Origin: Bdellovibrionales bacterium
GTDB lineage: Bacteria > Bdellovibrionota > UBA1018 > CAIMNF01
NCBI GenBank assembly: GCA_018266375.1
Contig: JAFEAO010000003.1
Span: forward strand, 313,578-377,577
DNA: 64,000 nucleotides
Reading direction: 5' to 3'
How positions within the stretch are numbered: position 1 is the stretch's first letter; every line of letters starts with the position of its first letter. Positions 1 to 64,000 of the stretch are shown here, piece after piece. The notes under the pieces were generated by a model. It searched no databases, was not told the DNA's origin, and saw only the letters and a program-made list of their open reading frames with translations. The position numbers and the translations under genes were made by a program.

Positions 1-1
1 C

Positions 2-94
2 TCGGCTTATGCCGCGGCTGATGCAAGCGATAGTCAGGAAGCTCCGGATTATCAGCTCATCAGTGCCGAAGAAGTCCTGAAGTGCGACCGCTGA
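2..94 (+). CDS. C-terminal end of an unidentified protein (cut by window edge)
   Basis: An open frame enters from the left edge and stops with TGA at 92-94, giving about 30 residues that end in EEVLKCDR. The tail is acidic and alanine-rich (ADASDSQEAPDY), as seen in disordered C-termini. It converges on the exbD gene that ends at 111, so a plus-strand gene ending here fits the layout. No domain is visible, so no function can be given. It could be chance open frame, but the spacing to the next gene supports a real end. Confidence 0.4.
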   Translation, partial: SAYAAADASDSQEAPDYQLISAEEVLKCDR

Positions 95-110
95 CGCCCA
101 AGCTCGGCAA

Positions 111-689
111 CTATTGATCTTGTCTCATCGCGAGCAGGCGGAAGATGCGGAACTGGGCCGCACCCGCGGTGTACATGATCTTTCGGAGCGTATCGTACTT
201 CACGCGCTTATCGGCTTGGATGGCGATAATGCCGTCAAACGGAAGGGGATTGCCGTTTTGGTCGCGTGCAGTCGATTGCGCACGCAAAAGTTCCGCCTTC
301 TCACGAGCGCGATTCAAAGCATCGTACAATCGAGCGATCCGCATGCCGCCCTCGTCGAGATCTTCGTTTTTAAACGCGTAAGACTGCGCCTTGGCGCTGT
401 CCTTCTCGAGAGAATCGACCGTCTTCACGAACTCGACCACGCGCTGGTTTTCAAACGTGATCGCATCCGGAGTCACGATCAAGTGCAGGCTGTCGGGAGT
501 GAGCTCCTGCGTTTTCGAAATCGGGATCTGAATCCCCGGCACCGAGCTGAACGAGTTGGTGCTCACGGTATAGCTCTTGAGCAAGAACACGAGGATGATG
601 ACCAGGATGTCCATCATCGACGTCAGCTGAAGTTCGAAGTCCTTGTGGATTTTTTTGCGACCGCGCCGGGTCCGAATCGTGCTTCTCAT
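111..689 (-). CDS. ExbD/TolR-family stator protein (second ExbD of the operon)
   Basis: This 192-residue protein has the ExbD/TolR plan: a short basic cytoplasmic N-terminus (about 1-20), one membrane helix (about 24-42) and a periplasmic domain. The membrane helix holds the conserved proton-path aspartate (MMDILVIILVFLL, Asp27). With an ExbB/TolQ partner such proteins form an inner-membrane channel that turns proton flow into work on an envelope protein. It is the last gene of exbB-exbD-exbD on the minus strand, 24 bases after the preceding ExbD gene. One TolQ-like and two TolR-like proteins match the set used by AglR-AglQ-AglS gliding motors in Myxococcus as well as Tol or TonB systems. The sequence does not decide between them. 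Family call is firm, role is inferred. Confidence 0.85.
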   Translation of the reverse strand: MRSTIRTRRGRKKIHKDFELQLTSMMDILVIILVFLLKSYTVSTNSFSSVPGIQIPISKTQELTPDSLHLIVTPDAITFENQRVVEFVKTVDSLEKDSAKAQSYAFKNEDLDEGGMRIARLYDALNRAREKAELLRAQSTARDQNGNPLPFDGIIAIQADKRVKYDTLRKIMYTAGAAQFRIFRLLAMRQDQ

Positions 690-713
690 GTTATAAAATC
701 CCCTGGCGGTGGT

Positions 714-1262
714 TCATTCGTCACCTCCGAGCAAGTTGCCGAACACGACCTCTCCGAAGAGGGTCTTGGCTTGTTCTTGCACGCCGGTCTTTTCGTTTTT
801 GATGACGATGATCGGATCGGTTTTTTCGAGTGCTTTAGCCGCATCGATCACGGCGACAATGGTGTCGTACGAAGTCACGCCCTTCGGCACCAGGATCAGC
901 TTGTTCTCGGTCAGAAACTTCTGTTTGATCGCGATGAGCGCCTCGTGAAGCTTCAAAACGTCGGGTTGGCCGTCTTGCTTGTTCTGGATCGTGCGCTGTG
1001 GAATCAAATCGAACGGACTCCAGAGCAAAAGATCCTTTTCATTGATGGTGAGGGTCAGTTGCAGCGGACGATCGCGAAGTTGATGTTGGTTGGTTTCCGG
1101 GCTCACGATTGGAAGTGGAGATTCAATCATCGTGAACGACAGGAACGCCATCGTGTACATCAAGAACGAGATCATCGTCACCAATGCGTCGAGCATCGGG
1201 ACCAAGTTGATCTGGATTTCGGCTGGGTGACTGCGTCTGCGAGAGGAAGGCCGCTTTAGCAT
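714..1262 (-). CDS. ExbD/TolR-family stator protein (first ExbD of the operon)
   Basis: This is a 182-residue ExbD/TolR homologue. A basic N-terminus (residues 1-14) precedes one membrane helix with the conserved aspartate (PMLDALVTMISFL, Asp25), followed by a periplasmic domain of about 130 residues. It starts 15 bases after the exbB stop codon and is followed 24 bases later by a second, clearly different exbD, so the three genes should be co-transcribed. The two ExbD proteins share the membrane motif but little of the periplasmic sequence. This suggests a hetero-oligomeric stator rather than a recent duplication. The driven partner protein is not in the window. Confidence 0.85.
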   Translation of the reverse strand: MLKRPSSRRRSHPAEIQINLVPMLDALVTMISFLMYTMAFLSFTMIESPLPIVSPETNQHQLRDRPLQLTLTINEKDLLLWSPFDLIPQRTIQNKQDGQPDVLKLHEALIAIKQKFLTENKLILVPKGVTSYDTIVAVIDAAKALEKTDPIIVIKNEKTGVQEQAKTLFGEVVFGNLLGGDE

Positions 1263-1277
1263 CGGTTGTCCCGTGCC

Positions 1278-1955
1278 TTACGCTCTTTCAGAAGAGTGTT
1301 GTACGCGACGCGCGCTCAAGAGGTCGAGAAGCTTCACGCTGTGTTCGTCGATCTCGGCGACGATGCGTGAAGCACGGGCCGCGAGGAACGAGTGGAACAC
1401 CATCGTGAGGATCGCGACGATCAAACCGAATGCGGTAGCGTACATCGCTTCCGAGATACCGGCGGAAAGGATCGCTTGGCGTTGAGCCGGGTCGGCCAAC
1501 GCAACCGCCGCGAACGATTTAATCAGACCCGAGATGGTTCCCAAGAGACCGAGGAGGGTCGCGATGTTCGCGATGAGGGCCAGGTAAGGCAAGTTTTTTT
1601 CGAGTTGTGGAATGATCTCGAGTGACGCCGCATCGAGAGCGTTTTGAATTTGCTCTTCGTTGCGGGAAGCGCGCATGAGACCCGCTTTGATCACTTTAGG
1701 GAGAGCCGCATCGCCTGCGCCGTTACAAACGCGAATCGCGCCGTCCAAGTCGTTCGCGAGAACGTATTTTTGGATCTCAAACATGAACGAAGTGCCGTTC
1801 ACATTCTTTCTTACGAACAGGTTCACAAAGCGTTCGATCACGAATGCGATCGACACTGCGAAACAGATCGCGATGAGGTAAGTCGCAAAGCCCCCGTGCT
1901 GAAGTGCACCGATTAGTCCAAATTGTTGAGTTGCTGCTGCTGCTTGAGGATCCAT
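1278..1955 (-). CDS. MotA/TolQ/ExbB proton channel protein
   Basis: This 225-residue inner-membrane protein of the TolQ/ExbB family is the proton-channel partner of the two ExbD proteins downstream. The first membrane helix lies at about 23-43. A cytoplasmic loop follows, then the paired C-terminal helices with the family-typical glycine and threonine-rich stretch (ATLLGLLGTISGLIKSF) and a second one (ATAFGLIVAILTMVF). The start at 1955 is chosen because AAGGAG stands 8 bases upstream. An in-register upstream ATG at 1959 is in another frame. First gene of the operon, so its upstream region (1956-2110) should carry the promoter. Confidence 0.88.
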   Translation of the reverse strand: MDPQAAAATQQFGLIGALQHGGFATYLIAICFAVSIAFVIERFVNLFVRKNVNGTSFMFEIQKYVLANDLDGAIRVCNGAGDAALPKVIKAGLMRASRNEEQIQNALDAASLEIIPQLEKNLPYLALIANIATLLGLLGTISGLIKSFAAVALADPAQRQAILSAGISEAMYATAFGLIVAILTMVFHSFLAARASRIVAEIDEHSVKLLDLLSARRVQHSSERA

Positions 1956-2085
1956 CCATCTATCTCCTTGATGAAATATTTAAGCTAAATCGCGTATACA
2001 TCAAGGATAGGGAACGAGGTCCAAAAGATCAAATTAAATACACGGAGTTAAACGTGTTTGGCAGTGTTTGTTGAGAAGGGAACCG

Positions 2086-2103
2086 TTCTCCCGTCAGGGA
2101 GAA
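2086..2103 (-). terminator. Possible terminator after thioredoxin gene
   Basis: Perfect 7-bp inverted repeat TTCTCCC / GGGAGAA with a 4-base loop, 11 bases beyond the thioredoxin stop codon on the minus strand. The tract after it is pyrimidine-rich but not a clean T run, so termination strength is uncertain. Confidence 0.4.
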
Positions 2104-2113
2104 TCACTTAGGT

Positions 2114-2446
2114 TTAGAGATGCTTATCGATTGCGGTGATGAAGCTGTCTTTAGGCTGATTGCCCACCAATTGGTCAATCACTTGACCGTCTTTGAGGAG
2201 CACAACCGTTGGAATGCCGCGGATTCTGAAGCGCTGTGCCGCATCCGGGTTTTCGTCGACGTTAAGTTTAAAAACTTTAACGCGGCCCGCATATTGGTCG
2301 GCGAGAGCATCAATGGTCGGGCCAAGTGCCTTACAGGGTCCACACCATTCTGCCCAAAAATCAACGAGGGTCAGTTGACCGCTCTTCATGACGTCGGATT
2401 CGAGGTTTTGATCGGTAGCCGTAAGAACATTTTGTGAGTTAGCCAT
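2114..2446 (-). CDS. trxA: Thioredoxin
   Basis: This is a cytoplasmic disulfide reductase of the thioredoxin fold, 110 residues from the ATG at 2446. The active site WCGPC is intact, preceded by DFWAE, and the cis-proline loop is present (RGIPTVVLLKDG). The frame extends upstream to a TTG at 2482. That would add 12 residues (with CYHC) not found in ordinary thioredoxins and giving no better ribosome site, so the ATG is preferred. It is transcribed away from gmhA, with which it shares an 81-base divergent intergenic region. It supplies electrons to reductases such as ribonucleotide reductase. Family call is firm. Confidence 0.93.
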   Translation of the reverse strand: MANSQNVLTATDQNLESDVMKSGQLTLVDFWAEWCGPCKALGPTIDALADQYAGRVKVFKLNVDENPDAAQRFRIRGIPTVVLLKDGQVIDQLVGNQPKDSFITAIDKHL

Positions 2447-2527
2447 ACCACAGTGATAGCACCAGTAAATTGACTTTGCCAATAGAAGTGATCGATCTCT
2501 TTATTGAAATAATGTATAAAGAATCCA

Positions 2528-3109
2528 ATGAATCCCCGCGAATATATCCAGTCCACGTATGAGGAATCACTTCAGGCTAAAAAGAAGTTTCTCGAGCATA
2601 ATGTTGATAACATTCTCAAAGCTTGCGAGATCATATCTCACGCAATTAAGGCCGGAAACAAGCTCATGATTTGCGGCAATGGCGGATCGGCCGCGGACGC
2701 TCAACACATGGCAGCCGAGATGGTGGGCCGGATGCTCGTCGAACGTAATCCCCTCCCAGCCATGTCGCTCACGACCGACACTTCTAACATCACCGCCATC
2801 GCCAACGATTACTCTTATGACGTGATTTTCGAAAAGCAGGTTCAGGGTCTTGGTCGCCCGGGTGACGTACTTTTAGCGATTTCGACTTCGGGCAATTCCA
2901 AGAACGTGATCAGAGCCGTCGAAGCGGCCCGGGCTAAAGGCATCAAGGTTGTTTCGGTCACCGGCGGTACCGGAGGGGCGCTCAAAGACAAGTCCGACCT
3001 CAACTTGAACGTCGATCTCGGTAAAAACTCGAGTCGGATTCAAGAAACGCACATTTTCATTTTCCACTCGCTTGTCGACGTGATGGACCGCTACTATTTA
3101 AATAAGTAA
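2528..3109 (+). CDS. gmhA: Sedoheptulose-7-phosphate isomerase
   Basis: GmhA converts sedoheptulose 7-phosphate to D-glycero-D-manno-heptose 7-phosphate, the first step of ADP-heptose synthesis for LPS inner core. The 193-residue SIS-domain protein has the GmhA signature stretches: CGNGGSAADAQHMAAE near residues 49-64, the LTTDTSNITAIANDY loop, the phosphate-binding STSGNSKN, and RIQETHIFIFH near the C-terminus. The catalytic Glu and His known in the family are both present. Length is typical (190-195). The RDD gene begins at the very next base after the stop codon. hldD, which completes the pathway, is at 18803. No strong Shine-Dalgarno is seen before the ATG. Confidence 0.95.
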   Translation: MNPREYIQSTYEESLQAKKKFLEHNVDNILKACEIISHAIKAGNKLMICGNGGSAADAQHMAAEMVGRMLVERNPLPAMSLTTDTSNITAIANDYSYDVIFEKQVQGLGRPGDVLLAISTSGNSKNVIRAVEAARAKGIKVVSVTGGTGGALKDKSDLNLNVDLGKNSSRIQETHIFIFHSLVDVMDRYYLNK

Positions 3110-3541
3110 ATGAAATATGCTTCGGCCAAAAAACGTTTTTTCGCCAAGTTCATCGATATTCTATTTATCGTTTTCTTGGGGCTGGCGTGGCGAGGCGGCC
3201 CGGGATCGATCTTGGGCTTTATTTATTCGCTCGTGGCTGACGGGCTTCCATTCCAAAAATGGAAAGGCCAGAGCCTGGGCAAGAAGGTCGTGGGCATTCA
3301 AGTGCTCTCGACGAGCCCGCTCAAGTCGTCGGTGTTGCGGAACATCCCGATGGCCGTGGTTGCGTTCCTGATGATCATCCCGTTTTGGGGATGGATCCTG
3401 GCCGTGATCGTGGGGATTCCGGTAGCGCTGATTGAGCTTAGTCTCATCGCGCGCGCGGAGAGACATCAGCGCCTGGGCGATGTGATGGCCGAAAGTTTTG
3501 TAATCGAGTCCGAGAAATTACCTGAAGAAGCGAAATCATAA
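3110..3541 (+). CDS. RDD-family inner-membrane protein
   Basis: This is a 143-residue polytopic membrane protein of the RDD family. The family marks are visible: an N-terminal helix with R and D residues (AKFIDILFIVFLGLAW), the cytoplasmic loop motif GQSLGKKVVGIQVL, a hydrophobic hairpin at about 80-112, and the closing RLGDVMAESFVI. The function of RDD proteins is mostly unknown; some have been linked to ion transport. The ATG directly follows the gmhA stop codon without a gap and polA starts 3 bases after its own stop, so gmhA-RDD-polA is probably one transcript with coupled translation. Confidence 0.85.
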   Translation: MKYASAKKRFFAKFIDILFIVFLGLAWRGGPGSILGFIYSLVADGLPFQKWKGQSLGKKVVGIQVLSTSPLKSSVLRNIPMAVVAFLMIIPFWGWILAVIVGIPVALIELSLIARAERHQRLGDVMAESFVIESEKLPEEAKS

Positions 3542-3544
3542 GTC

Positions 3545-6340
3545 ATGAAGTCCAAAACGCATTCTACTCTTTACCTGGTTGATATCAGCTCTTTCATTTT
3601 TCGCGCGTTCTACGCCATTCGTGAGATGACCGCACCCGACGGCACTCCGACAAACGCGATTTACGGCGTGGCTTCGATGATCGGGCGCATGCTCGACGAC
3701 GCCAATCCCGAATACGTCGTGATCGTTTACGATTCCAAAGAGCCGTCGTTCCGGAAAGAAATGTACGAGGATTACAAAGCCAACCGCTCCGAGGCGCCGG
3801 ACATGCTCGTCCCGCAGTTCGATCTCATCGAAGAGATGATCAAGCTCATGGGTCTCCCGTCGTTTCGTCAAAGCGGAATTGAAGCCGACGACCTGATCGC
3901 GACGCTGACTAAAAAGTGGGTCGCCGAAGACGACAAGCATCGCGTGGTCATCGTCACCGGCGATAAGGATTTGATGGCGCTCGTGACATCGAAAGTTCAA
4001 GTGTGGGACACGATGAAGGAAACGCATTATACCCCGCACGAGGTGACCGAAAAGTTCGGCGTGACGCCGTCGCAGATCACTGATTACCTCGCGATGGTAG
4101 GCGATAGCTCGGATAATATTCCGGGCATCACCGGCATCGGCCCGAAGGGCGCCGAGGCGCTTCTTAAAGAATTCAATACGCTCGAAGACGTGATCGCCGC
4201 AGCGAAAGCAGGCAAAGTCAAAGGTAAGAAGGGCGAGCAAATCGTCGAAGGCGAGAAGATGGCGTACCTCTCCCGCGATCTCGCGCGCCTGAAGGACGAC
4301 GTCAAGCTCAATATCTCGATTGAAAGTGCGCGCTTTACCCAGTCAGCGAGCCCGGAACTCCTCGAGTTTTTTAAAAAGTACAATCTTAAAAACTTGTTCG
4401 TAAAATATTCAAAAATTGCGGATGGGTTAAAACCGGACGGCGCAAAGCCGATGTCCGAAGACGAGCAGCAGGAGTTGTTGTTTGAAGCACCCGCAGAAGG
4501 GGTTTCGGGGCCGAAGGGTAGCGCGGTAAAAGGGAGCGTCGAGTTCATCACGGTCGATAAGGAATCCGAGCTTAAAAAGCTCATCAAAAAAGTCGAGAGC
4601 GGAAAGCTCATGGCGTTTGATACCGAAACCACGTCGCTCGATCCACAAGAGGCAAAACTGGTGGGTATCGCCATCGCGGTCGACGAGTCTGCCGGCTATT
4701 ATATTCCGGTAGGGCATCAGCTAGAACTAGGTTCGAAATTCGAGCAGCTCGATCTTGACGACGTGCTTAATCTTATGAAGCCCGCACTCGAAAATCCAAA
4801 CATCAAAAAAATTGGCCAGAACCTGAAGTACGACATCCGGGTGATGCACAATCAAGGCGTCGAAATGCAAGGCGTAGAGGGCGATACGATGGTCGCGGCT
4901 TACTCGCTCGATTCAAGCGGCCGCCACAACCTCGATTTCTTGTGCAAAAAATATCTTCAGTACGATGTTTTAAACTACGAGGACGTGGTCGGGAAGGGCG
5001 CTGCCCGAGTCACTTTCGATCAGGTGCCGATCGATCGCGCGACTCGCTATTCGGCTGAAGATGCCTGGTGTGCGCTCCGTTTGTGGAGCGTGCTCGAACC
5101 GCAACTCAAAAAACAAGGGGTCGAAAAATTGTATGAAGACGTCGATCTCCCGATCGTGCAAGCCGTCGCGCATATGGAAGAGGCGGGGATCAAAGTCGAC
5201 ACCGCGTTCTTGAAAAAGCTCGAAAAGCAATTCGAAAAAGAGCTCGCCGAGATCGAAAAAAAGATTCAAAGCTTTACCTCCAACAAAGGCATCAACCTTA
5301 ATTCTCCAAAACAATTGGGCACACTCCTGTTCGACGAGCTTAAGCTTCCGACCCAAGGTAAAACCAAAACCGGTTACTCGACCGATGCTTCGGTGCTGGC
5401 TGCTCTCGCGCCCCTTCACGAAGTGCCTCGCTTGATTCTCGATTACCGCGAGATCTCCAAGCTTAAGGGAACTTACGTTCTCCCGCTCCAGGAATTGCGT
5501 TCGAAGCGCGATGAGCGCGTGCGCACAAGCTTCCACCTCACCGGTACGTCGACCGGTCGTCTCTCGTCGAGCGATCCGAATATCCAAAACATCCCGACTC
5601 GAACCAAGCGCGGGCAGCTCATTCGCCAGGCCTTTATCGCCGAAGAGGGCAAAGTGCTGATGTCAGCTGACTACTCGCAGATCGAGTTGCGGATCTTGGC
5701 GCATCTCTCGCAAGATCCTGCGCTCATGGGTTCATTCCAAAAAGGCGAAGACGTGCATCGTCGTACGGCGAGCGAGATTTTTCACGTTAAAGCGGATGCG
5801 GTCACCGACGAGCAGCGAGGTTACGCAAAGGCCATTAATTTCGGGCTCATGTACGGAAAGTCGGCATTTGGATTGGCCGAAGAACTCGGCATCTCGCGAA
5901 CCGAAGCCAAGAAAATGATCGATGCCTACTTTACCCGCTATGCGAAGGTAAAAGAACTTCTCGATGGGCAAGTTTTATCTGCACGCGAACTCGGTTATAC
6001 CACCACCTTGCTGGGTCGCAAACGCGCTCTTCCCGAAATCAAGTCGACCAATCCAGCCGTGCGTGGAAACGCCGAGCGGATGGCGATGAACTCGCCGATT
6101 CAAGGGACTGCAGCCGATTTGATCAAGATGGCGATGGTCAAGCTCGACGCCGAACTGGGTAACGGCAAATGGAAATCGAGAATGCTTCTCCAAGTGCATG
6201 ACGAATTGTTGTTTGAAGCGCCGAAGTCCGAAGTTGAGAAATTGAAGAAAATCGTGACCGAGACGATGGAGCACGCACTGAAGCTCGATGTTCCGCTGCA
6301 AGTCAACGTGGGCACGGGCCAAAACTGGGCGGAGATCTAA
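3545..6340 (+). CDS. polA: DNA polymerase I
   Basis: A full-length 931-residue DNA polymerase I, acting in Okazaki fragment maturation and excision repair. The N-terminal 5'-3' exonuclease covers about residues 1-290, with a clustered-aspartate site around VTGDKDLMALV and the helix-hairpin-helix stretch GDSSDNIPGITGIGPKGA. The proofreading 3'-5' exonuclease is intact: exo I DTETTSL (Asp359, Glu361), exo II GQNLKYDIRVM and exo III YSAEDAW. The polymerase domain has motif A DYSQIELR (Asp709), motif B RGYAKAINFGLMYG and motif C VHDELLFE (His885, Asp886). It therefore looks active in all three functions. It follows the RDD gene by 3 bases. Confidence 0.97.
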   Translation: MKSKTHSTLYLVDISSFIFRAFYAIREMTAPDGTPTNAIYGVASMIGRMLDDANPEYVVIVYDSKEPSFRKEMYEDYKANRSEAPDMLVPQFDLIEEMIKLMGLPSFRQSGIEADDLIATLTKKWVAEDDKHRVVIVTGDKDLMALVTSKVQVWDTMKETHYTPHEVTEKFGVTPSQITDYLAMVGDSSDNIPGITGIGPKGAEALLKEFNTLEDVIAAAKAGKVKGKKGEQIVEGEKMAYLSRDLARLKDDVKLNISIESARFTQSASPELLEFFKKYNLKNLFVKYSKIADGLKPDGAKPMSEDEQQELLFEAPAEGVSGPKGSAVKGSVEFITVDKESELKKLIKKVESGKLMAFDTETTSLDPQEAKLVGIAIAVDESAGYYIPVGHQLELGSKFEQLDLDDVLNLMKPALENPNIKKIGQNLKYDIRVMHNQGVEMQGVEGDTMVAAYSLDSSGRHNLDFLCKKYLQYDVLNYEDVVGKGAARVTFDQVPIDRATRYSAEDAWCALRLWSVLEPQLKKQGVEKLYEDVDLPIVQAVAHMEEAGIKVDTAFLKKLEKQFEKELAEIEKKIQSFTSNKGINLNSPKQLGTLLFDELKLPTQGKTKTGYSTDASVLAALAPLHEVPRLILDYREISKLKGTYVLPLQELRSKRDERVRTSFHLTGTSTGRLSSSDPNIQNIPTRTKRGQLIRQAFIAEEGKVLMSADYSQIELRILAHLSQDPALMGSFQKGEDVHRRTASEIFHVKADAVTDEQRGYAKAINFGLMYGKSAFGLAEELGISRTEAKKMIDAYFTRYAKVKELLDGQVLSARELGYTTTLLGRKRALPEIKSTNPAVRGNAERMAMNSPIQGTAADLIKMAMVKLDAELGNGKWKSRMLLQVHDELLFEAPKSEVEKLKKIVTETMEHALKLDVPLQVNVGTGQNWAEI

Positions 6341-6341
6341 A

Positions 6342-7562
6342 GTGTCGCTCAACGCCGTTCCTCCGAAACGCCCAAAGATCGAGTATCGCGGGATTCCCTC
6401 CACGACGTTGTTTGAGCAGGTCAAGAACACCGCTCCGTATTTGTTTGCGGCAGATGCGCCCCAAAAATTCCCACAACCTTACGCCGAGATGCTCCGTGAA
6501 TTCGCGGGGCTCGCGCCCGCGGAGCTCGAAGCCGAAGGCGGCGATTTGTGGAGCTACTTCGACCTTTGTCTCTCTTCCCACTTCGCGACGGTCGGAACTT
6601 TTGTTCCCACCGACGTGGATCTCGCTATCCGCCAAAAGCTTTGGAATTTTGTGCATCACACGGCCGCATTCCTCCCGATGTGGACGCGCATTCAAGAGAT
6701 GCTGACTTGGGATGAGTCGATTGTGTCGCGAAGGCGCGTGCGGTCGGCGAGCGGGCAGAAGCTAAGCGGTCATCAAGGCGAGTGGTTTAGCGTTGCGATG
6801 GCGGCCTACGGTTCGGCGAAGAAGATTTCTCATCCGCACATCGTAGAAGTTCGCGACGCGATCGAGGCGGAAGTCGATCGTCAGGAAAAGACGCTGCAAG
6901 AACTCGAATCCGCCTTTACCGACGACCCGACGACCGAGAGTGCTCGGGCGTACTCAGAAGGCGTCTGTGCCGTCATTCATAACTTAGGCGATCTCGATCG
7001 CATGTTCGAGGCTTGGAAAATCGACGACCAGGATGTGCTCAAGCGCCGCGTATTCCGCTGTGGGCACGAAGACGCGCGCCAGCCGCGTGATGTGTTCACC
7101 CGTGCCGGCAAGGTATATCAAGCGCAACTCGCAGCCGAGAACCATCGCCACTTCGCGCTCCGTGAACCCAAGTGCATTCGTCAGTCACCGGATTTTCTGC
7201 TTCCGTTTGGTCCATGGCTCGATGATTGGGGTCAGACGCTTGTAGAGAAGGGCTTTAAACCCGGAATGTATAGCGATCGCGATCTTCGCGAGGTCGCCGT
7301 AGCGCTCATTCACGGGTGGAAGACCCTCAACTCGAAATCGATTTACACGTCGGTGGGGTATTCGCGCGCGCTTGCCGGAATCGCAGTCGGTCTCGGTGAC
7401 GGTAGTCTGGCAAAAGGCCGCTTGGAGCTCGAAGCGCTGGTGCCGCCGATCGTAAGACGCGAGTTCGTCGAAGGAGGATTACGCACTCTCATGAACTCCA
7501 CGCGGCTTCAGTTCGAGAAGGAATGGTCGCGCAAAATCTTGAAGCTTTTAGGCGGCGAATAG
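6342..7562 (+). CDS. Conserved-looking hypothetical protein downstream of polA
   Basis: I do not recognise this 406-residue protein. It appears soluble and mostly helical, with no signal peptide or membrane segment. It has Trp/His-rich stretches such as KLWNFVHHTAAFLPMW, a charged helix at about 160-190, and two clustered motifs CGHEDARQPRDVF and CIRQSPDFLLPFGPWLDDW. The frame is open from inside polA (6288), but the GTG at 6342, two bases after the polA stop codon, is the natural start and gives tight coupling. It ends 22 bases before the ABC-F gene. Codon use resembles its neighbours, so it is a real gene. The function is unknown. Confidence 0.75.
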   Translation: MSLNAVPPKRPKIEYRGIPSTTLFEQVKNTAPYLFAADAPQKFPQPYAEMLREFAGLAPAELEAEGGDLWSYFDLCLSSHFATVGTFVPTDVDLAIRQKLWNFVHHTAAFLPMWTRIQEMLTWDESIVSRRRVRSASGQKLSGHQGEWFSVAMAAYGSAKKISHPHIVEVRDAIEAEVDRQEKTLQELESAFTDDPTTESARAYSEGVCAVIHNLGDLDRMFEAWKIDDQDVLKRRVFRCGHEDARQPRDVFTRAGKVYQAQLAAENHRHFALREPKCIRQSPDFLLPFGPWLDDWGQTLVEKGFKPGMYSDRDLREVAVALIHGWKTLNSKSIYTSVGYSRALAGIAVGLGDGSLAKGRLELEALVPPIVRREFVEGGLRTLMNSTRLQFEKEWSRKILKLLGGE

Positions 7563-7584
7563 AGTAGAATGACCGCCAAATACC

Positions 7585-9174
7585 ATGATTAGTACCGACG
7601 GAATCAGCCTCAGCTACGGCAGCCATAAATTATTTGAAGATGTCAGCATTAAGTTCGTCCCGGGCAATTGCTACGGCCTCATCGGCGCGAACGGCGCCGG
7701 TAAATCGACATTTCTGAAAATTCTGTCGGGCGAAGTCCAACCCAACGCCGGTACCGTGAACATCCCGGCCGATGAGCGCCTCGGTATTTTGCGCCAAAAT
7801 CACTTTCAATTTGACGATATCGAAGTTTTGAAAACCGTGATCATGGGGCAGCCCGAGCTTTTCCAAGTTATCGACGAAAAAGCCAAGCTTTATGAAAAGC
7901 CCGACTTCAGTGAAGCCGATGGCGAGCGCGCCGGCGAACTCGAAGCGAGGTTCTCGGAACTTAACGGCTGGGAAGCGGAATCAAACGCGGCCGTCCTCCT
8001 CGCGGGTTTGGGCATTAAGACCGATCAACACGCGCTCAAGATGCGTGAGCTCCAAGACGGTCAGAAAGTAAAAGTGCTCCTGGCGCAGGCGCTCTTCGGC
8101 GATCCGGATATTTTGCTCTTGGACGAGCCGACCAACCATTTGGACATCGCCGCGATCAAGTGGCTCGAAGATTTTTTGGCGGAGTACGATAAGACCGTGA
8201 TCGTAGTGTCGCACGATCGCCACTTTTTGAATCAAGTGTGTACTCACATGGCCGACATCGATTTCGGCACGATCAAAATTTATAGCGGTAACTACGATTT
8301 CTGGTACGAGTCGAGCCAGCTCGCACTTAAGCTCCAAGAAGATAAAAATAAAAAGCTCACCGAAAAGGCCGAGGAACTCAAAGCCTTCATCGCGCGCTTT
8401 AGCGCCAACGCTTCAAAATCAAAGCAAGCGACTTCGCGCTCCAAGCAACTCGCCAAGATCACGCTCGAAGATATCCAGCCGTCTACGCGTCGTTATCCGT
8501 TTGTGGGTTTTAAACCCGAGCGCGAAGCCGGCGATCAGATGCTGCGGGTCGAAGGCCTCACGAAATCCGTCGACGGCGTGAAGGTGCTCAATAACGTCAC
8601 TTTCCAGCTCGATAAAAACGACAAAGTCGTCTTTACGGGTTCCGAGTTGTCCAATACGACGCTTTTCAAGATTTTGATGGGTGAACTCACGCCCGACTCC
8701 GGCAAATTTACCTGGGGCGTGACGACCTCGCGTTCGTACTTTCCAAAGGATAACACCGAGTACTTCAAGGATTCGGGTTTGTCACTCGTGGATTGGCTGC
8801 GCCAGTTTTCGGGCAAGGAGCAGTCCGAGAGCTTCATTCGGGGATTTTTGGGGCGCATGCTTTTTTCAGGCGACGAAGCCCTGAAGCACACAAGCGTTCT
8901 CTCCGGTGGAGAGAAGGTGCGTTGCATGCTCTCGAAGATGATGCTGTCATCCGCAAACGTGCTTCTGCTTGATGGTCCGACCAACCACTTGGATCTCGAG
9001 TCGATCACGGCGGTTAACAACGGTCTCACCCGCTTTCCGGGAACGGTGCTCTTTACGTCGCATGACCGACAGTTTATCGAGACAATCGCAAATCGCGTGA
9101 TCGAGATCACACCTTCGGGTGTGAAGGACGATAAGCTTACTTATCCTGAGTATCTCGAGGCGTTATTGAAGTAA
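7585..9174 (+). CDS. ybiT: ABC-F ATPase, YbiT type, with degenerate second ATP site
   Basis: A 529-residue soluble ABC-F protein (two ATPase domains, no membrane part), the class that acts on ribosomes. Length and sequence follow E. coli YbiT throughout (for example FSANASKSKQATSRSKQL in the linker). Domain 1 has an intact Walker A (GANGAGKST) and Walker B (LLLDEPTNHLD), but a weak signature (LQDGQ). Domain 2 keeps a good signature (LSGGEK) but its Walker A is replaced by TGSELSNTT, with Asn357 where the lysine belongs. Its catalytic glutamate is also gone (LLLDGPTNHLD, Gly464). Pairing rules for ABC dimers predict one complete ATP site and one dead site. It lies 22 bases after the hypothetical gene and converges on the TMEM175 gene. 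Confidence 0.92.
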   Translation: MISTDGISLSYGSHKLFEDVSIKFVPGNCYGLIGANGAGKSTFLKILSGEVQPNAGTVNIPADERLGILRQNHFQFDDIEVLKTVIMGQPELFQVIDEKAKLYEKPDFSEADGERAGELEARFSELNGWEAESNAAVLLAGLGIKTDQHALKMRELQDGQKVKVLLAQALFGDPDILLLDEPTNHLDIAAIKWLEDFLAEYDKTVIVVSHDRHFLNQVCTHMADIDFGTIKIYSGNYDFWYESSQLALKLQEDKNKKLTEKAEELKAFIARFSANASKSKQATSRSKQLAKITLEDIQPSTRRYPFVGFKPEREAGDQMLRVEGLTKSVDGVKVLNNVTFQLDKNDKVVFTGSELSNTTLFKILMGELTPDSGKFTWGVTTSRSYFPKDNTEYFKDSGLSLVDWLRQFSGKEQSESFIRGFLGRMLFSGDEALKHTSVLSGGEKVRCMLSKMMLSSANVLLLDGPTNHLDLESITAVNNGLTRFPGTVLFTSHDRQFIETIANRVIEITPSGVKDDKLTYPEYLEALLK

Positions 9175-9225
9175 TGCAGCGAGAAGTCTTTCAAAATCGG
9201 ATAGAACACTTTCCGGACTTTCTTG

Positions 9226-9801
9226 TTAATCTTTCATCACGCGTTCGATACGCGTATCCGGGATCAACCACATGACGGCAACGGCGACATACGCCATGCA
9301 TGAAACCATCGGCGCATAGCAAGCGATCGCGATTCCGATGATGTAAACGAGCGGGGAGATCAGCCCTTTGATGTCGTCGCCGAGTGCCTTCGCCAAGACC
9401 GAATCGTGGCCGTGGTGTTTGATCAGCACCTTCGCCAAAATCCAATACGCGACTCCGCACATGAGGAGATCGAATCCATAAAACGCGACCGGCCGGCAAG
9501 TGAAGTGATTTTCGCCGGCCCACGCGGTGACAAACGGCATGAGCGAGAGCCAAAACAGTAAATGCAGGTTCGCCCACAACACCGAGCCTTTCACGCTCTT
9601 CACCGCCTGAAACATGTGATGATGGTTGTTCCAATAGATGCCGACGTAGATGAAGCTCAACACGTAGCTCAAAAATACCGGAATGAGCGCGATGAGTGCT
9701 TCTATCGAGTCGTCGTGGGGTGGCTTGAGCTCGAGCACCATGATGGTGATGATGATGGCAAATACGCCGTCGCTGAATGCTTCGATCCGTCCTTTATGCA
9801 T
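9226..9801 (-). CDS. TMEM175/DUF1211-family membrane protein (putative cation channel)
   Basis: This is a 191-residue membrane protein of about six helices starting with the family signature RIEAFSDGVFAIIITIMVLEL, in which the FSDG motif lines the pore of TMEM175-type potassium channels. The ATG at 9801 overlaps the aminotransferase stop codon by one base (TAATG), so translation is likely coupled. The frame stays open upstream through the aminotransferase in another phase, but those residues are not homologous to the family. Histidines cluster in the loop WNNHHHMFQ. Prokaryotic members are thought to be tetrameric potassium or cation channels. Specificity here is unknown. Confidence 0.85.
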   Translation of the reverse strand: MHKGRIEAFSDGVFAIIITIMVLELKPPHDDSIEALIALIPVFLSYVLSFIYVGIYWNNHHHMFQAVKSVKGSVLWANLHLLFWLSLMPFVTAWAGENHFTCRPVAFYGFDLLMCGVAYWILAKVLIKHHGHDSVLAKALGDDIKGLISPLVYIIGIAIACYAPMVSCMAYVAVAVMWLIPDTRIERVMKD

Positions 9802-10922
9802 TATTTGTGCACTTTCTGGATGGCGGCGTCGATGTTGGCGAGGCCGCGTTTGAGTTGAACGTCGTCCGGCCATCCGTAACCCAAGCGAAAATAACGCTTC
9901 GGTTGCTCGAACCAATGGCCAGGGCCGACGTGGGTTTTGAATTCTTCGTTCAAAGTGCTGTAAAATTTTTCGGTGTTGAAGTTGGCGTTCTTGAAGCGAG
10001 GGAACCCAACACAGCCGCCGGTGGGTTTTGTCCACTCGAGGTACGGGTGCGCCGTCATCCAGGTTGAAACCATGTCGTGGCGGCGTTTAAGGTTCTCCAA
10101 AATCCTTGGCAAAAATTGTGCGCGCTTTTGGTAAAACTGAAATCCGATTTCTTCGTCGAGTGCGGAGTTACAAATCTGAATCTGTTCTTTGCCCGCAAAG
10201 AATTTTTCAAACAGCTTCGCGTTTTGAGTCATGAGCCAACCCAGACGGATACCCGGGAGTCCAAAAGTTTTAGAAAAGCTCGATACCGAGATCACGTGAT
10301 CGCCCAGGGTCGCGGCGTAGGGGAGCGCTCCTCCCAGGCAAAAAGCCATCTCGCGGTAAGTTTCGTCGACGAGCAAAGGGATTCCCAGTTCACCCGTCGC
10401 TTTCACGATGGCTTGCAAAGATTCGAGGGACATCATTGTGCCAGTCGGATTGTGTGGCACCGTGATCGAAACAAATTTTGTTTTCGAAGTCACCACGCGC
10501 ATCACCGATTCAGGGTCAATCTTCCAACTGTTTTCATAATGGAGATCGACGATTTTGACGACCGCGCCGATCGCACGCGGTGTTTCCAAATTGGTTCCGT
10601 AGTTCGGACGGACGACGACCATCTCATCGCCGCGGTCCAGTAGAGATGTAGAAATAATAAAGAGTGCGGTTGCGGCGCCTGCAGTCAGCAAGATACGGTC
10701 GGGACCGATTTTCCCTCCGGTGTCGGCGGATAAAAGTTTGCGTAATCCTGGATGTCCGACGTGGTCGATGTAGGCGAGGATCAAATCGTCGAGATTGAGT
10801 CCGAGTTCGCCAAATTTAAAATCGGTATAAGAGCTTTCGGTCAGGTTGCAGTCGATGGTGTGATAACCCAGCTGCTCGGGCGCTTCGATTTCAATAGGCA
10901 TGCGGACGTATTGCATGGGCAT
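9801..10922 (-). CDS. PLP-dependent aminotransferase, class I/II
   Basis: A fold-type I pyridoxal-phosphate aminotransferase of 373 residues. The cofactor lysine lies in SVSSFSKTFGLPGIRLGW. The aspartate that binds the pyridine nitrogen is in LLVDETYREM, the substrate/cofactor loop is VPHNPTGT, and the C-terminal carboxylate-binding arginine is probably that of RYFRLGYGW. The family transfers amino groups between amino acids and 2-oxoacids, but the substrate cannot be read from sequence. It is transcribed divergently from the E1 alpha gene and overlaps the channel gene downstream by one base. The ATG at 10922 has only a weak GAG upstream; in-frame ATGs at codons 3 and 8 are alternatives. Confidence 0.88.
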   Translation of the reverse strand: MPMQYVRMPIEIEAPEQLGYHTIDCNLTESSYTDFKFGELGLNLDDLILAYIDHVGHPGLRKLLSADTGGKIGPDRILLTAGAATALFIISTSLLDRGDEMVVVRPNYGTNLETPRAIGAVVKIVDLHYENSWKIDPESVMRVVTSKTKFVSITVPHNPTGTMMSLESLQAIVKATGELGIPLLVDETYREMAFCLGGALPYAATLGDHVISVSSFSKTFGLPGIRLGWLMTQNAKLFEKFFAGKEQIQICNSALDEEIGFQFYQKRAQFLPRILENLKRRHDMVSTWMTAHPYLEWTKPTGGCVGFPRFKNANFNTEKFYSTLNEEFKTHVGPGHWFEQPKRYFRLGYGWPDDVQLKRGLANIDAAIQKVHK

Positions 10923-11021
10923 ACTCTACTCAAATTTAAAGCGATTTGCCACGCTAATGCGCGCCGTCATTATTATATATAAACAGTTTAGTAATTGACA
11001 GATATCGGCAACGATTCCCCA

Positions 11022-11050
11022 TTGAGAGAATGCTCTAAATCGGGTATTCT
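11022..11050 (+). promoter_or_regulatory. Predicted promoter for E1 alpha gene, abutting the start codon
   Basis: TTGAGA (11022-11027) and TATTCT (11045-11050) are 17 bases apart. The ATG lies only 8 bases after the -10 box, so the transcript would have almost no leader. Predicted by eye only. Confidence 0.45.
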
Positions 11051-11058
11051 GGCGGCCT

Positions 11059-12165
11059 ATGAAAAAGGATTCAAAGAACGGCCGTCAGGCCTCTCGGGGT
11101 GGTTCAACCGCGCGTACTCCTGCGAAGAGCCAATCTAAGGGGCCAGCTCCAGTAGCCATGAGCAGCACTAAGAATCAAAAAAAATTCCGTCTTCCTGAAA
11201 AGAAGCTCATCCAGATCCATGACCTGATGGTTAAATCTCGCGTGCTCGAAGAGCGCTTGATCGCGATGTACAAAAAAAGCGACGGTTATTTCTGGATCGG
11301 CGGTCCGGGTGAAGAGGCATTCAGCATTCCACTCGGCGTTCAGATCAATAAAGGTTTCGGTCTCGATCACGACTTCTTGCACCTTCATTATCGTTCAAGC
11401 CCGATCATGCTCGCCATGGGCGCAGAACCGATCGATAGCATGCGCCAGATGAAGAATACGGCGAGTGACCCGTATTCCGGCGGACGTAACTTTGGCAACC
11501 ACTATTCTAAACGCGACTGGAACGTGGTCCCGGTCACCTCGACGATCGAAACTCAGTACGCGACTGCAATCGGTACCGGGATCGCGCAAGCCAAAAAAGG
11601 CTGTAAGGGCATCACCATCGTCAACGGCGGCGACGCCGGCACGGCAGAAGGTGAGTTCGCGAGCTGTCTTGTGTGGTCTTCGCGTCCAAAATTCGAACTC
11701 CCGATCCTCATGATCGTAACCAACAACCGTTACGGCATCTCTACCCCTTGGGACACTCAGCACGGCGAGAAGTACGTTTCAGATCGCGGTACCGCATTCG
11801 GAATCAAAAATGCTCACATCAACGGTAACGACGTCGAAGAAAGCTACTTCGCATTGCAGGAAGCTCTTGAATACGTTCGTACCGAGCGCAAGCCGTTCCT
11901 GCTTGAAGCAGAAGTTTCGCGCCTGTACGGACACTCTTCTGCGTCGGGTGCTAACTTCAAACCAAACGAAGTCGACTGTTTGGTCACGTTCGAAGCGCAG
12001 CTTGAAAAAGCGGGCGTTCTCACACGCAAAGAGATGACTCAAATTCGCGAAAAATACACCGAGACGATGCTCGAAGAGAGTAAACAGGTCCGTCAAGAGC
12101 CGCAACCGACAGGCGATACCATCTACGACAACGTTTACTACGGTCAAAAAGGGAAATACTGGTAA
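11059..12165 (+). CDS. 2-oxoacid dehydrogenase E1 component, alpha subunit
   Basis: The thiamine-diphosphate-binding alpha subunit of a pyruvate or branched-chain 2-oxoacid dehydrogenase (decarboxylase step), 368 residues. The ThDP/Mg motif is intact: GGDAGTAEGEF through VTNNRYGIS. The YRSSPIMLAMG and YGHSSASGANF stretches resemble branched-chain (BkdA-like) E1 alpha. The first 45 residues are a basic, low-complexity extension (KNGRQASRGGSTARTP) absent from most family members. Met34 (11158) is a possible internal start without a better ribosome site. Its stop codon overlaps the E1 beta ATG by one base. No E2 or E3 gene is present in the window, so the rest of the complex is encoded elsewhere. 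Confidence 0.9.
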   Translation: MKKDSKNGRQASRGGSTARTPAKSQSKGPAPVAMSSTKNQKKFRLPEKKLIQIHDLMVKSRVLEERLIAMYKKSDGYFWIGGPGEEAFSIPLGVQINKGFGLDHDFLHLHYRSSPIMLAMGAEPIDSMRQMKNTASDPYSGGRNFGNHYSKRDWNVVPVTSTIETQYATAIGTGIAQAKKGCKGITIVNGGDAGTAEGEFASCLVWSSRPKFELPILMIVTNNRYGISTPWDTQHGEKYVSDRGTAFGIKNAHINGNDVEESYFALQEALEYVRTERKPFLLEAEVSRLYGHSSASGANFKPNEVDCLVTFEAQLEKAGVLTRKEMTQIREKYTETMLEESKQVRQEPQPTGDTIYDNVYYGQKGKYW

Positions 12166-13235
12166 TGGCAAACATGGCGCAGGCCGTTCGTATGGCCCTC
12201 CACTACGGAGAACAAAATTTAGGTCTCGAGCACATCTTCGGTGAGGACGTCGGTCCGCCACTCGGAGGCGCATTCACCGTCACGCAAGGGCTCGCTAAAT
12301 CTTGGAACTCTCCGCTCGATGAGCGCGGGATCGTAGGTGCTGCAATCGGTCTCGGTTTCGCGAATGTTCGTTGCGTGGCAGAGATTCAATTTTGCGATTA
12401 CATTTACAACACGATCGACCTCCTCAAGCTCGGCGGAATGTCGACTTGGGCGACTAACGGCGATTGGATGAGCCCGTTTACGATTATGACGATCGTGGGC
12501 GCGGGGATCCGCGGCTCGATTTATCACTCGCACTCGTTTGATGCGACGATGACCCATATTCCGGGCTTCAAAATCGTAATGCCCTCGAACTCCCTCGATG
12601 CGTACGGCCTCATGATCGCGTGCCTGAAAGAAAATAACCCAACCATGTTCTTGCTCCCGAAAGCGCTCATCCGTCACGAAGGTGATGAGCAAATTCCGGG
12701 CGAACCGGAGCTTGGGCCGGAAGGTCGTAAGGCCCTCAAAAGCATGATCGACATGCCAGTGAGCAACAACGAAAGCTGGAAGCCGAATTGGCCAAAAGGT
12801 TTGACGGAGTACACCGTTGAAATCGGCCAAGGCAAAATTGTGACTTCAGGCGATCAAGTGACCGTCGTCACTTACGGGCGCCACGTGCTCATCGCTCGCG
12901 ATGTTGCAAAAAAATTGGCCGAAGAAGGCATTTCAGTCGAAGTCATCGATTTGCGCACGCTCTGGCCTTACGACTGGAACATGATTAGCGAATCAATCCG
13001 AAAAACCAAACGCGTGGTCTTCGTCAACGAAGATACCGAAGTCACGAACTTCGGCGAGCACTTGCTCCGCCGCACGGTCGAAGAACATTTTTACGAGCTT
13101 CTTGCCCGTCCACGCTTGCTCGCTGGCGCGTTCATCCCAGGCATTGGTCTTGCCGATAATTTGGAAAGCGCTTCAGTTCCGCAAGCACACGATATCGAAG
13201 GCGCGATCCGCGAAATCATCGCAGAGCAACCGTAG
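12165..13235 (+). CDS. 2-oxoacid dehydrogenase E1 component, beta subunit
   Basis: A 356-residue partner of the E1 alpha subunit. The N-terminal pyrimidine-binding part has FGEDVGPPLGGAFTVTQGL, then the active-site region GSIYHSHSFDATMTHIPG and the typical MPSNSLDAYGLM. The C-terminal transketolase-type domain holds VTYGRHVLIARDVAKKL and VIDLRTLWPYDW. The HSHSFD stretch stands where most pyruvate E1 beta chains have HSQSxE, a small departure that leaves the substrate class open. The ATG shares a base with the alpha stop codon, indicating coupled translation and equal stoichiometry. The gene ends 99 bases before the C25 protease. Confidence 0.9.
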   Translation: MANMAQAVRMALHYGEQNLGLEHIFGEDVGPPLGGAFTVTQGLAKSWNSPLDERGIVGAAIGLGFANVRCVAEIQFCDYIYNTIDLLKLGGMSTWATNGDWMSPFTIMTIVGAGIRGSIYHSHSFDATMTHIPGFKIVMPSNSLDAYGLMIACLKENNPTMFLLPKALIRHEGDEQIPGEPELGPEGRKALKSMIDMPVSNNESWKPNWPKGLTEYTVEIGQGKIVTSGDQVTVVTYGRHVLIARDVAKKLAEEGISVEVIDLRTLWPYDWNMISESIRKTKRVVFVNEDTEVTNFGEHLLRRTVEEHFYELLARPRLLAGAFIPGIGLADNLESASVPQAHDIEGAIREIIAEQP

Positions 13236-13300
13236 CCCGACTCGGTAACGGGTTCATTTTGGTTGAGACTTGCGTCATCCAGAAATGATGCCGTTACCGC

Positions 13301-13328
13301 TTGACGTCCATGGCGTGAGTGCTAGCGT
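13301..13328 (+). promoter_or_regulatory. Predicted promoter for C25 protease, abutting the start codon
   Basis: TTGACG (13301-13306) and TAGCGT (13323-13328) are 16 bases apart. Only 6 bases separate the -10 box from the ATG at 13335, and no Shine-Dalgarno is possible. Leaderless expression is inferred. Confidence 0.45.
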
Positions 13329-13334
13329 TGAGTC

Positions 13335-14966
13335 ATGACAAAAACTATTTTGCTTCTATTGGGGACCGTTCTTCTTTCGACTTCTAGCTACGCCACCGTG
13401 ACTAAAACCATTTTTAAAGAACGCGGACTAGAGGGGGTTCGCTTCGACGTCAAGGTTGATGGCGTTCAGACTGGTGCAAGTCGTTTCACGACTCATGCAG
13501 CGCCGCTCCAACAATTTCGCCTGAAGGGTGTCGACGCCTACTCGGGCATCATTTATCGCCCGGGCTTCCCGAAGCTTCCGGTCGTGCGTTTCCTCGTTCA
13601 GGGCGACGTGACCGTGACCGTCGGTAAAGAAGGCGTCTATCAGCGCGCGCTTCCGACCGGAACCCGTATTGAGCCAAGTTTGGAGTCAGTCGTGAAGCTT
13701 CCCCATGCGAGCGCGAAGCTGGTGTTGAATCCGATCGCGTATGAAAGCGACGATCTGCAACCCTCACAACTGTACTCGATCGCCGCCGCCGGCTCTCAAA
13801 ACGGACAACAGCTTAAACTCGTGACTCTTTATCCGATTACGTACAAAGCAAAGTCGGGGAAGTGGACATTTACTCAAAACTTCACGGTCGTTGCAAAACG
13901 CCAACCGGTAGTTCAACGCCGCGGTAATCCACTTTTCGCTTTCGTTGTGGGTGCGAAATTCGCAGCTAGCCCTTCACTCGAGACTTACGCGCAATTCAAG
14001 CAGAAACAAGGCTACAACGTCGTCATGGGTGTGATGGGTAAAGACTTTAAGGATCAAGATAGCATTCGTGCTTGGCTCAAAGGTCAGCTCGTAAACGGAC
14101 TTAAGTACGCGATGATCGTGGGCGACGTCGAAGACGTGCCGTCGCACGACTCTCAAATTATCAGCGGCGTAACCGATCACTACTATCGTGCGATCGATAC
14201 CAACGATTACAACTCCGACATCAACGGTGCCGACATCGGATTGGGTCGTGTTTCCGTCGCAAACGAGCAACAACTCAAAGTCGTCGTCGATAAATTCATT
14301 CGCTATCAGCAGGCCGCCGTGGCTCGTCCTCACGCAGGCGATTGGGCCAAGCATGTGTCTTTCGTCGCAACGGATGATCGATACGAAATTGCGGAAGGTA
14401 CGCACAACTACGTGATCGACACTTACACCAAGAAGCTTGGTTACTCGGGAACATTCCCGTCGATCTTGGCTCCACAAGGCGGCGACCGCCTGTATGCAAT
14501 CACTCATCATGCGGGTACGAATGATCTCTTGAAAGCCTTCAGCGAAGGCCGTTCCATTATCGATTACTCGGGTCACGGCGGTGATACTTACTGGGTCGGT
14601 CCACAGTTTACCCAAGCCAATATTCAGCAAATCGCTAACGACGACGCTTTGCCGTTTGTAGTCGGGAACGCATGTAACACAGGTGAGTTCACCACGAGTG
14701 AAGCATTTGGCGAGACCTGGATCCGCAGCAACAAGGCGATCGCTTACTGGGGCTCGATGGATTCCACTTACTGGGATGAAGACGATATTCTCGAGCGCAA
14801 AATGGCCGACGGCATTTTCCAATATGGTCGCCTCAAGCTCGGTGATTTTACCAACTACGCGATGACCGCGCTTTGGGCTCAATACGGCGGCCAAGGCAAG
14901 AGCGCTTACTACTGGGAGACCTACGTGCTCTTCGGTGATCCGTCGATTGATCTGCGGTTAAAATAG
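13335..14966 (+). CDS. Secreted gingipain-like cysteine protease (peptidase C25)
   Basis: A 543-residue exported protein with a Sec signal peptide (hydrophobic 4-20, ending SSYA). The prodomain-like part (about 21-200) is beta-rich (YRPGFPKLPVVRFLV). The catalytic domain (about 205-543) has the C25 dyad: His414 in DYSGHGGDTYW and Cys447 in VVGNACNTGEF, the same order and spacing as in gingipains and other caspase-fold C25 peptidases. The ending YVLFGDPSIDLRLK is also typical of the family. No adhesin domains or C-terminal sorting domain follow, so it is a minimal form likely released to the periplasm or outside. Substrate preference is not evident. Confidence 0.88.
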   Translation: MTKTILLLLGTVLLSTSSYATVTKTIFKERGLEGVRFDVKVDGVQTGASRFTTHAAPLQQFRLKGVDAYSGIIYRPGFPKLPVVRFLVQGDVTVTVGKEGVYQRALPTGTRIEPSLESVVKLPHASAKLVLNPIAYESDDLQPSQLYSIAAAGSQNGQQLKLVTLYPITYKAKSGKWTFTQNFTVVAKRQPVVQRRGNPLFAFVVGAKFAASPSLETYAQFKQKQGYNVVMGVMGKDFKDQDSIRAWLKGQLVNGLKYAMIVGDVEDVPSHDSQIISGVTDHYYRAIDTNDYNSDINGADIGLGRVSVANEQQLKVVVDKFIRYQQAAVARPHAGDWAKHVSFVATDDRYEIAEGTHNYVIDTYTKKLGYSGTFPSILAPQGGDRLYAITHHAGTNDLLKAFSEGRSIIDYSGHGGDTYWVGPQFTQANIQQIANDDALPFVVGNACNTGEFTTSEAFGETWIRSNKAIAYWGSMDSTYWDEDDILERKMADGIFQYGRLKLGDFTNYAMTALWAQYGGQGKSAYYWETYVLFGDPSIDLRLK

Positions 14967-14976
14967 GGAACGCAAC

Positions 14977-15387
14977 ATGGGCGTAAAAATGTCAGGCCGA
15001 TACCTCGGACGCAAACGTTGCGAAACGACTCATGAGCAATCCGGTTCGAAAATCGAAACGGATGCACCTAAAGATAATATGGGTGAGGGGAGCCGGTTTT
15101 CTCCGACCGACCTGGTTGGCGCGGCTCTCGGAACCTGCATTATCACCACGATGGCGATCGTCGCGGAACGCGATGGAATGTCGTTTGAGGGTGCCACTTA
15201 CGAAGTGACCAAAGAAATGGTGACTGAGCCCACTCGTCGAATCGGAACTTTGAGAGTTAAGATCACGCTCCCGAAGTCGATTCCCGAGTCGTATCGCTCG
15301 AAGCTCGATCACGTCGCTCGTGCCTGTCCGGTGCACAAGAGCTTGCATCCCGACGTGCAGATGCCGATTGAAATCGTGTACGTCTAA
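14977..15387 (+). CDS. OsmC/Ohr-family protein
   Basis: A 136-residue OsmC-fold protein, probably a thiol-dependent peroxidase for organic hydroperoxides or a related redox protein. The two conserved cysteines are present: one in DLVGAALGTCIITTMAI (Cys54 region) and one in RACPVHKSLHPDV. The GSRFSPTDL stretch before the first is typical. It begins 10 bases after the C25 protease stop codon and may be co-transcribed with it. It is closer to the YhfA/OsmC-like branch than to Ohr, judging by length and the ACPVHKSL motif, but this is by eye. A hairpin follows it at 15436. Confidence 0.88.
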   Translation: MGVKMSGRYLGRKRCETTHEQSGSKIETDAPKDNMGEGSRFSPTDLVGAALGTCIITTMAIVAERDGMSFEGATYEVTKEMVTEPTRRIGTLRVKITLPKSIPESYRSKLDHVARACPVHKSLHPDVQMPIEIVYV

Positions 15388-15435
15388 AATGAATTGAGAG
15401 AAGCCCGTTTGTATTCACGAATATAAAACCCCGCT

Positions 15436-15455
15436 AAACCATTGAAATGGTTTTT
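15436..15455 (+). terminator. Small hairpin after osmC-like gene, overlapping next promoter
   Basis: AAACCAT / ATGGTTT (7 bp) around a TGAA loop, followed by a pyrimidine-rich run. It fits a weak intrinsic terminator. The -35 box of the next gene (15442-15447) lies within it. Confidence 0.45.
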
Positions 15456-15471
15456 CTTCTCAATCTATAAT
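15442..15471 (+). promoter_or_regulatory. Predicted strong promoter for PDZ protein, abutting the start codon
   Basis: TTGAAA (15442-15447) and a perfect TATAAT (15466-15471), spacer 18. The ATG at 15479 is 7 bases after the -10 box, so transcription should begin at or next to the start codon. Confidence 0.6.
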
Positions 15472-15478
15472 CACTTCT

Positions 15479-15823
15479 ATGAAGCGCATGCTTTTGGCCC
15501 TCACGATCACGATTCCGTACGCAGAAATGAAGTCGAGCATCGATCATCTCACCGAACTCCTTCAAACGGCGAAAGCGACGGCCCAAACAAAAAACGGGAA
15601 AGTTACCGGCTACAAAATCAGTCAGATTAAAAAGGGCGGCCTCTTTGACCACATGAAGTTAAAGAATGTCGATGTCATCACCAAAGTCGATGGCCAGAGC
15701 GCCTACGATCCCGCCGTTCTTTTGCAAAACGTGATGCAGATCGAACGTCACGAAAAGAAGACGTTTGATCTCGAGTTTACTCGCGTCGGAAAAACGACAA
15801 AAGCCCACTACATCGTAAAATAG
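15479..15823 (+). CDS. Small PDZ-domain protein, GspC-like
   Basis: A 114-residue protein that is mainly one PDZ-like domain: GYKISQIKKGGLFDHMKLKN, then VDVITKVDGQSAYDPAVLLQ and a final beta strand. This matches the C-terminal PDZ domain of type II secretion GspC proteins, including the ISQIKKGGLF carboxylate-binding loop. The first 14 residues (MKRMLLALTITIPY) are hydrophobic and could be a short anchor or remnant signal. No other gsp genes are near, so it is an orphan. It could hold a substrate or partner C-terminus in the periplasm or cytoplasm. Similarity is by eye. Confidence 0.65.
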   Translation: MKRMLLALTITIPYAEMKSSIDHLTELLQTAKATAQTKNGKVTGYKISQIKKGGLFDHMKLKNVDVITKVDGQSAYDPAVLLQNVMQIERHEKKTFDLEFTRVGKTTKAHYIVK

Positions 15824-15868
15824 ACTCAGTAGCGGATAAACGTAAAATAACGCAATGCATAAATTTCG

Positions 15869-15897
15869 TTGACGATTTTTAAGGTTCGGGATAGCGA
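15869..15897 (+). promoter_or_regulatory. Predicted promoter for repeat lipoprotein, abutting the start codon
   Basis: TTGACG (15869-15874), spacer 17, TAGCGA (15892-15897). The ATG at 15905 is 7 bases further on. The arrangement nearly copies that in front of the C25 protease. Confidence 0.42.
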
Positions 15898-15904
15898 TAC
15901 GCCC

Positions 15905-16903
15905 ATGAAAAACAAATCTCATTCAGTGGTTTTAGGGGTTCTCTTAATTTTAAGCGGTTGCGGATCGGACAACAAAGGCTCGTCAAACGCATACCAGAGC
16001 GGATCAGATTACTGCAGTCAACAGTACATTAACGATCTGAATGCCTGGGGAAATGCAGTGAATGCATCAACAGATGCAGATACGGCTAACTCACTCACGA
16101 ATGGCTTCGAAAGCAAATATCGCAACGTTCACTGCAAGGGGCTTGATGCAAATACTTACCAAGACAAATATTTCGATACAAACGAGATGGTCGCAAAGGT
16201 TCGTGCCGAAATCGCGCGCGTGTCGAAAGACCTTTGTACTCAGTCTTTCCTGAATGACCGCAATGCGATCGCTCGCGCGAGCGGTATTGATCAAGTTGAA
16301 GCACTTTTGAACACTTACGAAAGCAAATACAAAGGCGTTCGTTGTAAGGCAAAAAACCAAGCGACCGGCGCTGAAATGTGGATCGATGTGAACCAAGACG
16401 TGGTCGAAATTCGTCAGAAAATCGCTTCGGTTCGTCCGGCTCCAACGACTCCAACCAAACCTCAAGTGTTGACTCCGGTTCCTAGCACTTCGTCGACTCC
16501 GGTTGCAACGGGCAATCCTCGTGCATCTGCGATCGACGCCAACATCACCGACATTAAAGCAGTATCGGTTGAAGTGACGGACGCAGCATCTTTGAACCGC
16601 GTGAAAAACGCTCGCGGTGACTCGATCATTCAAGGCGGCCGCGTCCTCAGCATGAGAGAGATCACGGATTTCAATTCTAACCTTTGCTTCATCACTGCAA
16701 TCGCGACGAACGATTTCACCGCTGGCCAAAAATTGGAATTCTCAAAAATCAGCGTAGAAGGCGACGGCACTCTCAACCTGAGTTCTACTTCAGGTTACGT
16801 GAGCGTGGTTTGCATGCGTCGGGACGGCAAGCGTACTCCTTGGACCGTAAGCGAAGTTCAGTCGATTTTCGGTCGTCTCGCGAACGTAAATCCGATCCGC
16901 TAA
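15905..16903 (+). CDS. Lipoprotein with two tandem cysteine-bracketed repeats
   Basis: A 332-residue probable lipoprotein: signal peptide with lipobox LSGC (Cys19). Residues 37-80 and 95-140 form two related units, each starting with a cysteine and ending with one (CSQQYINDLNAW ... FESKYRNVHC and CTQSFLNDRNAI ... YESKYKGVRC), a clear internal duplication with likely disulfides. A Pro/Thr-rich linker (about 177-205) leads to a C-terminal domain with two more cysteines (SNLCFITAIA, VSVVCMRRDG). The ATG at 15905 is chosen over upstream starts because it begins the signal peptide. I do not recognise the family and no function is implied. Confidence 0.75.
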   Translation: MKNKSHSVVLGVLLILSGCGSDNKGSSNAYQSGSDYCSQQYINDLNAWGNAVNASTDADTANSLTNGFESKYRNVHCKGLDANTYQDKYFDTNEMVAKVRAEIARVSKDLCTQSFLNDRNAIARASGIDQVEALLNTYESKYKGVRCKAKNQATGAEMWIDVNQDVVEIRQKIASVRPAPTTPTKPQVLTPVPSTSSTPVATGNPRASAIDANITDIKAVSVEVTDAASLNRVKNARGDSIIQGGRVLSMREITDFNSNLCFITAIATNDFTAGQKLEFSKISVEGDGTLNLSSTSGYVSVVCMRRDGKRTPWTVSEVQSIFGRLANVNPIR

Positions 16904-16923
16904 TCCGAATTTTACAATAATTT

Positions 16924-16968
16924 CAATGCGCGCCCTGGGATTCTATGGGACGCGCATTGTTGTTTTTA
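16924..16968 (+). terminator. Intrinsic terminator after repeat lipoprotein
   Basis: Perfect 9-bp stem CAATGCGCG (16924-16932) / CGCGCATTG (16951-16959), with CCC/GGG pairing inside, followed by TTGTTTTTA. The right arm and T run overlap the possible -35 element of the mrp promoter (16957-16962). Confidence 0.8.
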
Positions 16969-16985
16969 CGGTGGGTTGTGATACT
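16957..16985 (+). promoter_or_regulatory. Possible promoter for mrp
   Basis: TTGTTG (16957-16962), spacer 17, GATACT (16980-16985), 11 bases before the ATG at 16997. The leader would be about 4-5 bases. Weak boxes, but no ribosome site is present as an alternative. Confidence 0.35.
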
Positions 16986-16996
16986 CTCGATCCCAC

Positions 16997-18052
16997 ATGA
17001 AACCCAACTTTGACGCAGTTTTAAACGCACTTCGTTCCTTGAATCGCCCTGACATCAAGATCAAAGATCTTAAGGTGTTCGATGGCGGTAAGATTTCTCT
17101 CGGTCTATTGACCCGAGACGCGACCGCAAAAGAAACGGTAGAAAAAGCTTTGAAAGCAATTGCCAACGTGACCGAAGTTGCGGTCACGGTTGATGCTCCA
17201 GCAGCGGGTGCAACCGCAACCGGTGCCCCGAGCACGCGCATGACCGGAATACCTGGCGTCGCCAACATCATCGCGGTTTCAAGCGGTAAGGGTGGTGTGG
17301 GTAAGAGCACGGTATCGGTAAATCTCGCGACTTCGCTTGCACTTGAAGGTTACAAAGTCGGTCTCCTGGATGCCGACATCTACGGTCCAAATATCCCGAC
17401 CATGATGGGCGTGACCGAGAATCCAAAGCTCTATATGGATCCGGCCAAGGGTGAGATGTTCGTTCCACCGGTCAGTCACGGCGTTCGCGTGATGTCGATG
17501 GGCTTTTTGCTCGAGGGCGATCAGCCGGTGATTTGGCGCGGACCGATGCTCCACAATATTCTCAATCAGTTTTGCACGCGCGTGGATTGGGGTGCGCTTG
17601 ATTATTTGATTCTCGATCTCCCGCCGGGCACCGGCGATGTGCAGCTCTCACTAGCGCAGATGCTTCCGCTTACTGGCACGGTGATCGTCACGACTCCGCA
17701 AGAAGTGGCACTTCAAGACGTGCGCAAGGCGCTCCACATGTGGGAAAAGGTAAAAGTACCGGTCATCGGTGTCGTCGAAAACATGAGCTACTTCAAAGGC
17801 GACGATGGCAAGCAGTACAATATCTTCGGCCAAGGCGGCGGCGACATGCTTGCTAAAAAATTCAATACCAAGCTTCTCGCGCAGATGCCGTTAGTGATGC
17901 TCGTTCGCGAAGGCGGCGACGAAGGCAAGCCGATCGTCGTAAAGGCTTTGGAGTCCGAGTCGGCGACCAAGTTCCGTGAGCTTGCCCGTAAAGTCGCGAC
18001 CGAAGTTCAAAACGCAACCGGCGATAAACCGATCGAGATCGGCCAGTTCTAG
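16997..18052 (+). CDS. mrp: Mrp/ApbC-type P-loop iron-sulfur carrier, without CXXC
   Basis: This 351-residue Mrp/NBP35-family ATPase is thought to deliver Fe-S clusters. An N-terminal MIP18-like domain covers about 1-80. The deviant Walker A is SSGKGGVGKSTVSVNLA, followed by DADIYGPNIPTMMG, switch II DLPPGTGDVQLSLAQ and VENMSYF. In E. coli Mrp and ApbC the stretch after ENMS holds a CxxC pair needed for cluster binding. Here it reads FKGDDGKQYNIFGQGGG with no cysteine. Some other bacterial Mrp proteins also lack the pair, so it may be a natural variant, but cluster binding by this site is doubtful. It converges on the gene ending at 18087. Confidence 0.9.
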   Translation: MKPNFDAVLNALRSLNRPDIKIKDLKVFDGGKISLGLLTRDATAKETVEKALKAIANVTEVAVTVDAPAAGATATGAPSTRMTGIPGVANIIAVSSGKGGVGKSTVSVNLATSLALEGYKVGLLDADIYGPNIPTMMGVTENPKLYMDPAKGEMFVPPVSHGVRVMSMGFLLEGDQPVIWRGPMLHNILNQFCTRVDWGALDYLILDLPPGTGDVQLSLAQMLPLTGTVIVTTPQEVALQDVRKALHMWEKVKVPVIGVVENMSYFKGDDGKQYNIFGQGGGDMLAKKFNTKLLAQMPLVMLVREGGDEGKPIVVKALESESATKFRELARKVATEVQNATGDKPIEIGQF

Positions 18053-18086
18053 TTAATGCGTTGCCAAACATAAAGATAGGGACTAC

Positions 18087-18698
18087 CTAGTTGTTCGAGT
18101 TCATAAAGAGATCTTCCATCTCTTTACGTGGGACGGGACGCTGCTCGACTTTCATGTAGCGCTCAAACCAAGTCTCGGAACGAATGCGGTTGGATTGATC
18201 TTCGTCCACTTTGCCCAAGATCACCTGACGGCGAAGCAAATCGAAAACATCCGGTGAGCGAGTGCGTTCCGCGATCGAAAACATTTGTTCGACCTGATCG
18301 CGCCACACGTGATTGCGCACGAAATCGACTTGGTTCCACTGCGAGCTCATGTTGTTGATCTCAATGCGATCATCGACGGTGAGCGCGGTGTTGGGATCAA
18401 ACACGGTTGGCTCCTGCTGCGGTTCAGTTTGCTGTGCGAGTACCGGGCGGGCGGGAGGCGGAGGCGCATGTTGCTCCGAAGACGGTTCCCGTTTCGGCTG
18501 TGCGAGTTCAGGTTTGGTTTCGATGAACTGCGCGAATTGTTTGGTTTGTTCGATCGCGAGCGTTTGGCGCTGCTCGTTCGGTTTTAAGATGAGGTAACCC
18601 AAAATCGGTACCGTGATGAACATGATCACGAGGAGGCGTTTTGTGAATGGGTCAATCAGAGTTGATTTTTTATATTTCTTTTTTGCTTTTCCGTCCAT
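18087..18698 (-). CDS. Single-pass membrane protein of unknown function
   Basis: A 203-residue protein with a lysine-rich cytoplasmic N-terminus (KAKKKYKKS), one membrane helix at about 23-41 (LLVIMFITVPILGYLIL), a Pro/Gln-rich stretch (about 62-100, APPPPARPVLAQQ) and a charged helical C-terminal part (VWRDQVEQMFSIAERTRSP). This layout suggests an inner-membrane anchor with a periplasm-spanning proline-rich linker, somewhat TonB-like in shape only. I recognise no family. It is divergent from hldD and convergent with mrp, so it is a single-gene unit. Confidence 0.65.
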   Translation of the reverse strand: MDGKAKKKYKKSTLIDPFTKRLLVIMFITVPILGYLILKPNEQRQTLAIEQTKQFAQFIETKPELAQPKREPSSEQHAPPPPARPVLAQQTEPQQEPTVFDPNTALTVDDRIEINNMSSQWNQVDFVRNHVWRDQVEQMFSIAERTRSPDVFDLLRRQVILGKVDEDQSNRIRSETWFERYMKVEQRPVPRKEMEDLFMNSNN

Positions 18699-18764
18699 GG
18701 AAGTCGAGCCCTACCAGTCATCAAGTTTAGCACAAGGTCTTTACGCGTTAACAGTGTTGGCTCT

Positions 18765-18793
18765 TTGACGAACCCCACTGTTTTCGGTAAGCT
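18765..18793 (+). promoter_or_regulatory. Predicted promoter for hldD, abutting its GTG start
   Basis: TTGACG (18765-18770), spacer 17, TAAGCT (18788-18793), 9 bases before the GTG at 18803. No Shine-Dalgarno is seen. The transcript would begin about two bases before the start codon. Confidence 0.5.
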
Positions 18794-18802
18794 CAGTTCA
18801 TC

Positions 18803-19759
18803 GTGATTTTATTGACGGGTGCGGCCGGGTTTATCGGCTATCGAATTGCAAAAGAGCTTCAAAAACAAGGGATTCCCTTCGTTTCGGTCGATCGTTTGGA
18901 AGCGTTCCAAAGCCGCCCCGAGCATCGGGATGTGCGCCATACTCGAGTTTATCCGCCTGAAGCCATGCTGAACGGCCTGCCTGTAGGGATCACCGCCATC
19001 GTCCACATGGGCGCGTCTTCGTCGACGACCGAAATGCGCGTCGATTATCTGAAGCAAGTCAACGTCGATTACTCAAAAGCGTTGTGGAATTTTGCACGCG
19101 GACTGAATATCCCGTTTGTGTACGCGTCATCCGCCGCGACTTATGGCGCAGGCGAAGAAGGCTACGACGACGACGAATCCAAAATGAAATTTTTAAAACC
19201 GCTGAATCCTTACGGCATGTCCAAACTCGAGTTCGACCTTTGGGCGCTCGACGAGGATCGCGCCGGACGAGCCCCGCCGGCGTGGAGCGGCTTCAAGTTT
19301 TTTAACGTTTATGGATACGGCGAGCGCCATAAACAAAAGCAGGCATCGGTTGTGATTCAAGGTTTCGATCAGATTCGTGATAAGGGCGAGCTTAGGTTGT
19401 TTAAGAGTCACAAATCTGGGATCGCCGACGGCGAGCAAAAGCGCGATTTTATTTACGTACAGGATGTCGTGGCTGCGACTCTCTTCGCGCTTCAAAAACC
19501 GATCCGTCGCGGGATTTTTAATCTCGGCACGGGGCTCGCGCGTTCATTCCAAGATCTGGCCAAAGCGACGTTCCAAGCTATGGGTATGCCCGCAAATATA
19601 ACGTTTATCGATACGCCGGTTGAGATTCGCGACCGTTATCAGTACTTCACGCAAGCGACGATGGATCGACTCAAGGCCGAAGGTTACACCCGGTCATTTA
19701 CGTCACTCGAGGACGGTGTCGCCCAAACCGTATCGGATCTAAAAACTCTCGGAAGGTAA
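18803..19759 (+). CDS. hldD: ADP-L-glycero-D-manno-heptose-6-epimerase
   Basis: HldD epimerises ADP-D,D-heptose to ADP-L,D-heptose, the sugar donor for LPS inner core. The 318-residue short-chain dehydrogenase fold has the NAD(P) motif TGAAGFIG at residues 5-12, HMGASSSTTE, YASSAATYG, the catalytic tyrosine-lysine pair in NPYGMSKLEFD, FNVYGYGERHKQKQASV, and GEQKRDFIYVQDVV, all HldD hallmarks. The GTG start is set by the nucleotide-binding motif, which begins at once. The methyltransferase gene starts 4 bases after its stop codon. It complements gmhA at 2528. The intermediate kinase and adenylyltransferase (hldE) are not in the window. Confidence 0.93.
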   Translation: MILLTGAAGFIGYRIAKELQKQGIPFVSVDRLEAFQSRPEHRDVRHTRVYPPEAMLNGLPVGITAIVHMGASSSTTEMRVDYLKQVNVDYSKALWNFARGLNIPFVYASSAATYGAGEEGYDDDESKMKFLKPLNPYGMSKLEFDLWALDEDRAGRAPPAWSGFKFFNVYGYGERHKQKQASVVIQGFDQIRDKGELRLFKSHKSGIADGEQKRDFIYVQDVVAATLFALQKPIRRGIFNLGTGLARSFQDLAKATFQAMGMPANITFIDTPVEIRDRYQYFTQATMDRLKAEGYTRSFTSLEDGVAQTVSDLKTLGR

Positions 19760-19763
19760 GAGC

Positions 19764-20444
19764 GTGTCTCAGCTGTTTGATCCTTCTGATCTTTATCCTT
19801 TGATCGACATGAGTAAAGTGCCGTACGAGGCGCAAAAAGATCATGCTCGGCAGGTCGATGCGCATCTCGGTTTTGAAATCGAAGTGGTTGAATCCAGGAT
19901 TGAACGCGGGCAAACCGACCGCGAAACCGTTCGTCAGCAATGGATCGGATTGCCGACGCAAAGCTTGCTCACGCCCTATACCGAATTTCGCTATATGCTC
20001 GGGCAGCTCCACAAGGTTGCTCCGATCAGCGACAGTTCCACGATAGTCGATATTGGCGCGGGATATGGACGTTTGGGATTTGTTCTTGAAGCACATTTTC
20101 CGCAGGCACGATTTACCGGCATCGAAATCTCCGAACCGAGAGTCGCGGAAGGTAAGCGCGTGATGAAAGCACAAGGACTCACGAGGTCTGAACTGATCGC
20201 GGCGGATATTCTAGAAATGGATCTGCCTGATGCGTCGGTGTTTTTTACTTACGACTTCGGACCGCCGCGCTCAATTCAAGAGCTCTTCGTCAAATTTAAA
20301 ATAGCGGCCAAACAACGACCGCTTACTATCGTGGGCCGAGGGCGCTCCACCCGTGATCAAATCGAGCGGCAATATCCCTGGCTCACCGACATCGTTGAGC
20401 CAAAGCATCTCGGGCAATTCAGTATTTATCGAACTGCTGAGTAA
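19764..20444 (+). CDS. SAM-dependent methyltransferase-like protein
   Basis: A 226-residue protein whose centre holds a class I methyltransferase binding motif (TIVDIGAGYGRLGFVLEAHF, about residues 93-112) followed by the acidic ribose-binding strand (FTGIEISEPRVAEG). The N-terminal 80 residues are helical and unfamiliar. The expected motif IV region reads VFFTYDFGPPRS. The substrate cannot be told. It begins with GTG 4 bases after hldD, so it is in the same operon and may act on an envelope sugar or lipid, but that is only context. Family call is good, role open. Confidence 0.78.
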   Translation: MSQLFDPSDLYPLIDMSKVPYEAQKDHARQVDAHLGFEIEVVESRIERGQTDRETVRQQWIGLPTQSLLTPYTEFRYMLGQLHKVAPISDSSTIVDIGAGYGRLGFVLEAHFPQARFTGIEISEPRVAEGKRVMKAQGLTRSELIAADILEMDLPDASVFFTYDFGPPRSIQELFVKFKIAAKQRPLTIVGRGRSTRDQIERQYPWLTDIVEPKHLGQFSIYRTAE

Positions 20445-20517
20445 GCGTGCTCGCATACCCTGCGGAGAAGGCTAACATTTGTATTTTAATTTAATAAATC
20501 AAAGGGATTCCGGCGCG

Positions 20518-21144
20518 TTAATTCCAGTTCACTTTAACCGGCGAATCGCTCCCGTCGGCCTTGCGGATTTTGACCAACCCGTTCTTGCGGCCGTACTCGA
20601 AAATGTCCTTCGTGACTTGAACGTCTTGTTGACAGTACTTGATGATGTCGTCGATCTTGCCTTCTTTCCACCACTGGACGGCAAGCAGGCCGTCGGCGGA
20701 TTTGCCGGCATTCAATGTGCCTTGTGCAAGAGTCTCGAGCTTCAAGAATTTCTGGCGGGTGAGCGTTTGGACGTCGTACATGATATCGAAAACATCGAGC
20801 TTATCGAGGTTCAATCCGTACGCCTGGAGAATGATCAAGTCGAACCCGCGAATGTTGTAACCGATCACGAGACGTTCTTCGCAAAGATCGTTGAGCTTTG
20901 AGATCTCGTTTTCGCGGAAGGTGAGGTACTGATCGGTTTTTGAATCGTACGCACAAGCGACCGAGATTTTGAGCTTATCGATGTGGCCCCATCCGCCGAC
21001 GTCCTGGACTAAGTTTTGTGTCTCCAAATCCACCACGAGATAATTTTTGTTCCGGAGAAACAGGCTCGACGGCACGACGTCCTCGGAAAACGGGACGGCG
21101 TTCATGTGTTTCCAATAGCTTGGATTTAAACGGGTTCTCGACAT
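20518..21144 (-). CDS. DEDDy-type 3'-5' exonuclease-like protein
   Basis: A 208-residue RNase H-fold nuclease. The DEDDy residues are visible: Asp and Glu in LVVDLETQNL (about residues 37-46), Asp in VIGYNIRGFDLIIL, and the tyrosine-aspartate pair in IKYCQQDVQVTKDIF near the C-terminus. The GYNIRGFD form resembles predicted PolB-like or YprB-like exonucleases found alone or fused to helicases. No helicase or polymerase domain is attached here. The ATG at 21144 lacks a ribosome site; Met14 is an alternative. It is divergent from the hydroxylase gene. Likely role is DNA or RNA trimming; substrate unknown. Confidence 0.78.
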   Translation of the reverse strand: MSRTRLNPSYWKHMNAVPFSEDVVPSSLFLRNKNYLVVDLETQNLVQDVGGWGHIDKLKISVACAYDSKTDQYLTFRENEISKLNDLCEERLVIGYNIRGFDLIILQAYGLNLDKLDVFDIMYDVQTLTRQKFLKLETLAQGTLNAGKSADGLLAVQWWKEGKIDDIIKYCQQDVQVTKDIFEYGRKNGLVKIRKADGSDSPVKVNWN

Positions 21145-21177
21145 TTGCGGACACGAGTTTCAGGCCCGAATCAAGAA

Positions 21178-21206
21178 TTGTCAAGAGCGTTAAAATGCGC
21201 TATTTC
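21178..21206 (+). promoter_or_regulatory. Possible promoter for fatty-acid hydroxylase gene
   Basis: TTGTCA (21178-21183), spacer 17, TATTTC (21201-21206), 8 bases before the ATG at 21215. The -10 is poor; the case rests on the same spacing seen at other genes here. Confidence 0.3.
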
Positions 21207-21214
21207 CTCAGCTC

Positions 21215-21811
21215 ATGTCCACGAAAGCTCACCAATCCATACGCCTGTTTAAGAACCCGGTTTTAGAAGCGCTGACGCACGTTCATCCATCGCTTCCGTT
21301 CATCATCTGGATTCCGGTCGTCGCGTATCTTTGGTTCCAATCCCGCGCATCGATGCAACTCGATTATTCGGCGATTGCTTTGTACTCCGTGCTCGGCCTG
21401 TTCTTCTGGACCTTTACCGAGTACGCCATGCATCGCTACGTGTTCCACTACGATGCTTCGACCAAAGCAGGGAAGTACCTGGTCTTCTTGTTTCATGGAA
21501 TTCACCACGACGATCCTCAGGATCCGACCCGCCTCGTGATGCCGCCGGTAGTTTCGATCACACTTGGGATCGCGTTTTTTTACCTGTTTAAAGTCGTTTT
21601 TGCTGACAACGGAACCCCATTTTTTTGCGGTTTTATCGTCGGTTACATGATTTACGATTACATCCATTTTGCCGTCCATCATTTCCGTCCGCGGACGGCG
21701 TGGGGGAAGGCTTTGAAAGAACACCATATGAAACACCACTTTATCGCTCATGGCGCGAAGTGGGGGGTGAGTTCGATGATCTGGGATCGCGTGTTTCGGA
21801 CAATGAGTTAA
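21215..21811 (+). CDS. Fatty-acid hydroxylase superfamily membrane protein
   Basis: A 198-residue integral membrane di-iron protein of the fatty-acid hydroxylase / sterol desaturase superfamily. The histidine clusters that hold the irons are all present: EYAMHRYVFH, FHGIHHDDP, HFAVHHF and EHHMKHHF. Membrane helices lie at about 27-42, 53-72, 115-130 and 138-155. Order and spacing resemble the catalytic part of fatty-acid 2-hydroxylases (FA2H/Scs7) without the cytochrome b5 domain. Hydroxylation of membrane or sphingolipid-like acyl chains is a reasonable inference. It is the only gene in its unit before rpsP. Confidence 0.88.
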   Translation: MSTKAHQSIRLFKNPVLEALTHVHPSLPFIIWIPVVAYLWFQSRASMQLDYSAIALYSVLGLFFWTFTEYAMHRYVFHYDASTKAGKYLVFLFHGIHHDDPQDPTRLVMPPVVSITLGIAFFYLFKVVFADNGTPFFCGFIVGYMIYDYIHFAVHHFRPRTAWGKALKEHHMKHHFIAHGAKWGVSSMIWDRVFRTMS

Positions 21812-21842
21812 GGCGCTTTTAAAGCCCCAGAAAACGCATTTG

Positions 21843-21890
21843 TTGACTTTATTGCTATCGGTCTGTTATCAATAGGCATTCTTGAAAGGA
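21843..21890 (+). promoter_or_regulatory. Predicted rpsP promoter and ribosome binding site
   Basis: TTGACT (21843-21848) and TATCAA (21867-21872), spacer 18, then GAAAGGA (21884-21890) 8 bases before the rpsP ATG. This leader carries a normal Shine-Dalgarno, unlike several neighbouring genes. Confidence 0.5.
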
Positions 21891-21898
21891 TAAAATTT

Positions 21899-22141
21899 AT
21901 GGTTAAAATTCGTCTTTCCCGCATGGGTGCAAAGAAGAATCCTCAATTCGTCATTGTGGCTGCAAATGAATCTGCGTGCCGTGACGGTAAACGTTTCGAA
22001 AAGTTGGGTTTCTATTACCCAAAAGCCAAGAATGCTAAAGACAAGATCAAGATCGATCTCGAAAAATACGAATCTTGGAAGAGCAAAGGCGCGCAAGTCT
22101 CTTTGACAGTTGAGCAATTGGTTCAAGCAACCAAAGCTTAA
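21899..22141 (+). CDS. rpsP: 30S ribosomal protein S16
   Basis: An 80-residue S16, an assembly protein of the small subunit body. It begins with the universal MVKIRLSRMGAKKNPQFVIV and has RDGKRFEKLGFYYP. Length is normal (80-90). It heads the rpsP-khpA-trmD block that is conserved in many bacteria, but a terminator follows directly, so khpA and trmD need read-through or their own promoter. AAGGA upstream sets the start. Confidence 0.97.
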   Translation: MVKIRLSRMGAKKNPQFVIVAANESACRDGKRFEKLGFYYPKAKNAKDKIKIDLEKYESWKSKGAQVSLTVEQLVQATKA

Positions 22142-22165
22142 GCTGCTCTCCATAAAACTTTATCA

Positions 22166-22219
22166 AAGCCCTGACCTCCCTGGAATATGATCAGCGTGGG
22201 GTTAGGGCTTTGATTTTTT
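22166..22219 (+). terminator. Intrinsic terminator after rpsP
   Basis: Stem of AAAGCCCTGACC (22166-22177) and GGTTAGGGCTTT (22201-22212), 12 pairs with one G-T wobble, followed by GATTTTTT. It separates rpsP from khpA. Confidence 0.8.
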
Positions 22220-22257
22220 GCTGCTTTCTCAAAAAATTTCATTCAGAATAACTCATG

Positions 22258-22278
22258 GCAGCCCTTCCCGGGGTGCCG
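22258..22278 (+). repeat. GC-rich inverted repeat upstream of khpA
   Basis: GGCAGCCC and GGGGTGCC face each other across about 5 bases, 60 bases before the khpA start. A small RNA hairpin in the khpA leader is possible. Nothing else is recognised between 22220 and 22338. Confidence 0.35.
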
Positions 22279-22338
22279 CCACAGGTTCGAAAAATAGTAG
22301 TCAGACTTTAGGTGCATGAATACTGAAAGAGGGAACCC

Positions 22339-22599
22339 ATGTCAGAGGCAGCGTCGAAGACCGGCGAGCTTTCCAAGATGATTGAAGTCATCGCGAAAGC
22401 CCTTGTCGATATTCCAAATGAAGTGAGTGTAGCTGAAGTTGCGGGTGAGAATACGACCGTGATCGAGCTTCGTGTGGCAAAAACCGATATTGGTAAAATC
22501 ATCGGAAAAGAAGGAAAAACGGCGAAGGCGATTCGCACGATCCTTCTCGGAGCCGCGACCAAACTCAAGCGCAGAACAGTGCTTGAGATTGTGGAGTAA
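22339..22599 (+). CDS. khpA: KH-domain RNA-binding protein KhpA
   Basis: An 86-residue KhpA (YlqC family), a small RNA-binding protein that in other bacteria pairs with KhpB and affects cell shape and mRNA fate. The single KH domain carries the GxxG loop within [19 protein letters not shown]. The ATG at 22339 follows GAGGG by 5 bases. In most genomes rimM comes between khpA and trmD. Here trmD starts 22 bases later and rimM is absent. Confidence 0.92.
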
Positions 22600-22621
22600 C
22601 TCCGCTAAAACGCCATAAACC

Positions 22622-23347
22622 ATGGCGCTTCAAAAGATCCATTTTATCAGCTTATTCCCGGACGTGATTCGGGACGGGCTCAGTCACAGCCTTATCGGTA
22701 AGGCCGGAGACAAGATTACGCTCAATTTCATCCAGCTCAGGGACTTCGCCAAGAATAAACACAAGACGGTCGACGATACTCCGTCGGGCGGCGGTGCCGG
22801 AATGCTCTTGAAGCCCGATGTGCTTTTCGACGCCTGGTCATCGGTGACGAGCCTCGAAGAAAAACGTTTGAGGCCCGCGGCCGAACGACCGTACACGATT
22901 TTACTTTCGCCACAAGGAAAGCTTCTCGCTCAGTCAAAAGCAAAGACGATGGCGTCTCATCATCGCGAACTCATCATCGTTACCGGACATTACGAAGGGG
23001 TTGATGAACGATTCATCGATTTGTGCGTCGACGAGGAAATGTCGATCGGAGATTATGTTCTCACCGGCGGCGAGTTTGCGGCGTTAGTGGTTGCTGACGT
23101 TTTGATTCGTTTGATTCCGGGAGTAGTGGGCTCGGAAGAATCCGTCGCGCGCGACTCGCTCGAAAACGGATTACTGAAGGCGCCTCAGTATACGCGTCCG
23201 CGCGAGTTCCAGGGTCTTACTGTTCCCGACGTCCTACTCGGCGGAAATCACGCCGCTATCGAAAAGTGGCGTTCCGAACAGTCCCAGGCAAGAACGAAGC
23301 GTAAGCGTCCCGACCTGTGGGAAGCTCTAAAAAAGACTAAGCAGTAG
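22622..23347 (+). CDS. trmD: tRNA (guanine-N1-)-methyltransferase
   Basis: TrmD methylates G37 of tRNAs that read CNN codons, preventing frameshifts. The 241-residue SPOUT protein has FHISLFPDVI-like N-terminus (FISLFPDVIRDGLSHSLIGKA), DDTPSGGGAGML, VTGHYEGVDERF and the trefoil-knot SAM site SIGDYVLTGGEFAALVVAD. The C-terminal domain ends RPDLWEALKKTKQ. Length is typical. It follows khpA closely and precedes fadE by 55 bases. Confidence 0.95.
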   Translation: MALQKIHFISLFPDVIRDGLSHSLIGKAGDKITLNFIQLRDFAKNKHKTVDDTPSGGGAGMLLKPDVLFDAWSSVTSLEEKRLRPAAERPYTILLSPQGKLLAQSKAKTMASHHRELIIVTGHYEGVDERFIDLCVDEEMSIGDYVLTGGEFAALVVADVLIRLIPGVVGSEESVARDSLENGLLKAPQYTRPREFQGLTVPDVLLGGNHAAIEKWRSEQSQARTKRKRPDLWEALKKTKQ

Positions 23348-23402
23348 ATGAGTCGGACTTGGGGCGGAAGTCCTCGTTCTTAAGACGGTTCAAGATTTGC
23401 AG

Positions 23403-25664
23403 ATGTTAAGGGTCATGCAAACACTACTCATTATTGTCGCGATCATCTTAGTTACCCTGTTCATCCCGCCGATCCGCCGTCACATCTATAGTTTTCTGAT
23501 CATGAAGACGTTGCAGGCGCTCAAGTTCGTGCCGAAAATTTCGCAGACCGAAAAAGTCGCGATCGACGCGGGTTCGGCTTGGGTCGAGAAGCAATTCTTT
23601 GAAGGTCAGCCGAAGATGAAAATTTTGCTTAAGCAACCGCTGCCGAAGCTGACGGCGGACGAGAAAGCGTTTTTAGACACGAAGGTCGAACCTCTCTGCG
23701 CGATGATCGATGATTGGGAGATTTGGAAAAACCGCACGATCGGCGAAGCGACTTGGAATTACATCCGCAGCGAAAAATTCCTAGGCATGATCATTCCGAA
23801 AAAATACGGCGGCCTTGAGTTCTCGGCCTATGCCCACTCGGAAGTCGTAAAGCGGGTCGCTTCACGCAGTTTGACCGCGGCGATTTACGTGATGGTACCT
23901 AACTCTCTCGGGCCTGCCGAGCTCTTGATTCATTACGGCACCGAAGCGCAAAAAGATTACTACCTTCCCCGCTTGGCTTCGGGCGTGGAAGTGCCGTGCT
24001 TTGCGCTCACCGAGCCGACCGCGGGTAGTGACGCTTCATCGATCGAGTCGTACGGGGTGCTCTTCAAAAAGAATGTCGATGGTAAGGATGAGCTTTGGAT
24101 TCGGCTCAACTGGCGCAAGCGCTACATCACACTCGCAAAAATTTCGACCGTGCTTGGGCTCGCGTTTCAACTTAAAGATCCTGAGGGATTGGCGGGCGAT
24201 GGTAAAGATATCGGGATCACTTGTGCGCTCATCCCGAGTAATGCCAAGGGAGTCATCCTCGAGCATCGCCACGATCCGATGTCGATTCCGTTTTATAACT
24301 GTCCAACTCATGGCGAGAACGTGGAGATCCCGACGTCCGCAATTATCGGAGGCATGAAGCAGGCCGGGAATGGTTGGAAAATGCTGATGCAATCACTCGC
24401 AGCGGGTAGGGGAATCTCGTTTCCGGCGCTCACGACCGGCGAGAGCCAGTTACAGATGAAGATCGTGGCGGCACACGCGACTGCTCGCCATCAGTTCGGC
24501 GTGCCCCTCGCGAAATTCGAGGGCATTCAAAAACCATTGAGCGAAGTTATCGCTTACACGTACTTGCTCGATACGCTCCGGACTTATACTTTGTCCGCGA
24601 TCGATCAGGGTATCAAACCTTCGATCGTGACCGCGATGGCGAAGCTCACCAGCACCGAGTATGCGCGTAAGATCGTCAACAACGCGATGGACGTTCTCGG
24701 GGGTGCCGGGATTTCGATGGGTCCCAAAAACCGCGTGGCGCCTTATTATATTGCCGCGCCGGTGGGGATTACGGTCGAGGGCGCGAACATCCTGACGCGC
24801 ACGCTCGTGATCTTCGGCCAGGGTGCCTTCCGTGCGCATCCACATGCGTTGTCGATGATCGATGCACTCGACAAAAAAGACTTAGCTGCGTTTGACCGCG
24901 CGATATGGGCGCAGGTCCTGCACACCGCTAAGAATACGGTTTTAGCGCCGCTGATGTCTCTGACTCGCGGTTGGATCGCGCACCCGTTCATCGGCGGCCG
25001 TGAAGCCCGCTACATTCGCCGCCTGACTTGGTCGTCGACATCGTTTGCGTGGCTCGTGGACTTCGCCATGATGAGTCTCGGCGGCAAACTTAAGCTTAAA
25101 GAGAGCGTGACTGGTCGCTTGGCCGATGTAATGTGCAATCTGTATTTGGCTTCGGCAATTTTGAATCGCGTGCGCGCCGAGAAGCCGTCCGAAGCGGAAT
25201 GGCAAATCGCACGCTATGCGCTCGATCACGTCTTCTACGAAACCGAACTTGCGTTCGAGGGCTTGTACCAAAACATGCATTTGCCTCTGTTGACCTGGTC
25301 ACGACTGAATCCGTTCTCGAAAGCGGTTTCGGATAAGAGCATGAAACAAGTATCGGAGTTGGTGTTTGATCAGCAAGATCTGCTCAATCGCCTCACGCAG
25401 TCGGTGTATCGTCCTCGTCATCCGGGAGACCATCTCAACCAACTCGAAAAAGCGGCGAAGATGTACGTCGAGGTCGCAAAACTGCACAAAGTCCAAAAGA
25501 GCGGCATCGAGCTCACAGCCGCCAATCAGGCCACGTTGCGAGAGTGGGAGCGCTTGTACGATAGTGTGATCCAAGTCGACGAGTTTACCGAAGAGGAGTA
25601 CACGCGCAAAAGTAAGCTAGTTGCCGGTTTGGAACAGAATACGCAGCATTTAAAAAGCGTTTAA
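23403..25664 (+). CDS. fadE: Long acyl-CoA dehydrogenase, FadE type
   Basis: FadE oxidises acyl-CoA to trans-2-enoyl-CoA, the first step of fatty-acid beta-oxidation, using FAD. The protein is 753 residues, near E. coli FadE (814). An N-terminal membrane helix (about 8-24) is followed by the FadE-specific region (VEKQFFEGQP), MIIPKKYGGLEFSAYAHS, VPNSLGPAELLIHYGT, CFALTEPTAGSDA, LTW-like LNWRKRYITLA, GLAFQLKDPE and TVEGANILTR. The ATG at 23403 is chosen; a TTG at 23397 and ATG at 23415 are alternatives. Its insertion between trmD and rplS is unusual. FadE here may process host or prey lipids, which is inference. Confidence 0.92.
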   Translation: MLRVMQTLLIIVAIILVTLFIPPIRRHIYSFLIMKTLQALKFVPKISQTEKVAIDAGSAWVEKQFFEGQPKMKILLKQPLPKLTADEKAFLDTKVEPLCAMIDDWEIWKNRTIGEATWNYIRSEKFLGMIIPKKYGGLEFSAYAHSEVVKRVASRSLTAAIYVMVPNSLGPAELLIHYGTEAQKDYYLPRLASGVEVPCFALTEPTAGSDASSIESYGVLFKKNVDGKDELWIRLNWRKRYITLAKISTVLGLAFQLKDPEGLAGDGKDIGITCALIPSNAKGVILEHRHDPMSIPFYNCPTHGENVEIPTSAIIGGMKQAGNGWKMLMQSLAAGRGISFPALTTGESQLQMKIVAAHATARHQFGVPLAKFEGIQKPLSEVIAYTYLLDTLRTYTLSAIDQGIKPSIVTAMAKLTSTEYARKIVNNAMDVLGGAGISMGPKNRVAPYYIAAPVGITVEGANILTRTLVIFGQGAFRAHPHALSMIDALDKKDLAAFDRAIWAQVLHTAKNTVLAPLMSLTRGWIAHPFIGGREARYIRRLTWSSTSFAWLVDFAMMSLGGKLKLKESVTGRLADVMCNLYLASAILNRVRAEKPSEAEWQIARYALDHVFYETELAFEGLYQNMHLPLLTWSRLNPFSKAVSDKSMKQVSELVFDQQDLLNRLTQSVYRPRHPGDHLNQLEKAAKMYVEVAKLHKVQKSGIELTAANQATLREWERLYDSVIQVDEFTEEEYTRKSKLVAGLEQNTQHLKSV

Positions 25665-25690
25665 AACAAAACCCCCGAGACTATGTTAAG

Positions 25691-26314
25691 GTGCTCGTCA
25701 TCTTGAGCCAGAAGCAAAAACACAAAATCGCGCCTCATAAAATCGCGGTCGTTCTCCTTCACTATCCGACGACCAGTCGTACGGGAGAGATTATTGCGAC
25801 CGCCGTCACCAATTTGGATTTGCACGACATCTCGCGCTCATGTCGGACCTATGAGGTGGACCACTATTACGTGGTCACTCCGGTGAAAGAGCAGCAGGAG
25901 ATCGTCGGTCGGATCCTGGAACACTGGAAGCTCCCCCGATCTAAAGAATGGCATCCGGACCGGTTCGAGGCGCTCTCCCGCCTCCAAATGGTGTCCTATT
26001 TTGAAGACGTAAAAGCCGACTTAAAAAGTCGGTATCCGGATTTGGAGCTCGAAGTCTGTATGCCCGACGCTCGTCCGCTCCCCAATCAGCTTAGTTACCA
26101 AGACACCCGTAAAAAGTGGCAGGATGAGCCAAAAACAGGCGTAAAAGTCGTTGTTTTAGGTACAGGATGGGGAGTGGCCCCCGCTTTTTACCCTGAGGTA
26201 CACACGTATTTAGCGCCGATCGACGGGCCTCTGGGGCGTGACGGTTACAACCATCTTTCGGTTCGCGCTGCGGCGGCCGTGATTTTGGATCGACTCTTTG
26301 GAACCCACAATTGA
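25691..26314 (+). CDS. SPOUT-like RNA methyltransferase (PF09936 type)
   Basis: A 207-residue protein matching the SAM-dependent RNA methyltransferase family often found beside trmD and rplS. Seen motifs: VVLLHYPTTSRTGEIIATAVTNLDLHDISRSCRTY, split here as HYPTTSRTGEII and TNLDLHDISRSCRTY, then YYVVTPVKEQQEIVGRILEHW, VVVLGTGWGVAPAF and GYNHLSVRAAAAVILDRL. The last two form the knot SAM site. RNA target is unknown. The GTG at 25691 is used; a TTG at 25703 is an alternative with AAGG upstream. Lies 26 bases after fadE and before rplS. Confidence 0.85.
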   Translation: MLVILSQKQKHKIAPHKIAVVLLHYPTTSRTGEIIATAVTNLDLHDISRSCRTYEVDHYYVVTPVKEQQEIVGRILEHWKLPRSKEWHPDRFEALSRLQMVSYFEDVKADLKSRYPDLELEVCMPDARPLPNQLSYQDTRKKWQDEPKTGVKVVVLGTGWGVAPAFYPEVHTYLAPIDGPLGRDGYNHLSVRAAAAVILDRLFGTHN

Positions 26315-26316
26315 AC

Positions 26317-26339
26317 TCGTTTCGTTGAGCACGAAACGA
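26317..26339 (+). repeat. Perfect 9-bp inverted repeat upstream of rplS
   Basis: TCGTTTCGT and ACGAAACGA separated by TGAGC, just after the methyltransferase stop codon and 48 bases before rplS. No T run follows, so it is not a standard terminator. It could be an operator or an mRNA hairpin. Confidence 0.55.
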
Positions 26340-26349
26340 ATGAAATCTA

Positions 26350-26378
26350 TTGCCAGACTGTGCTGGTCTTGTTAAAAG
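26350..26378 (+). promoter_or_regulatory. Possible rplS promoter
   Basis: TTGCCA (26350-26355), spacer 17, TAAAAG (26373-26378), 8 bases before the ATG at 26387. AAGAG at the same place could instead act as ribosome site for an upstream transcript. Confidence 0.35.
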
Positions 26379-26386
26379 AGACGACT

Positions 26387-26845
26387 ATGGCACAAAAGCT
26401 GATTAAGTCTAAGAGTCGCACAAAGGCTCGCTACGATAATTCTCGTGGCTTGAGCAACACTGTGAAAGCTATCGAAAATTCTGTGATCCGTTCTGATCTT
26501 CCGGAGTTCGCTCCTGGTGACACGATTAAAGTTCACGTGAAAATCAAAGAGGGTGAGAAGGAACGTCTTCAGGCTTTCGAAGGTACCGTGATCAAAATCG
26601 GTAACCACGGCGCGGGCCGTTCGTTCATCGTCCGTAAGATTTCTCACGGCGTGGGTGTTGAGCGTATCTTCAACGCGTCTTCACCATCGATCGGCAAGAT
26701 CGACGTGGTCACTCGCGGTAAAGTTCGTCGTTCTAAACTTTACTACATCCGTGAGCTCGAAGGTAAAGCTGCTAAGATCGATCGTGAAATCGTCACGAAC
26801 GAATCGGCTGCTGCTTCTGCTGCTGCGAAGTCTAAGGCAAACTAA
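26387..26845 (+). CDS. rplS: 50S ribosomal protein L19
   Basis: A 152-residue L19, located at the subunit interface. Core motifs are FAPGDTIKVHVKIKEGEKERLQ, FEGTVIKIGNHGAGRSFIVRKISHGVGVER (given in part) and RSKLYYIRELEGKAAKI. It is longer than the usual 115-120 residues by an N-terminal 25-residue basic stretch (KSKSRTKARYDNSRG) and an alanine/lysine tail (SAAASAAAKSKAN). The ATG at 26387 is preferred to the frame start at 26360. A strong terminator follows and overlaps rnhB. Confidence 0.95.
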   Translation: MAQKLIKSKSRTKARYDNSRGLSNTVKAIENSVIRSDLPEFAPGDTIKVHVKIKEGEKERLQAFEGTVIKIGNHGAGRSFIVRKISHGVGVERIFNASSPSIGKIDVVTRGKVRRSKLYYIRELEGKAAKIDREIVTNESAAASAAAKSKAN

Positions 26846-26871
26846 GCTTCGGCCGCCATTGGATTAACAAC

Positions 26872-27654
26872 ATGGCTTTAAAAAAACCCGAGTGCTTTCC
26901 GGATTTAACCTCCGAAGTCGCCTCGGGTTTTTTATTTTCTGCCTTCGCTGAAGGCGAGGAGCTCCCGCTCATCATCGGCGTCGACGAGGTCGGCCGTGGC
27001 TGTCTCGCAGGCCCGGTCGTTGCCGCAGCTGCCGCACTTGGTTCGAATGTTTGGACAGATCTCGCGTTCGAAGCCGATGGAACTCGTGCCGAAACCAAAA
27101 TTGCCGAAGCTCATCTCGATACTGAGCACAAACGCATTCTTTGGTCGGTGCGCGATAGTAAGCTCATTCCAGAGGATGAGCGCCCGAGCGTTCGCGACGC
27201 GGTCAAGGCGTTTGTTCGGGGTTACGCTGTCGCAGAAGCGTCGGTCGAAGAAATTAATCGTCTCAATATTTTGTACGCGTCTCATCTCGCGATGGAACGC
27301 GCGGTGGCTGACCTCGAAAAGCAGCTCGGACGCGAGGCCGATGTCATCATCATCGATGGAAACATGATCCCCAAACAACTTAAGACACGCGGGCCGAAGC
27401 GCGCGATCGCACTCATCAAGGGCGACCTAAAATCCTTTTCGATCGCTTGCGCTTCGATCATCGCCAAGACGTATCGTGATGACATGATGATCGAGTTCGA
27501 ATCTCAATATCCGGGATACGGATTGGCCAAGCACAAAGGGTATCCGACTCCGTTTCACAAAGCGCAGATCCTCGCGCTTGGTGTAACTCCATTGCATCGC
27601 GCAGCTTTTAAGGGCGTAGCTAATGTCCGTGACCGGTGTCTTTTAGCGGAATAA
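26872..27654 (+). CDS. rnhB: Ribonuclease HII
   Basis: RnhB cuts RNA in RNA-DNA hybrids and starts removal of misincorporated ribonucleotides. The 260-residue protein has GVDEVGRGCLAGPVVAAAA (Asp38, Glu39), the strand IIIDGNMIPK and SIIAKTYRDDMM followed by GYGLAKHKGYPTPFH. It is longer than E. coli RNase HII (198) through an N-terminal stretch of about 34 residues and an insert around 60-85. The first 20 codons lie within a perfect terminator hairpin (26881-26933), and no ATG, GTG or TTG occurs in frame between it and the catalytic motif. Its 3' end overlaps the opposite gene by 35 bases. Confidence 0.92.
   Translation: MALKKPECFPDLTSEVASGFLFSAFAEGEELPLIIGVDEVGRGCLAGPVVAAAAALGSNVWTDLAFEADGTRAETKIAEAHLDTEHKRILWSVRDSKLIPEDERPSVRDAVKAFVRGYAVAEASVEEINRLNILYASHLAMERAVADLEKQLGREADVIIIDGNMIPKQLKTRGPKRAIALIKGDLKSFSIACASIIAKTYRDDMMIEFESQYPGYGLAKHKGYPTPFHKAQILALGVTPLHRAAFKGVANVRDRCLLAE
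26881..26938 (+). terminator. Strong intrinsic terminator inside the rnhB start
   Basis: Perfect 12-bp stem AAAAAACCCGAG (26881-26892) / CTCGGGTTTTTT (26922-26933), with a smaller CGGA/TCCG hairpin in the 29-base loop, followed by TTTTTTATTTT. It lies 35 bases after the rplS stop codon but begins 9 bases after the rnhB ATG. Transcription into rnhB must read through it. Confidence 0.82.
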
Positions 27655-28336
27655 GAGGCAGGTTTTTTTTACGAGCGAGTTTTTGCAGTTGCTCGAGAAC
27701 GTCCGGAGTCACCTCGGACTGTCCGGTTTTTTTAGAGATCTTATAGAATATCGCAGTGACTTTGGGCATGGATTCAGACGTGAGTTCCGGCCCTCCGATT
27801 AACACTTCGTTGTGCATGAAGAGATTGTTGGCAGCAAGGAGTGCCTCGGGGGATAGGATCGGTTTATCGCTAAATTCTGCTTCAAGTTTTTGTCGGTAGG
27901 TTTTTGCAAATTCTGCTTTATCAAATCGTGAAAAAAACTTCTGTATTGCGCTTTTCGGGCGGGGTACTCGCGGCGTACTTGCATCGCCGCTCGAAGTCAC
28001 GAGAACTTGCGCGGCTTTGGGTGTATCGAATATGAAGCCGAAGGCTGACCAGGTCGGGTTTTTCTGTTCGTCGATGACAGACATCGACAAAGCGATGGCA
28101 TCGGGCATCTGATCATAGATCCATGACAATGACGCTTTATCCAAGCGCCACTCCGGAATACCGTGAATGAGATAGTGGTAGTGGGCATCCGAGTGTTGCG
28201 CGGCGGGCGTGAAGAAATGATGTCCCCAGTCGCCTTGGACGCCGTAGTCCCTAAGGCAAGTCGGGTTTAAGGCATGTGCCGAGACCGGCAGCATCAGCAT
28301 AAGTGCGGCAACAGTGGTTTTTACAACGAATTTCAC
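27620..28336 (-). CDS. Secreted protein of unknown function
   Basis: A 238-residue protein with a clear Sec signal peptide (hydrophobic 6-20, cleavage after AHA). The mature part has ALNPTCLRDYGVQGDWGHHFF, HSDAHYHYLIHGIPEW with several His residues, and a C-terminal basic region ending KDTGHGH. The start is a GTG. I do not recognise the family; the histidines could bind metal but this is speculative. Its 3' end overlaps the rnhB 3' end by 35 bases on the opposite strand. The 189 bases upstream, to asparaginase, hold no gene that I can support. Confidence 0.7.
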   Translation of the reverse strand: MKFVVKTTVAALMLMLPVSAHALNPTCLRDYGVQGDWGHHFFTPAAQHSDAHYHYLIHGIPEWRLDKASLSWIYDQMPDAIALSMSVIDEQKNPTWSAFGFIFDTPKAAQVLVTSSGDASTPRVPRPKSAIQKFFSRFDKAEFAKTYRQKLEAEFSDKPILSPEALLAANNLFMHNEVLIGGPELTSESMPKVTAIFYKISKKTGQSEVTPDVLEQLQKLARKKNLPLIPLKDTGHGH

Positions 28337-28525
28337 TGTCCGTGAAAGAGCAGGGAATGTGCCACGACAAAGTAAACGTAACGGATATCAAGCGGTTTTT
28401 TTGGCTTATTCTGTGAAAGAACTCCAGGGTATGTCGACACTTTTTACACCGAAGTTGACCCCAAAACGGCACTCTATTTATCAAAGGATGTCGGTAACTG
28501 ACGTGATGGATGCCGGACTTTTTGT

Positions 28526-29572
28526 CTAGGCTTCGTCGCTGATCGCGCGCGACCAGTTCTTTTTGAGCCAAGCGTGGTACTGGGCGGGAGCGAGGCGAAA
28601 CTGCATCATGCGAGTAAACCAGATTTTGACCGTCGCGGCTTCGGGGGTGAGATCTCCGCACCAGATTACTCCGGCGGCTTTCATCTCTTTTCCGGATTCA
28701 TAGGCATCGAGTTTGAGTGCGGCATCCTCGCGCTCGGTGATGGCAAAAATCGGCGTGTGTTTTTCGCGGGCACGCTTGAGAAAGGTGCGGAAGCCCATGT
28801 GCTGAGTCGGCGCCGTGCCCGACGTGTAAAGCGTGAGCAAAATCGCATCGAGAGAAGCGAGCGTCTCGGTTGTAAATAGTTCTTCCGGGAAAATCGGCGT
28901 CACTTCAGTGCGCAGGATCTTTGGATCCATGTATTCCATCGATGTGGTCATCGTATCGATCGGACGTTTGCCCGTACGCAAGCGAGGCATATGCTTGACG
29001 ACGTCGTGATATTTGATCTCACTTCCGATGGTGGCGAGTTTCGGAAAACGAGGGCTCTCGAACGCCGAAAAATCCACAGCCGACTTTTTGCGTACGCGAG
29101 TGCCCAAAAAAAGCTCGTCGTGAAACGCCACCATCACGCGATTGCGCAAAGCTTTGGGTGCGCGTGCGGCGACTTCAATCGTGGAAATCAAATTGGTACG
29201 GGCATCGTTCCGAAGTGTCGCGAGGGGCTTTTGTGCGCCCGTGATGACGATCGGAATGCGAGTCGGAGAGAGCAAGTACGAGAGTGCGGCTGCCGAGTAG
29301 GCGAGTGTGTCGGTGCCATGGAGAATAACCACGCCGTCGTAGTGTCGCTCTTGTGTACGCAGGTAGCGCGCGAGTTTGAGCCAGTGGGCCACGTCGAATT
29401 GACAACTATCGATTTGGAACAAAACTTCGACGGTGCATTGAGCGATTTTTTTGAGTTCAGGGACTTGATCGAAGAGGTTCTTCTTCAATTTAGCCGAATT
29501 GAGCTTCTCGAAAGTCAGGTTGGCGGACATGCCGAAGGTACCGCCGGTGTAAACAATGAGAATCTTGCGCAT
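28526..29572 (-). CDS. ansA: L-asparaginase (type I-like)
   Basis: It hydrolyses asparagine to aspartate and ammonia. The 348-residue protein lacks a signal peptide, so it is the cytoplasmic type. The nucleophile threonine is Thr12 in VYTGGTFGM. The second active-site set is HGTDTLAY (Thr87, Asp88), and IDSCQFDVAHW supplies the substrate-binding Asp-Ser. ITGAQKPL fits the family TGSQ/TGAQ motif. The phenylalanine in GGTFGM replaces the more usual isoleucine, as in several AnsA proteins. Divergent from slyD across 92 bases. Confidence 0.9.
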   Translation of the reverse strand: MRKILIVYTGGTFGMSANLTFEKLNSAKLKKNLFDQVPELKKIAQCTVEVLFQIDSCQFDVAHWLKLARYLRTQERHYDGVVILHGTDTLAYSAAALSYLLSPTRIPIVITGAQKPLATLRNDARTNLISTIEVAARAPKALRNRVMVAFHDELFLGTRVRKKSAVDFSAFESPRFPKLATIGSEIKYHDVVKHMPRLRTGKRPIDTMTTSMEYMDPKILRTEVTPIFPEELFTTETLASLDAILLTLYTSGTAPTQHMGFRTFLKRAREKHTPIFAITEREDAALKLDAYESGKEMKAAGVIWCGDLTPEAATVKIWFTRMMQFRLAPAQYHAWLKKNWSRAISDEA

Positions 29573-29664
29573 ACGTTGAATTTACCCTGACTTACGGCAA
29601 AAAAACCACTGACATCGTGCGGGATTTATGGTCTTCTCTAAACCAAGTTTCTATAGGAGATCTC

Positions 29665-30150
29665 ATGTCAGTAGCGAAGCGCGTTATTTCTTTCCACTAC
29701 ACCTTGACCGGAGCCGATGGCGAAGTGATCGACACTTCTCGCGACTCGAACCAAGCATTTTCTTACTTGGAAGGATTGAGTCAAATCATCCCAGGCCTCG
29801 AGAAAGCGATGGCTCTCTTGAACGCTGGCGACAAGCGCAAGATTGAAGTCGAAGCGAAGGACGCTTACGGCGAGCACGACGATCAACTCATCGTTGAAGT
29901 TCCAAAAGCGAAGCTTCCGAACTCAGACAAACTTGAAGTCGGGGACCAGTTCCAAGCGTCAGGTCCGAACGGCGAGATGTTGTTGTTCCGTGTCCTCGAA
30001 ATCAACGGTGACAACGTTAAATTGGACGGCAATCATCCACTCGCGGGCGAGAAGCTCACGTTTGACGTGGAAGTCATGGATATTCGCAACGCCACCGCGG
30101 AAGAACTGGCTCATGGCCACGCTCACGGTCCCGGCGGACATCACCACTAG
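29665..30150 (+). CDS. slyD: FKBP-type peptidyl-prolyl isomerase, SlyD family
   Basis: A 161-residue prolyl isomerase and chaperone. The FKBP half (about 1-70 and 125-150) and the inserted-flap domain (about 72-125, VEVPKAKLPNSDKLEVGDQF) follow SlyD. The C-terminus is histidine-rich (AHGHAHGPGGHHH) and should bind nickel or zinc, as in SlyD proteins involved in metal supply. The ATG at 29665 follows AGGAG by 5 bases; the upstream frame start is ignored. No hydrogenase or urease genes are nearby, so the metal client is unknown. Confidence 0.93.
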   Translation: MSVAKRVISFHYTLTGADGEVIDTSRDSNQAFSYLEGLSQIIPGLEKAMALLNAGDKRKIEVEAKDAYGEHDDQLIVEVPKAKLPNSDKLEVGDQFQASGPNGEMLLFRVLEINGDNVKLDGNHPLAGEKLTFDVEVMDIRNATAEELAHGHAHGPGGHHH

Positions 30151-30179
30151 TAGCTCAGTTATGTTTATTGGAGAAGGAT

Positions 30180-30848
30180 ATGATTCGTATACTATTTTTG
30201 TTTGCCTTATTGGTTTCGGTATCGGCATTTGCTGACGTGCCTTTAGCAAACGCAAACTCTTCACCTCGCCAAATGGTGTTGGCTTCACCAACGTGGGGCG
30301 AGTTCCTACGCGGACAGTGGTTAACCGAGTGTAAACAAGTCAACTTCGGCGTGTACACTCAAGCAGGATACACCTTTACTGACTTTACCGGTGTCGAGTT
30401 TCAAGTCGTTGCTCAGACCAACGCTCAATACTTCGATTCTAAATGCACCAAGCCGATCTACTTCGGTCAGACGCTCGGGCGCCTGAAGCTCGCTTCATTA
30501 AGTGGCATCGACGGCGAGCAACCGTTTAATGAGCCGGCCGTGAAGGGTGCTCACATCCGTTGGGGTATGACACCGGTCATGCAGTATCCGATCGCATTTT
30601 ACGACAAGAAGCTCGTGGCCGATCAAAACCGCAAGGTCTATTGCGGTAAAGCCGATTGGGAAGCAGGCAAGGCAAAAGACCTGCTCCAAACGACATGCGC
30701 AAAGGACATAAATAACTTCTACGCCAATAACTGGTTTTTCTTGCAAATCACCGATGCGGGACACATGCGCATGAGCGATAAGGCGGGCAATTACGACGAT
30801 ATCCAGCGGGTGATGTTCGAGTCCCCGGGTTCTAAGTTTTTATTTTAG
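30180..30848 (+). CDS. Secreted protein of unknown function
   Basis: A 222-residue protein with a signal peptide (MIRILFLFALLVSVSAFA, cleavage before DVP). The mature protein has two likely disulfide-forming cysteine pairs (LTECKQ and SKCTKP; VYCGKA and TTCAKD) and many aromatic residues in beta-like strands (GYTFTDFTGVEFQVVAQ), suggesting a small beta-rich periplasmic or outer-surface domain. GGAG lies 6 bases before the ATG. It starts 29 bases after slyD and may be co-transcribed. Its stop codon overlaps that of the opposite gene by 4 bases. Family not recognised. Confidence 0.72.
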   Translation: MIRILFLFALLVSVSAFADVPLANANSSPRQMVLASPTWGEFLRGQWLTECKQVNFGVYTQAGYTFTDFTGVEFQVVAQTNAQYFDSKCTKPIYFGQTLGRLKLASLSGIDGEQPFNEPAVKGAHIRWGMTPVMQYPIAFYDKKLVADQNRKVYCGKADWEAGKAKDLLQTTCAKDINNFYANNWFFLQITDAGHMRMSDKAGNYDDIQRVMFESPGSKFLF

Positions 30849-32665
30849 AGCTGATCGAGCCAAGCCCGGACTTGTTTTACGCCGTCGACATCGTTGGTCG
30901 CGCGGAGTAGACGCTCTTTTTTGAGCAAGAGCTCTTTGTTCCAGGGTTCCACGCGGAGAGCTCGGTTCAAATCGTTGATCGATTCGGCGATATTGCCAGC
31001 TCTTTCATTGAACTCGGAACTAATCTGCCGGCAATAGACGTTTTCGGGATCATCTTGAAGGCAACGTTGGATTTCTTCGGCCACGATAGGACGATAGCGG
31101 TCGGCTTTCTTGTATTCAAAGTGTTTGATCGCGTCGAGGTTCTCCGGAGTACGCTTGAATAAAACGATCCCGGCGTTGTCGAAGTAAACCATCGCCCAAT
31201 CTTTTTGAGGGTAGAAGTGATCGAGGTCGAGTGAACGTTTGAACTGGATTTTTTCTAAAACAGCGGTGATCTTATACTTTTCGAGAAACTGGGTGTAGAG
31301 TTCGGGCGTCGCGGTCGCGTCCCGGCGCTCGCTCACGAACGAATCAAACGGCAATCTCCGGCCGTCGCTCGAAACCAGGCGACCCGGAATTTGATCCAAA
31401 ATCATCCCGCCGAAGTCCATGTGGTTGAGCGTGTATCCCACCGGCGGGTTATTTTTCAAAAACTCGATCGCCCCTTGCGGAAGAAGCGTGCGGTCGATCC
31501 CGACACCGTGATGCAGGCTCGAGAGGCGGAAGAGGTCATCCGGGATCCACTTGACGCCGGTCAATCCCACGAGACCGGCCCAAATCGCGATGGCGACGAG
31601 CTTAAACATCGGTGCGTGCGACCAAAGCGCCAGGGTCATATTCTGAAGGCCGATCGCCGCGATGGGAAGTAGGAATACCGAGAGATACGGAATCATCACC
31701 ACGTGCTTCCACGTGAAATAGCCCAGCATTAAAAACAGGAAGCCCGAAAAGAAACGATTGCGATAAGGGTGCGGGAGTTTTTCCATGCGGCGCTCGCGCA
31801 TCAGCCATATGAGCGAGATTGCCGAAAAAACAATGTACCCGAACGCGATGGTGTAAGCCCATCCGCGGTAAGCAAAAACAAAGGAGTTGCGGCCAAAGGC
31901 TTCTGTCTCGGTGTGAGAGATAAACGGGAGGAAAGCAGTGACCGCGTTGGTGCCGTTCGGGCTAATGAGCCAGCAGAGCAATCCGAGAACGGCGATGAGC
32001 GCCCGGTGTCGCGGTTTTATCTCGCTCAAGGTGAGTACCCAAACGGAGAAAAATCCGTAACCTAAGAGGAATGTGCCGGAGTGAGCGTTGGCCCAGGTCA
32101 CAAGGACTGCCATCGCGAGCCCGATCCGGGTTTTGTTCTTAAGCTCCGATACCGAGATCGCGATCAAAAGGGAAAATAATATCGTCGTGACGAAATTAAC
32201 GCTCAAGAAGAGCTGCCAGTGGCACATGAGATAGATTAAAAGCGGGAAGGCCGCGAAGGTTAGAATGCGAGTGACGAACAAGTTCGTGGACTGGCTCTTC
32301 ATCGTTTTACGGAGAATCAGGGCTTGAACCGTAATCCAGAGCATGACAAGAAAGCTACGAAGTTCGCAGAGGCCCTCATAGGATTTCAGGCGTTGAACGG
32401 CGGCAAAAATAATCGAAGTAAGGCCTTGCGAAGGTACCCAGTCGAGGCCTGAAGCGGTAAAAGACCAGCGATCGGGACTGACGGGTTGGCCTAGGAGGAG
32501 ATCGCGGCCCACGCGGAGTTGCCAGAAGACATCGTACTCGTGCAATTGATAGAGTGAGAGATAACCCGCAATCATGAGGACGGTGCCGAAAACGAGAAAC
32601 TCAACTCCTCTGAGTGTCTTCAATAACTTCATTTTCGGGTCGATGTGGCGATAAGTCAATGCCAA
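30845..32665 (-). CDS. Large polytopic membrane protein with periplasmic/TPR-like tail
   Basis: A 606-residue inner-membrane protein with about ten to eleven hydrophobic helices in residues 15-390. The first loop (YDVFWQLRVGRDLLLGQP) contains acidic residues after helix one, as in GT-C type lipid-linked glycosyltransferases. The soluble C-terminal third (about 400-606) ends with a TPR-like pair (AESINDLNRALRVEPWNKEL). A role in moving sugars onto envelope polymers is plausible but unproven. It starts 12 bases after the 988-aa exported protein, so the two are likely co-expressed. Met12 (32632) is an alternative start. Confidence 0.72.
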   Translation of the reverse strand: MALTYRHIDPKMKLLKTLRGVEFLVFGTVLMIAGYLSLYQLHEYDVFWQLRVGRDLLLGQPVSPDRWSFTASGLDWVPSQGLTSIIFAAVQRLKSYEGLCELRSFLVMLWITVQALILRKTMKSQSTNLFVTRILTFAAFPLLIYLMCHWQLFLSVNFVTTILFSLLIAISVSELKNKTRIGLAMAVLVTWANAHSGTFLLGYGFFSVWVLTLSEIKPRHRALIAVLGLLCWLISPNGTNAVTAFLPFISHTETEAFGRNSFVFAYRGWAYTIAFGYIVFSAISLIWLMRERRMEKLPHPYRNRFFSGFLFLMLGYFTWKHVVMIPYLSVFLLPIAAIGLQNMTLALWSHAPMFKLVAIAIWAGLVGLTGVKWIPDDLFRLSSLHHGVGIDRTLLPQGAIEFLKNNPPVGYTLNHMDFGGMILDQIPGRLVSSDGRRLPFDSFVSERRDATATPELYTQFLEKYKITAVLEKIQFKRSLDLDHFYPQKDWAMVYFDNAGIVLFKRTPENLDAIKHFEYKKADRYRPIVAEEIQRCLQDDPENVYCRQISSEFNERAGNIAESINDLNRALRVEPWNKELLLKKERLLRATNDVDGVKQVRAWLDQL

Positions 32666-32677
32666 GCGCCGTGCGCG

Positions 32678-35644
32678 TCAGAAAATTCGGCCGGTAATCC
32701 ACTGAGAATAGAACTCGCCATCGGTCATCCCGAGTTTATTTTGAGTCGCTGACAGCGGCCCCGCTTTGATGGCCCTGCCTTTGATTTCTTGGATGTCCAT
32801 CGTGCGGATTGGGGTATCGCTCGCTGGGGTTGGCAAAATACCTTCTGCTTTGGTGTAGATATGGACGTTTTGCTCTCCGCCCATCATTCGGATGAATTCA
32901 TCAGGATCGAGGTAGTCGTTGGCCATAGTGAGAGCCTTCATCAATTGTTTGGACGAACGCTCTTTACGGAACTTCGCGAAGGCGTCATAGATATCATCGG
33001 CGCTTTGATTGCCTTCCTCGTCCTCGACGATTTCGTCTTCGCTGAAAGCGGCACGTCTGGCTGATGCGCGATAGATGTCATTGCGGTTTAAGTTTTCGAT
33101 ATTTTCGAGTGCGGCGTTACTGATTTCGGTGTTCACGCTGATGTTGTAGAGCATGACTTCGGGAGCGGCTGCCATCTCTTTGGTCGCGTTGACCTGGAAG
33201 CCAGCGTCGCCTGAGATTTTGCGCAATAGCCTTTGGAGCTTGCGTGGAGTGATTCTCCAACCGTTATAGGCTTTGGTGAGTTTTACAAACGAGCTTTGCA
33301 CGTTGTTTTGCCCGTCGACTTCGCCTTCGTATTGAACCACGGTGCTCTTGCCTTTACCGAAAAGGGTGTAGCCCGGACTTGCCGGCTCGACACCGGTGAA
33401 CATCGACATGTTCCCGGCGGTCGGAATGCGGAAGATGAGGCCTAAAATATCGTTGCTCGCCTTTTGATAGTTGCGACCCCAAACTTTGGCGAAGTAATCG
33501 CGGATGAAGTTGCGTTTCTGGCCTTCGGGGCTTTCGACCGAGAGGTCCATGTTGGATTTCAGGTGCCGTCCGGTAAACCAGAGGAAGCGGTTCTCGTTGT
33601 TCCGTTCTCTAAATTTGTTGCGGATCACGTAAGGCTTGACGTGGGCCTGCAAGACCTCGAGGTTTCCCGCCATGGCGGGTTTTACCCATTCCGCGCTCAC
33701 ATTATTAAGCGGGACCGGGAAGAACTGCGTCGTCACCGCTCCGTTATTTTTGTTCCAGGTGTAAGTGTAGAGTGGGAACGTCGCTTTGTCCTGTGCATCG
33801 GGTTTTGAAACCAGGAAACGTGCCCAGTGCGGGATCTTGACCCTGATGCCGAGACTCAGGGTGAGCGCGAGGTCATGTGCTTCAGCGAAATCCGTGTGTA
33901 CTTGGATCGTGTCCTCGTCTTTACGGTAAATATGGACGCGATTCAAGATGAATTCAGAAGCGGCGCCGTTCGCGCTCACTTCAAAGTACTGGTACGCGAG
34001 AGCTGCGGCTTTCAACGCAGCATTGCCGACCAAGCTGTCGGTGATGATCAGGGATTGACCCGGCTTCAGGTATTTCTTGAGGAGCTCGATGCTAATGCCT
34101 TTTGCCTTGCCCTTGATCATGTACGGAAGCGGTGAGCTCTTAAACGTTTCGCTATTGGCCTCGGCAAAGTTATTGACCGGACGAACGAGGGTGTAAGTGC
34201 GGGAGACCGCGAGATCTCCGCGCAAGTTGGCGCTGAGTGGAGTCGGGCCGCCTTGAAGGTTAAGCTGTCCGCCGGCGTCGATGCGAACACCGATTTGATC
34301 GGTGACTTGGAGAACGTTGTTGGTGCCCAAGAAGCTTCCGGTGACCACTTCGCGGTTTAGGATCAATTGACCGTAAGCAAACCCAAAACCCCAGGTTCCG
34401 AGCGGCACTTTGCCGAGCTGGCCGGTTTGCTGGTAGTTCTGCAACTGGTCGGCGAGTTCTTTCGCGGTTTGATCGTCGTAGGCTTTGACGATATCGGTAT
34501 GCATGAACGGCAAGTCGTTGAACTTTTTGACCGCAAGAGCCAGGAGGATGCTGAATGCTTGGGTGTTTGTAAAGTTTTTGAGTCCGCCTGCGGTCGCCGC
34601 AGTGGACGGAGTGACGGTCGAAAAACGGGATGCATACCCCGGCCAATCTTGTCCGCGGAGGACACCGTCTTGGAGTTCCATGCCGACGCTGATTTTTTCG
34701 TCGATGCTCAGGCCATCGCGGTTCGGAGCGTAGTAGGCGAGCAGGCTTTCGGAGCGTGCGATCAGCTTTTCGACGACAAGCGCTTGGACGGCATGAGGGA
34801 AGCGTGCCTGACGGACGACGTGCTCGAAGTCGGTGCGCTTGAGCTGGCCTAAGCGCCCGATGATTTTGACCATGTCGGCTTCGGTCGGGTGCAAGCGATC
34901 GGCCATCGGCGTGTTGACCCGGAAGCCTTGAGCTTCCGGCGTTCCCGCGATCCATGAATATAAGTTCACATCTTCGGCCATGTCGCCTAACACATATGGC
35001 GCAAGGAGCTCGGGTGAATTAAACGCCGGGTTGATATCGGTATCGATCGAGATCGCCACGTCCTGAAGAAGGAGAGTCACGTCGGTTTCTTCGATGATCC
35101 AACGATTGGCGGCGGCCTGAGATTGTTGCTCGAGTTTATTTTTAAAATCTTCCTTTTCTTGCGTGGAGCCGAAGTGGAGTTTGAACTTCGGCAAGTAGGC
35201 CATGGCCGGGAACGCATAGCCCAAGCGTTGGAGAAGTTCTTTTTTGAGGAGCAGGCTGTGCAGCGTCAGCCCGAGCGCGACCCGGCGGGTGAAGGTCTCG
35301 CGTTTAAAGTTTTGCGTGCTGACTTTGATCGAAAGCGTGTCTGCATCGATGGTGCCGGTCGCAAGCCAGGTCCCGTCGATTTCGCCAGCGAGCGCTTCCT
35401 CGGTCTTTATCCCCCTCCAGGCATCCAGCGACCAATCGGTGGGCTTCCAGATATCGGCTGACGGCGGGGTTCCGGGTGCGATGCGCGGGAGGAGCGAATC
35501 GGCTTCCGCTTTTTTTAGCGCCGCCACATCCTGCGGATCAGCTTGAAGCACATTGGCATCTGCATGTACGTAAGCGGGCGTCGCGATTCCGGAGAACGCG
35601 ACAAGGCAAAACCATGCAAATGCGGAGTGAAAGTGGCGGAGCAT
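32678..35644 (-). CDS. 988-residue exported protein of unknown function
   Basis: A very large exported protein. The ATG at 35644 begins a signal peptide (MLRHFHSAFAWFCLVAFSG, likely cut after VHA). An upstream in-frame start at 35677 would add 11 residues and misplace the signal. The mature part has no membrane helix. It combines helical stretches (about 150-350) with a beta-rich centre (GVRIDAGGQLNLQGG, about 460-700) and a charged helical end. No family is recognised. It is followed 12 bases later by the 606-aa membrane protein and preceded by an AT-rich palindrome. Codon use matches the region, so it is not an obvious import. Confidence 0.72.
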   Translation of the reverse strand: MLRHFHSAFAWFCLVAFSGIATPAYVHADANVLQADPQDVAALKKAEADSLLPRIAPGTPPSADIWKPTDWSLDAWRGIKTEEALAGEIDGTWLATGTIDADTLSIKVSTQNFKRETFTRRVALGLTLHSLLLKKELLQRLGYAFPAMAYLPKFKLHFGSTQEKEDFKNKLEQQSQAAANRWIIEETDVTLLLQDVAISIDTDINPAFNSPELLAPYVLGDMAEDVNLYSWIAGTPEAQGFRVNTPMADRLHPTEADMVKIIGRLGQLKRTDFEHVVRQARFPHAVQALVVEKLIARSESLLAYYAPNRDGLSIDEKISVGMELQDGVLRGQDWPGYASRFSTVTPSTAATAGGLKNFTNTQAFSILLALAVKKFNDLPFMHTDIVKAYDDQTAKELADQLQNYQQTGQLGKVPLGTWGFGFAYGQLILNREVVTGSFLGTNNVLQVTDQIGVRIDAGGQLNLQGGPTPLSANLRGDLAVSRTYTLVRPVNNFAEANSETFKSSPLPYMIKGKAKGISIELLKKYLKPGQSLIITDSLVGNAALKAAALAYQYFEVSANGAASEFILNRVHIYRKDEDTIQVHTDFAEAHDLALTLSLGIRVKIPHWARFLVSKPDAQDKATFPLYTYTWNKNNGAVTTQFFPVPLNNVSAEWVKPAMAGNLEVLQAHVKPYVIRNKFRERNNENRFLWFTGRHLKSNMDLSVESPEGQKRNFIRDYFAKVWGRNYQKASNDILGLIFRIPTAGNMSMFTGVEPASPGYTLFGKGKSTVVQYEGEVDGQNNVQSSFVKLTKAYNGWRITPRKLQRLLRKISGDAGFQVNATKEMAAAPEVMLYNISVNTEISNAALENIENLNRNDIYRASARRAAFSEDEIVEDEEGNQSADDIYDAFAKFRKERSSKQLMKALTMANDYLDPDEFIRMMGGEQNVHIYTKAEGILPTPASDTPIRTMDIQEIKGRAIKAGPLSATQNKLGMTDGEFYSQWITGRIF

Positions 35645-35654
35645 CACGGCCGAA

Positions 35655-35682
35655 AGTGTAACATATTTATTAAACAAAACAA
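35655..35682 (-). promoter_or_regulatory. Possible promoter for the 988-aa protein
   Basis: On the minus strand TTGTTT (35682-35677), spacer 16, TACACT (35660-35655), 10 bases before the ATG at 35644. The palindrome at 35665-35693 covers the -35 box and most of the spacer. Confidence 0.4.
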
Positions 35683-35693
35683 GTTTAATAAAT
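35665..35693. repeat. Perfect 11-bp AT-rich palindrome (candidate operator)
   Basis: ATTTATTAAAC (35665-35675) and GTTTAATAAAT (35683-35693) with a 7-base centre. It lies between the O-antigen ligase-like gene and the 988-aa gene, over the latter's predicted -35 region. Its position suits a repressor site; a weak terminator for the ligase gene is the alternative. Confidence 0.6.
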
Positions 35694-35727
35694 AAACGAA
35701 GTTAATTGATAAGATTTGGTAACATTG

Positions 35728-37017
35728 TCAGGTGGAAGCGCGGTTTCGAGCCAATAATCCGCTGAAAATAAGCGATAAGCCTACAGCCAACATCTGTTGG
35801 TGCATAACCTTGCCTTCCCAAAATGTGACGTTGGTGAGGCCGTTAAAGTGCAGGAGGAGCAAGCCCACGAAGAAGCCCCAAGACAGGTCCGCGATCCAAA
35901 GCTGGCCTGCGGCTTCGGCCCGGCGGGAGTTGCGGTAGGTGAGGCGTAGGGTAAACCAAGACCAGCCTAACCAGGCGATGAGACCGATGATCCCGGTTCC
36001 GCCCAGCATCTCAAAGAAGTTGCTGTGGGCATGACCCCAAAAATAGTCGTGATAGTGCTCGGGATCGAGTTGCTTGAAATAAAATTCCGACATCTCCTGA
36101 GTTTTGAGCCAGCCGATACCGGTGAGCGGATTGTGCTTGAAGTAATCGATGTTCGCGACCCAAAGATGGAGGCGCTCGCTGATTCCCATGCCGTTTTGGA
36201 TGCGTTCCTTCATCGCCGGTGTAAAGCATGCGGCGATCGTGAGCGCGGTGAACCCGCCAAACCACGCTAGGAACTGTTTGCGACTCAAGTAACGAGCGAG
36301 GAGGAGGGCGATGCCGATCGGAAGCGAGAGCCATGCCGTACGCGCGTAGCTCAAGAACAAGATGAGGAGGCCCACGAGTCCGACGATCAACTCAAAACGA
36401 GGGATGCGTTTTTCGCGGGTGTACAACCCCAGTGCCACGGCGAGCGCGCAGAAGGTCGGGAACGGGATGATGCTCGCGGTGGACAGGTGGTGACCAAAAA
36501 ACAAAATTGCATGGTAGTGCGTCGGATTGGTCGGAATGACCTGCATCAGCGGCCACCCGGTGTTGTACTGGATGACCGCGATCACGCCCAAAAACAAAAC
36601 CATGCAGCACCAAAAGCGGAACGTGCGCTGGAGCAGCGTGAGCGCCTCATCCGATCCGCGCGTCATGCGGTAGAATCCATGCATGAGGACCATCGGAATC
36701 AGCATATACCAGATTTTTAAAAATCCATGCGCAGTCACGTCCGGCGCGACTCCCGCGTAAGTCACAGGCCAAATCTTCGCGACAATCAAACTCAGCAAGC
36801 AGGTGCCGGCGACCGCCCAACCCCAAAAACGATACGCCTGATATTCTTCAACCGAGGCCGGCGCGACCCATGCCGGCGCACGCACGATTAAAGCCGCAAG
36901 CAGGCATAAGAACACGACGAGAAACGACGGATTCATTCCCGCCATCGCCGTGAGGCTCAACACCGCGTAGAGAGGGAGAACCCAGTAAAAGATTCGCGAG
37001 AGGCTGGAGGCATTCAT
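35728..37017 (-). CDS. O-antigen ligase/polymerase-family membrane protein
   Basis: A 429-residue protein of about twelve membrane helices with the Wzy_C/WaaL features: the SYARTAWLSLPIGIALL helix with its arginine, and the large periplasmic loop with LTGIGWLKTQEMSEFY and HAHSNFFEMLGGTGIIG. Such proteins join O-antigen or other polysaccharide to lipid A core or polymerise repeat units. The ATG overlaps the stop of the upstream transporter by 4 bases (ATGA), which puts it in an operon with an amino-acid transporter of no obvious relation. Substrate unknown. Confidence 0.82.
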   Translation of the reverse strand: MNASSLSRIFYWVLPLYAVLSLTAMAGMNPSFLVVFLCLLAALIVRAPAWVAPASVEEYQAYRFWGWAVAGTCLLSLIVAKIWPVTYAGVAPDVTAHGFLKIWYMLIPMVLMHGFYRMTRGSDEALTLLQRTFRFWCCMVLFLGVIAVIQYNTGWPLMQVIPTNPTHYHAILFFGHHLSTASIIPFPTFCALAVALGLYTREKRIPRFELIVGLVGLLILFLSYARTAWLSLPIGIALLLARYLSRKQFLAWFGGFTALTIAACFTPAMKERIQNGMGISERLHLWVANIDYFKHNPLTGIGWLKTQEMSEFYFKQLDPEHYHDYFWGHAHSNFFEMLGGTGIIGLIAWLGWSWFTLRLTYRNSRRAEAAGQLWIADLSWGFFVGLLLLHFNGLTNVTFWEGKVMHQQMLAVGLSLIFSGLLARNRAST

Positions 37018-38504
37018 CCGGTTTTCTTTTTGAGGTTGTACTCAAGTCGGCGCGCCAGGCGCACGAACGGATAACCGATCGCGAAGTAAATGAGCGCAAC
37101 CAGGATACCGAGGCCCAGGTGGTCGAAGTAAGTCGATGCAAGCTGCGAGTAGATCGTGGTGAGTTCGACCATCGTGATGACCGACACGAGCGACGAGTCC
37201 TTGATCAAAGAGATAAAATCGTTGGTCATCGGAGGGAGAATGATCCGGTACGCTTGCGGGAAAATCACGTGAATGAACCGCTGAATCGGCGAGAGCGCCA
37301 GCGCCTGTGCGGCCTCAAGCTGGCTCCGGGGAATCGCTTCAATCCCGGCGCGATAGTTCTCCGCCTCATAAGCGCCGTAGTTGAACCCCAAGCCCATGAT
37401 TGCCGCCCAGAACGGGGTGAGGCTTACCCCCAAGTAGGGAAGGCCGAAGAAAATCAAATAGAGTTGGATCAGAAGCGGAGTTCCGCGCAGCAGTTCGACG
37501 ATCGTTTGTCCGATCATCGCGACGGGGCCCGTTCCGTAAAGCCGCATGAGCGCGAGCATGAGTCCGAACGCGATCGCCACGAACATCGAGATCACCGAGA
37601 TTTCGATCGAAGTCGCGGCACCCTTGAGCAGGATCGGCATCAGAGACGCGTAACGATCCATGCGCTCTTTGAAAGTCATGGTTTTAGATTTGAGGTCCGC
37701 CACCTTTTGAAACTCGGAAGTGTCGTTGACCGACTCGGTCTTCAGGTTGAGTTCGCGCACCGTAAAAGGGTGGAGCAAGTTCCACTTCGCCAAAATTTTC
37801 GCGAGCTCGCCCGATTCGATCAATGTTTTGATCGCGGTATTGAGCTCGGGGACGATTTCAGGGTGCTTTTTTGAGACCGCGACGCCGTAGAACATTTTAC
37901 CGACCGGATCGCCGACGGCTTTGAGCTTCGGGTTCGGGTACGCGTAGTAGAGCGCGATCGGATAATCGATAAAGAAAGCATCGATGCGTTTGTTTTGAAC
38001 GTCGGTGTAGCCCTGGTCTTCTTCTTCGTAGAAAACGATTTTGGCTTTGGTTTGCTTTTCAAGAATGTAGTGCGCGAGTGATGCTTTGAGCGTCCCAGCT
38101 TTCTTGCCTTTTAAATCCTCGATCGACTTGATGTGGGCGTTATCGGCGTTGACGATCAGTTGCTCAAATGTCGAGTAATACGGGTTCGAAAATAAAACCT
38201 GCTCTTGGCGCTCGGGTGTAATCTCGATCCCGTTGGCGGCGACGTCGTAATCGCCGCGCTCTAGACCCGGCACCAACGATTCCCATTCGTTTTGAACGAA
38301 CACGAGTTTGCGTCCCATACGTGTCGCGATTGCGGTCATGATGTCGAGCTCGAAGCCCAACTTCTTGGTCGGATCGTTTGGATCGATGAACATATACGGC
38401 ACGCCCGACTTGGCGTCGGCCGCCCAGCGGAGCTCCTTGGTAGGCCCGGCTTGAGCAGTCGCGATGAGAACAAGAGGCGAAAGAACCCGGAGCAAAGTGG
38501 TCAT
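37014..38504 (-). CDS. Amino-acid ABC transporter: binding protein fused to permease
   Basis: A 496-residue fusion. Residues 1-20 are a signal sequence, about 25-250 a family-3 solute-binding domain (WAADAKSGVPYMF, GFELDIMTAIATRMGRKL, GDYDVAANGIEITPERQ), and about 290-490 a polar amino-acid permease of the HisMQ type (LLKGAATSIEISVISMFVAIAFG; EAAQALALSPIQRFIHVIFPQA as the ATPase-docking loop). Fused forms are known in some bacteria, such as GlnPQ of Gram-positives. No ATPase gene lies beside it. ATG at 38504 is chosen over the frame start at 38543 because it begins the signal sequence. Confidence 0.88.
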   Translation of the reverse strand: MTTLLRVLSPLVLIATAQAGPTKELRWAADAKSGVPYMFIDPNDPTKKLGFELDIMTAIATRMGRKLVFVQNEWESLVPGLERGDYDVAANGIEITPERQEQVLFSNPYYSTFEQLIVNADNAHIKSIEDLKGKKAGTLKASLAHYILEKQTKAKIVFYEEEDQGYTDVQNKRIDAFFIDYPIALYYAYPNPKLKAVGDPVGKMFYGVAVSKKHPEIVPELNTAIKTLIESGELAKILAKWNLLHPFTVRELNLKTESVNDTSEFQKVADLKSKTMTFKERMDRYASLMPILLKGAATSIEISVISMFVAIAFGLMLALMRLYGTGPVAMIGQTIVELLRGTPLLIQLYLIFFGLPYLGVSLTPFWAAIMGLGFNYGAYEAENYRAGIEAIPRSQLEAAQALALSPIQRFIHVIFPQAYRIILPPMTNDFISLIKDSSLVSVITMVELTTIYSQLASTYFDHLGLGILVALIYFAIGYPFVRLARRLEYNLKKKTG

Positions 38505-38573
38505 CGTTGTCTTTATTGATAACGCAAATGGACGGGAAAGCAATGTGTGTTTTGGGTGAGTTATTTAACGGGA

Positions 38574-39014
38574 TTATTTAACGGTCAGGGTGAGCAGGAT
38601 ACGGACGTAACCGGCTTCGTTTTCGAGGTAGACGGTGTAGGAGGCACGAGCCACTTTCTCTTTGGCCGTTCCTACAAGCGACAGGTGCTCGGCATCGAGC
38701 TCAAGTCCGTTTGGAAGTGGAGTACGTGAGAGAAGCTCCACGCGCTTCGGTACCCCTTCATCGCACTGAATCACGTTCGGTTGAATCGTGGAGTTAAACG
38801 CGTAGGTCGGCGTTGGATTCGTAAAATGGCAGTTAACGAGTTTGGAGTTGGAGATCGGGAAGGTCTCGACACTTGGTGCGGGGTTGCCGCCCACGGCCGG
38901 AGCGTCTTTACCCTTCGAACAGCCTGTGACGGCCAAACCAAAGCCGAGGATCATCGCTGTTCTAAAAACCGCTGCCTTGAGTGCGTTTGATTGTAGCCGC
39001 CCGAGGTTCATCAT
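38574..39014 (-). CDS. Small lipoprotein with an Ig-like domain
   Basis: About 146 residues from the ATG at 39014, with a lipobox AVTGC (Cys32; Cys12 if the start is Met21). The C-terminal 70 residues (LLSRTPLPNGLELDAEHLSL, GTAKEKVARASYTVYLENEAG, ending LLTLTVK) resemble bacterial putative-Ig (He_PIG) domains that end in LTITV-like strands. Two cysteines (VNCHF, VIQCDE) may pair. It follows maiA on the same strand. Function unknown, probably envelope surface. Confidence 0.65.
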   Translation of the reverse strand: MMNLGRLQSNALKAAVFRTAMILGFGLAVTGCSKGKDAPAVGGNPAPSVETFPISNSKLVNCHFTNPTPTYAFNSTIQPNVIQCDEGVPKRVELLSRTPLPNGLELDAEHLSLVGTAKEKVARASYTVYLENEAGYVRILLTLTVK

Positions 39015-39073
39015 CCTTATTCTATTTTGGGTGAGCCTGTGCGCGACAGCAAGCGAATTCTGGCCGCCCAAAA

Positions 39074-39736
39074 TCAAACGGAAGGAATAACGGCGGGCTT
39101 AAAGCGGTCCGGATGAGAAGCCCGGTAAGCCGGGGTAACTATACAGGATTCGTAGATTCGAGTCACCGTAGGCAAATCCCGGAATGGGACTTCAAAACGT
39201 TCAGCGTTATAGATTTGAGGGAGAAGGCAGCAATCGGCCACCGTCAGTTGGTTGCCATACGAATAAGCTCCGGCAACCGGTTTTGCCAGTTCCTCGTAGA
39301 TTTCGAGACCATTGCGGATCCAATGTTGATTCCACTTTTTTTGCTCGGCTGCGTCCGAAGAATGAAGCGTAAAGACCGGGATATTTTGAATCGGTTGCGT
39401 TCCGGCGTTGATGACCTCGGCCAGTGCCCATGCTTTTGCGCGAGCAATCGGATCTTCAGGATAGAGTTTCGGGCCGGAGGAATGAGCGCGGTCCAAGTAA
39501 TCGATGATCGCCAGCGATTCGGTGAGGCGCTCGAGTTTACCGCTATGTTGAAACTCGAGAACCGGAACGAAGCCCGCCGGATTGCGAGCGAGATGCTCGG
39601 CGCTTTCGGATTCGCCGTTGAGTAAGTTTACTGCAACCGGTTTGTACTCGATATTTTTTGCGGCAAACGCATAACGCACGCGCCAACTGCTCGAAGATCT
39701 CCAGTAGTGATAGAGCGTGTATGCGGGTATCGGCAT
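39074..39736 (-). CDS. maiA: Maleylacetoacetate isomerase (zeta-class glutathione transferase)
   Basis: MaiA converts maleylacetoacetate to fumarylacetoacetate in tyrosine breakdown, using glutathione. The 220-residue protein has the zeta-class signature YHYWRSSSSWRVRYAF, the cis-proline motif GFVPVLEF, the glutathione-contact LTESLAIIDYLDRA and EVINAGTQPIQN. The ATG at 39736 is preceded by GGAGA; the open frame reaches further but adds non-homologous residues. It lies 16 bases after the FAH-family gene, forming the last two steps of the pathway. Confidence 0.92.
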   Translation of the reverse strand: MPIPAYTLYHYWRSSSSWRVRYAFAAKNIEYKPVAVNLLNGESESAEHLARNPAGFVPVLEFQHSGKLERLTESLAIIDYLDRAHSSGPKLYPEDPIARAKAWALAEVINAGTQPIQNIPVFTLHSSDAAEQKKWNQHWIRNGLEIYEELAKPVAGAYSYGNQLTVADCCLLPQIYNAERFEVPFRDLPTVTRIYESCIVTPAYRASHPDRFKPAVIPSV

Positions 39737-39752
39737 CGTTGCTGACTCTCCG

Positions 39753-40733
39753 TTATTGGTTTTCCGCGCGGACGGTATTTTCGAGGCGCCCGAGTGAGTC
39801 CACTTCGAGAGCAAACGTATCGCCCGGCTTGATCCAGACCGGATTTTCTTTGAGCGAGGTCAGATTCAATTCCATGTAGCAGCCGGTGCCGACGGTTCCG
39901 GACCCGATGACTTCGCCCGGTCTTAGTGTGACGCCGTAAGAAGCGCGCTCGATGATTTGGCCGAAGCTCCAGTTCATGTCTTTCATGTTTCCGTCGCTGA
40001 CTTGCTTGCCGTTGTGGAACGCTTTCATACGCAAGTTATATCGCTCGCCATTCGGCCCTCCGATCTTTTGCGAAGCCAACGAATCGCGAGTCACGAGGTA
40101 AGGTCCGAGGCTCGTCGCGAAGTCTTTGCCTTTGGCGGGTCCGAGGTTCAATTTCATTTCTTGAGTTTGCAACTCACGCGCCGACCAATCGTTCATGATC
40201 ATGTAACCAAAAATGTACTCGTCTGCTTTGTTGGCTGGGATGTTGCGGCCCTCTTTGCCGATGACGATCGCGACTTCGAGTTCGAAGTCGAGGCGCTCGA
40301 GCGCTTTCGGCATGACGTAGATTTCGCCGGGTCCGGTGATCGCCAGGTGGTTTGTAAAATAAAATACCGGAAAGTGATCGAACTCTTCGATCATCGGTAC
40401 GCCACGGCCGCGGCGTGCGGACTCAACGTGCTGGCGGAATGCATACCCGTCGCGGCAAGAAACCGGATCGGGGATCGGCGAGGCGAGAAGCGTGTCGGAT
40501 TCATTGGTGATCGCTGCGGTCGGTGCTTTTCCGGCGCGCGCGAGTTCGATTTGCGCTGAAGCCCACGGCAAAGTCTTGCTCTGGCTTTGAATAAACTTGA
40601 GCATGCTTTGATACTCGGGTTTCGGTTCGATCGCATAAAAATCTAGAATTTGATTTTGCACGGGCGTCGCTCCTTCGATGAGTGCGCCTACATGGTGAGT
40701 GCGGTCGGATGCGATCAAAGTAACCAGTTTCAT
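39753..40733 (-). CDS. Fumarylacetoacetate hydrolase-family protein
   Basis: A 326-residue FAH-fold protein. Metal ligands are visible in LDFELEVAIVIGKEGRN (two glutamates) and NDWSARELQ, with the typical GPGEIYVMPKALERLDFE and PGEVIGSGTVGTGCYMEL. Pairing with maiA in the same operon makes fumarylacetoacetase (giving fumarate and acetoacetate) the most likely role. Similar proteins hydrolyse other diketo acids. ATG at 40733 is chosen since it starts the conserved MKLVTLI; the upstream 24 codons have no ribosome site. Homogentisate dioxygenase is not in the window. Confidence 0.88.
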   Translation of the reverse strand: MKLVTLIASDRTHHVGALIEGATPVQNQILDFYAIEPKPEYQSMLKFIQSQSKTLPWASAQIELARAGKAPTAAITNESDTLLASPIPDPVSCRDGYAFRQHVESARRGRGVPMIEEFDHFPVFYFTNHLAITGPGEIYVMPKALERLDFELEVAIVIGKEGRNIPANKADEYIFGYMIMNDWSARELQTQEMKLNLGPAKGKDFATSLGPYLVTRDSLASQKIGGPNGERYNLRMKAFHNGKQVSDGNMKDMNWSFGQIIERASYGVTLRPGEVIGSGTVGTGCYMELNLTSLKENPVWIKPGDTFALEVDSLGRLENTVRAENQ

Positions 40734-40824
40734 AGGGTTTGAGAGTAAATAAATTTGCAGCGTCAGTCCAGACCTGTTGTAATGGGGGTGAGTTTTACGA
40801 AACAACTCAGGGGGAACAGCAAGG

Positions 40825-41538
40825 ATGCAACATCAAATTCGCCCATTTTGGGCTACCGTTCTATTTTCCGTAATCGCTACCATTCCACAAACATCACAAG
40901 GTTCGGCCTTGATGCGCGTCGACGAAAACGCCGGCGTCATCCAGTTCGTATCGCAGATGAACTACTTTGGCCGGGCATTGACTGCCGAAAACGCTAAGGC
41001 ATCGACTGACGAGATCAGTCGTTTGTGGAACGAATCCCACGCGGAAGTTGTTTTCCGCGGTCGCAAGTACCGCACGGAGTTCGTGATCACACAAACGTTG
41101 AATCAAGTCGCAAGCGCTTCTCGTTCGAACTGCGCAAACAACTATATCAACGTGATCCCGATGAGTAATCCGGGCGATCGTTCGTATTACGCGTTGTTTG
41201 GCCAAGACGGCACGTTCTACACCAGCGATGAGCTAGGCGCGTCAACGACTGCCGCTCACGAATTCGGCCATGGACTCGGTCTGGATCACAATGACTTCGA
41301 TCAACGCCAAGCGCCGGTTCCAGGCATCATGTTCGCTCGCGGAACTTGGGTTCGCAAAGAGTTCCAATGGGATCCAAACGCTGAAGCCGGCCAAGCAGGC
41401 GGCACCGTGAAGCCTCACTTCCGCCGCGTACGCGCCGAAGACATTCAAGCGCTTCAAATCGGCAACATCCAGCTCAACAGCAAGGGCGAAGGATGCTTGG
41501 GCGGCGCTCACATGAAAACCGGCCGCATCGTGGAGTAA
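40825..41538 (+). CDS. Secreted zinc metalloprotease (metzincin)
   Basis: A 237-residue exported protease. The signal peptide covers about 1-27. The zinc site is HEFGHGLGLDH (His145, Glu146, His149, His155), the extended metzincin form, and the methionine-turn is probably PGIMFARG. Only three cysteines occur. The catalytic domain is compact and there is no evident prodomain or C-terminal adhesin. It resembles small matrixin-like or M10/M12-like bacterial enzymes, but I cannot set the family. Single-gene unit ending in a strong bidirectional terminator. Confidence 0.85.
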   Translation: MQHQIRPFWATVLFSVIATIPQTSQGSALMRVDENAGVIQFVSQMNYFGRALTAENAKASTDEISRLWNESHAEVVFRGRKYRTEFVITQTLNQVASASRSNCANNYINVIPMSNPGDRSYYALFGQDGTFYTSDELGASTTAAHEFGHGLGLDHNDFDQRQAPVPGIMFARGTWVRKEFQWDPNAEAGQAGGTVKPHFRRVRAEDIQALQIGNIQLNSKGEGCLGGAHMKTGRIVE

Positions 41539-41561
41539 TTACTGACAGCGTAAAAAGAAAA

Positions 41562-41595
41562 AAACCCGGAGCCAATAGGCTCCGGGTTTAAATTT
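41562..41595. terminator. Bidirectional intrinsic terminator
   Basis: Perfect 12-bp stem AAACCCGGAGCC (41562-41573) / GGCTCCGGGTTT (41578-41589) with an AATA loop, A-rich on one side and T-rich on the other. It serves the metzincin gene (plus) and the HU-like gene (minus), which converge here. Confidence 0.9.
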
Positions 41596-41633
41596 AACTC
41601 AACAGAGTCAAAGAATTGGTAGTGTAACTACGA

Positions 41634-41993
41634 TTACCAATTTTTCTTGTCTGCGAAAGTTTCTTTCAAAGTCTTAGGGAAAGACCAGCGTGGCTTCTTA
41701 GAAGCTGGACGTGCCTTAACGTCGATAGTTTCGCCGGTGAAAGGGTTAACGCCTTTGCCTGCTTTACGAGCTTTAACTTCACGGCGAACGAGAGCGCCGA
41801 TGACTGGGAAACGAACGCGTTCGCCGCCAGCTGCAAGTTTAGCACCTTTAGTGAAAGCACCTTCGAGAAGTTCTTTCACGTCAGCACGCTTCAACTTGAT
41901 TGAGCCAGACTTGCTGACTTCAGCGATGTTGAGCACGCCTTCGAATACGTCGTTAATGAAAGAATACTTCTTCTTAGCAGATTTCTTAGCCAT
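41634..41993 (-). CDS. HU/IHF-like DNA-binding protein
   Basis: A 119-residue nucleoid-type protein. Residues 30-110 follow the HU fold: RADVKELLEGAFTKGAKLAAGGERVRFPVIGALVRRE, given here as VRFPVIGALVRREVKARKAG, then the arm motif GVNPFTGETIDVKARPASKK and FPKTLKE. It has an extra lysine-rich N-terminus (MAKKSAKKKYSF) and tail compared with 90-residue HU. AAGGAG lies 7 bases before the ATG, an excellent ribosome site, so strong expression is likely. It bends or compacts DNA. Confidence 0.88.
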   Translation of the reverse strand: MAKKSAKKKYSFINDVFEGVLNIAEVSKSGSIKLKRADVKELLEGAFTKGAKLAAGGERVRFPVIGALVRREVKARKAGKGVNPFTGETIDVKARPASKKPRWSFPKTLKETFADKKNW

Positions 41994-42133
41994 TCAATTT
42001 CTCCTTATGAAATTTTTTGAACGTTGATTAAGTGTATGTTTAACAGTTTTAAGGAGTATTTTCTGATCCGGCAAGAGAAAAATATCGAAAAAAGCCTATT
42101 TTTTTGTCAAAATTAAAAAAAGGAAAATCAATC

Positions 42134-42802
42134 TTGAAAATTGACTTACGCAAAAAAATACTGTTGTTCGATTTTGACGGCACGATTGTCGAAACCGAGT
42201 ACCTCGCAAAAGAGGCCATTTTACAGTACTTTGACGAGAATAATCTCTCTTCGAAAGCGAAGATCACTGAGATGTTTTCAGACATGATCGTGGGGCGGAC
42301 TTGGTCGGCTGCAATCGACAATATGATTCAGCACGCAAAAACCCTTGGAATTACCCTGGATTCTAGCGAAAATCTTGCCCGCGAGTTTAAAACGCGATAT
42401 CGCGCGCGGGTTAAAGAGGGCGTACGTCTCATCCCCGGCTTCTTAGATGTTTTACCTAAGATCAAATCGCTGGCCTCGTTTGTAGGCATCGTTACCGGTT
42501 CGGAACACGACGAGGTAGAAGCGATCCTCAAAGTGACTGGCCTCGGCAATGACTTTGATCGAGTCTGGGCTTACGGGGACTATGCGCATAGTAAACCCGA
42601 CCCTTCTCCCTATTTGACGGCAATGAAGGCGATTTCAGCCGATCCTAAGGATGTCTTGGTATTTGAGGATTCTCGTGCGGGAATGGAGTCCGCACATCGC
42701 GCGGGTTTACCTTGGGTGCAAATCGCGCACGAAGCGCATGCGTTCGACCCCGATCCGCGTTCGCTGCTCGTCATTAAAAACTGGCATGATCTTAAGTTTT
42801 AG
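42134..42802 (+). CDS. HAD-superfamily phosphatase, beta-phosphoglucomutase-like
   Basis: A 222-residue HAD hydrolase. Motif I is LLFDFDGTIVETE, motif II IVTGSEHDE, motif III lysine in AHSKPDPSPY, motif IV VLVFEDSRAGMESA. The helical cap (about 20-85) is the PGM/phosphoglycolate phosphatase type. Substrate is probably a small sugar phosphate. The frame opens at a TTG at 42104, but the TTG at 42134 has AAGGA about 10 bases upstream and starts near motif I, so it is preferred. Convergent with the barrel gene, 9 bases apart. Confidence 0.85.
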   Translation: MKIDLRKKILLFDFDGTIVETEYLAKEAILQYFDENNLSSKAKITEMFSDMIVGRTWSAAIDNMIQHAKTLGITLDSSENLAREFKTRYRARVKEGVRLIPGFLDVLPKIKSLASFVGIVTGSEHDEVEAILKVTGLGNDFDRVWAYGDYAHSKPDPSPYLTAMKAISADPKDVLVFEDSRAGMESAHRAGLPWVQIAHEAHAFDPDPRSLLVIKNWHDLKF

Positions 42803-42811
42803 CCGTGCAGA

Positions 42812-43420
42812 CTAACGATAGTGTGGCATCTGTACTTCGGGCTCGGACGTCGTATCCCACGCATATTGAAATCCGACGAACCCGTGGATCGAACGGGTGT
42901 TGTAGAGACCACTCGTTGAAAGCAATCGATTGCCGAGCCCGTGTTGATATCGTCCGTCGATTAAAAACGAAAATGGCCCGGAGATAATCATTCTGGCGCG
43001 CGCGTTCAAGAGAATGCCGAAGTCGGTTGTTTGCAGGCTCGGATCTTTGGACCCGAAGCCGAAGTACACGCCGCCGCCGATGGCGATGTGATCATCGAAC
43101 ATGTATCGGATAATCGCCGGTACGACGGAGATATCGTTTTGTCTGCCGGTCAGCAAGCTCGTGATGTCGGCATTGCGCGTGGAGTTTTCTTTCAACTTGA
43201 AAAATCCGGTTTCGAATTCAAACGGCGTTTCAAAAAGCTGAGCCGCGACTGTTGCGCCGAAGCTAAATCCGGAGTCGCCGGTCCAATGCAAATCCGCTCC
43301 CGTCACGGTTTCGGTGGGAGCCGCGAAATTCCATCCGCCCAAAGCCGAGAAGTCGAGCGCGAAGCTCGAAATGGGCGTAACGGTAAGTAAAAATAAGCTG
43401 AGGATTACCGGGATTCTCAT
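42812..43420 (-). CDS. Putative small outer-membrane beta-barrel protein
   Basis: A 202-residue protein with a signal peptide (MRIPVILSLFLLTVTPISSFA). The mature part alternates hydrophobic and polar residues in 10-12 residue strands rich in Gly, Phe and Tyr (GFSFGATVAAQLFETPFEFE, IAIGGGVYFGFGS, IHGFVGFQYAW), as in eight-strand OmpA/OmpW-like barrels. TATAAA stands 8 bases before the ATG. No partner gene is adjacent. Barrel assignment is by pattern, not by family. Confidence 0.72.
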   Translation of the reverse strand: MRIPVILSLFLLTVTPISSFALDFSALGGWNFAAPTETVTGADLHWTGDSGFSFGATVAAQLFETPFEFETGFFKLKENSTRNADITSLLTGRQNDISVVPAIIRYMFDDHIAIGGGVYFGFGSKDPSLQTTDFGILLNARARMIISGPFSFLIDGRYQHGLGNRLLSTSGLYNTRSIHGFVGFQYAWDTTSEPEVQMPHYR

Positions 43421-43551
43421 CTTTACATTTTATAAGGAGGAGTTCGATCCGTGAAGCGCCAATCGACTGACGTCTGTGTCGGCGGACAAACGAACGCGTT
43501 GCGCGCTGTCCGGGCGTATGTCACACTTCTATAGAGAAGGAGTACAGCAGG

Positions 43552-44592
43552 ATGCTGAATCTCAACAATTCTAAGACCCAAGACTTAAAGACAAATCGTA
43601 TCGAGGAGCTGCTCGGCACCATCACGGACGCGCGCAAGTCGCTCCAAGATTGGCAGGACAAGCGCACAGAAGCGCTGATCCAGCTCGATGCCTTGAGCTA
43701 TGACCTGAGGAAGATTGAAGAAGAGAAGAAGCGTAACGCCGAACTCATCGAAGCATTGAAAAACGAGATCGAAGATCGCGCGAAGGTTTATCAAAGCCAC
43801 GTCGAATCAATCACCGATCAAATGCAGATGCTCAAAGTCGAGAAAGAAGAAGCGGAGATCAAGCTCAACGAAGCGATCGACCGGCTTCAAACCTCTCTCG
43901 ATAACAGCGAGCTCGAGCGCAATCGCTTGACCGAATCGAGCAAAGAACGCGAGAACGAAATCGTGTCGACCTGGGAACGCCGCTTGGCCGAACAGCGTAC
44001 GGATTTCGAGATCAAAATCTCGGACCAATTTAACCGTAACCGCAATCAGGTCGAAGAGCTCAACAACGAGATCAATATTTTGCTCGAGAAGATCGAGATA
44101 TTGAAAGCGCAGAACGCGGAATCTGAAATCCGCGCCGACCGCAACGATCGCGAGTTGTCGGTGATCCGCTCTCAAATGATGAACGTGCTCAAAGTCACCG
44201 AAGGCGAAAAGCTCAGTGACTTCTTTAAGCCGGCAGCGACCATGCCGTCGAATCAAGCTGATGCGACGGGCGGTTACAATGCGACCACAGCTCCACGCTC
44301 GGCTGAAGTTAAAAAATATTACGAAAACCGCAGTCCGAACCCGAATATCGTGACCAATGCCGAAGCGTTAGCTCTTGCGGGCCAGGGCAAGGATCAAAAC
44401 GGTAACGTCGTCATCCAAGGTGGTGCGCAGGAAACGATCGGTTCAAACGCGGTATCGCGCGCGGCTGCGGCGACTTCAAAAGCGGCAAACACCGAGAAGA
44501 CTTCGACCGGCTTCGCCTCTGAGGGCGGCGTGGCGGCTTCGATGAGCGAAGGCAGCACCGTTGAAGACTATTTGAAGCGCCTGGGTTACTAG
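43552..44592 (+). CDS. Long coiled-coil protein
   Basis: A 346-residue protein, nearly all coiled coil from about residue 15 to 215 (heptads such as EELNNEINILLEKIEILKAQ). A low-complexity tail follows (Asn, Ala, Gly, Ser rich) that ends in VEDYLKRLGY, which could be a short docking peptide. No signal or membrane segment, so it is cytoplasmic. GAAGGAG lies 9 bases before the ATG. Such proteins often scaffold cell-pole or cytoskeletal assemblies; that is inference. Family not recognised. Confidence 0.75.
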   Translation: MLNLNNSKTQDLKTNRIEELLGTITDARKSLQDWQDKRTEALIQLDALSYDLRKIEEEKKRNAELIEALKNEIEDRAKVYQSHVESITDQMQMLKVEKEEAEIKLNEAIDRLQTSLDNSELERNRLTESSKERENEIVSTWERRLAEQRTDFEIKISDQFNRNRNQVEELNNEINILLEKIEILKAQNAESEIRADRNDRELSVIRSQMMNVLKVTEGEKLSDFFKPAATMPSNQADATGGYNATTAPRSAEVKKYYENRSPNPNIVTNAEALALAGQGKDQNGNVVIQGGAQETIGSNAVSRAAAATSKAANTEKTSTGFASEGGVAASMSEGSTVEDYLKRLGY

Positions 44593-44625
44593 CTCAGCAA
44601 ACCAATATTTTTATATCGATGTCGA

Positions 44626-44856
44626 TCAGCCGTCTTTGCCGATGGCTTCGACCGGGCAGGCTTCGAGGGCGGCTTGGCAACGGGCGATTTCTTCGGGAGT
44701 CACGGGCTGTTTGTAAACGTAAGAGTAACCGTGCTCGTCGTTACGGGTAAAGTTGTCAGGAGCCTCTGAGCGACAGGCGTCGCAATCAATGCATTGATCG
44801 TCCACGTAGAACTTACCGCCAATGTTATCTGGCCATTTTTTTGACTTATCTGGCAT
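44626..44856 (-). CDS. Ferredoxin, single [4Fe-4S] type
   Basis: A 76-residue electron carrier. Cluster ligands are Cys22, Cys25, Cys28 (CIDCDAC) and Cys67 followed by proline (ALEACPVEAI). An additional Cys60 may form a disulfide or be free. The ATG at 44856 is used since upstream codons add 31 hydrophobic residues not found in ferredoxins. It resembles one-cluster ferredoxins of Bacillus and Desulfovibrio. Divergent from the metallophosphoesterase. Electron partners unknown. Confidence 0.88.
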   Translation of the reverse strand: MPDKSKKWPDNIGGKFYVDDQCIDCDACRSEAPDNFTRNDEHGYSYVYKQPVTPEEIARCQAALEACPVEAIGKDG

Positions 44857-44948
44857 GACGCAGAACGTATCTAAAGCTCGGGCCAAAGTCAAGAGCGAGA
44901 AAACCGCTATCCGGGAGTGCAAAATCCCTATAAAATTTAGATTATTCA

Positions 44949-46070
44949 ATGAACGATAAATACAAAATCGTCATCAGTGATTGTCACCTGTCCGCCGGCC
45001 GGTACTTTAACGGCAAATTCAATCCTCACGAGGACTTCTTCTTCGATCAGGAAATGGTCGAATTTTTTGAGTATTTTTCGACCGGGATCTACGGCGAAGG
45101 GACTCATGGGCCGGTCGACGTCGAGCTCTTTATCAACGGCGACTACCTCGATTTTTTAAACGTTCCGTACTTGGGTGAGTTCGAAGAAGGCATCACCGAA
45201 GAGATCGCGCTCGTTAAGGTGGAAGCCATTTTTGCGGGTCATCCGAAGGTGATGTCGGCGCTCAAAAAGTTCGCGTCGAAGCCCAATAAAAAGATCACCT
45301 ATCTTGTCGGCAACCACGATGCGGAGCTGTTTTTTGAAAAGGTGCGCGAGCGCATCACTCGCGAGTGGGATCCGGACGGCAACTATCCGAGCGAGAAAGT
45401 GCAAGTGATTGCGGATCGTGACCGTGTTCGTTACGATGAGGGTCTCGAGATTCGCCACGGCAATCAGTTTGAAGCGAGTAATATGCTCGATTTCAAAGAG
45501 CCGTTTATCGAGTTTCCCAACGGGACGAAGGTGCTCGATATTCCTTGGGGGAGTATTTACGTCCTCAAAATCATCAACCGCTTGAAGTGGGAACGGGCGA
45601 ACCTCGATAAGATCCGTCCTGTAAAAGTGTTTGCGATTCTTGGAATTGTTTTTGACCCGATTTTTACGCTGAAATTTTTGATGCTCTCGATGTTCTACTT
45701 TTTGAAGACGCGAATTCAGGCTCAGACTAAGGGTGTTTTGGGTTGGCGACACACTTGGAAAATCCTCTCGCAAGAAGGCTCGTTTTTTTTGGACCTGGAA
45801 AAGGAAGCCCGGCAGACCTTGGATGAAGACCCGAGCCTGCACACGATCGTGATGGGGCACACGCATTTGCCGATGCACCGGGTTTACGAAAACGGACGGC
45901 AATATCTGAACTCGGGCACCTGGACAAAAATGGTGTATCTCGATTGGCGCTTTATCGGCGAGCCGTTCAGAAAGACGTTCGTGCTCATCAACTTGCGCGG
46001 TGGCGAAGTCAAAGCCGAGCTCAATCAGTGGTCGGGTGCACGGAACGCGTATTCTCCGTTCCAAGCCTGA
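44949..46070 (+). CDS. Calcineurin-like metallophosphoesterase
   Basis: A 373-residue phosphoesterase. The five family motifs are present: ISDCHLSAG, INGDYLDFLN, LVGNHDAELF, a histidine in IRHGNQFEA and VMGHTHLPMHRV. The order and the extra segment around 190-270 with a hydrophobic stretch (FAILGIVFDPIFTLKFLMLSM, split by polar residues) suggest membrane association. UDP-2,3-diacylglucosamine hydrolase (LpxH) activity is possible but the length is much greater than LpxH (240), so substrate is open. Single gene. Confidence 0.85.
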   Translation: MNDKYKIVISDCHLSAGRYFNGKFNPHEDFFFDQEMVEFFEYFSTGIYGEGTHGPVDVELFINGDYLDFLNVPYLGEFEEGITEEIALVKVEAIFAGHPKVMSALKKFASKPNKKITYLVGNHDAELFFEKVRERITREWDPDGNYPSEKVQVIADRDRVRYDEGLEIRHGNQFEASNMLDFKEPFIEFPNGTKVLDIPWGSIYVLKIINRLKWERANLDKIRPVKVFAILGIVFDPIFTLKFLMLSMFYFLKTRIQAQTKGVLGWRHTWKILSQEGSFFLDLEKEARQTLDEDPSLHTIVMGHTHLPMHRVYENGRQYLNSGTWTKMVYLDWRFIGEPFRKTFVLINLRGGEVKAELNQWSGARNAYSPFQA

Positions 46071-46215
46071 AGTAACGCCATTTTTTTGATCAATTTTACG
46101 CGTTAAGACGGGAATAAGTTGCCGCATTTACATGGCATTTATTTAATAAATTAACATCGACCCTGCGCCGACTTCAGGGATAAAATAGGTGGATAGGGAG
46201 CTCGGCCCGACATCC

Positions 46216-48033
46216 ATGGTTTCCATCAGAATTGTTGAACGTAAACAGACGTTTTTTACGGGGATTTTACTGTCCGTCGCCGTCTTCCTCATCTCGTCGT
46301 GCGCGAAACTCTCAGAAGTCGGAGGTTGCGATCTCGGTACTCCATACGCGACACCTACGGCCGCGACACTCACGACCGGAAGCTGGACGCCGAGCGTGAG
46401 TGGTGCGGGTTCGGGTAACGCCAAGGGCTCGGTCACGGAGACCAAGAGCACGCTCTTTTTTAGCGACAAGCCGATGGTACGGTTCAACGAAGGCTGGGGC
46501 TCGAACGAATTTTTGGTCGATCTCGGGACCTACTCTGGAGGAACATCATTTGGCCCAAACGGATCGATGTCTCTCAATGCCGAAGTCACGAATTATCCGG
46601 CGGAGGGTGGGGCCTATCCCGTTCTTACTTCTTTTTACGTGAATAATGCGAGCACCGGCACGCTTATCCGCGAGTACGTGAACTTGAACGCCACTTGCGG
46701 CTCGCTCGGCATGTACTCGTGCACGAGCGGCTCTTGCGTGGCAAACGGTTGCGCTCCGAGTGGCACGTCGAGCTCGTTCCTCACTCGTACGGACTGGGAC
46801 CAACATCAAATTCCTCCGTTTGGGTACGCAACGACCAACACGTTCCCGCATTGCGATGCGACCGTGAGCGGTTGGAGCACTTGTCCTGCAAGCTTCGGCT
46901 CCCTTCCGGATGGTCACTATTACGCGAAGTATGTTCTTGTCTCCGACTCCAACTGTTCGGTCACGGATAAACTGGTGAACGTGAAGGTCACGAAGATCGT
47001 GAAGCGCGATACCGTAGCCCGCGGACCGGCGTCATCGACAAACGGCGCGATCAACTTAAACATCATTCTCGTCGGCAGCACCAATATCAACGATTCGCAC
47101 ACGCCCAAGGGCGCGCAAAACCTGAGTTTGCTCTATGGCGAGGTCAACTCGCTTCTGAAAGCGGGCGCGGGCGTCGGCATCAACGACATTAAAGTCTTTG
47201 AATGGGCGGATGCAAACGGTGGCTCGCAGTACTCGCAAGTCGCGGTCGACGATCTTGGAACCATGTTCGCCATCGGATCGAAAGGAGTGAGCGCCTTGGA
47301 TCCGACGCTTGAGAGTAACTATATTAACGTCTTCATGGTCAGAGATATCACCAGTTCCGGCGCGGGAACGGTACTCGGCCTCTCGGGTGCGATCCTCGGG
47401 CCTCAAGTCAACGGTACCTACACGAGCGGTCTTGCGTTTTCGACTCACGTGGCGGGTTTTGCGAGTGGTAACCCTTCGATTGCGACTTATAACACGAGCT
47501 GTACGCTCGCGAGCTGCCCGCGCAACTTCCAAGAGAAAGAGTTTTTAGAGATGGGCGCGACGATCGCGCACGAACTTGGCCACTACCTGGGCTTGAACCA
47601 TCCGTCGGAACGCAAGTCGAGCAGTGCCGCTCAACGAAGCGATCAGTTATCGGATACTCCGCTTTGTAAGGATATCTCGGGCCCGTCCTATTATATGGAC
47701 CAGTACGATTGCTATAACGACACGACCAACGTGTTTGCAAGCCAGACTTGTCCTGCGGCTTGCGATGGCAACATCGGTGGCGGTCACACCTATCTGACCG
47801 GGTTCACGAAATCTCAGTACTTCTGCCCGACAATCCCGGGCTGTCAGTTTAACCATTTGATGTGGTACACGACCAAACTTCGTTATCAATGGACTGCGAC
47901 GATGGCCTCACCGGGAGCTACACCGACGCCAATACCTACACCTACACCTACACCCGGTCCTTGGGCCGAAGACGGAAACCAGATTTCGAACCAATCTTCC
48001 GCACTCATTCAGTGGAACCCATACGTGAAATGA
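46216..48033 (+). CDS. Lipoprotein zinc metalloprotease (metzincin-like)
   Basis: A 605-residue surface protease. The signal ends in a lipobox LISSC (Cys29). A beta-rich region with many cysteines (about 30-270) precedes the catalytic domain, whose zinc site is HELGHYLGLNH (His452, Glu453, His456, His462), similar to pappalysin-like M43 enzymes; NHLMWYT may be the methionine turn. A Pro-Thr linker (PTPIPTPTPTPGP) comes near the end. GTG at 46189 is an alternative start. The stop overlaps the HEAT gene start by 4 bases (ATGA), so the two are coupled. Confidence 0.82.
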   Translation: MVSIRIVERKQTFFTGILLSVAVFLISSCAKLSEVGGCDLGTPYATPTAATLTTGSWTPSVSGAGSGNAKGSVTETKSTLFFSDKPMVRFNEGWGSNEFLVDLGTYSGGTSFGPNGSMSLNAEVTNYPAEGGAYPVLTSFYVNNASTGTLIREYVNLNATCGSLGMYSCTSGSCVANGCAPSGTSSSFLTRTDWDQHQIPPFGYATTNTFPHCDATVSGWSTCPASFGSLPDGHYYAKYVLVSDSNCSVTDKLVNVKVTKIVKRDTVARGPASSTNGAINLNIILVGSTNINDSHTPKGAQNLSLLYGEVNSLLKAGAGVGINDIKVFEWADANGGSQYSQVAVDDLGTMFAIGSKGVSALDPTLESNYINVFMVRDITSSGAGTVLGLSGAILGPQVNGTYTSGLAFSTHVAGFASGNPSIATYNTSCTLASCPRNFQEKEFLEMGATIAHELGHYLGLNHPSERKSSSAAQRSDQLSDTPLCKDISGPSYYMDQYDCYNDTTNVFASQTCPAACDGNIGGGHTYLTGFTKSQYFCPTIPGCQFNHLMWYTTKLRYQWTATMASPGATPTPIPTPTPTPGPWAEDGNQISNQSSALIQWNPYVK

Positions 48034-48941
48034 ACTCGCACGGCTTTTCGGCGATTTTGGTCCTGATGCTGCTCGCGCAAATCTTTCCTGCGCAAGCGAT
48101 GACCGAGTCGGAGATACGCGGTGCCGTTCAGGGCCTGATTTCTCAGCGCCATCCCGATCATGTCGAGGATTTTTGGGCGTCGCTCGGCCCGGACGCGCTG
48201 CCGGTTCTCAAAAAAATGTATCGCGAGAGCCAAAGCGTGACCGAGAAATCGTGGATCATGGACGGGCTTTCGCATTACGACGATCCGAGCGTGGGGGAGT
48301 TGCTTGAAAACGACATTACGCGCTCTCAAGACGAAGTCATGCGCAAAAAGATGCTCGCGAGTCTGATTCGCTCTCAAGGCGAAGCGGCGTACGATTTCGC
48401 GCAAAAATATTTGGACGACGAGGATCCGCATGTCCGTCAAGCGGTCGCTCAGGGTCTGAAGCAATACGGCGGCAACAGCCCGCGTGTGCGCAAACGTCTC
48501 GACGACTACATGAAGGGCGAAAAGGAATCGTGGGTGAAGGTCGCGGTCGATAAGACCCAGGCCGTAAGTCACACTCTGAAGCAAGAGCGCAATCCATACC
48601 AGCTCGACAGCGCTTCTCCTGTTCCGTCGCCGACACCGCTCCCTGAGGCATCTTGGACCGGCGAGTGGAAGGGGGCTTGGATCACTCCGACCAAGAACTC
48701 CGCCGCAAACGTGCAACTCACGCTCGTCAACGCCAAGGCCACCGCCGATCAACAAAAGTGGCGAATCGAGCTCAAGCTCCCGAAGGAAAGCAAGCGGGAA
48801 TTGAAAGAAAAAGATCTCAGTATCACGGTATTTCAGAGCGCCCGCGGCCATTGGCTTGAGATTCGCGACAAGAAAAACGACGCGGTCTTTATTGCGTCGA
48901 GATTTTCAAGTGGCGCTTCGACGGCCCCGGCGGTAAAATAG
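48030..48941 (+). CDS. Exported HEAT-repeat protein
   Basis: A 303-residue protein with a signal peptide (about 1-23, ending PAQA). HEAT-like helical repeats fill about 30-180 (DPSVGELLENDI; DDEDPHVRQAVAQGLKQYG). A proline-rich linker (VPSPTPLPE) leads to a beta domain (WTGEWKGAWITP; LEIRDKKNDAVFIASRF). The ATG shares 4 bases with the protease stop codon, while the longer open frame begins inside the protease gene and is not used. HEAT arrays bind protein partners, so it might present or control the protease. This is inference. Confidence 0.75.
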   Translation: MNSHGFSAILVLMLLAQIFPAQAMTESEIRGAVQGLISQRHPDHVEDFWASLGPDALPVLKKMYRESQSVTEKSWIMDGLSHYDDPSVGELLENDITRSQDEVMRKKMLASLIRSQGEAAYDFAQKYLDDEDPHVRQAVAQGLKQYGGNSPRVRKRLDDYMKGEKESWVKVAVDKTQAVSHTLKQERNPYQLDSASPVPSPTPLPEASWTGEWKGAWITPTKNSAANVQLTLVNAKATADQQKWRIELKLPKESKRELKEKDLSITVFQSARGHWLEIRDKKNDAVFIASRFSSGASTAPAVK

Positions 48942-48945
48942 AGCC

Positions 48946-49284
48946 ATGCAGGAATACGACGAAGGGCGAATTTGGTTTAAGCAGAAGGGGAAAGTCGTAA
49001 CCGTCGGGCTCACCGAGAAGGCGCTCGAGGAGATCGGTTCGGTCCAGACCGTATCGCTTCCGATCGAGGGCGATGAGTGCAGCCAGGACGACGCCGTCGG
49101 CGAAGTCGAAGGGGCGAAGGCGACCTTCGAGATCATCGCGCCGATGGACGGAACGATTACCTCGATCAACGACTCACTGAACGAAGACACCGAGATCCTC
49201 GCTAACGATTGCTTGGATGAGGGTTGGATCTATAAGATCCGCGTTGAATCCGCAGCCGAAGGCGACGACGGGTCCGAAGAGTAG
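48946..49284 (+). CDS. GcvH-like lipoyl-domain protein
   Basis: A 112-residue protein similar to glycine cleavage H protein. The likely lipoylated lysine is in GEVEGAKATFEIIAPMDGTI (about Lys58), matching the ES-K-A pattern of H proteins. It opens with RIWFKQKGKVVTVGLTEKAL. It is shorter than GcvH (about 125-130) and the typical ESVKA is EGAKA. No gcvT or gcvP is in the window; it starts 4 bases after the HEAT gene. It may be a stand-alone H-like carrier as found in several bacteria. Lipoylation is inferred. Confidence 0.78.
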   Translation: MQEYDEGRIWFKQKGKVVTVGLTEKALEEIGSVQTVSLPIEGDECSQDDAVGEVEGAKATFEIIAPMDGTITSINDSLNEDTEILANDCLDEGWIYKIRVESAAEGDDGSEE

Positions 49285-49300
49285 TTTTGCGCGAACCTCG

Positions 49301-50095
49301 TTAGCTATTATCAATGTGCAGTTCGTGCACCAAGAGATAAATTCCAAATGCAATCATCCCGGCGGCAATGATCATTTTAGCCACGTGCCAGTCACCGATT
49401 CGTTTTAACAAATCTTCTTGTCTGCAATCCGACAAGATCAGCGGATGAGCTGAGCGTTTCATGAGTCCGCCTGACGGCGCGACTTTCTGCGTTTTACCGT
49501 CCTCAGTTTCAATGTCCACCTCGGGCTCCATCGAGCGGGTAGAGAATGTTCCGAGCGCATACACCGGCGTGCCGATGGCGACGATCCGCTCGCTCATTCT
49601 CCAGCGTCCGTCGCTCAAGACCATGGGGTTGGCCTTTGTGATTTTTGGCATCACATTTTGAATAAAGTCGTTTTGATCGTCGATCGCGAGTGATTCCCAA
49701 GGATAGGTCGTTGCGTTGAATTCCATTTCGCCGCCCTTGGTGAGGACGTGCGCGTAGCCGCTCGCATCTCTCAGAACAAATCGATCGCCGAGAGTGGCAC
49801 TGAACTGAGTGATCCAGCGATGATTCTTGCCGCTCTTGAGCCATTTTTGTACTTCGATCTCGACGTAGGCGACTTTTCGGCCTCGCATTGCCGTGTGGCT
49901 ATTGCCCGCAAGCGCGTACGCAGTGCCTTGAAGCTCGACAAAGCCTTGAGCGGCGGAGGCGACCTTGCTGGTGGCCATGTCCTCGATCAGCCGTCGCAAT
50001 CGATACTTTCGATATGCATGACGGATCATGAACAACCCGACGATGATGAGCCCGCTTGAAAGCTTGAGGATGTTGTCTTTGTGGAGATGGGCCAT
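49301..50095 (-). CDS. GIDE-domain (E3-ligase-like) membrane protein
   Basis: A 264-residue protein with two membrane helices, at about 10-24 and 238-256. Between them lies a GIDE-type domain (FVELQGTAYALAGNSHTAMRGRKVAYVE, read here as VELQGTAYAL and GRKVAYVEIEVQ), WITQFSATLGDRFVLRDASG and a late IVAIGTPVYALGTF. The eukaryotic relatives (MUL1) carry a RING domain; no RING is present here. The gene lies 9 bases after lemA, a pairing frequent in bacteria. Function unknown; membrane-stress roles have been proposed. Confidence 0.78.
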   Translation of the reverse strand: MAHLHKDNILKLSSGLIIVGLFMIRHAYRKYRLRRLIEDMATSKVASAAQGFVELQGTAYALAGNSHTAMRGRKVAYVEIEVQKWLKSGKNHRWITQFSATLGDRFVLRDASGYAHVLTKGGEMEFNATTYPWESLAIDDQNDFIQNVMPKITKANPMVLSDGRWRMSERIVAIGTPVYALGTFSTRSMEPEVDIETEDGKTQKVAPSGGLMKRSAHPLILSDCRQEDLLKRIGDWHVAKMIIAAGMIAFGIYLLVHELHIDNS

Positions 50096-50104
50096 CGAGA
50101 GCGC

Positions 50105-50674
50105 TTAAGCTCCAAGATTCATTTTCAAGTTCGGGAGCTGCTTTTCGTTTTCAGTTACTTTGAAAAATTCTCGCTCTTGGAAGTTGAGCATGCGAGCGAA
50201 GATCACATCCGGAAACTGCGACGTACGAGTATTGTAGTTGGTCACGCATTCGTTATAGACCTCGCGTCGATCGGCGAGATTGTTTTCAAGCGTCGAGAGG
50301 CGGTTTTGAATCTGAATAAAATTGGCGTTGGACTTGAGATCAGGATAGGCTTCGCCGATAGCCACGATCCCTTTGAGTACGAACGACATTTCCTGCGAAG
50401 CTTTGATCTTATCTTCGGTGGTCGTCGCCGAACCGTAGCGCGCTCGCGCGTCCGCGACTTTTTGAATCATCGCTTTTTCATGCTGCACATATTGTTCGAT
50501 AATTTGAATGAGCTGAGGGATCTCGTCGTAACGTTGCTTTAAGATCACGTCGATGTTGGCCCAACCGCGATCGACTTGGTTTTTGAGGGAGATCAATCCG
50601 TTGTAGACCGAAATAGCGGTCGCGATGATGACCACGAACACGATGATAACAAAAGCGAAGACGGCAGTGAACAT
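50105..50674 (-). CDS. lemA: LemA-family protein
   Basis: A 189-residue LemA protein. One N-terminal membrane helix (about 5-24) is followed by a helical domain with the family motifs YNGLISLKNQVDRGWANIDV, LKQRYDEIPQLI and FARMLNFQEREFFK. LemA proteins are anchored with the helical bundle outside or in the periplasm; function is not settled. AAGGAG is 7 bases before the ATG. It is followed by the GIDE-domain gene in the same operon. Confidence 0.93.
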   Translation of the reverse strand: MFTAVFAFVIIVFVVIIATAISVYNGLISLKNQVDRGWANIDVILKQRYDEIPQLIQIIEQYVQHEKAMIQKVADARARYGSATTTEDKIKASQEMSFVLKGIVAIGEAYPDLKSNANFIQIQNRLSTLENNLADRREVYNECVTNYNTRTSQFPDVIFARMLNFQEREFFKVTENEKQLPNLKMNLGA

Positions 50675-50777
50675 GAGTGAGCTCCTTGCGTTGTTTGATC
50701 TAGTTTAGGGTGAGGAGCTAAGGGCGACAAGAGTCAAGGAACCGGCGGTGACAACATGCAGGTAAGTGCAGATGGAC

Positions 50778-51179
50778 TTACGGAATGAGCGCCGAGCGAT
50801 CGAAGCCGTTTGGAAGGAGGCCGTGGTGAGTGAACGTGCGGACGTCGCCGTTTGGATTGATCGAGTAGACTTCGCAGTTTTTGGCGACGAACTCGTTGAT
50901 GACTTGACGGCAAAGACCGCAAGGCGACCAAGGCGGACTTGCTTCGGTGGCGACGACGACTTCGACGATTTGGATATCGCCGCCGTTTTCGCTTACGGCC
51001 TTCCAGACGGCCACGCGTTCAGCGCAGACCGTGGCGCCGAAGGACGAGTTCTCGATATTGCAACCGGAGTAGACTTTGCCGTTACTGAGGCGGATCGCAG
51101 CCCCGACTTGGCGCTTTGAATACGGCGAATACGAGTTCTTCATCGCTTCGATCGATTTTTTACGCAAGTCTTCGGTCAT
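50778..51179 (-). CDS. cdd: Cytidine deaminase
   Basis: Cdd deaminates cytidine and deoxycytidine. The 133-residue homotetrameric type has zinc ligands Cys52 (VCAERVA, with Glu54 as proton shuttle), Cys87 and Cys90 (PCGLCRQ), and FGATVC before them. It starts 4 bases inside the deoA stop (ATGA), so it is the last gene of deoC-deoB-deoA-cdd. It feeds deoxyuridine to DeoA. Confidence 0.95.
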   Translation of the reverse strand: MTEDLRKKSIEAMKNSYSPYSKRQVGAAIRLSNGKVYSGCNIENSSFGATVCAERVAVWKAVSENGGDIQIVEVVVATEASPPWSPCGLCRQVINEFVAKNCEVYSINPNGDVRTFTHHGLLPNGFDRSALIP

Positions 51180-52510
51180 TTGACGTTTGCCTCCACGATC
51201 AGCTTCGGCGCGGTCTTCTTTGCCGTACTGATCTTAATACAGTTTCGCAGCTCCTCTTCGACCTGTGCAAGGTCTGTTTTCGAGTTCGCGAAAATCGTCA
51301 CCAAGGTATCTTCAGGCTTCACCATCGAGCCGAGTTTCCTGTGGAAAAAAAACCCAGTGGAATGATCAAGTTGCTCGCCCACCTTGTTGCGGCCGCCACC
51401 GAGCACGGTTAAGAGGCGCCCGATCGATTCGGAATGCATCTCGGTCACGTAGCCCCGTTTCTTAGCCTTGATCTCGATGACCCGGTCTGCTTTCATGTAG
51501 CGCCAAGGCTCTTCGAGGGTGGTGATGTCGCCGCCTTGAGCCGCGACCAACTCTTTGAATTTTTTCCAGGTTGTGCCGTCTTTCAGCTTCGCGATTGCGA
51601 GTTTACGGCCTTCGGCGACGTTCTTGACCACCTTGCCGATTTCAAGCATTTGCGCGCAAAGGTGGATGGTGAGTTCTTTGAGATCGAGCGAGGCGAGCCC
51701 GTAAGGGTTCAGATCTTCGCCCTTCATGATTTCGATACACTCGTAAACTTCAAGCGCGTTTCCGACCGCATAACCCAATGGCTGGTCCATGTTCGAGATG
51801 GTCGAGCGCAACTCGAAGCCCGCTTTCTTGGCGACTGCACGTAAAGTCTTAGCGAGAGTGACGGCTTCGGTTTTGCGCTTCATGAAAGCGCCGCTGCCGA
51901 CTTTGATATCCATCACCAAGCCTTCCGCGCCCTCGGCGATTTTTTTAGACAAGATCGACGAAGTGATAAGTGGCACGCATTCGATCGTCGCGGTGACGTC
52001 TCGGAGGGCGTAAAACTTACGATCCGCCGGTGCGACCTTCTCGCTTTGAGAAATAATCGCGCAGCCTACGTCATTGACGATGCGGATGAACTCTTCTTTT
52101 TCGAGAAGGGCGCGGTAACCCGGGATGGATTCAAGTTTATCGATCGTCCCGCCGGTGTGGCCCAAGCCCCGGCCCGCCATCATCGGGACTTTGAGTCCGC
52201 ATGCGGCTGCGAGCGGCGCGATGATGAGGGAGACTTTATCGCCGACCCCGCCCGTGGAGTGCTTGTCGACCTTCGGGCCTTTGATGTGCGAGAGATCAAG
52301 GCGCTCGCCCGACTCGACCATGGCTTTGGTGAGTGTTGTGGTTTCGTCGAGGCTCATTCCGCTAAAGAAAGTGGCCATGAGGAATGCGCTCGTTTGATAA
52401 TCGGGGATGTCACCTTTGATCGAGCCCATCACGAACGAGCGGATCTCTTCGGCGCTTAATGGAATTTCATCGCGTTTTTTTTGAATGATCTGAGGTGCGG
52501 AGAGAATCAT
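51176..52510 (-). CDS. deoA: Thymidine (pyrimidine-nucleoside) phosphorylase
   Basis: It splits thymidine or deoxyuridine with phosphate to base and deoxyribose 1-phosphate. The 444-residue protein has the signature [17 protein letters not shown] and [17 protein letters not shown], the phosphate site [20 protein letters not shown] and the C-terminal [10 protein letters not shown]. It overlaps deoB and cdd by 4 bases each, which indicates tight co-translation. It could act also on uridine (Pdp type); sequence does not settle that. Confidence 0.95.
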
Positions 52511-53706
52511 GACAAACTCATTTCCTTTAAGAAGCTCTTGCCCGCGGTGTGGGGACTGCTCGTGAGCGCTTCGAAGACCGTCGCGCCCATGTCGCTAAAA
52601 GATTTACGGACACCGATGTCAATGGCGCGCGGGGCGCGTGGCGAGTAGGCGATGACCGGCACGTGCTCGCGGGTGTGGTCGGTGCCGCGATAGGTGGGGT
52701 CGTTGCCGTGATCCGCCGTCAAAATCAATAAATCGTCGCCCGACATCTTACCCATGATTTTACCGAGAGCGATATCGAATTCTTCCATCGCGGTTGCGAA
52801 GCCTGGAATGTCGCGGCGATGGCCGTAAAGCATGTCGAAGTCGATGAGGTTGACGTAGATCAGGCCCGATTTGCGCGAGTCGAGTTGCTCGAGCACGACG
52901 CGCAAACCATCGGTATTGCCTTTAGTGTCGATATTTTCTGGAATGCCGACGCCTGCAAAGATGTTTGAAATTTTACCGACGCCTAAGACCGGAATTTTTT
53001 GATCGACGAGGTCTGTGAGGATTGTGCGGCCGAACGGGAGTTGCGCCAAGTCTTTGCGATTGTAGGTGCGTTTAAATGGCATGCCTTTGTCGGGGTTGCC
53101 GACGAACGGACGCGCGATCACGCGAGAGATGTTCATCTCATCGCAAATCTTGCGCGCAGATTTGCAAACGTCGTAGAGACGTTGGAGGCCGAAGCTTTCT
53201 TCGTGCGCGGCGACTTGCCACACGCTATCGGCCGAGGTGTAAACAATCGGCTTTCCGGTAGCCATGTGTTCGCGACCGAGCTCTTCGATAATTTCGGTCC
53301 CGCTTGCGGCTTTGTTGCCGAGGATGCCCGGGAGATTGTTTTCGCGAACCCAGCGATCAATGATCTCTGGCGCGAATCCATCCGGATAGGTCGCGAACGG
53401 ATCTTTGACCACGAGGCCTGCCATTTCCCAATGGCCGGAGGTCGTATCTTTACCGGTCGATTGCTCCAAAGCTTTGCCGTGAGTACCGATGACTTGCGCG
53501 GGCGCTGTAGTGCCTGCGATCGGTGTCACGAGACTCGTGCCGAGCTTTAACAGATTTGGAATTTGCAGTGGAGTGCCGCGTGCTTTGAGAGTTGCGGTTG
53601 CGAGATTGCCCAAGGTGTTTGCGCCGGTGTCGCCAAACTCACGTGCGTCCGGGGTCTCTCCGACGCCGACGCCATCCATCACGATCCAAATCACACGTTT
53701 TAACAT
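52507..53706 (-). CDS. deoB: Phosphopentomutase
   Basis: DeoB turns deoxyribose 1-phosphate into deoxyribose 5-phosphate. The 399-residue alkaline-phosphatase-fold enzyme has metal sites in [16 protein letters not shown] (Asp11 region), [10 protein letters not shown] with the phospho-threonine, and [25 protein letters not shown] lies 9 bases before the ATG. It is 76 bases after deoC and overlaps deoA by 4 bases. Confidence 0.96.
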
Positions 53707-53782
53707 AGGGTTAATTCCTTAAAGGGGGAAGAATAGTTATATCAGGGGTTGAAAGGTCTTATGGTTGGAAATTAGAATGGCA

Positions 53783-54511
53783 CTAATATCCTGTCGTAGC
53801 AATTCCCTTCAAAATCGCGACGCCCGATGAGGTCCCGAGTCGATCCGCGCCGGCATCGATCAATTCTTGTGCCATTTTGAGATCGCGAATTCCACCCGAT
53901 GCTTTGATCTTAGTCTCTGGCTTCAAACTTGCGCGTAATAATTTGATATCGGCAACGGTTGCGCCAATCGGTTTGCCGTCGCCTGGAGTTGCAAAGCCGG
54001 TCGAGGTTTTGACAAACGTCGCGCCCGCGGACTCGGCAACCTGAGCCGCGCGCACTTTCTCCTCGTTGGTGAGGTAGGCGGTTTCGATGATGACCTTGAG
54101 TGGGATGGCAGGCACGTTCGCCGCTTGTGCGCCTTGGGCGCAGGCTTCGGCCACCAGCCGGATGTCGAGTTCCACCATCGCCCAGTCGCCCGACTTCAAA
54201 GCTGAGAGGTTGATCACCATGTCGATTTCGGACGCGCCCATCTTGATTGCTTCGCGAGCCTCCGCGGCTTTGACCGTTGGAGTGCTGTAGCCCAGTGGGA
54301 ACCCCACAACCGTAATCGTGCCGACTCCCGAGCCAAAAAGCTTCGATGCGCAATAGCCCACCCACACGGGAGGAACGCACACCGTTTTGAATCGGTGATC
54401 GATCGCTTCTTGGCAGAGAACGTCAATCTCAGCCGTTGTAGCGGTGGGTTTCAGTAATGTGTGGTCAATTCTTGCCGAGAAATCAGCGTTTTTTGTGGCA
54501 TTTTGCGTCAT
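53783..54511 (-). CDS. deoC: Deoxyribose-phosphate aldolase
   Basis: DeoC splits deoxyribose 5-phosphate to glyceraldehyde 3-phosphate and acetaldehyde. The 242-residue class I aldolase has the Schiff-base lysine in FVKTSTGF and the second active-site lysine in IKASGGIRD, with IDMVINLSALKSGDW near residue 100. First gene of the deo operon. The region upstream (54512-54980) holds the palindromic direct repeats. The ATG has only a weak ribosome site. Confidence 0.95.
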   Translation of the reverse strand: MTQNATKNADFSARIDHTLLKPTATTAEIDVLCQEAIDHRFKTVCVPPVWVGYCASKLFGSGVGTITVVGFPLGYSTPTVKAAEAREAIKMGASEIDMVINLSALKSGDWAMVELDIRLVAEACAQGAQAANVPAIPLKVIIETAYLTNEEKVRAAQVAESAGATFVKTSTGFATPGDGKPIGATVADIKLLRASLKPETKIKASGGIRDLKMAQELIDAGADRLGTSSGVAILKGIATTGY

Positions 54512-54567
54512 AAACCAAGCTTTTCAATTGCGTGTAGTACCAGACTTGTATATCCTGAGTTTGTAGT

Positions 54568-54592
54568 TGTGGGAAGGTTAGATTCCCCCACA
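54568..54592. repeat. Inverted repeat near deoC
   Basis: TGTGGGAA (54568-54575) and TTCCCCCACA (54583-54592), with one unpaired C, around GGTTAGA. It is 57 bases upstream of deoC on the minus strand, so it may be a leader hairpin or operator. Confidence 0.45.
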
Positions 54593-54651
54593 TTATTAGG
54601 TAAGTAAGTAAATTTAGTAAAGCAGGTGGTTCGATATTACGGACCCTGCAA

Positions 54652-54705
54652 GCTGTTAGGGGTTATACCTAACGGTATGCTGTTAGGGGTTATACCTAAC
54701 GGTAT
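54652..54705. repeat. Two perfect 27-bp tandem repeats, each with a palindrome
   Basis: Bases 54652-54678 and 54679-54705 are identical. Each copy contains GTTAGG and CCTAAC around GGTTATA, a 6-bp inverted repeat. TATAAA follows at 54703-54708. Located between deoC (minus) and rne (plus), they look like paired operator sites. Confidence 0.75.
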
Positions 54706-54980
54706 AAAGTTTTAAAAAAATTTAAGTCCGAAGCATCCGCGTCTTTACTCTTAGGATGAAAACCGCGGGATAGCGACACTGGAAAAGAAGAAAGTTTTGA
54801 ACAGAGTTCATTTAACCGCATCTCAGAAAACGCTCATGGCGAGATTAACGCTAGCAAGTCACCACGGTGTAGGCACCGATGGGCGGCTCTGTGCTGGGTG
54901 CGCGACTCTCTAAATCCTCATTCTCCCGGTCATATCAAAAACTTCGGCTGTAGGTAGGCAGAACTACCAGGAGCAGCCAC
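54706..54980 (+). other. Long gene-free leader region upstream of rne
   Basis: This is part of the only gap over 300 bases in the window (54512-54980). It has no open frame with coding signs. It is rich in short inverted segments (for example CACC/GGTG around 54860-54880) and may be a long rne 5' leader, as known for autoregulated RNase E in E. coli. AGGAG stands 7 bases before the rne ATG. I recognise no known RNA family. Confidence 0.4.
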
Positions 54981-57900
54981 ATGGCAAAAGAACTCATCAT
55001 TAACGCCTCACTTCCGGAAATCCGCATCGCCCTGATGGAAGACGGGCAAATTCAAGAACTACTCATCGAACGCGATAGCGACAAAGGTATCGTCGGCAAT
55101 ATCTACAAGGGTCGGGTCACCCGTGTACTCCCAGGGATGCAGGCGGCATTCGTCGACATCGGTCTCGATAAAGCGGCCTTTCTCTACGTTGATGACATCT
55201 ATGTGCATCCAAAAGTGATGGGCGAAGAAACTGAAGTCGCGGGCGACGACGAATCCGAAGGGGCGCCAATCCAAGCATTCGACGGCGGCGCGAGCGACGA
55301 AATTTTACCTGAAGGTGGAGACATTGTTCAGGGCTCGGAACAATCCGTAGGCGAAACCAGTGCTGAATCACCTAAGGTCATCGAATCGCTTGACTCATCG
55401 ATGCTAGAGAGTCACGCCTCCGAGCACTTTGAACGAGAAGAATCCGCGTTCTCGACCGACACCGAAGAAGATGAAGAAACCAATCCCATGATCGCAGCAC
55501 CCCTCTCTGTCGACTTCGACGACAGTGACGGAGACGACGATGAAGGATCCGACGAGCAGGATGACGACGAGTTGAGTGCTGGGGCTGACGAAGGCGACGA
55601 CATGGACGACGAAGGTGAAGACGACGAAGGCTTGGAGCTTTCCGAGGAAGGTGCCGAAGTCGCCACGAACGATGCAGGCGGCGAGTCGATCACCGATGCC
55701 GAAGGCAACGAGATTACGGCAGGTGCGGTCGGTGAAGGTACCGCAGAAGGCACTGATGGTGCGCCACTCGCAGGTTTGAATAATCCACGGGGTCCACGTC
55801 GCGGCCGTAATCGCCGTCGTGGTCGTCGCGGGCGCGGCCGTGATGGCAATCGCCCGAATCAATTCGCCGGCGGCGAATCCTACGTCGATCCGAACTTGAT
55901 GCCCGAGTCGGTGAATCAAAGTTTAGATGAACAAGGCAACGTCGTGAGTGATCGCGCTCAGATGGAAGGCGAGTCCGGCCCACGCACCGGTCGTGGTCGT
56001 CAGGGCCCACAACGCCAACGTCCGGAATTCCGCGAGCAACGCGGCCGCGACCGTCGTATTAAAGGTAAGCAATCCCGTCCGCGTGCTCCGGCTTCAATCG
56101 CCGATATGCTTAAAGAAGGTCAGGAAGTCATCGTTCAAGTTGCTAAGGATCCGATCGCGACCAAGGGCGCACGTTTGACCTGTCACGTTTCCCTTCCGGG
56201 CCGTCACTTGGTGTGTATGCCGACCATCGATCACGTCGGCGTCAGCCGCCGGATCGAGCGCGATGATGAGCGACGTCGTTTGCGTGATTTTGTCGAAAAG
56301 AATCGTCCTCGCAAAATGGGCTTCATCGTCCGTACCGCGAGCGGTGGTAAAGATCCGGAATCTTGGATTAAGCAAGACATCGATTATCTCTCCAAACTTT
56401 GGAAAGAAATCCGCACGAAGACCGACGACGTATCGGCTCCGGCGCTCGTGTATGAAGATTTGAATTCGATCCTTCGCGCGATTCGCGACTGGGTCAACGA
56501 GGATATCGATAAGATTATCGTCGACAGCCGTTACTACTATAACGAACTCATGGCGTTCTCCGAACGCTTCATGCCGGGGCTCGCTGAAATTATCGAGCTG
56601 TACCAGGGCGATATCCCGATCTTCGATGCGTATGGAATCAGCGGCGAGCTACACCGCTCGCTCGAACGTCGCGTGTGGTTAAAGAGCGGCGGTTACATCG
56701 TGATCGACCAGGCCGAGGCTTTGGTTGCGATCGACGTCAACACCGGCCGTTTCGTCGGGAAGAAATCGCTTGAAGATACCATTTTAAAAACCAATCTTGA
56801 GGCAGCGGAGGAGATCGCTTACCAGTTGCGCCTCCGCAACTGCGGCGGGATCATCATTTGCGACTTCATCGATATGGAGCGCGACGATAACCGCATGCGC
56901 GTTTACCGCGCACTCGATGAGGCGTTGAAACGCGACCGCGCTCGTCCGACGATCCAAAAGATCTCCGACCTGGGATTGGTCGAGATGACTCGCAAGCGTA
57001 CTCGCGACACGATCATTCGTACATTGTGCGAGCCTTGCGCGACCTGCGAAGGTAAAGGCTTCTCGAAATCTCCACGCACAGTCGCGTATGAGATTTTGCG
57101 TGAGATGGAGCGTTTGAGCGTGGATCGCGAAGCGAAAAAGATTCTTGTTTCGGCTCACGAAAGCGTGATTGATATATTGGCGATCGATTTACGCGACGTT
57201 CTCGACCAGCTCGAGCGTCGTTACAACAAGTCGGTTTACTTGCAGGCAGTCGCTGATTTCCATTCGGAACAATTTGAAGCGGTCACCGATCGTGACGGCG
57301 GCAAAAAGAATACTGGTGATATTGCGCGTCAATTACGCGTGGAGCGCGAGCGCACCGAACGTAAAGAAAAAAGCAAACGTCACCGTGACGAAGACCGTAA
57401 CCGCAATCGCGACCGCGACGGCGGTGGCGACGACGAGACTCGCGAATCTCGTGGACGCGGCGGACGGGATCGCAATCGTAACCGTAACCGAAATCGTGAG
57501 GATCGCGGAGATCGCGATCAGAAGCAAAATCAAAATGTGGGCGGTGAAGAGGGTGGCGAACCACGTCCATCACTGTTTAAGGTCAATCCACGTCCTCAGC
57601 AAACGCAGAACGCGGACGGCGAGAGCGCAGGTAACGCCGGCGGGGGCGACGAAGATCAGCAGCAGTTCATGGAAGGCGATGCGGCTCCGGCACTGCCTCA
57701 GCAAACGCAAGCCAACTATGATGATGCTCAGCCAGACGAGGACCAACTCGCTTACTTGCGCGCGCAAGCAGCACAAGATGCGGCTTTGGCCAATATCGGT
57801 GGCAACTCGCCGCAGGTACCTCCAGGCCAGAATCGTGGCGGCGGACGTAACCAAAACAACCGCAACAATAATCAAGGCGGCGGACGCGGCGGACGTAACG

Positions 57901-58142
57901 ATCGCAACAACCGCGGACGCCATGATCGTGGCGGTCGTGGAAACAATCAACAGCATAGTGGTCAGCGCTTCCGTCCTGGGCAAGGCGGTGGCTTGATTCA
58001 ACCTCGTCCAATCGCAGCTCAGAATGCGGCTCCGACTCCTCAGAGCACTTACTCCGAGCCTCAGTCTGAACCGGCTCAGGTGCCGGATTACGAAGTTCTA
58101 TCACGGAACGACGGTGGCGGTAACGATTCGTCGAATACGTAA
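54981..58142 (+). CDS. rne: Ribonuclease E/G with split S1 domain and RG-rich tail
   Basis: A 1053-residue RNase E-type endonuclease for mRNA decay and rRNA/tRNA processing. The S1 domain begins at GNIYKGRVTRVLPGMQAAFVD, stops at about residue 78, and resumes at about 373 (VIVQVAKDPIATKGARLTCH). The 295-residue insert is first very acidic (about 80-260), then Arg-Gly rich (RRGRNRRRGRRGRGRDG). The catalytic core is intact: AIDVNTGRF (Asp585), ICDFIDME (Asp628) and the zinc link Cys686/Cys689 (CATC). The tail (about 770-1053) is disordered, rich in Arg, Asn, Gly and Gln, likely a scaffold or condensate region. Followed by prmA after 12 bases. Confidence 0.93.
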   Translation: MAKELIINASLPEIRIALMEDGQIQELLIERDSDKGIVGNIYKGRVTRVLPGMQAAFVDIGLDKAAFLYVDDIYVHPKVMGEETEVAGDDESEGAPIQAFDGGASDEILPEGGDIVQGSEQSVGETSAESPKVIESLDSSMLESHASEHFEREESAFSTDTEEDEETNPMIAAPLSVDFDDSDGDDDEGSDEQDDDELSAGADEGDDMDDEGEDDEGLELSEEGAEVATNDAGGESITDAEGNEITAGAVGEGTAEGTDGAPLAGLNNPRGPRRGRNRRRGRRGRGRDGNRPNQFAGGESYVDPNLMPESVNQSLDEQGNVVSDRAQMEGESGPRTGRGRQGPQRQRPEFREQRGRDRRIKGKQSRPRAPASIADMLKEGQEVIVQVAKDPIATKGARLTCHVSLPGRHLVCMPTIDHVGVSRRIERDDERRRLRDFVEKNRPRKMGFIVRTASGGKDPESWIKQDIDYLSKLWKEIRTKTDDVSAPALVYEDLNSILRAIRDWVNEDIDKIIVDSRYYYNELMAFSERFMPGLAEIIELYQGDIPIFDAYGISGELHRSLERRVWLKSGGYIVIDQAEALVAIDVNTGRFVGKKSLEDTILKTNLEAAEEIAYQLRLRNCGGIIICDFIDMERDDNRMRVYRALDEALKRDRARPTIQKISDLGLVEMTRKRTRDTIIRTLCEPCATCEGKGFSKSPRTVAYEILREMERLSVDREAKKILVSAHESVIDILAIDLRDVLDQLERRYNKSVYLQAVADFHSEQFEAVTDRDGGKKNTGDIARQLRVERERTERKEKSKRHRDEDRNRNRDRDGGGDDETRESRGRGGRDRNRNRNRNREDRGDRDQKQNQNVGGEEGGEPRPSLFKVNPRPQQTQNADGESAGNAGGGDEDQQQFMEGDAAPALPQQTQANYDDAQPDEDQLAYLRAQAAQDAALANIGGNSPQVPPGQNRGGGRNQNNRNNNQGGGRGGRNDRNNRGRHDRGGRGNNQQHSGQRFRPGQGGGLIQPRPIAAQNAAPTPQSTYSEPQSEPAQVPDYEVLSRNDGGGNDSSNT

Positions 58143-58154
58143 GGCGGATCGCCG

Positions 58155-59252
58155 ATGATCTACGCTCTGCAGTTTTCCCTGTTGCAGGAGATTCCGCTCA
58201 AAAACGGGCAGGCGCGGACGCGTGGTGAGGCCACGCACCACAATCGGACGGATGCGCTTGCGCGCTTCAATGACTATTGCCAGGACCTGATTGATCCGAC
58301 CAGCGGCGACACCGAATTTTACGGCGTGACCGAAGGGGTGTTGCTCGCCGAGGAAGCTCACGAGCGCGGTTATGAAACCGAGTCGTGGGTGCTTGACGCC
58401 GGCGAAGCGCCGCACGAGCGCGACTGGGTCGGGCAAGAGCACAATCTTACGATGACCGCGTACTTTAAGACCGAAGAGTCCGCCGAGAAGGCGCGCGCAT
58501 GGCTCAAGCGCGAGTATGCGCTTGAGCACGAACCGGTGTTGGAGACTCAGGAAGAGCAAGATTGGAACGCGACTTGGAGAGCGGCTTTCCAGGGCATCGA
58601 TGTCAGCGACAGGCTTCGTATTCTGCCGCCCTGGCACGACGATTGGGCCAAGTATCACGATCACGGCTCTGCTAAGGGCGAACCTGGCAGTTCGACCTCC
58701 ATGGCGTTCGCGCACGGAATCGTCGCGATCAATCCGGGTGCCGGCTTCGGTACCGGAACCCACGAAACCACTCAGATGTGTTTGCAGATTTTAGATCAAT
58801 GCGGGTCTGCCAACGTTGCTGCGCCTGCCGGTGCGCTTGCCGGCAAGACGGTTCTTGATTTCGGGAGCGGTTCGGGGATCTTGGGGATTACCGCTGCGCT
58901 TTTGGGCGCGCGCGTGTATTGCGTCGAGGTCGACAGGCTCGCAAACGAGAACGCGATGGAAAACGCGAAGCTCAACGGCGTTCAGGACCGTATCCACATT
59001 TTGGAGCGAATTCCGGATGAGCTCAAGTCAGGCAAGGTCGACGTGCTCCTTGCTAATATTTTGCGGCCGATCCTGCTCCAATTCGCTCGCGAGATTAAAG
59101 CGTGTTTGAAACCGCAGGCGGAGCTGATTCTGTCGGGTCTCATCGAGTCGGATCTCGATCAGGTCATCCGCGCTTACCAAGACGGCCCTGAAAATTTTAA
59201 AATCAACCGATACGAAAAGAACGAATGGCGTGCCCTTTGGTTACGAAAGTAG
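58155..59252 (+). CDS. prmA: Ribosomal protein L11 methyltransferase
   Basis: PrmA trimethylates L11. The 365-residue protein has the PrmA mark INPGAGFGTGTHETTQMCL, the SAM motif TVLDFGSGSGILGITAALLG and VLLANILRPILL in motif IV. The N-terminal substrate domain (about 1-150) is longer than the E. coli form (293 total), with acidic extra segments. It may be co-transcribed with rne. Related L11-type enzymes cannot be excluded, but the GTGTHETT signature is strong. Confidence 0.9.
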   Translation: MIYALQFSLLQEIPLKNGQARTRGEATHHNRTDALARFNDYCQDLIDPTSGDTEFYGVTEGVLLAEEAHERGYETESWVLDAGEAPHERDWVGQEHNLTMTAYFKTEESAEKARAWLKREYALEHEPVLETQEEQDWNATWRAAFQGIDVSDRLRILPPWHDDWAKYHDHGSAKGEPGSSTSMAFAHGIVAINPGAGFGTGTHETTQMCLQILDQCGSANVAAPAGALAGKTVLDFGSGSGILGITAALLGARVYCVEVDRLANENAMENAKLNGVQDRIHILERIPDELKSGKVDVLLANILRPILLQFAREIKACLKPQAELILSGLIESDLDQVIRAYQDGPENFKINRYEKNEWRALWLRK

Positions 59253-59262
59253 GAAAGTAGAG

Positions 59263-60138
59263 ATGAGCGACAAAAAGTATGATTTCAGGCTTTATGTGAT
59301 TCCACCGCCGAAGCCGCTCAACTGGTCGAGTCCGCGTTCGCTTTTGAAAGATACGCTGTGGAATCACTTGATTCAAGACAAGGCGCCGATCGGACATTTG
59401 TACGTGGAGTTCGAGGCGCCTTCCGCCAATCGTTACGGCGTGAAGAAGGTCATCACCGGCATGTCCCGCACCAGCGCGAACAAGTCGTCACTGAAGGTGA
59501 TCAAGGATCGCATCGGGCTTGGGTCCTTCTTTTTTGATTTCCACGGTAAGCTCGATCATTCAGGCGCTGCTTTGAAAGAAAACAAATGGGCTAAAGCTCG
59601 CGGCCGACTGCGCGTGATCAATGTCCGGATCACGGCCGAGCAGGCGCAGACGATGATGGACGAGATGGATGCGTGGATTCGTAACGGCTCTTTCCGGCAT
59701 TACGGCGGAGGACACGATATTTTAAAGGGCGAAGGATCGGGTTGCGCCGAGTTCGGGATGCATTTTTTGTCGATCGCGCTTCAAGGGCGGGCGACGCATT
59801 CGCAGTGGTATCGCGCCGTCTATGCACCGAAAGCGCTGACTGGGTTTCCGCGCACCGAAAACAAGGTTTCAATCTTGAAACTGTATCGTGAGGGCACCCG
59901 GTGGGCGCAAGGCGAGAACGACGGCATCTTGTACAAGACGCCGGATCCGGAACTCTTGTTTGACTGGCTCAAGGCTTACGATCCGTCGGATAAAATCGAA
60001 GTCACGCTCACGCGAGAGGCGGCCGACTGGCTTGCTTCGACCATTCCTGCGACACCGCGGATCGATTTCCGGGCGGGTTATACCGCTGAGAGCGACGCTA
60101 CTATCGCGGACGTGTGGCGGAAAATGAAACTCGAGTAG
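59263..60138 (+). CDS. Hypothetical protein with possible Cys-His centre
   Basis: A 291-residue soluble protein without signal peptide. Conserved-looking pieces are YVIPPPKPLNWSSPRSLL, IGHLYVEFEAP, a Ser/Lys-rich loop (MSRTSANKSSLKVI) and GGHDILKGEGSGCAEFGMHFL. The Gly-His (GHLYVEF) and Gly-Cys (GCAEF) pairs could be a cysteine-protease or acyltransferase centre, but I cannot name a family. ATG at 59263 is preceded by GGAAAG. It follows prmA by 10 bases and ends 2 bases before the opposite dipeptidase stop. Confidence 0.65.
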   Translation: MSDKKYDFRLYVIPPPKPLNWSSPRSLLKDTLWNHLIQDKAPIGHLYVEFEAPSANRYGVKKVITGMSRTSANKSSLKVIKDRIGLGSFFFDFHGKLDHSGAALKENKWAKARGRLRVINVRITAEQAQTMMDEMDAWIRNGSFRHYGGGHDILKGEGSGCAEFGMHFLSIALQGRATHSQWYRAVYAPKALTGFPRTENKVSILKLYREGTRWAQGENDGILYKTPDPELLFDWLKAYDPSDKIEVTLTREAADWLASTIPATPRIDFRAGYTAESDATIADVWRKMKLE

Positions 60139-60140
60139 CT

Positions 60141-61361
60141 TTAAAATGATTCGCGCGTCTGCGCTACCCGCTTCCACAGCGAGATAAAGTGACGGAGCGA
60201 TTTTTCACTCCACGAGGTATCGGGCGATACGTATTGGCCGAGCGTAGGCCATTGTGAGTAGGTATAGAAGCCCTTTTCTTCTAGCGGGCTCAGCATCTGG
60301 CCCGGTTTGACGTCGCAAATTGGCGATAGCCCGTCGAGCGGGGCATTGATGTCGCTTCCGAGCACCACGCGTTCTTCGCCAAGGACCTTGATCATTTCAT
60401 GTACGGACTGCTTGAACTCCACGAGTCCCGAAAAACAAGGTGAGCGCGTCCACGAGCGCTTCATCATGTCTTCGGTCGGAATCAAGCCGATCATACCGTC
60501 GTTGTCGATGATTGCGTTCATGACTTCGGTCGGAAGCCCTCGCTCGGCCGGATAAATCTCGCGCGGCGAGGTGTGGGTGACCAAGATCGGAAGCTTTCGT
60601 TTTTTAAACTCAGGGAGGAGCTCGCCGATCTCGATATCGTTGGCGTGTGCGAGATCAATCCAGACTTTGTGGCGCATCAGCGAGTCGATCAAAACTCGGC
60701 CGTCGCCGGTCATTCCCACAGTGCTTTTACAAAAATCGCTCAAGCAGGAAAAACCGGTGATGAGCATGGATTTAAAAAACTCGATCGGTGCGGCGGCGAA
60801 GCCCCAGAATTTGTACATCATTGAGACGCCGCCAAAGTGATCTTCGCTCAGGTGGAACGGAGTCACAATCGCGACACCGCGCTCGTCGACCCATTTACGG
60901 ATGTCGTCTTCGTTTTCGAGCGTGCCGTAAGCGCCTTCGATCGAGAGCACGATCGGGATTCGTTTATCGGAGAGCAGGTTTTCGGCTTCACGCGGGGTTT
61001 TCGCGATTTCAAAAAGCGGGTGAGTGCGCACGAACTCGATCAGGTGTCGGTACTCCGTTTCGTTCGCGTCGCGGACGTTCGTTTTCCAATCGAAGCTGAG
61101 CGGGTTCGAAAAAAACGGATGGCCGTAAAAGGAAATCACGATCAACGGAGGCGATTCGAAAGCGGTGAGGCTTTGGGACGAGGCTTTGGTGCGGACACGA
61201 TCGTCCCATTTTGAAGAACGAGCGGGCGAATCGAAATCCCCGCGCAAAAGCAGGCCTACGCCGGGCTTCAGGTCGAGATGCGCATGGAGGTCCATTTGTG
61301 CCCGCGCAAAATGCGGACTCGCGAAGACAAAAAGCAAGATCCAGGTGGTAATGCGGCGCAT
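60141..61361 (-). CDS. Exported M19-family dipeptidase
   Basis: A 406-residue zinc dipeptidase (membrane dipeptidase family) with a signal peptide (MRRITTWILLFVFASPHFARA). Metal-site motifs are DLHAHLD, VLSIEGAYG, IDLAHAND, VTHTSPRE and VVLGSDIN. The first, usually DGHND in the family, reads DLHAHLD here. It probably trims dipeptides in the periplasm. Convergent and almost touching the neighbour's stop codon. Confidence 0.85.
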   Translation of the reverse strand: MRRITTWILLFVFASPHFARAQMDLHAHLDLKPGVGLLLRGDFDSPARSSKWDDRVRTKASSQSLTAFESPPLIVISFYGHPFFSNPLSFDWKTNVRDANETEYRHLIEFVRTHPLFEIAKTPREAENLLSDKRIPIVLSIEGAYGTLENEDDIRKWVDERGVAIVTPFHLSEDHFGGVSMMYKFWGFAAAPIEFFKSMLITGFSCLSDFCKSTVGMTGDGRVLIDSLMRHKVWIDLAHANDIEIGELLPEFKKRKLPILVTHTSPREIYPAERGLPTEVMNAIIDNDGMIGLIPTEDMMKRSWTRSPCFSGLVEFKQSVHEMIKVLGEERVVLGSDINAPLDGLSPICDVKPGQMLSPLEEKGFYTYSQWPTLGQYVSPDTSWSEKSLRHFISLWKRVAQTRESF

Positions 61362-61423
61362 GCCTCAACTTTAGCAGACATTGGTTTTGACAACACTCCC
61401 TAAAATCGTTTCAATGAAAGGAT

Positions 61424-63106
61424 ATGCAAAAAATTAAGTTTATCGCGGCAATTTTGCTTTTCACCTCATCTCTCGTTCTCGCGAAGGAGCCCGTGACGGC
61501 TTACAGTAAACTTCCGGTTCCTAAAAAAGGCGGAACGCTCTACGTCGTGAGCTCGTCGAACCCGACGACGCTGAACCCGCTCCTCGATACCAACATGGTG
61601 GATCGTCAGATCAATAGTTGGTTGTTTATGTCGCTCATGAGCATCGATCCGGATACTTACGAGTTGATTCCGGGTCTGGCTGAAAAAATGGAAGTCAGCA
61701 AAGACAAGAAGGAGTACACCTTTACTCTATTTAAAGACGCCAAGTGGAGCGATGGCACGCCCGTGACGTCAGACGATATTGTTTTTACCTTCGAAAAACT
61801 GATGGACCCGAAAGTTGAGGCGGCGCCTCTTCGCGGTTACTTCAGCGGCGTTACCTTAGAAAAGATCGACGCACAAAAAGTGAAGTTTAAGATCGACGCG
61901 CCAAGATTCAATACGCGTGATTTTATCGCTTCGTTTACGCCGATTCAAAAAAAGGAATTCGAACACGAAACCGACTTCAATCGTTCCAAAGAAAACCTGA
62001 AGCCGACCGGAAACACCGCTTACAAATTCAAATCTTTTTCGCGCGACCAGAGCGTGATCTTGGAGCGTGATCCGAACTGGTGGGCCTCCAAACAACCGGA
62101 CAATCGCGCGCTTTACAATTTCGACACGATTCATTTCAGAATTATTCCCGATCCGACCCTCAGTTATGAGCGTCTTTTGAAGGGTGAGATCGACGTCATG
62201 GAAGTCAACACGGACGTCTATCACACGCAGATTCTGGGAGTGGATAAGGACAAAGTCGGGACGAAAGCCAATTCCGGTAAAGCGGTGTGGGCGAACAAGT
62301 TTACCTCGGACGGCGCCTTCCCTTGGTTTGGCTTGGCGATGAACTACAAGTCGCCGCTCTTTACCAAGAAGACCCGCCACGCGATCGCGTACCTGATCGA
62401 TTACAAGGCGGTCATCGATAAGGCGTTTTTCGGTCTGCCGGAGAAATGCCTCACGCCGTTTGGATCGAACACCGAAAACACCGATCCGTCTTTGCGTAAA
62501 AAAGAGAACCAGTATTCTTACGACCCTAAAAAGGCCGCCGCTCTTTTAAAAGAGGACGGCTGGGCGGATACCGATGGAGACAACCTTCTCGATAAGGTCA
62601 TCGATGGTAAGAAAACGAAGTTTTCTTTCGTGATGAAGATCAACGGAGGGTCGGCACCGGCGTTGAATTCAGCTCAGATCTTGAAAGAATCGTTTAAAAA
62701 AGCAGGGATTGAACTTGAGATTCGCACTGAGGAGCTGGCCGCCTACTTCAAGGATGTCAACGATTCGAACTTTGAAGTGATTATCGCCGGTTTCGGCGGT
62801 GGGAGTATCTTCCCGGACCCGAAGCAGATTTGGCACTCGGATTCTGCGGGCGGAAAAGGCTCAAACACGGTCGGATACAGCAATCCTAAAGTCGATAAGT
62901 TGATTACCAAGGCCAATTTGGAATTCGACCGCAAGAAGCGCGCAAAATTGCTTCAAGAAATCGGCAAGATACTATATGATGATCTTCCGTACGTTTTCTT
63001 AATCGAGAAGCATTACTCTCTCGAGGCGTTAAATTCACGGATTCAAGCACCTCGTTGGATGTTTAAATATTCATCTGGCGTGGCTAAAGAAGTCTTCCAT
63101 TTGTAA
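61424..63106 (+). CDS. Oligopeptide/dipeptide ABC transporter binding protein (family 5)
   Basis: A 560-residue SBP_bac_5 protein. Signal peptide about 1-20 (ending LVLA). Motifs: GGTLYVVSSSNPTTLNPLLD, DTYELIPGLAEKMEVSKDKK, FTLFKDAKWSDGTPVTSDDIVFTFE, and GEIDVMEVNTDVYH. It should capture peptides in the periplasm. AAAGGAT directly precedes the ATG. No permease or ATPase genes are seen downstream before thrS. Its peptide uptake would fit with the neighbouring dipeptidase. Confidence 0.9.
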   Translation: MQKIKFIAAILLFTSSLVLAKEPVTAYSKLPVPKKGGTLYVVSSSNPTTLNPLLDTNMVDRQINSWLFMSLMSIDPDTYELIPGLAEKMEVSKDKKEYTFTLFKDAKWSDGTPVTSDDIVFTFEKLMDPKVEAAPLRGYFSGVTLEKIDAQKVKFKIDAPRFNTRDFIASFTPIQKKEFEHETDFNRSKENLKPTGNTAYKFKSFSRDQSVILERDPNWWASKQPDNRALYNFDTIHFRIIPDPTLSYERLLKGEIDVMEVNTDVYHTQILGVDKDKVGTKANSGKAVWANKFTSDGAFPWFGLAMNYKSPLFTKKTRHAIAYLIDYKAVIDKAFFGLPEKCLTPFGSNTENTDPSLRKKENQYSYDPKKAAALLKEDGWADTDGDNLLDKVIDGKKTKFSFVMKINGGSAPALNSAQILKESFKKAGIELEIRTEELAAYFKDVNDSNFEVIIAGFGGGSIFPDPKQIWHSDSAGGKGSNTVGYSNPKVDKLITKANLEFDRKKRAKLLQEIGKILYDDLPYVFLIEKHYSLEALNSRIQAPRWMFKYSSGVAKEVFHL

Positions 63107-63159
63107 GGAAGCGACCCGGACCTGACGGTACGGTGTTTAACCACCAGAGGAGTATACCC

Positions 63160-64000
63160 ATGAGCAGCCCTACGCCCGTCTCTTTAAATAATGCCGCCGC
63201 TCCAAATTTATCCGATCTTGGTCTAGAAGGAGACAACCTGAGCGAAGTTGAAACCATGCGCCACTCTTGCGCACACGTGATGGCTCATGCGATCAGCCGC
63301 ATTTGGCCGACCGCCAAGTTCGGAATCGGTCCGACGATCGAAGACGGCTTTTATTACGATTTCGATATCCCGGAGAAGCTCTCGGACGAATCTCTCGACA
63401 AGATCGAGAAGGAGATGTTCAAGATCATCAACGCGAATGCCAAGTTCGAACGCAAAGAGCACTCGATCGATGAAGCGATCGCGATGTTCAAAGAGCTAAA
63501 GCAAGACTTCAAAGTCGAGATCATCCAGGATCTTCGCGACAAGTTCAATGCTAAGACCGTGTCGACTTATACCGAGGGCGAGTTCACCGATCTTTGCCGT
63601 GGTCCGCACATCGCGAACACCGGCAAAATCAAAGCGTTTAAGCTCATGTCGGTTGCCGGCGCCTATTGGCGCGGGAACGAAAAAAACCCGATGCTCCAGC
63701 GCATTTACGGTACTGCGTTTGCAAGCAAACAAGAGCTTGCCGAGTATCTGCACATGCTCGAAGAGGCAAAGCGCCGCGATCACCGCAAGCTCGGGAAGGA
63801 ACTGGATCTTTTCTCGTTCCATCCGGAAGCCCCGGCATCGCCGTTTTTCCATCCGAAGGGCGCACTTTTGTACAATCGTTTGGTCGAGTACGTCCGCAAG
63901 ATGTACGTGTTCTACGGCTACACCGAGGTGATCACTCCGCAGATCTTCGATGCCGAGCTTTGGAAAAAATCGGGTCACTGGGACAACTATCACGAAAACA
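63160..64000 (+). CDS. thrS: Threonyl-tRNA synthetase, N-terminal part (cut by window end)
   Basis: The first 280 codons of ThrS. After about 27 low-complexity residues (SLNNAAAPNLSDLGLEGDN) the editing domain starts directly: ETMRHSCAHVMAHAISRIWP, GIGPTIEDGFYYDFD, then FTDLCRGPHIANTG and the catalytic-domain entry AYWRGNEKNPMLQRIYGTAF. The usual N-terminal TGS domain of about 60 residues is missing. The TGS cannot be upstream in frame since only 53 bases separate it from the previous gene. GAGGAG lies 7 bases before the ATG. The catalytic core beyond 64000 is not seen. Confidence 0.93.
   Translation, partial: MSSPTPVSLNNAAAPNLSDLGLEGDNLSEVETMRHSCAHVMAHAISRIWPTAKFGIGPTIEDGFYYDFDIPEKLSDESLDKIEKEMFKIINANAKFERKEHSIDEAIAMFKELKQDFKVEIIQDLRDKFNAKTVSTYTEGEFTDLCRGPHIANTGKIKAFKLMSVAGAYWRGNEKNPMLQRIYGTAFASKQELAEYLHMLEEAKRRDHRKLGKELDLFSFHPEAPASPFFHPKGALLYNRLVEYVRKMYVFYGYTEVITPQIFDAELWKKSGHWDNYHEN

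Follow-up and report, generated by a model that had tools for sequence, protein, structure and literature searches.

The window, a 64,000-nt stretch of a Bdellovibrionales contig, carries on its + strand rplS, which encodes ribosomal protein L19 (bL19; 26387..26845; TIGR01024, 148 bits; PF01245) and ends in a TAA stop codon at 26843-26845, and rnhB, which encodes ribonuclease HII (RNase HII; 26872..27654; PF01351). The rnhB ORF scored 191.5 bits against NF000595 (NCBIfam cut-off 167) and contains the catalytic motif GVDEVGRG. Between the two genes lies a gap of 26 nt (26846..26871, +) in which anti-Shine-Dalgarno duplex energies reveal no recognisable Shine-Dalgarno sequence for rnhB. The neighbouring genes are trmD (22622), an acyl-CoA dehydrogenase gene (23397) and an RNA methyltransferase gene (PF09936; 25691), followed by rplS and rnhB. 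The acyl-CoA dehydrogenase gene (23397-25664) is interposed between trmD and the RNA methyltransferase and rplS genes, which elsewhere form a trmD-rplS operon. At 22162 (+), in the intergenic region 5′ of trmD, a 15-bp stem encloses a 23-nt loop and has a T run (ATCAAAGCCCTGACC...GGGGTTAGGGCTTTGAT). Even in E. coli, the regulation of the trmD operon, to which rplS belongs, is described as unknown (PMC10931766), and we found no publication on rplS-rnhB termination in the literature. The congeners L004 and L007 have junction sequences that also occur in two MAGs (L031, Oligoflexia bacterium; L032, Bdellovibrionales bacterium).

The stem of a hairpin begins 9 nt past the first base of the rnhB start codon, and 35 nt 3′ of the rplS stop codon. 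Its 5′ arm (AAAAAACCCGAG; 26881..26892, +) consists of an A tract and CCCGAG and forms rnhB codons 4-7 (KKPE), and its 3′ arm (CTCGGGTTTTTT; 26922..26933, +) consists of CTCGGG and a T run and forms codons 17-21, (A)SGFL. The two arms pair perfectly over 12 bp and are followed by ATTTT. The 29-nt loop of this main stem holds an inner 4-bp stem, CGGA/TCCG (26900-26903/26911-26914), within the codons for PDLTSE (26900..26914, +). The predicted RNA 3′ end lies in the U tract (TTTTTTATTTT; 26928..26938, +). The hairpin occupies rnhB codons 4-21, exactly where the first-pass annotation had located its perfect 12-bp stem and T run. Folding of positions 26840-26950 gives −34.9 kcal/mol (z = −3.8), and 1 of 200 shuffles folded equally well. 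The stem contains GC pairs and is stable, as expected of an intrinsic terminator, with −22.2 kcal/mol for the full stem and −16.0 kcal/mol for the core (congeners, −22 to −35 kcal/mol). An unbroken U tract right after the stem is likewise present, with 6-9 T in 12/12 genomes of the genus, and a stop codon, that of rplS, stands shortly before it. A search of the window against Rfam returned no family match at the gathering score. A bidirectional terminator was set aside: the minus-strand repeat is also T-flanked in the window, yet the congeners have an interrupted A tract or none, and the G-U pairs favour the + strand. The best pairing is that of the + strand RNA, whose G-U pairs would be mismatches on the opposite strand.

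A working terminator within a gene would yield mRNAs without a stop codon, and for this reason suppression is expected of terminators predicted in coding sequence (PMC4824070). A consensus terminator scan detected only a short sub-stem, with no excess over shuffles, after which a stricter scan was written; a first energy-based scan of the contig was dropped as too permissive. The strict scan (stem of at least 9 bp, at least 4 GC, at least 6 T in 7) was applied to one 438-kb contig, which constitutes our genome-wide view, with ORFs called by a simple longest-ORF rule and ten first-order Markov controls. It found 25 terminator-like sites, compared to 3-8 in the controls, and this bacterium therefore does use intrinsic terminators. 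The rplS-rnhB hairpin is the sole one of the 25 sites that lies inside a same-strand ORF. Stop-proximal terminators of this contig are positioned 20-119 nt after the stop codon of the upstream gene, a range that includes the 35 nt observed here; this distance is also beyond the ~27 nt at which, in an E. coli system, ribosomes at the stop codon cease to repress the terminator (PMC4824070). Folding of the start region alone does not set rnhB apart (rank 6 among 405 ORF starts).

The same nucleotides encode the N-terminal peptide of RnhB (MALKKPECFPDLTSEVASGF...). We checked for ATG, GTG and TTG and found none in frame between 26872 and GVDEVGRG; the ATG at 26872 is the only usable start, and the earlier remark that no alternative in-frame start precedes the catalytic motif was borne out. 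The peptide PDLxxExxxGF/Y(P) before GVDE is also kept in relatives that do not have the hairpin (L048, L049, L051, L059, L078), which makes an RnhB start downstream of 26940 unlikely, and indels around the hairpin are multiples of 3. By this comparison, we judge that the hairpin codons are translated. The fallback proposed in the first-pass annotation, that RnhB begins downstream at a non-standard codon, is not supported, as the hairpin-encoded peptide is conserved protein. A GAGGAG sequence, seen by eye in the window some 9 nt upstream of the ATC ATC at the motif, could be taken to mean that RnhB truly starts past the hairpin and that the hairpin is an ordinary intergenic terminator. However, the GAGGAG is missing from the congeners, there is no ATG, GTG or TTG at this position, the PDLxxExxxGF peptide persists in the order also where the hairpin is lacking, and indels in the region preserve the frame, so we give such a downstream start almost no credence.

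We found the hairpin at the same place in the rnhB frame, at nearly constant spacing from the ATG, in all 12 genomes of the genus. MAFFT and RNAalifold on all 12 yielded a weak consensus, as the pairing in L007-L009 is displaced by one base: these genomes use CTC GGG in place of TCG GGT, and the shifted stem is even stronger. The nine same-register sequences were aligned instead. In this alignment every cell of helix 1 is paired (100%), the + strand RNA accommodates G-U pairs, and five pairs of the whole structure changed on both sides, a count of non-independent events as the genus sequences are related. The core stem occurs as CCCGAG/CTCGGG, CCCAAG/CTTGGG, CCCGAA/TTCGGG and CCCAAT/ATTGGG, and the inner stem changes from CGGAT/ATCCG to CTGAT/ATCAG, the latter in L002. 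The covariation score is 0.239, compared to 0.111 for shuffled alignments, none of 500 of which scored as high, and it does not exceed 0.090 if the structure is slid by 1-3 columns.

Synonymous change is suppressed in the hairpin codons. At conserved residues in close pairs of genomes it amounts to 0.09 in these codons versus 0.32-0.70 in other stretches of rnhB (Fisher 7e-16 and 7e-6 in two clades), and clade L010-L012 has 0/53 synonymous differences in the hairpin codons versus 259/508. The codons straight after the hairpin show 42% synonymous differences in close pairs, which argues against a general start-of-gene effect. The T run is also maintained against codon preference, as the window extends it with TTA, a 7% leucine codon, and L010-L012 use TTT in it although TTC is the preferred codon in rplS and rnhB of the same genomes. 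Among these closely related genomes we saw no congener in which the peptide is kept and the stem broken. Taken from this comparison of sequences, the hairpin structure is under selection, and the terminator message and the protein message appear both to be kept.

When the N-terminal codons of rnhB in the window were redrawn synonymously with the peptide preserved, a stem-plus-T-run as long or longer arose in 3/1000 draws, and the same procedure gave 0-50 per 1000 draws per genome for the 12 genus members. That synonymous draws sometimes reach the same hairpin, and that AAA AAA (lysine) and GGN TTT (Gly-Phe) favour the stem, would fit a coding accident in which the peptide KKPE...SGFF happens to yield the structure. 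The Gly-Phe element would supply both the G run and the T run of the 3′ arm. Against an accident stand the compensatory changes, the suppression of synonymous change and the re-pairing in a second register, and we regard it as highly improbable.

Outside the genus, an ordinary intergenic terminator follows rplS in eight members of the same phylum (L014, L019, L021, L045, L047, L054, L091, L095), and in L055 and L058 a terminator abuts the rnhB ATG. Several members of the order (L048, L049, L051 and others) have a short gap with no rplS-rnhB terminator, so the arrangement is not essential. Similar hairpins are present within the rnhB start in L018 and L023 (same order), in L099 and L131 (one genus, another family) and in L138. 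Paired changes from AAGCCCTTC/GAAGGGCTT to AAATCCTTC/GAAGGATTT separate L099 and L131. The L099 hairpin extends from +33 to +68 after the rplS stop codon, and the T run of L131 is weak. In a further genus of the same order (L016, L017, L081), a long GC-rich hairpin without a U run covers the rnhB start (AAGCCCGC...GCGGGCTTT); L081 has no in-frame ATG, GTG or TTG upstream of it.

Conservation alone would also fit a hairpin that acts in stability or translation control. In such a reading the hairpin controls rnhB translation or mRNA processing and stability, for instance as a ribonuclease site or by blocking the start, and is not a terminator. The location of the stem within the ribosome footprint, 9 nt past the first base of the start codon, and the strong hairpins without a U run in related genera are consistent with it. 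A plain hairpin, however, needs no T run, yet the run is found throughout the genus against codon preference, and the position and form of the structure are those of the rplS terminators of the phylum; we consider this reading unlikely. The intergenic terminators of L014, L019, L021 and L091 share with the genus terminator the gene pair and the interval after rplS, and differ in that they end before the rnhB start whereas the genus terminator sits inside rnhB. In the simplest account, the rplS terminator was kept as the gap shrank, by entering the rnhB codons.

We therefore favour, as the likely interpretation, an intrinsic terminator of rplS that is written in codons of rnhB and that some polymerases read through to express rnhB. 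The sequence comparisons thus support the part of the first-pass annotation that saw in the hairpin the likeness of an rplS terminator, placed inside the translated start of rnhB. One and the same sequence would then act as terminator RNA and encode the N-terminal peptide of RNase HII. Of the polymerases that transcribe rplS, most would stop at the U tract, at about 26933-26938, and a minority would read through to produce rnhB mRNA. The outcome would be much L19 and little RNase HII from a single operon, and the expression ratio of the two proteins is probably the purpose of the arrangement. The rplS-rnhB gap is 6-39 nt across the genus, with no shared sequence seen among the gap sequences, and would leave little room for a promoter; as polymerase coming from rplS must also pass the hairpin, rnhB is probably expressed through read-through. 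Termination at the U tract and its efficiency are predicted from the sequence, and with a 29-nt loop and a core GC stem of only 6 bp the efficiency in the window may be modest.

In E. coli, the rplL-rpoB attenuator and the rpsU-dnaG terminator are partial terminators between a ribosomal-protein gene and the gene of a scarce protein. The locus described here resembles them in its order of ribosomal-protein gene, terminator-like hairpin and gene for a low-abundance nucleic-acid enzyme. In contrast to these intergenic elements, the entire hairpin and U tract here are written in codons belonging to the second gene. In E. coli and Borrelia, transcripts have been reported to end within ORFs, and a minority of these 3′ ends have intrinsic-terminator scores (PMC7815308, PMC10319736); those ends were mapped, whereas here the 3′ end is predicted and selection on the structure is deduced from comparison. 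At a ribosomal-protein gene, the locus would offer a natural case in which comparative evidence points to simultaneous selection on terminator and protein. It would also be a testable example for protein ratios in compact operons, for start codons on truncated mRNAs and for the response of an early in-gene terminator to translation.

The strict claim of the first-pass annotation, by which rnhB expression requires the hairpin to be melted by a ribosome that initiates at the rnhB ATG, is not supported and is unlikely. A Shine-Dalgarno sequence for rnhB is present in none of the 12 genus genomes (anti-Shine-Dalgarno duplex +0.7 to −3.1 kcal/mol). In the E. coli analogue, translation lowered the efficiency of tR2, placed 30 bp downstream of an AUG, by only ~10%, a small loss attributed to initiation being slow relative to polymerase, and non-stop RNA was made (PMC4824070). 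That construct, W48, resembles the rnhB locus in having a terminator ~30 bp past an AUG that follows another gene and in giving truncated RNAs without a stop codon (PMC4824070). It is, however, an artificial construct that combines lambda tR2 with a good ribosome site, whereas the present case is natural, conserved and devoid of a Shine-Dalgarno sequence.

Simple partial read-through is enough to explain rnhB expression, and a weaker coupling through re-initiating rplS ribosomes is possible. In its full form, such coupling would make the terminator translation-gated: rplS ribosomes would re-initiate at the rnhB ATG and melt the stem, and rnhB transcription would depend on translation. The gap of 6-39 nt and the missing Shine-Dalgarno sequence suggest coupling to rplS ribosomes, and the computed stem energy drops from −16.6 kcal/mol to −6.1 kcal/mol after the ribosome has advanced by ~3 codons. 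By the same computation, a ribosome on the ATG would cover and free only the A tract, leaving the GC core of about −16 kcal/mol in place. Together with the small loss in E. coli and a gap that is not conserved, this leads us to rate translation gating as unlikely. We assign a comparably low likelihood to the compound proposal that rnhB dual-coded terminators arose several times in Bdellovibrionota via the Gly-Phe element (a G run, then T) and that the genus terminator is gated by re-initiating rplS ribosomes, with RNase HII supply then following the state of translation.

As a side effect of the favoured terminator with read-through, terminated rplS mRNAs would break off within the rnhB reading frame before any stop codon. 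Ribosomes would be kept away from this orphan start by the lack of a Shine-Dalgarno sequence and by the closeness of the stem, which starts 9 nt past the first base of the ATG. A tmRNA above the Rfam cut-off is missing in 5/12 genus genomes (G001, G005, G006, G008, G009), some of them 96-97% complete, and this could reflect gaps in the assemblies or a tmRNA that is divergent or permuted. The source genome itself contains a tmRNA gene (ribosome rescue).
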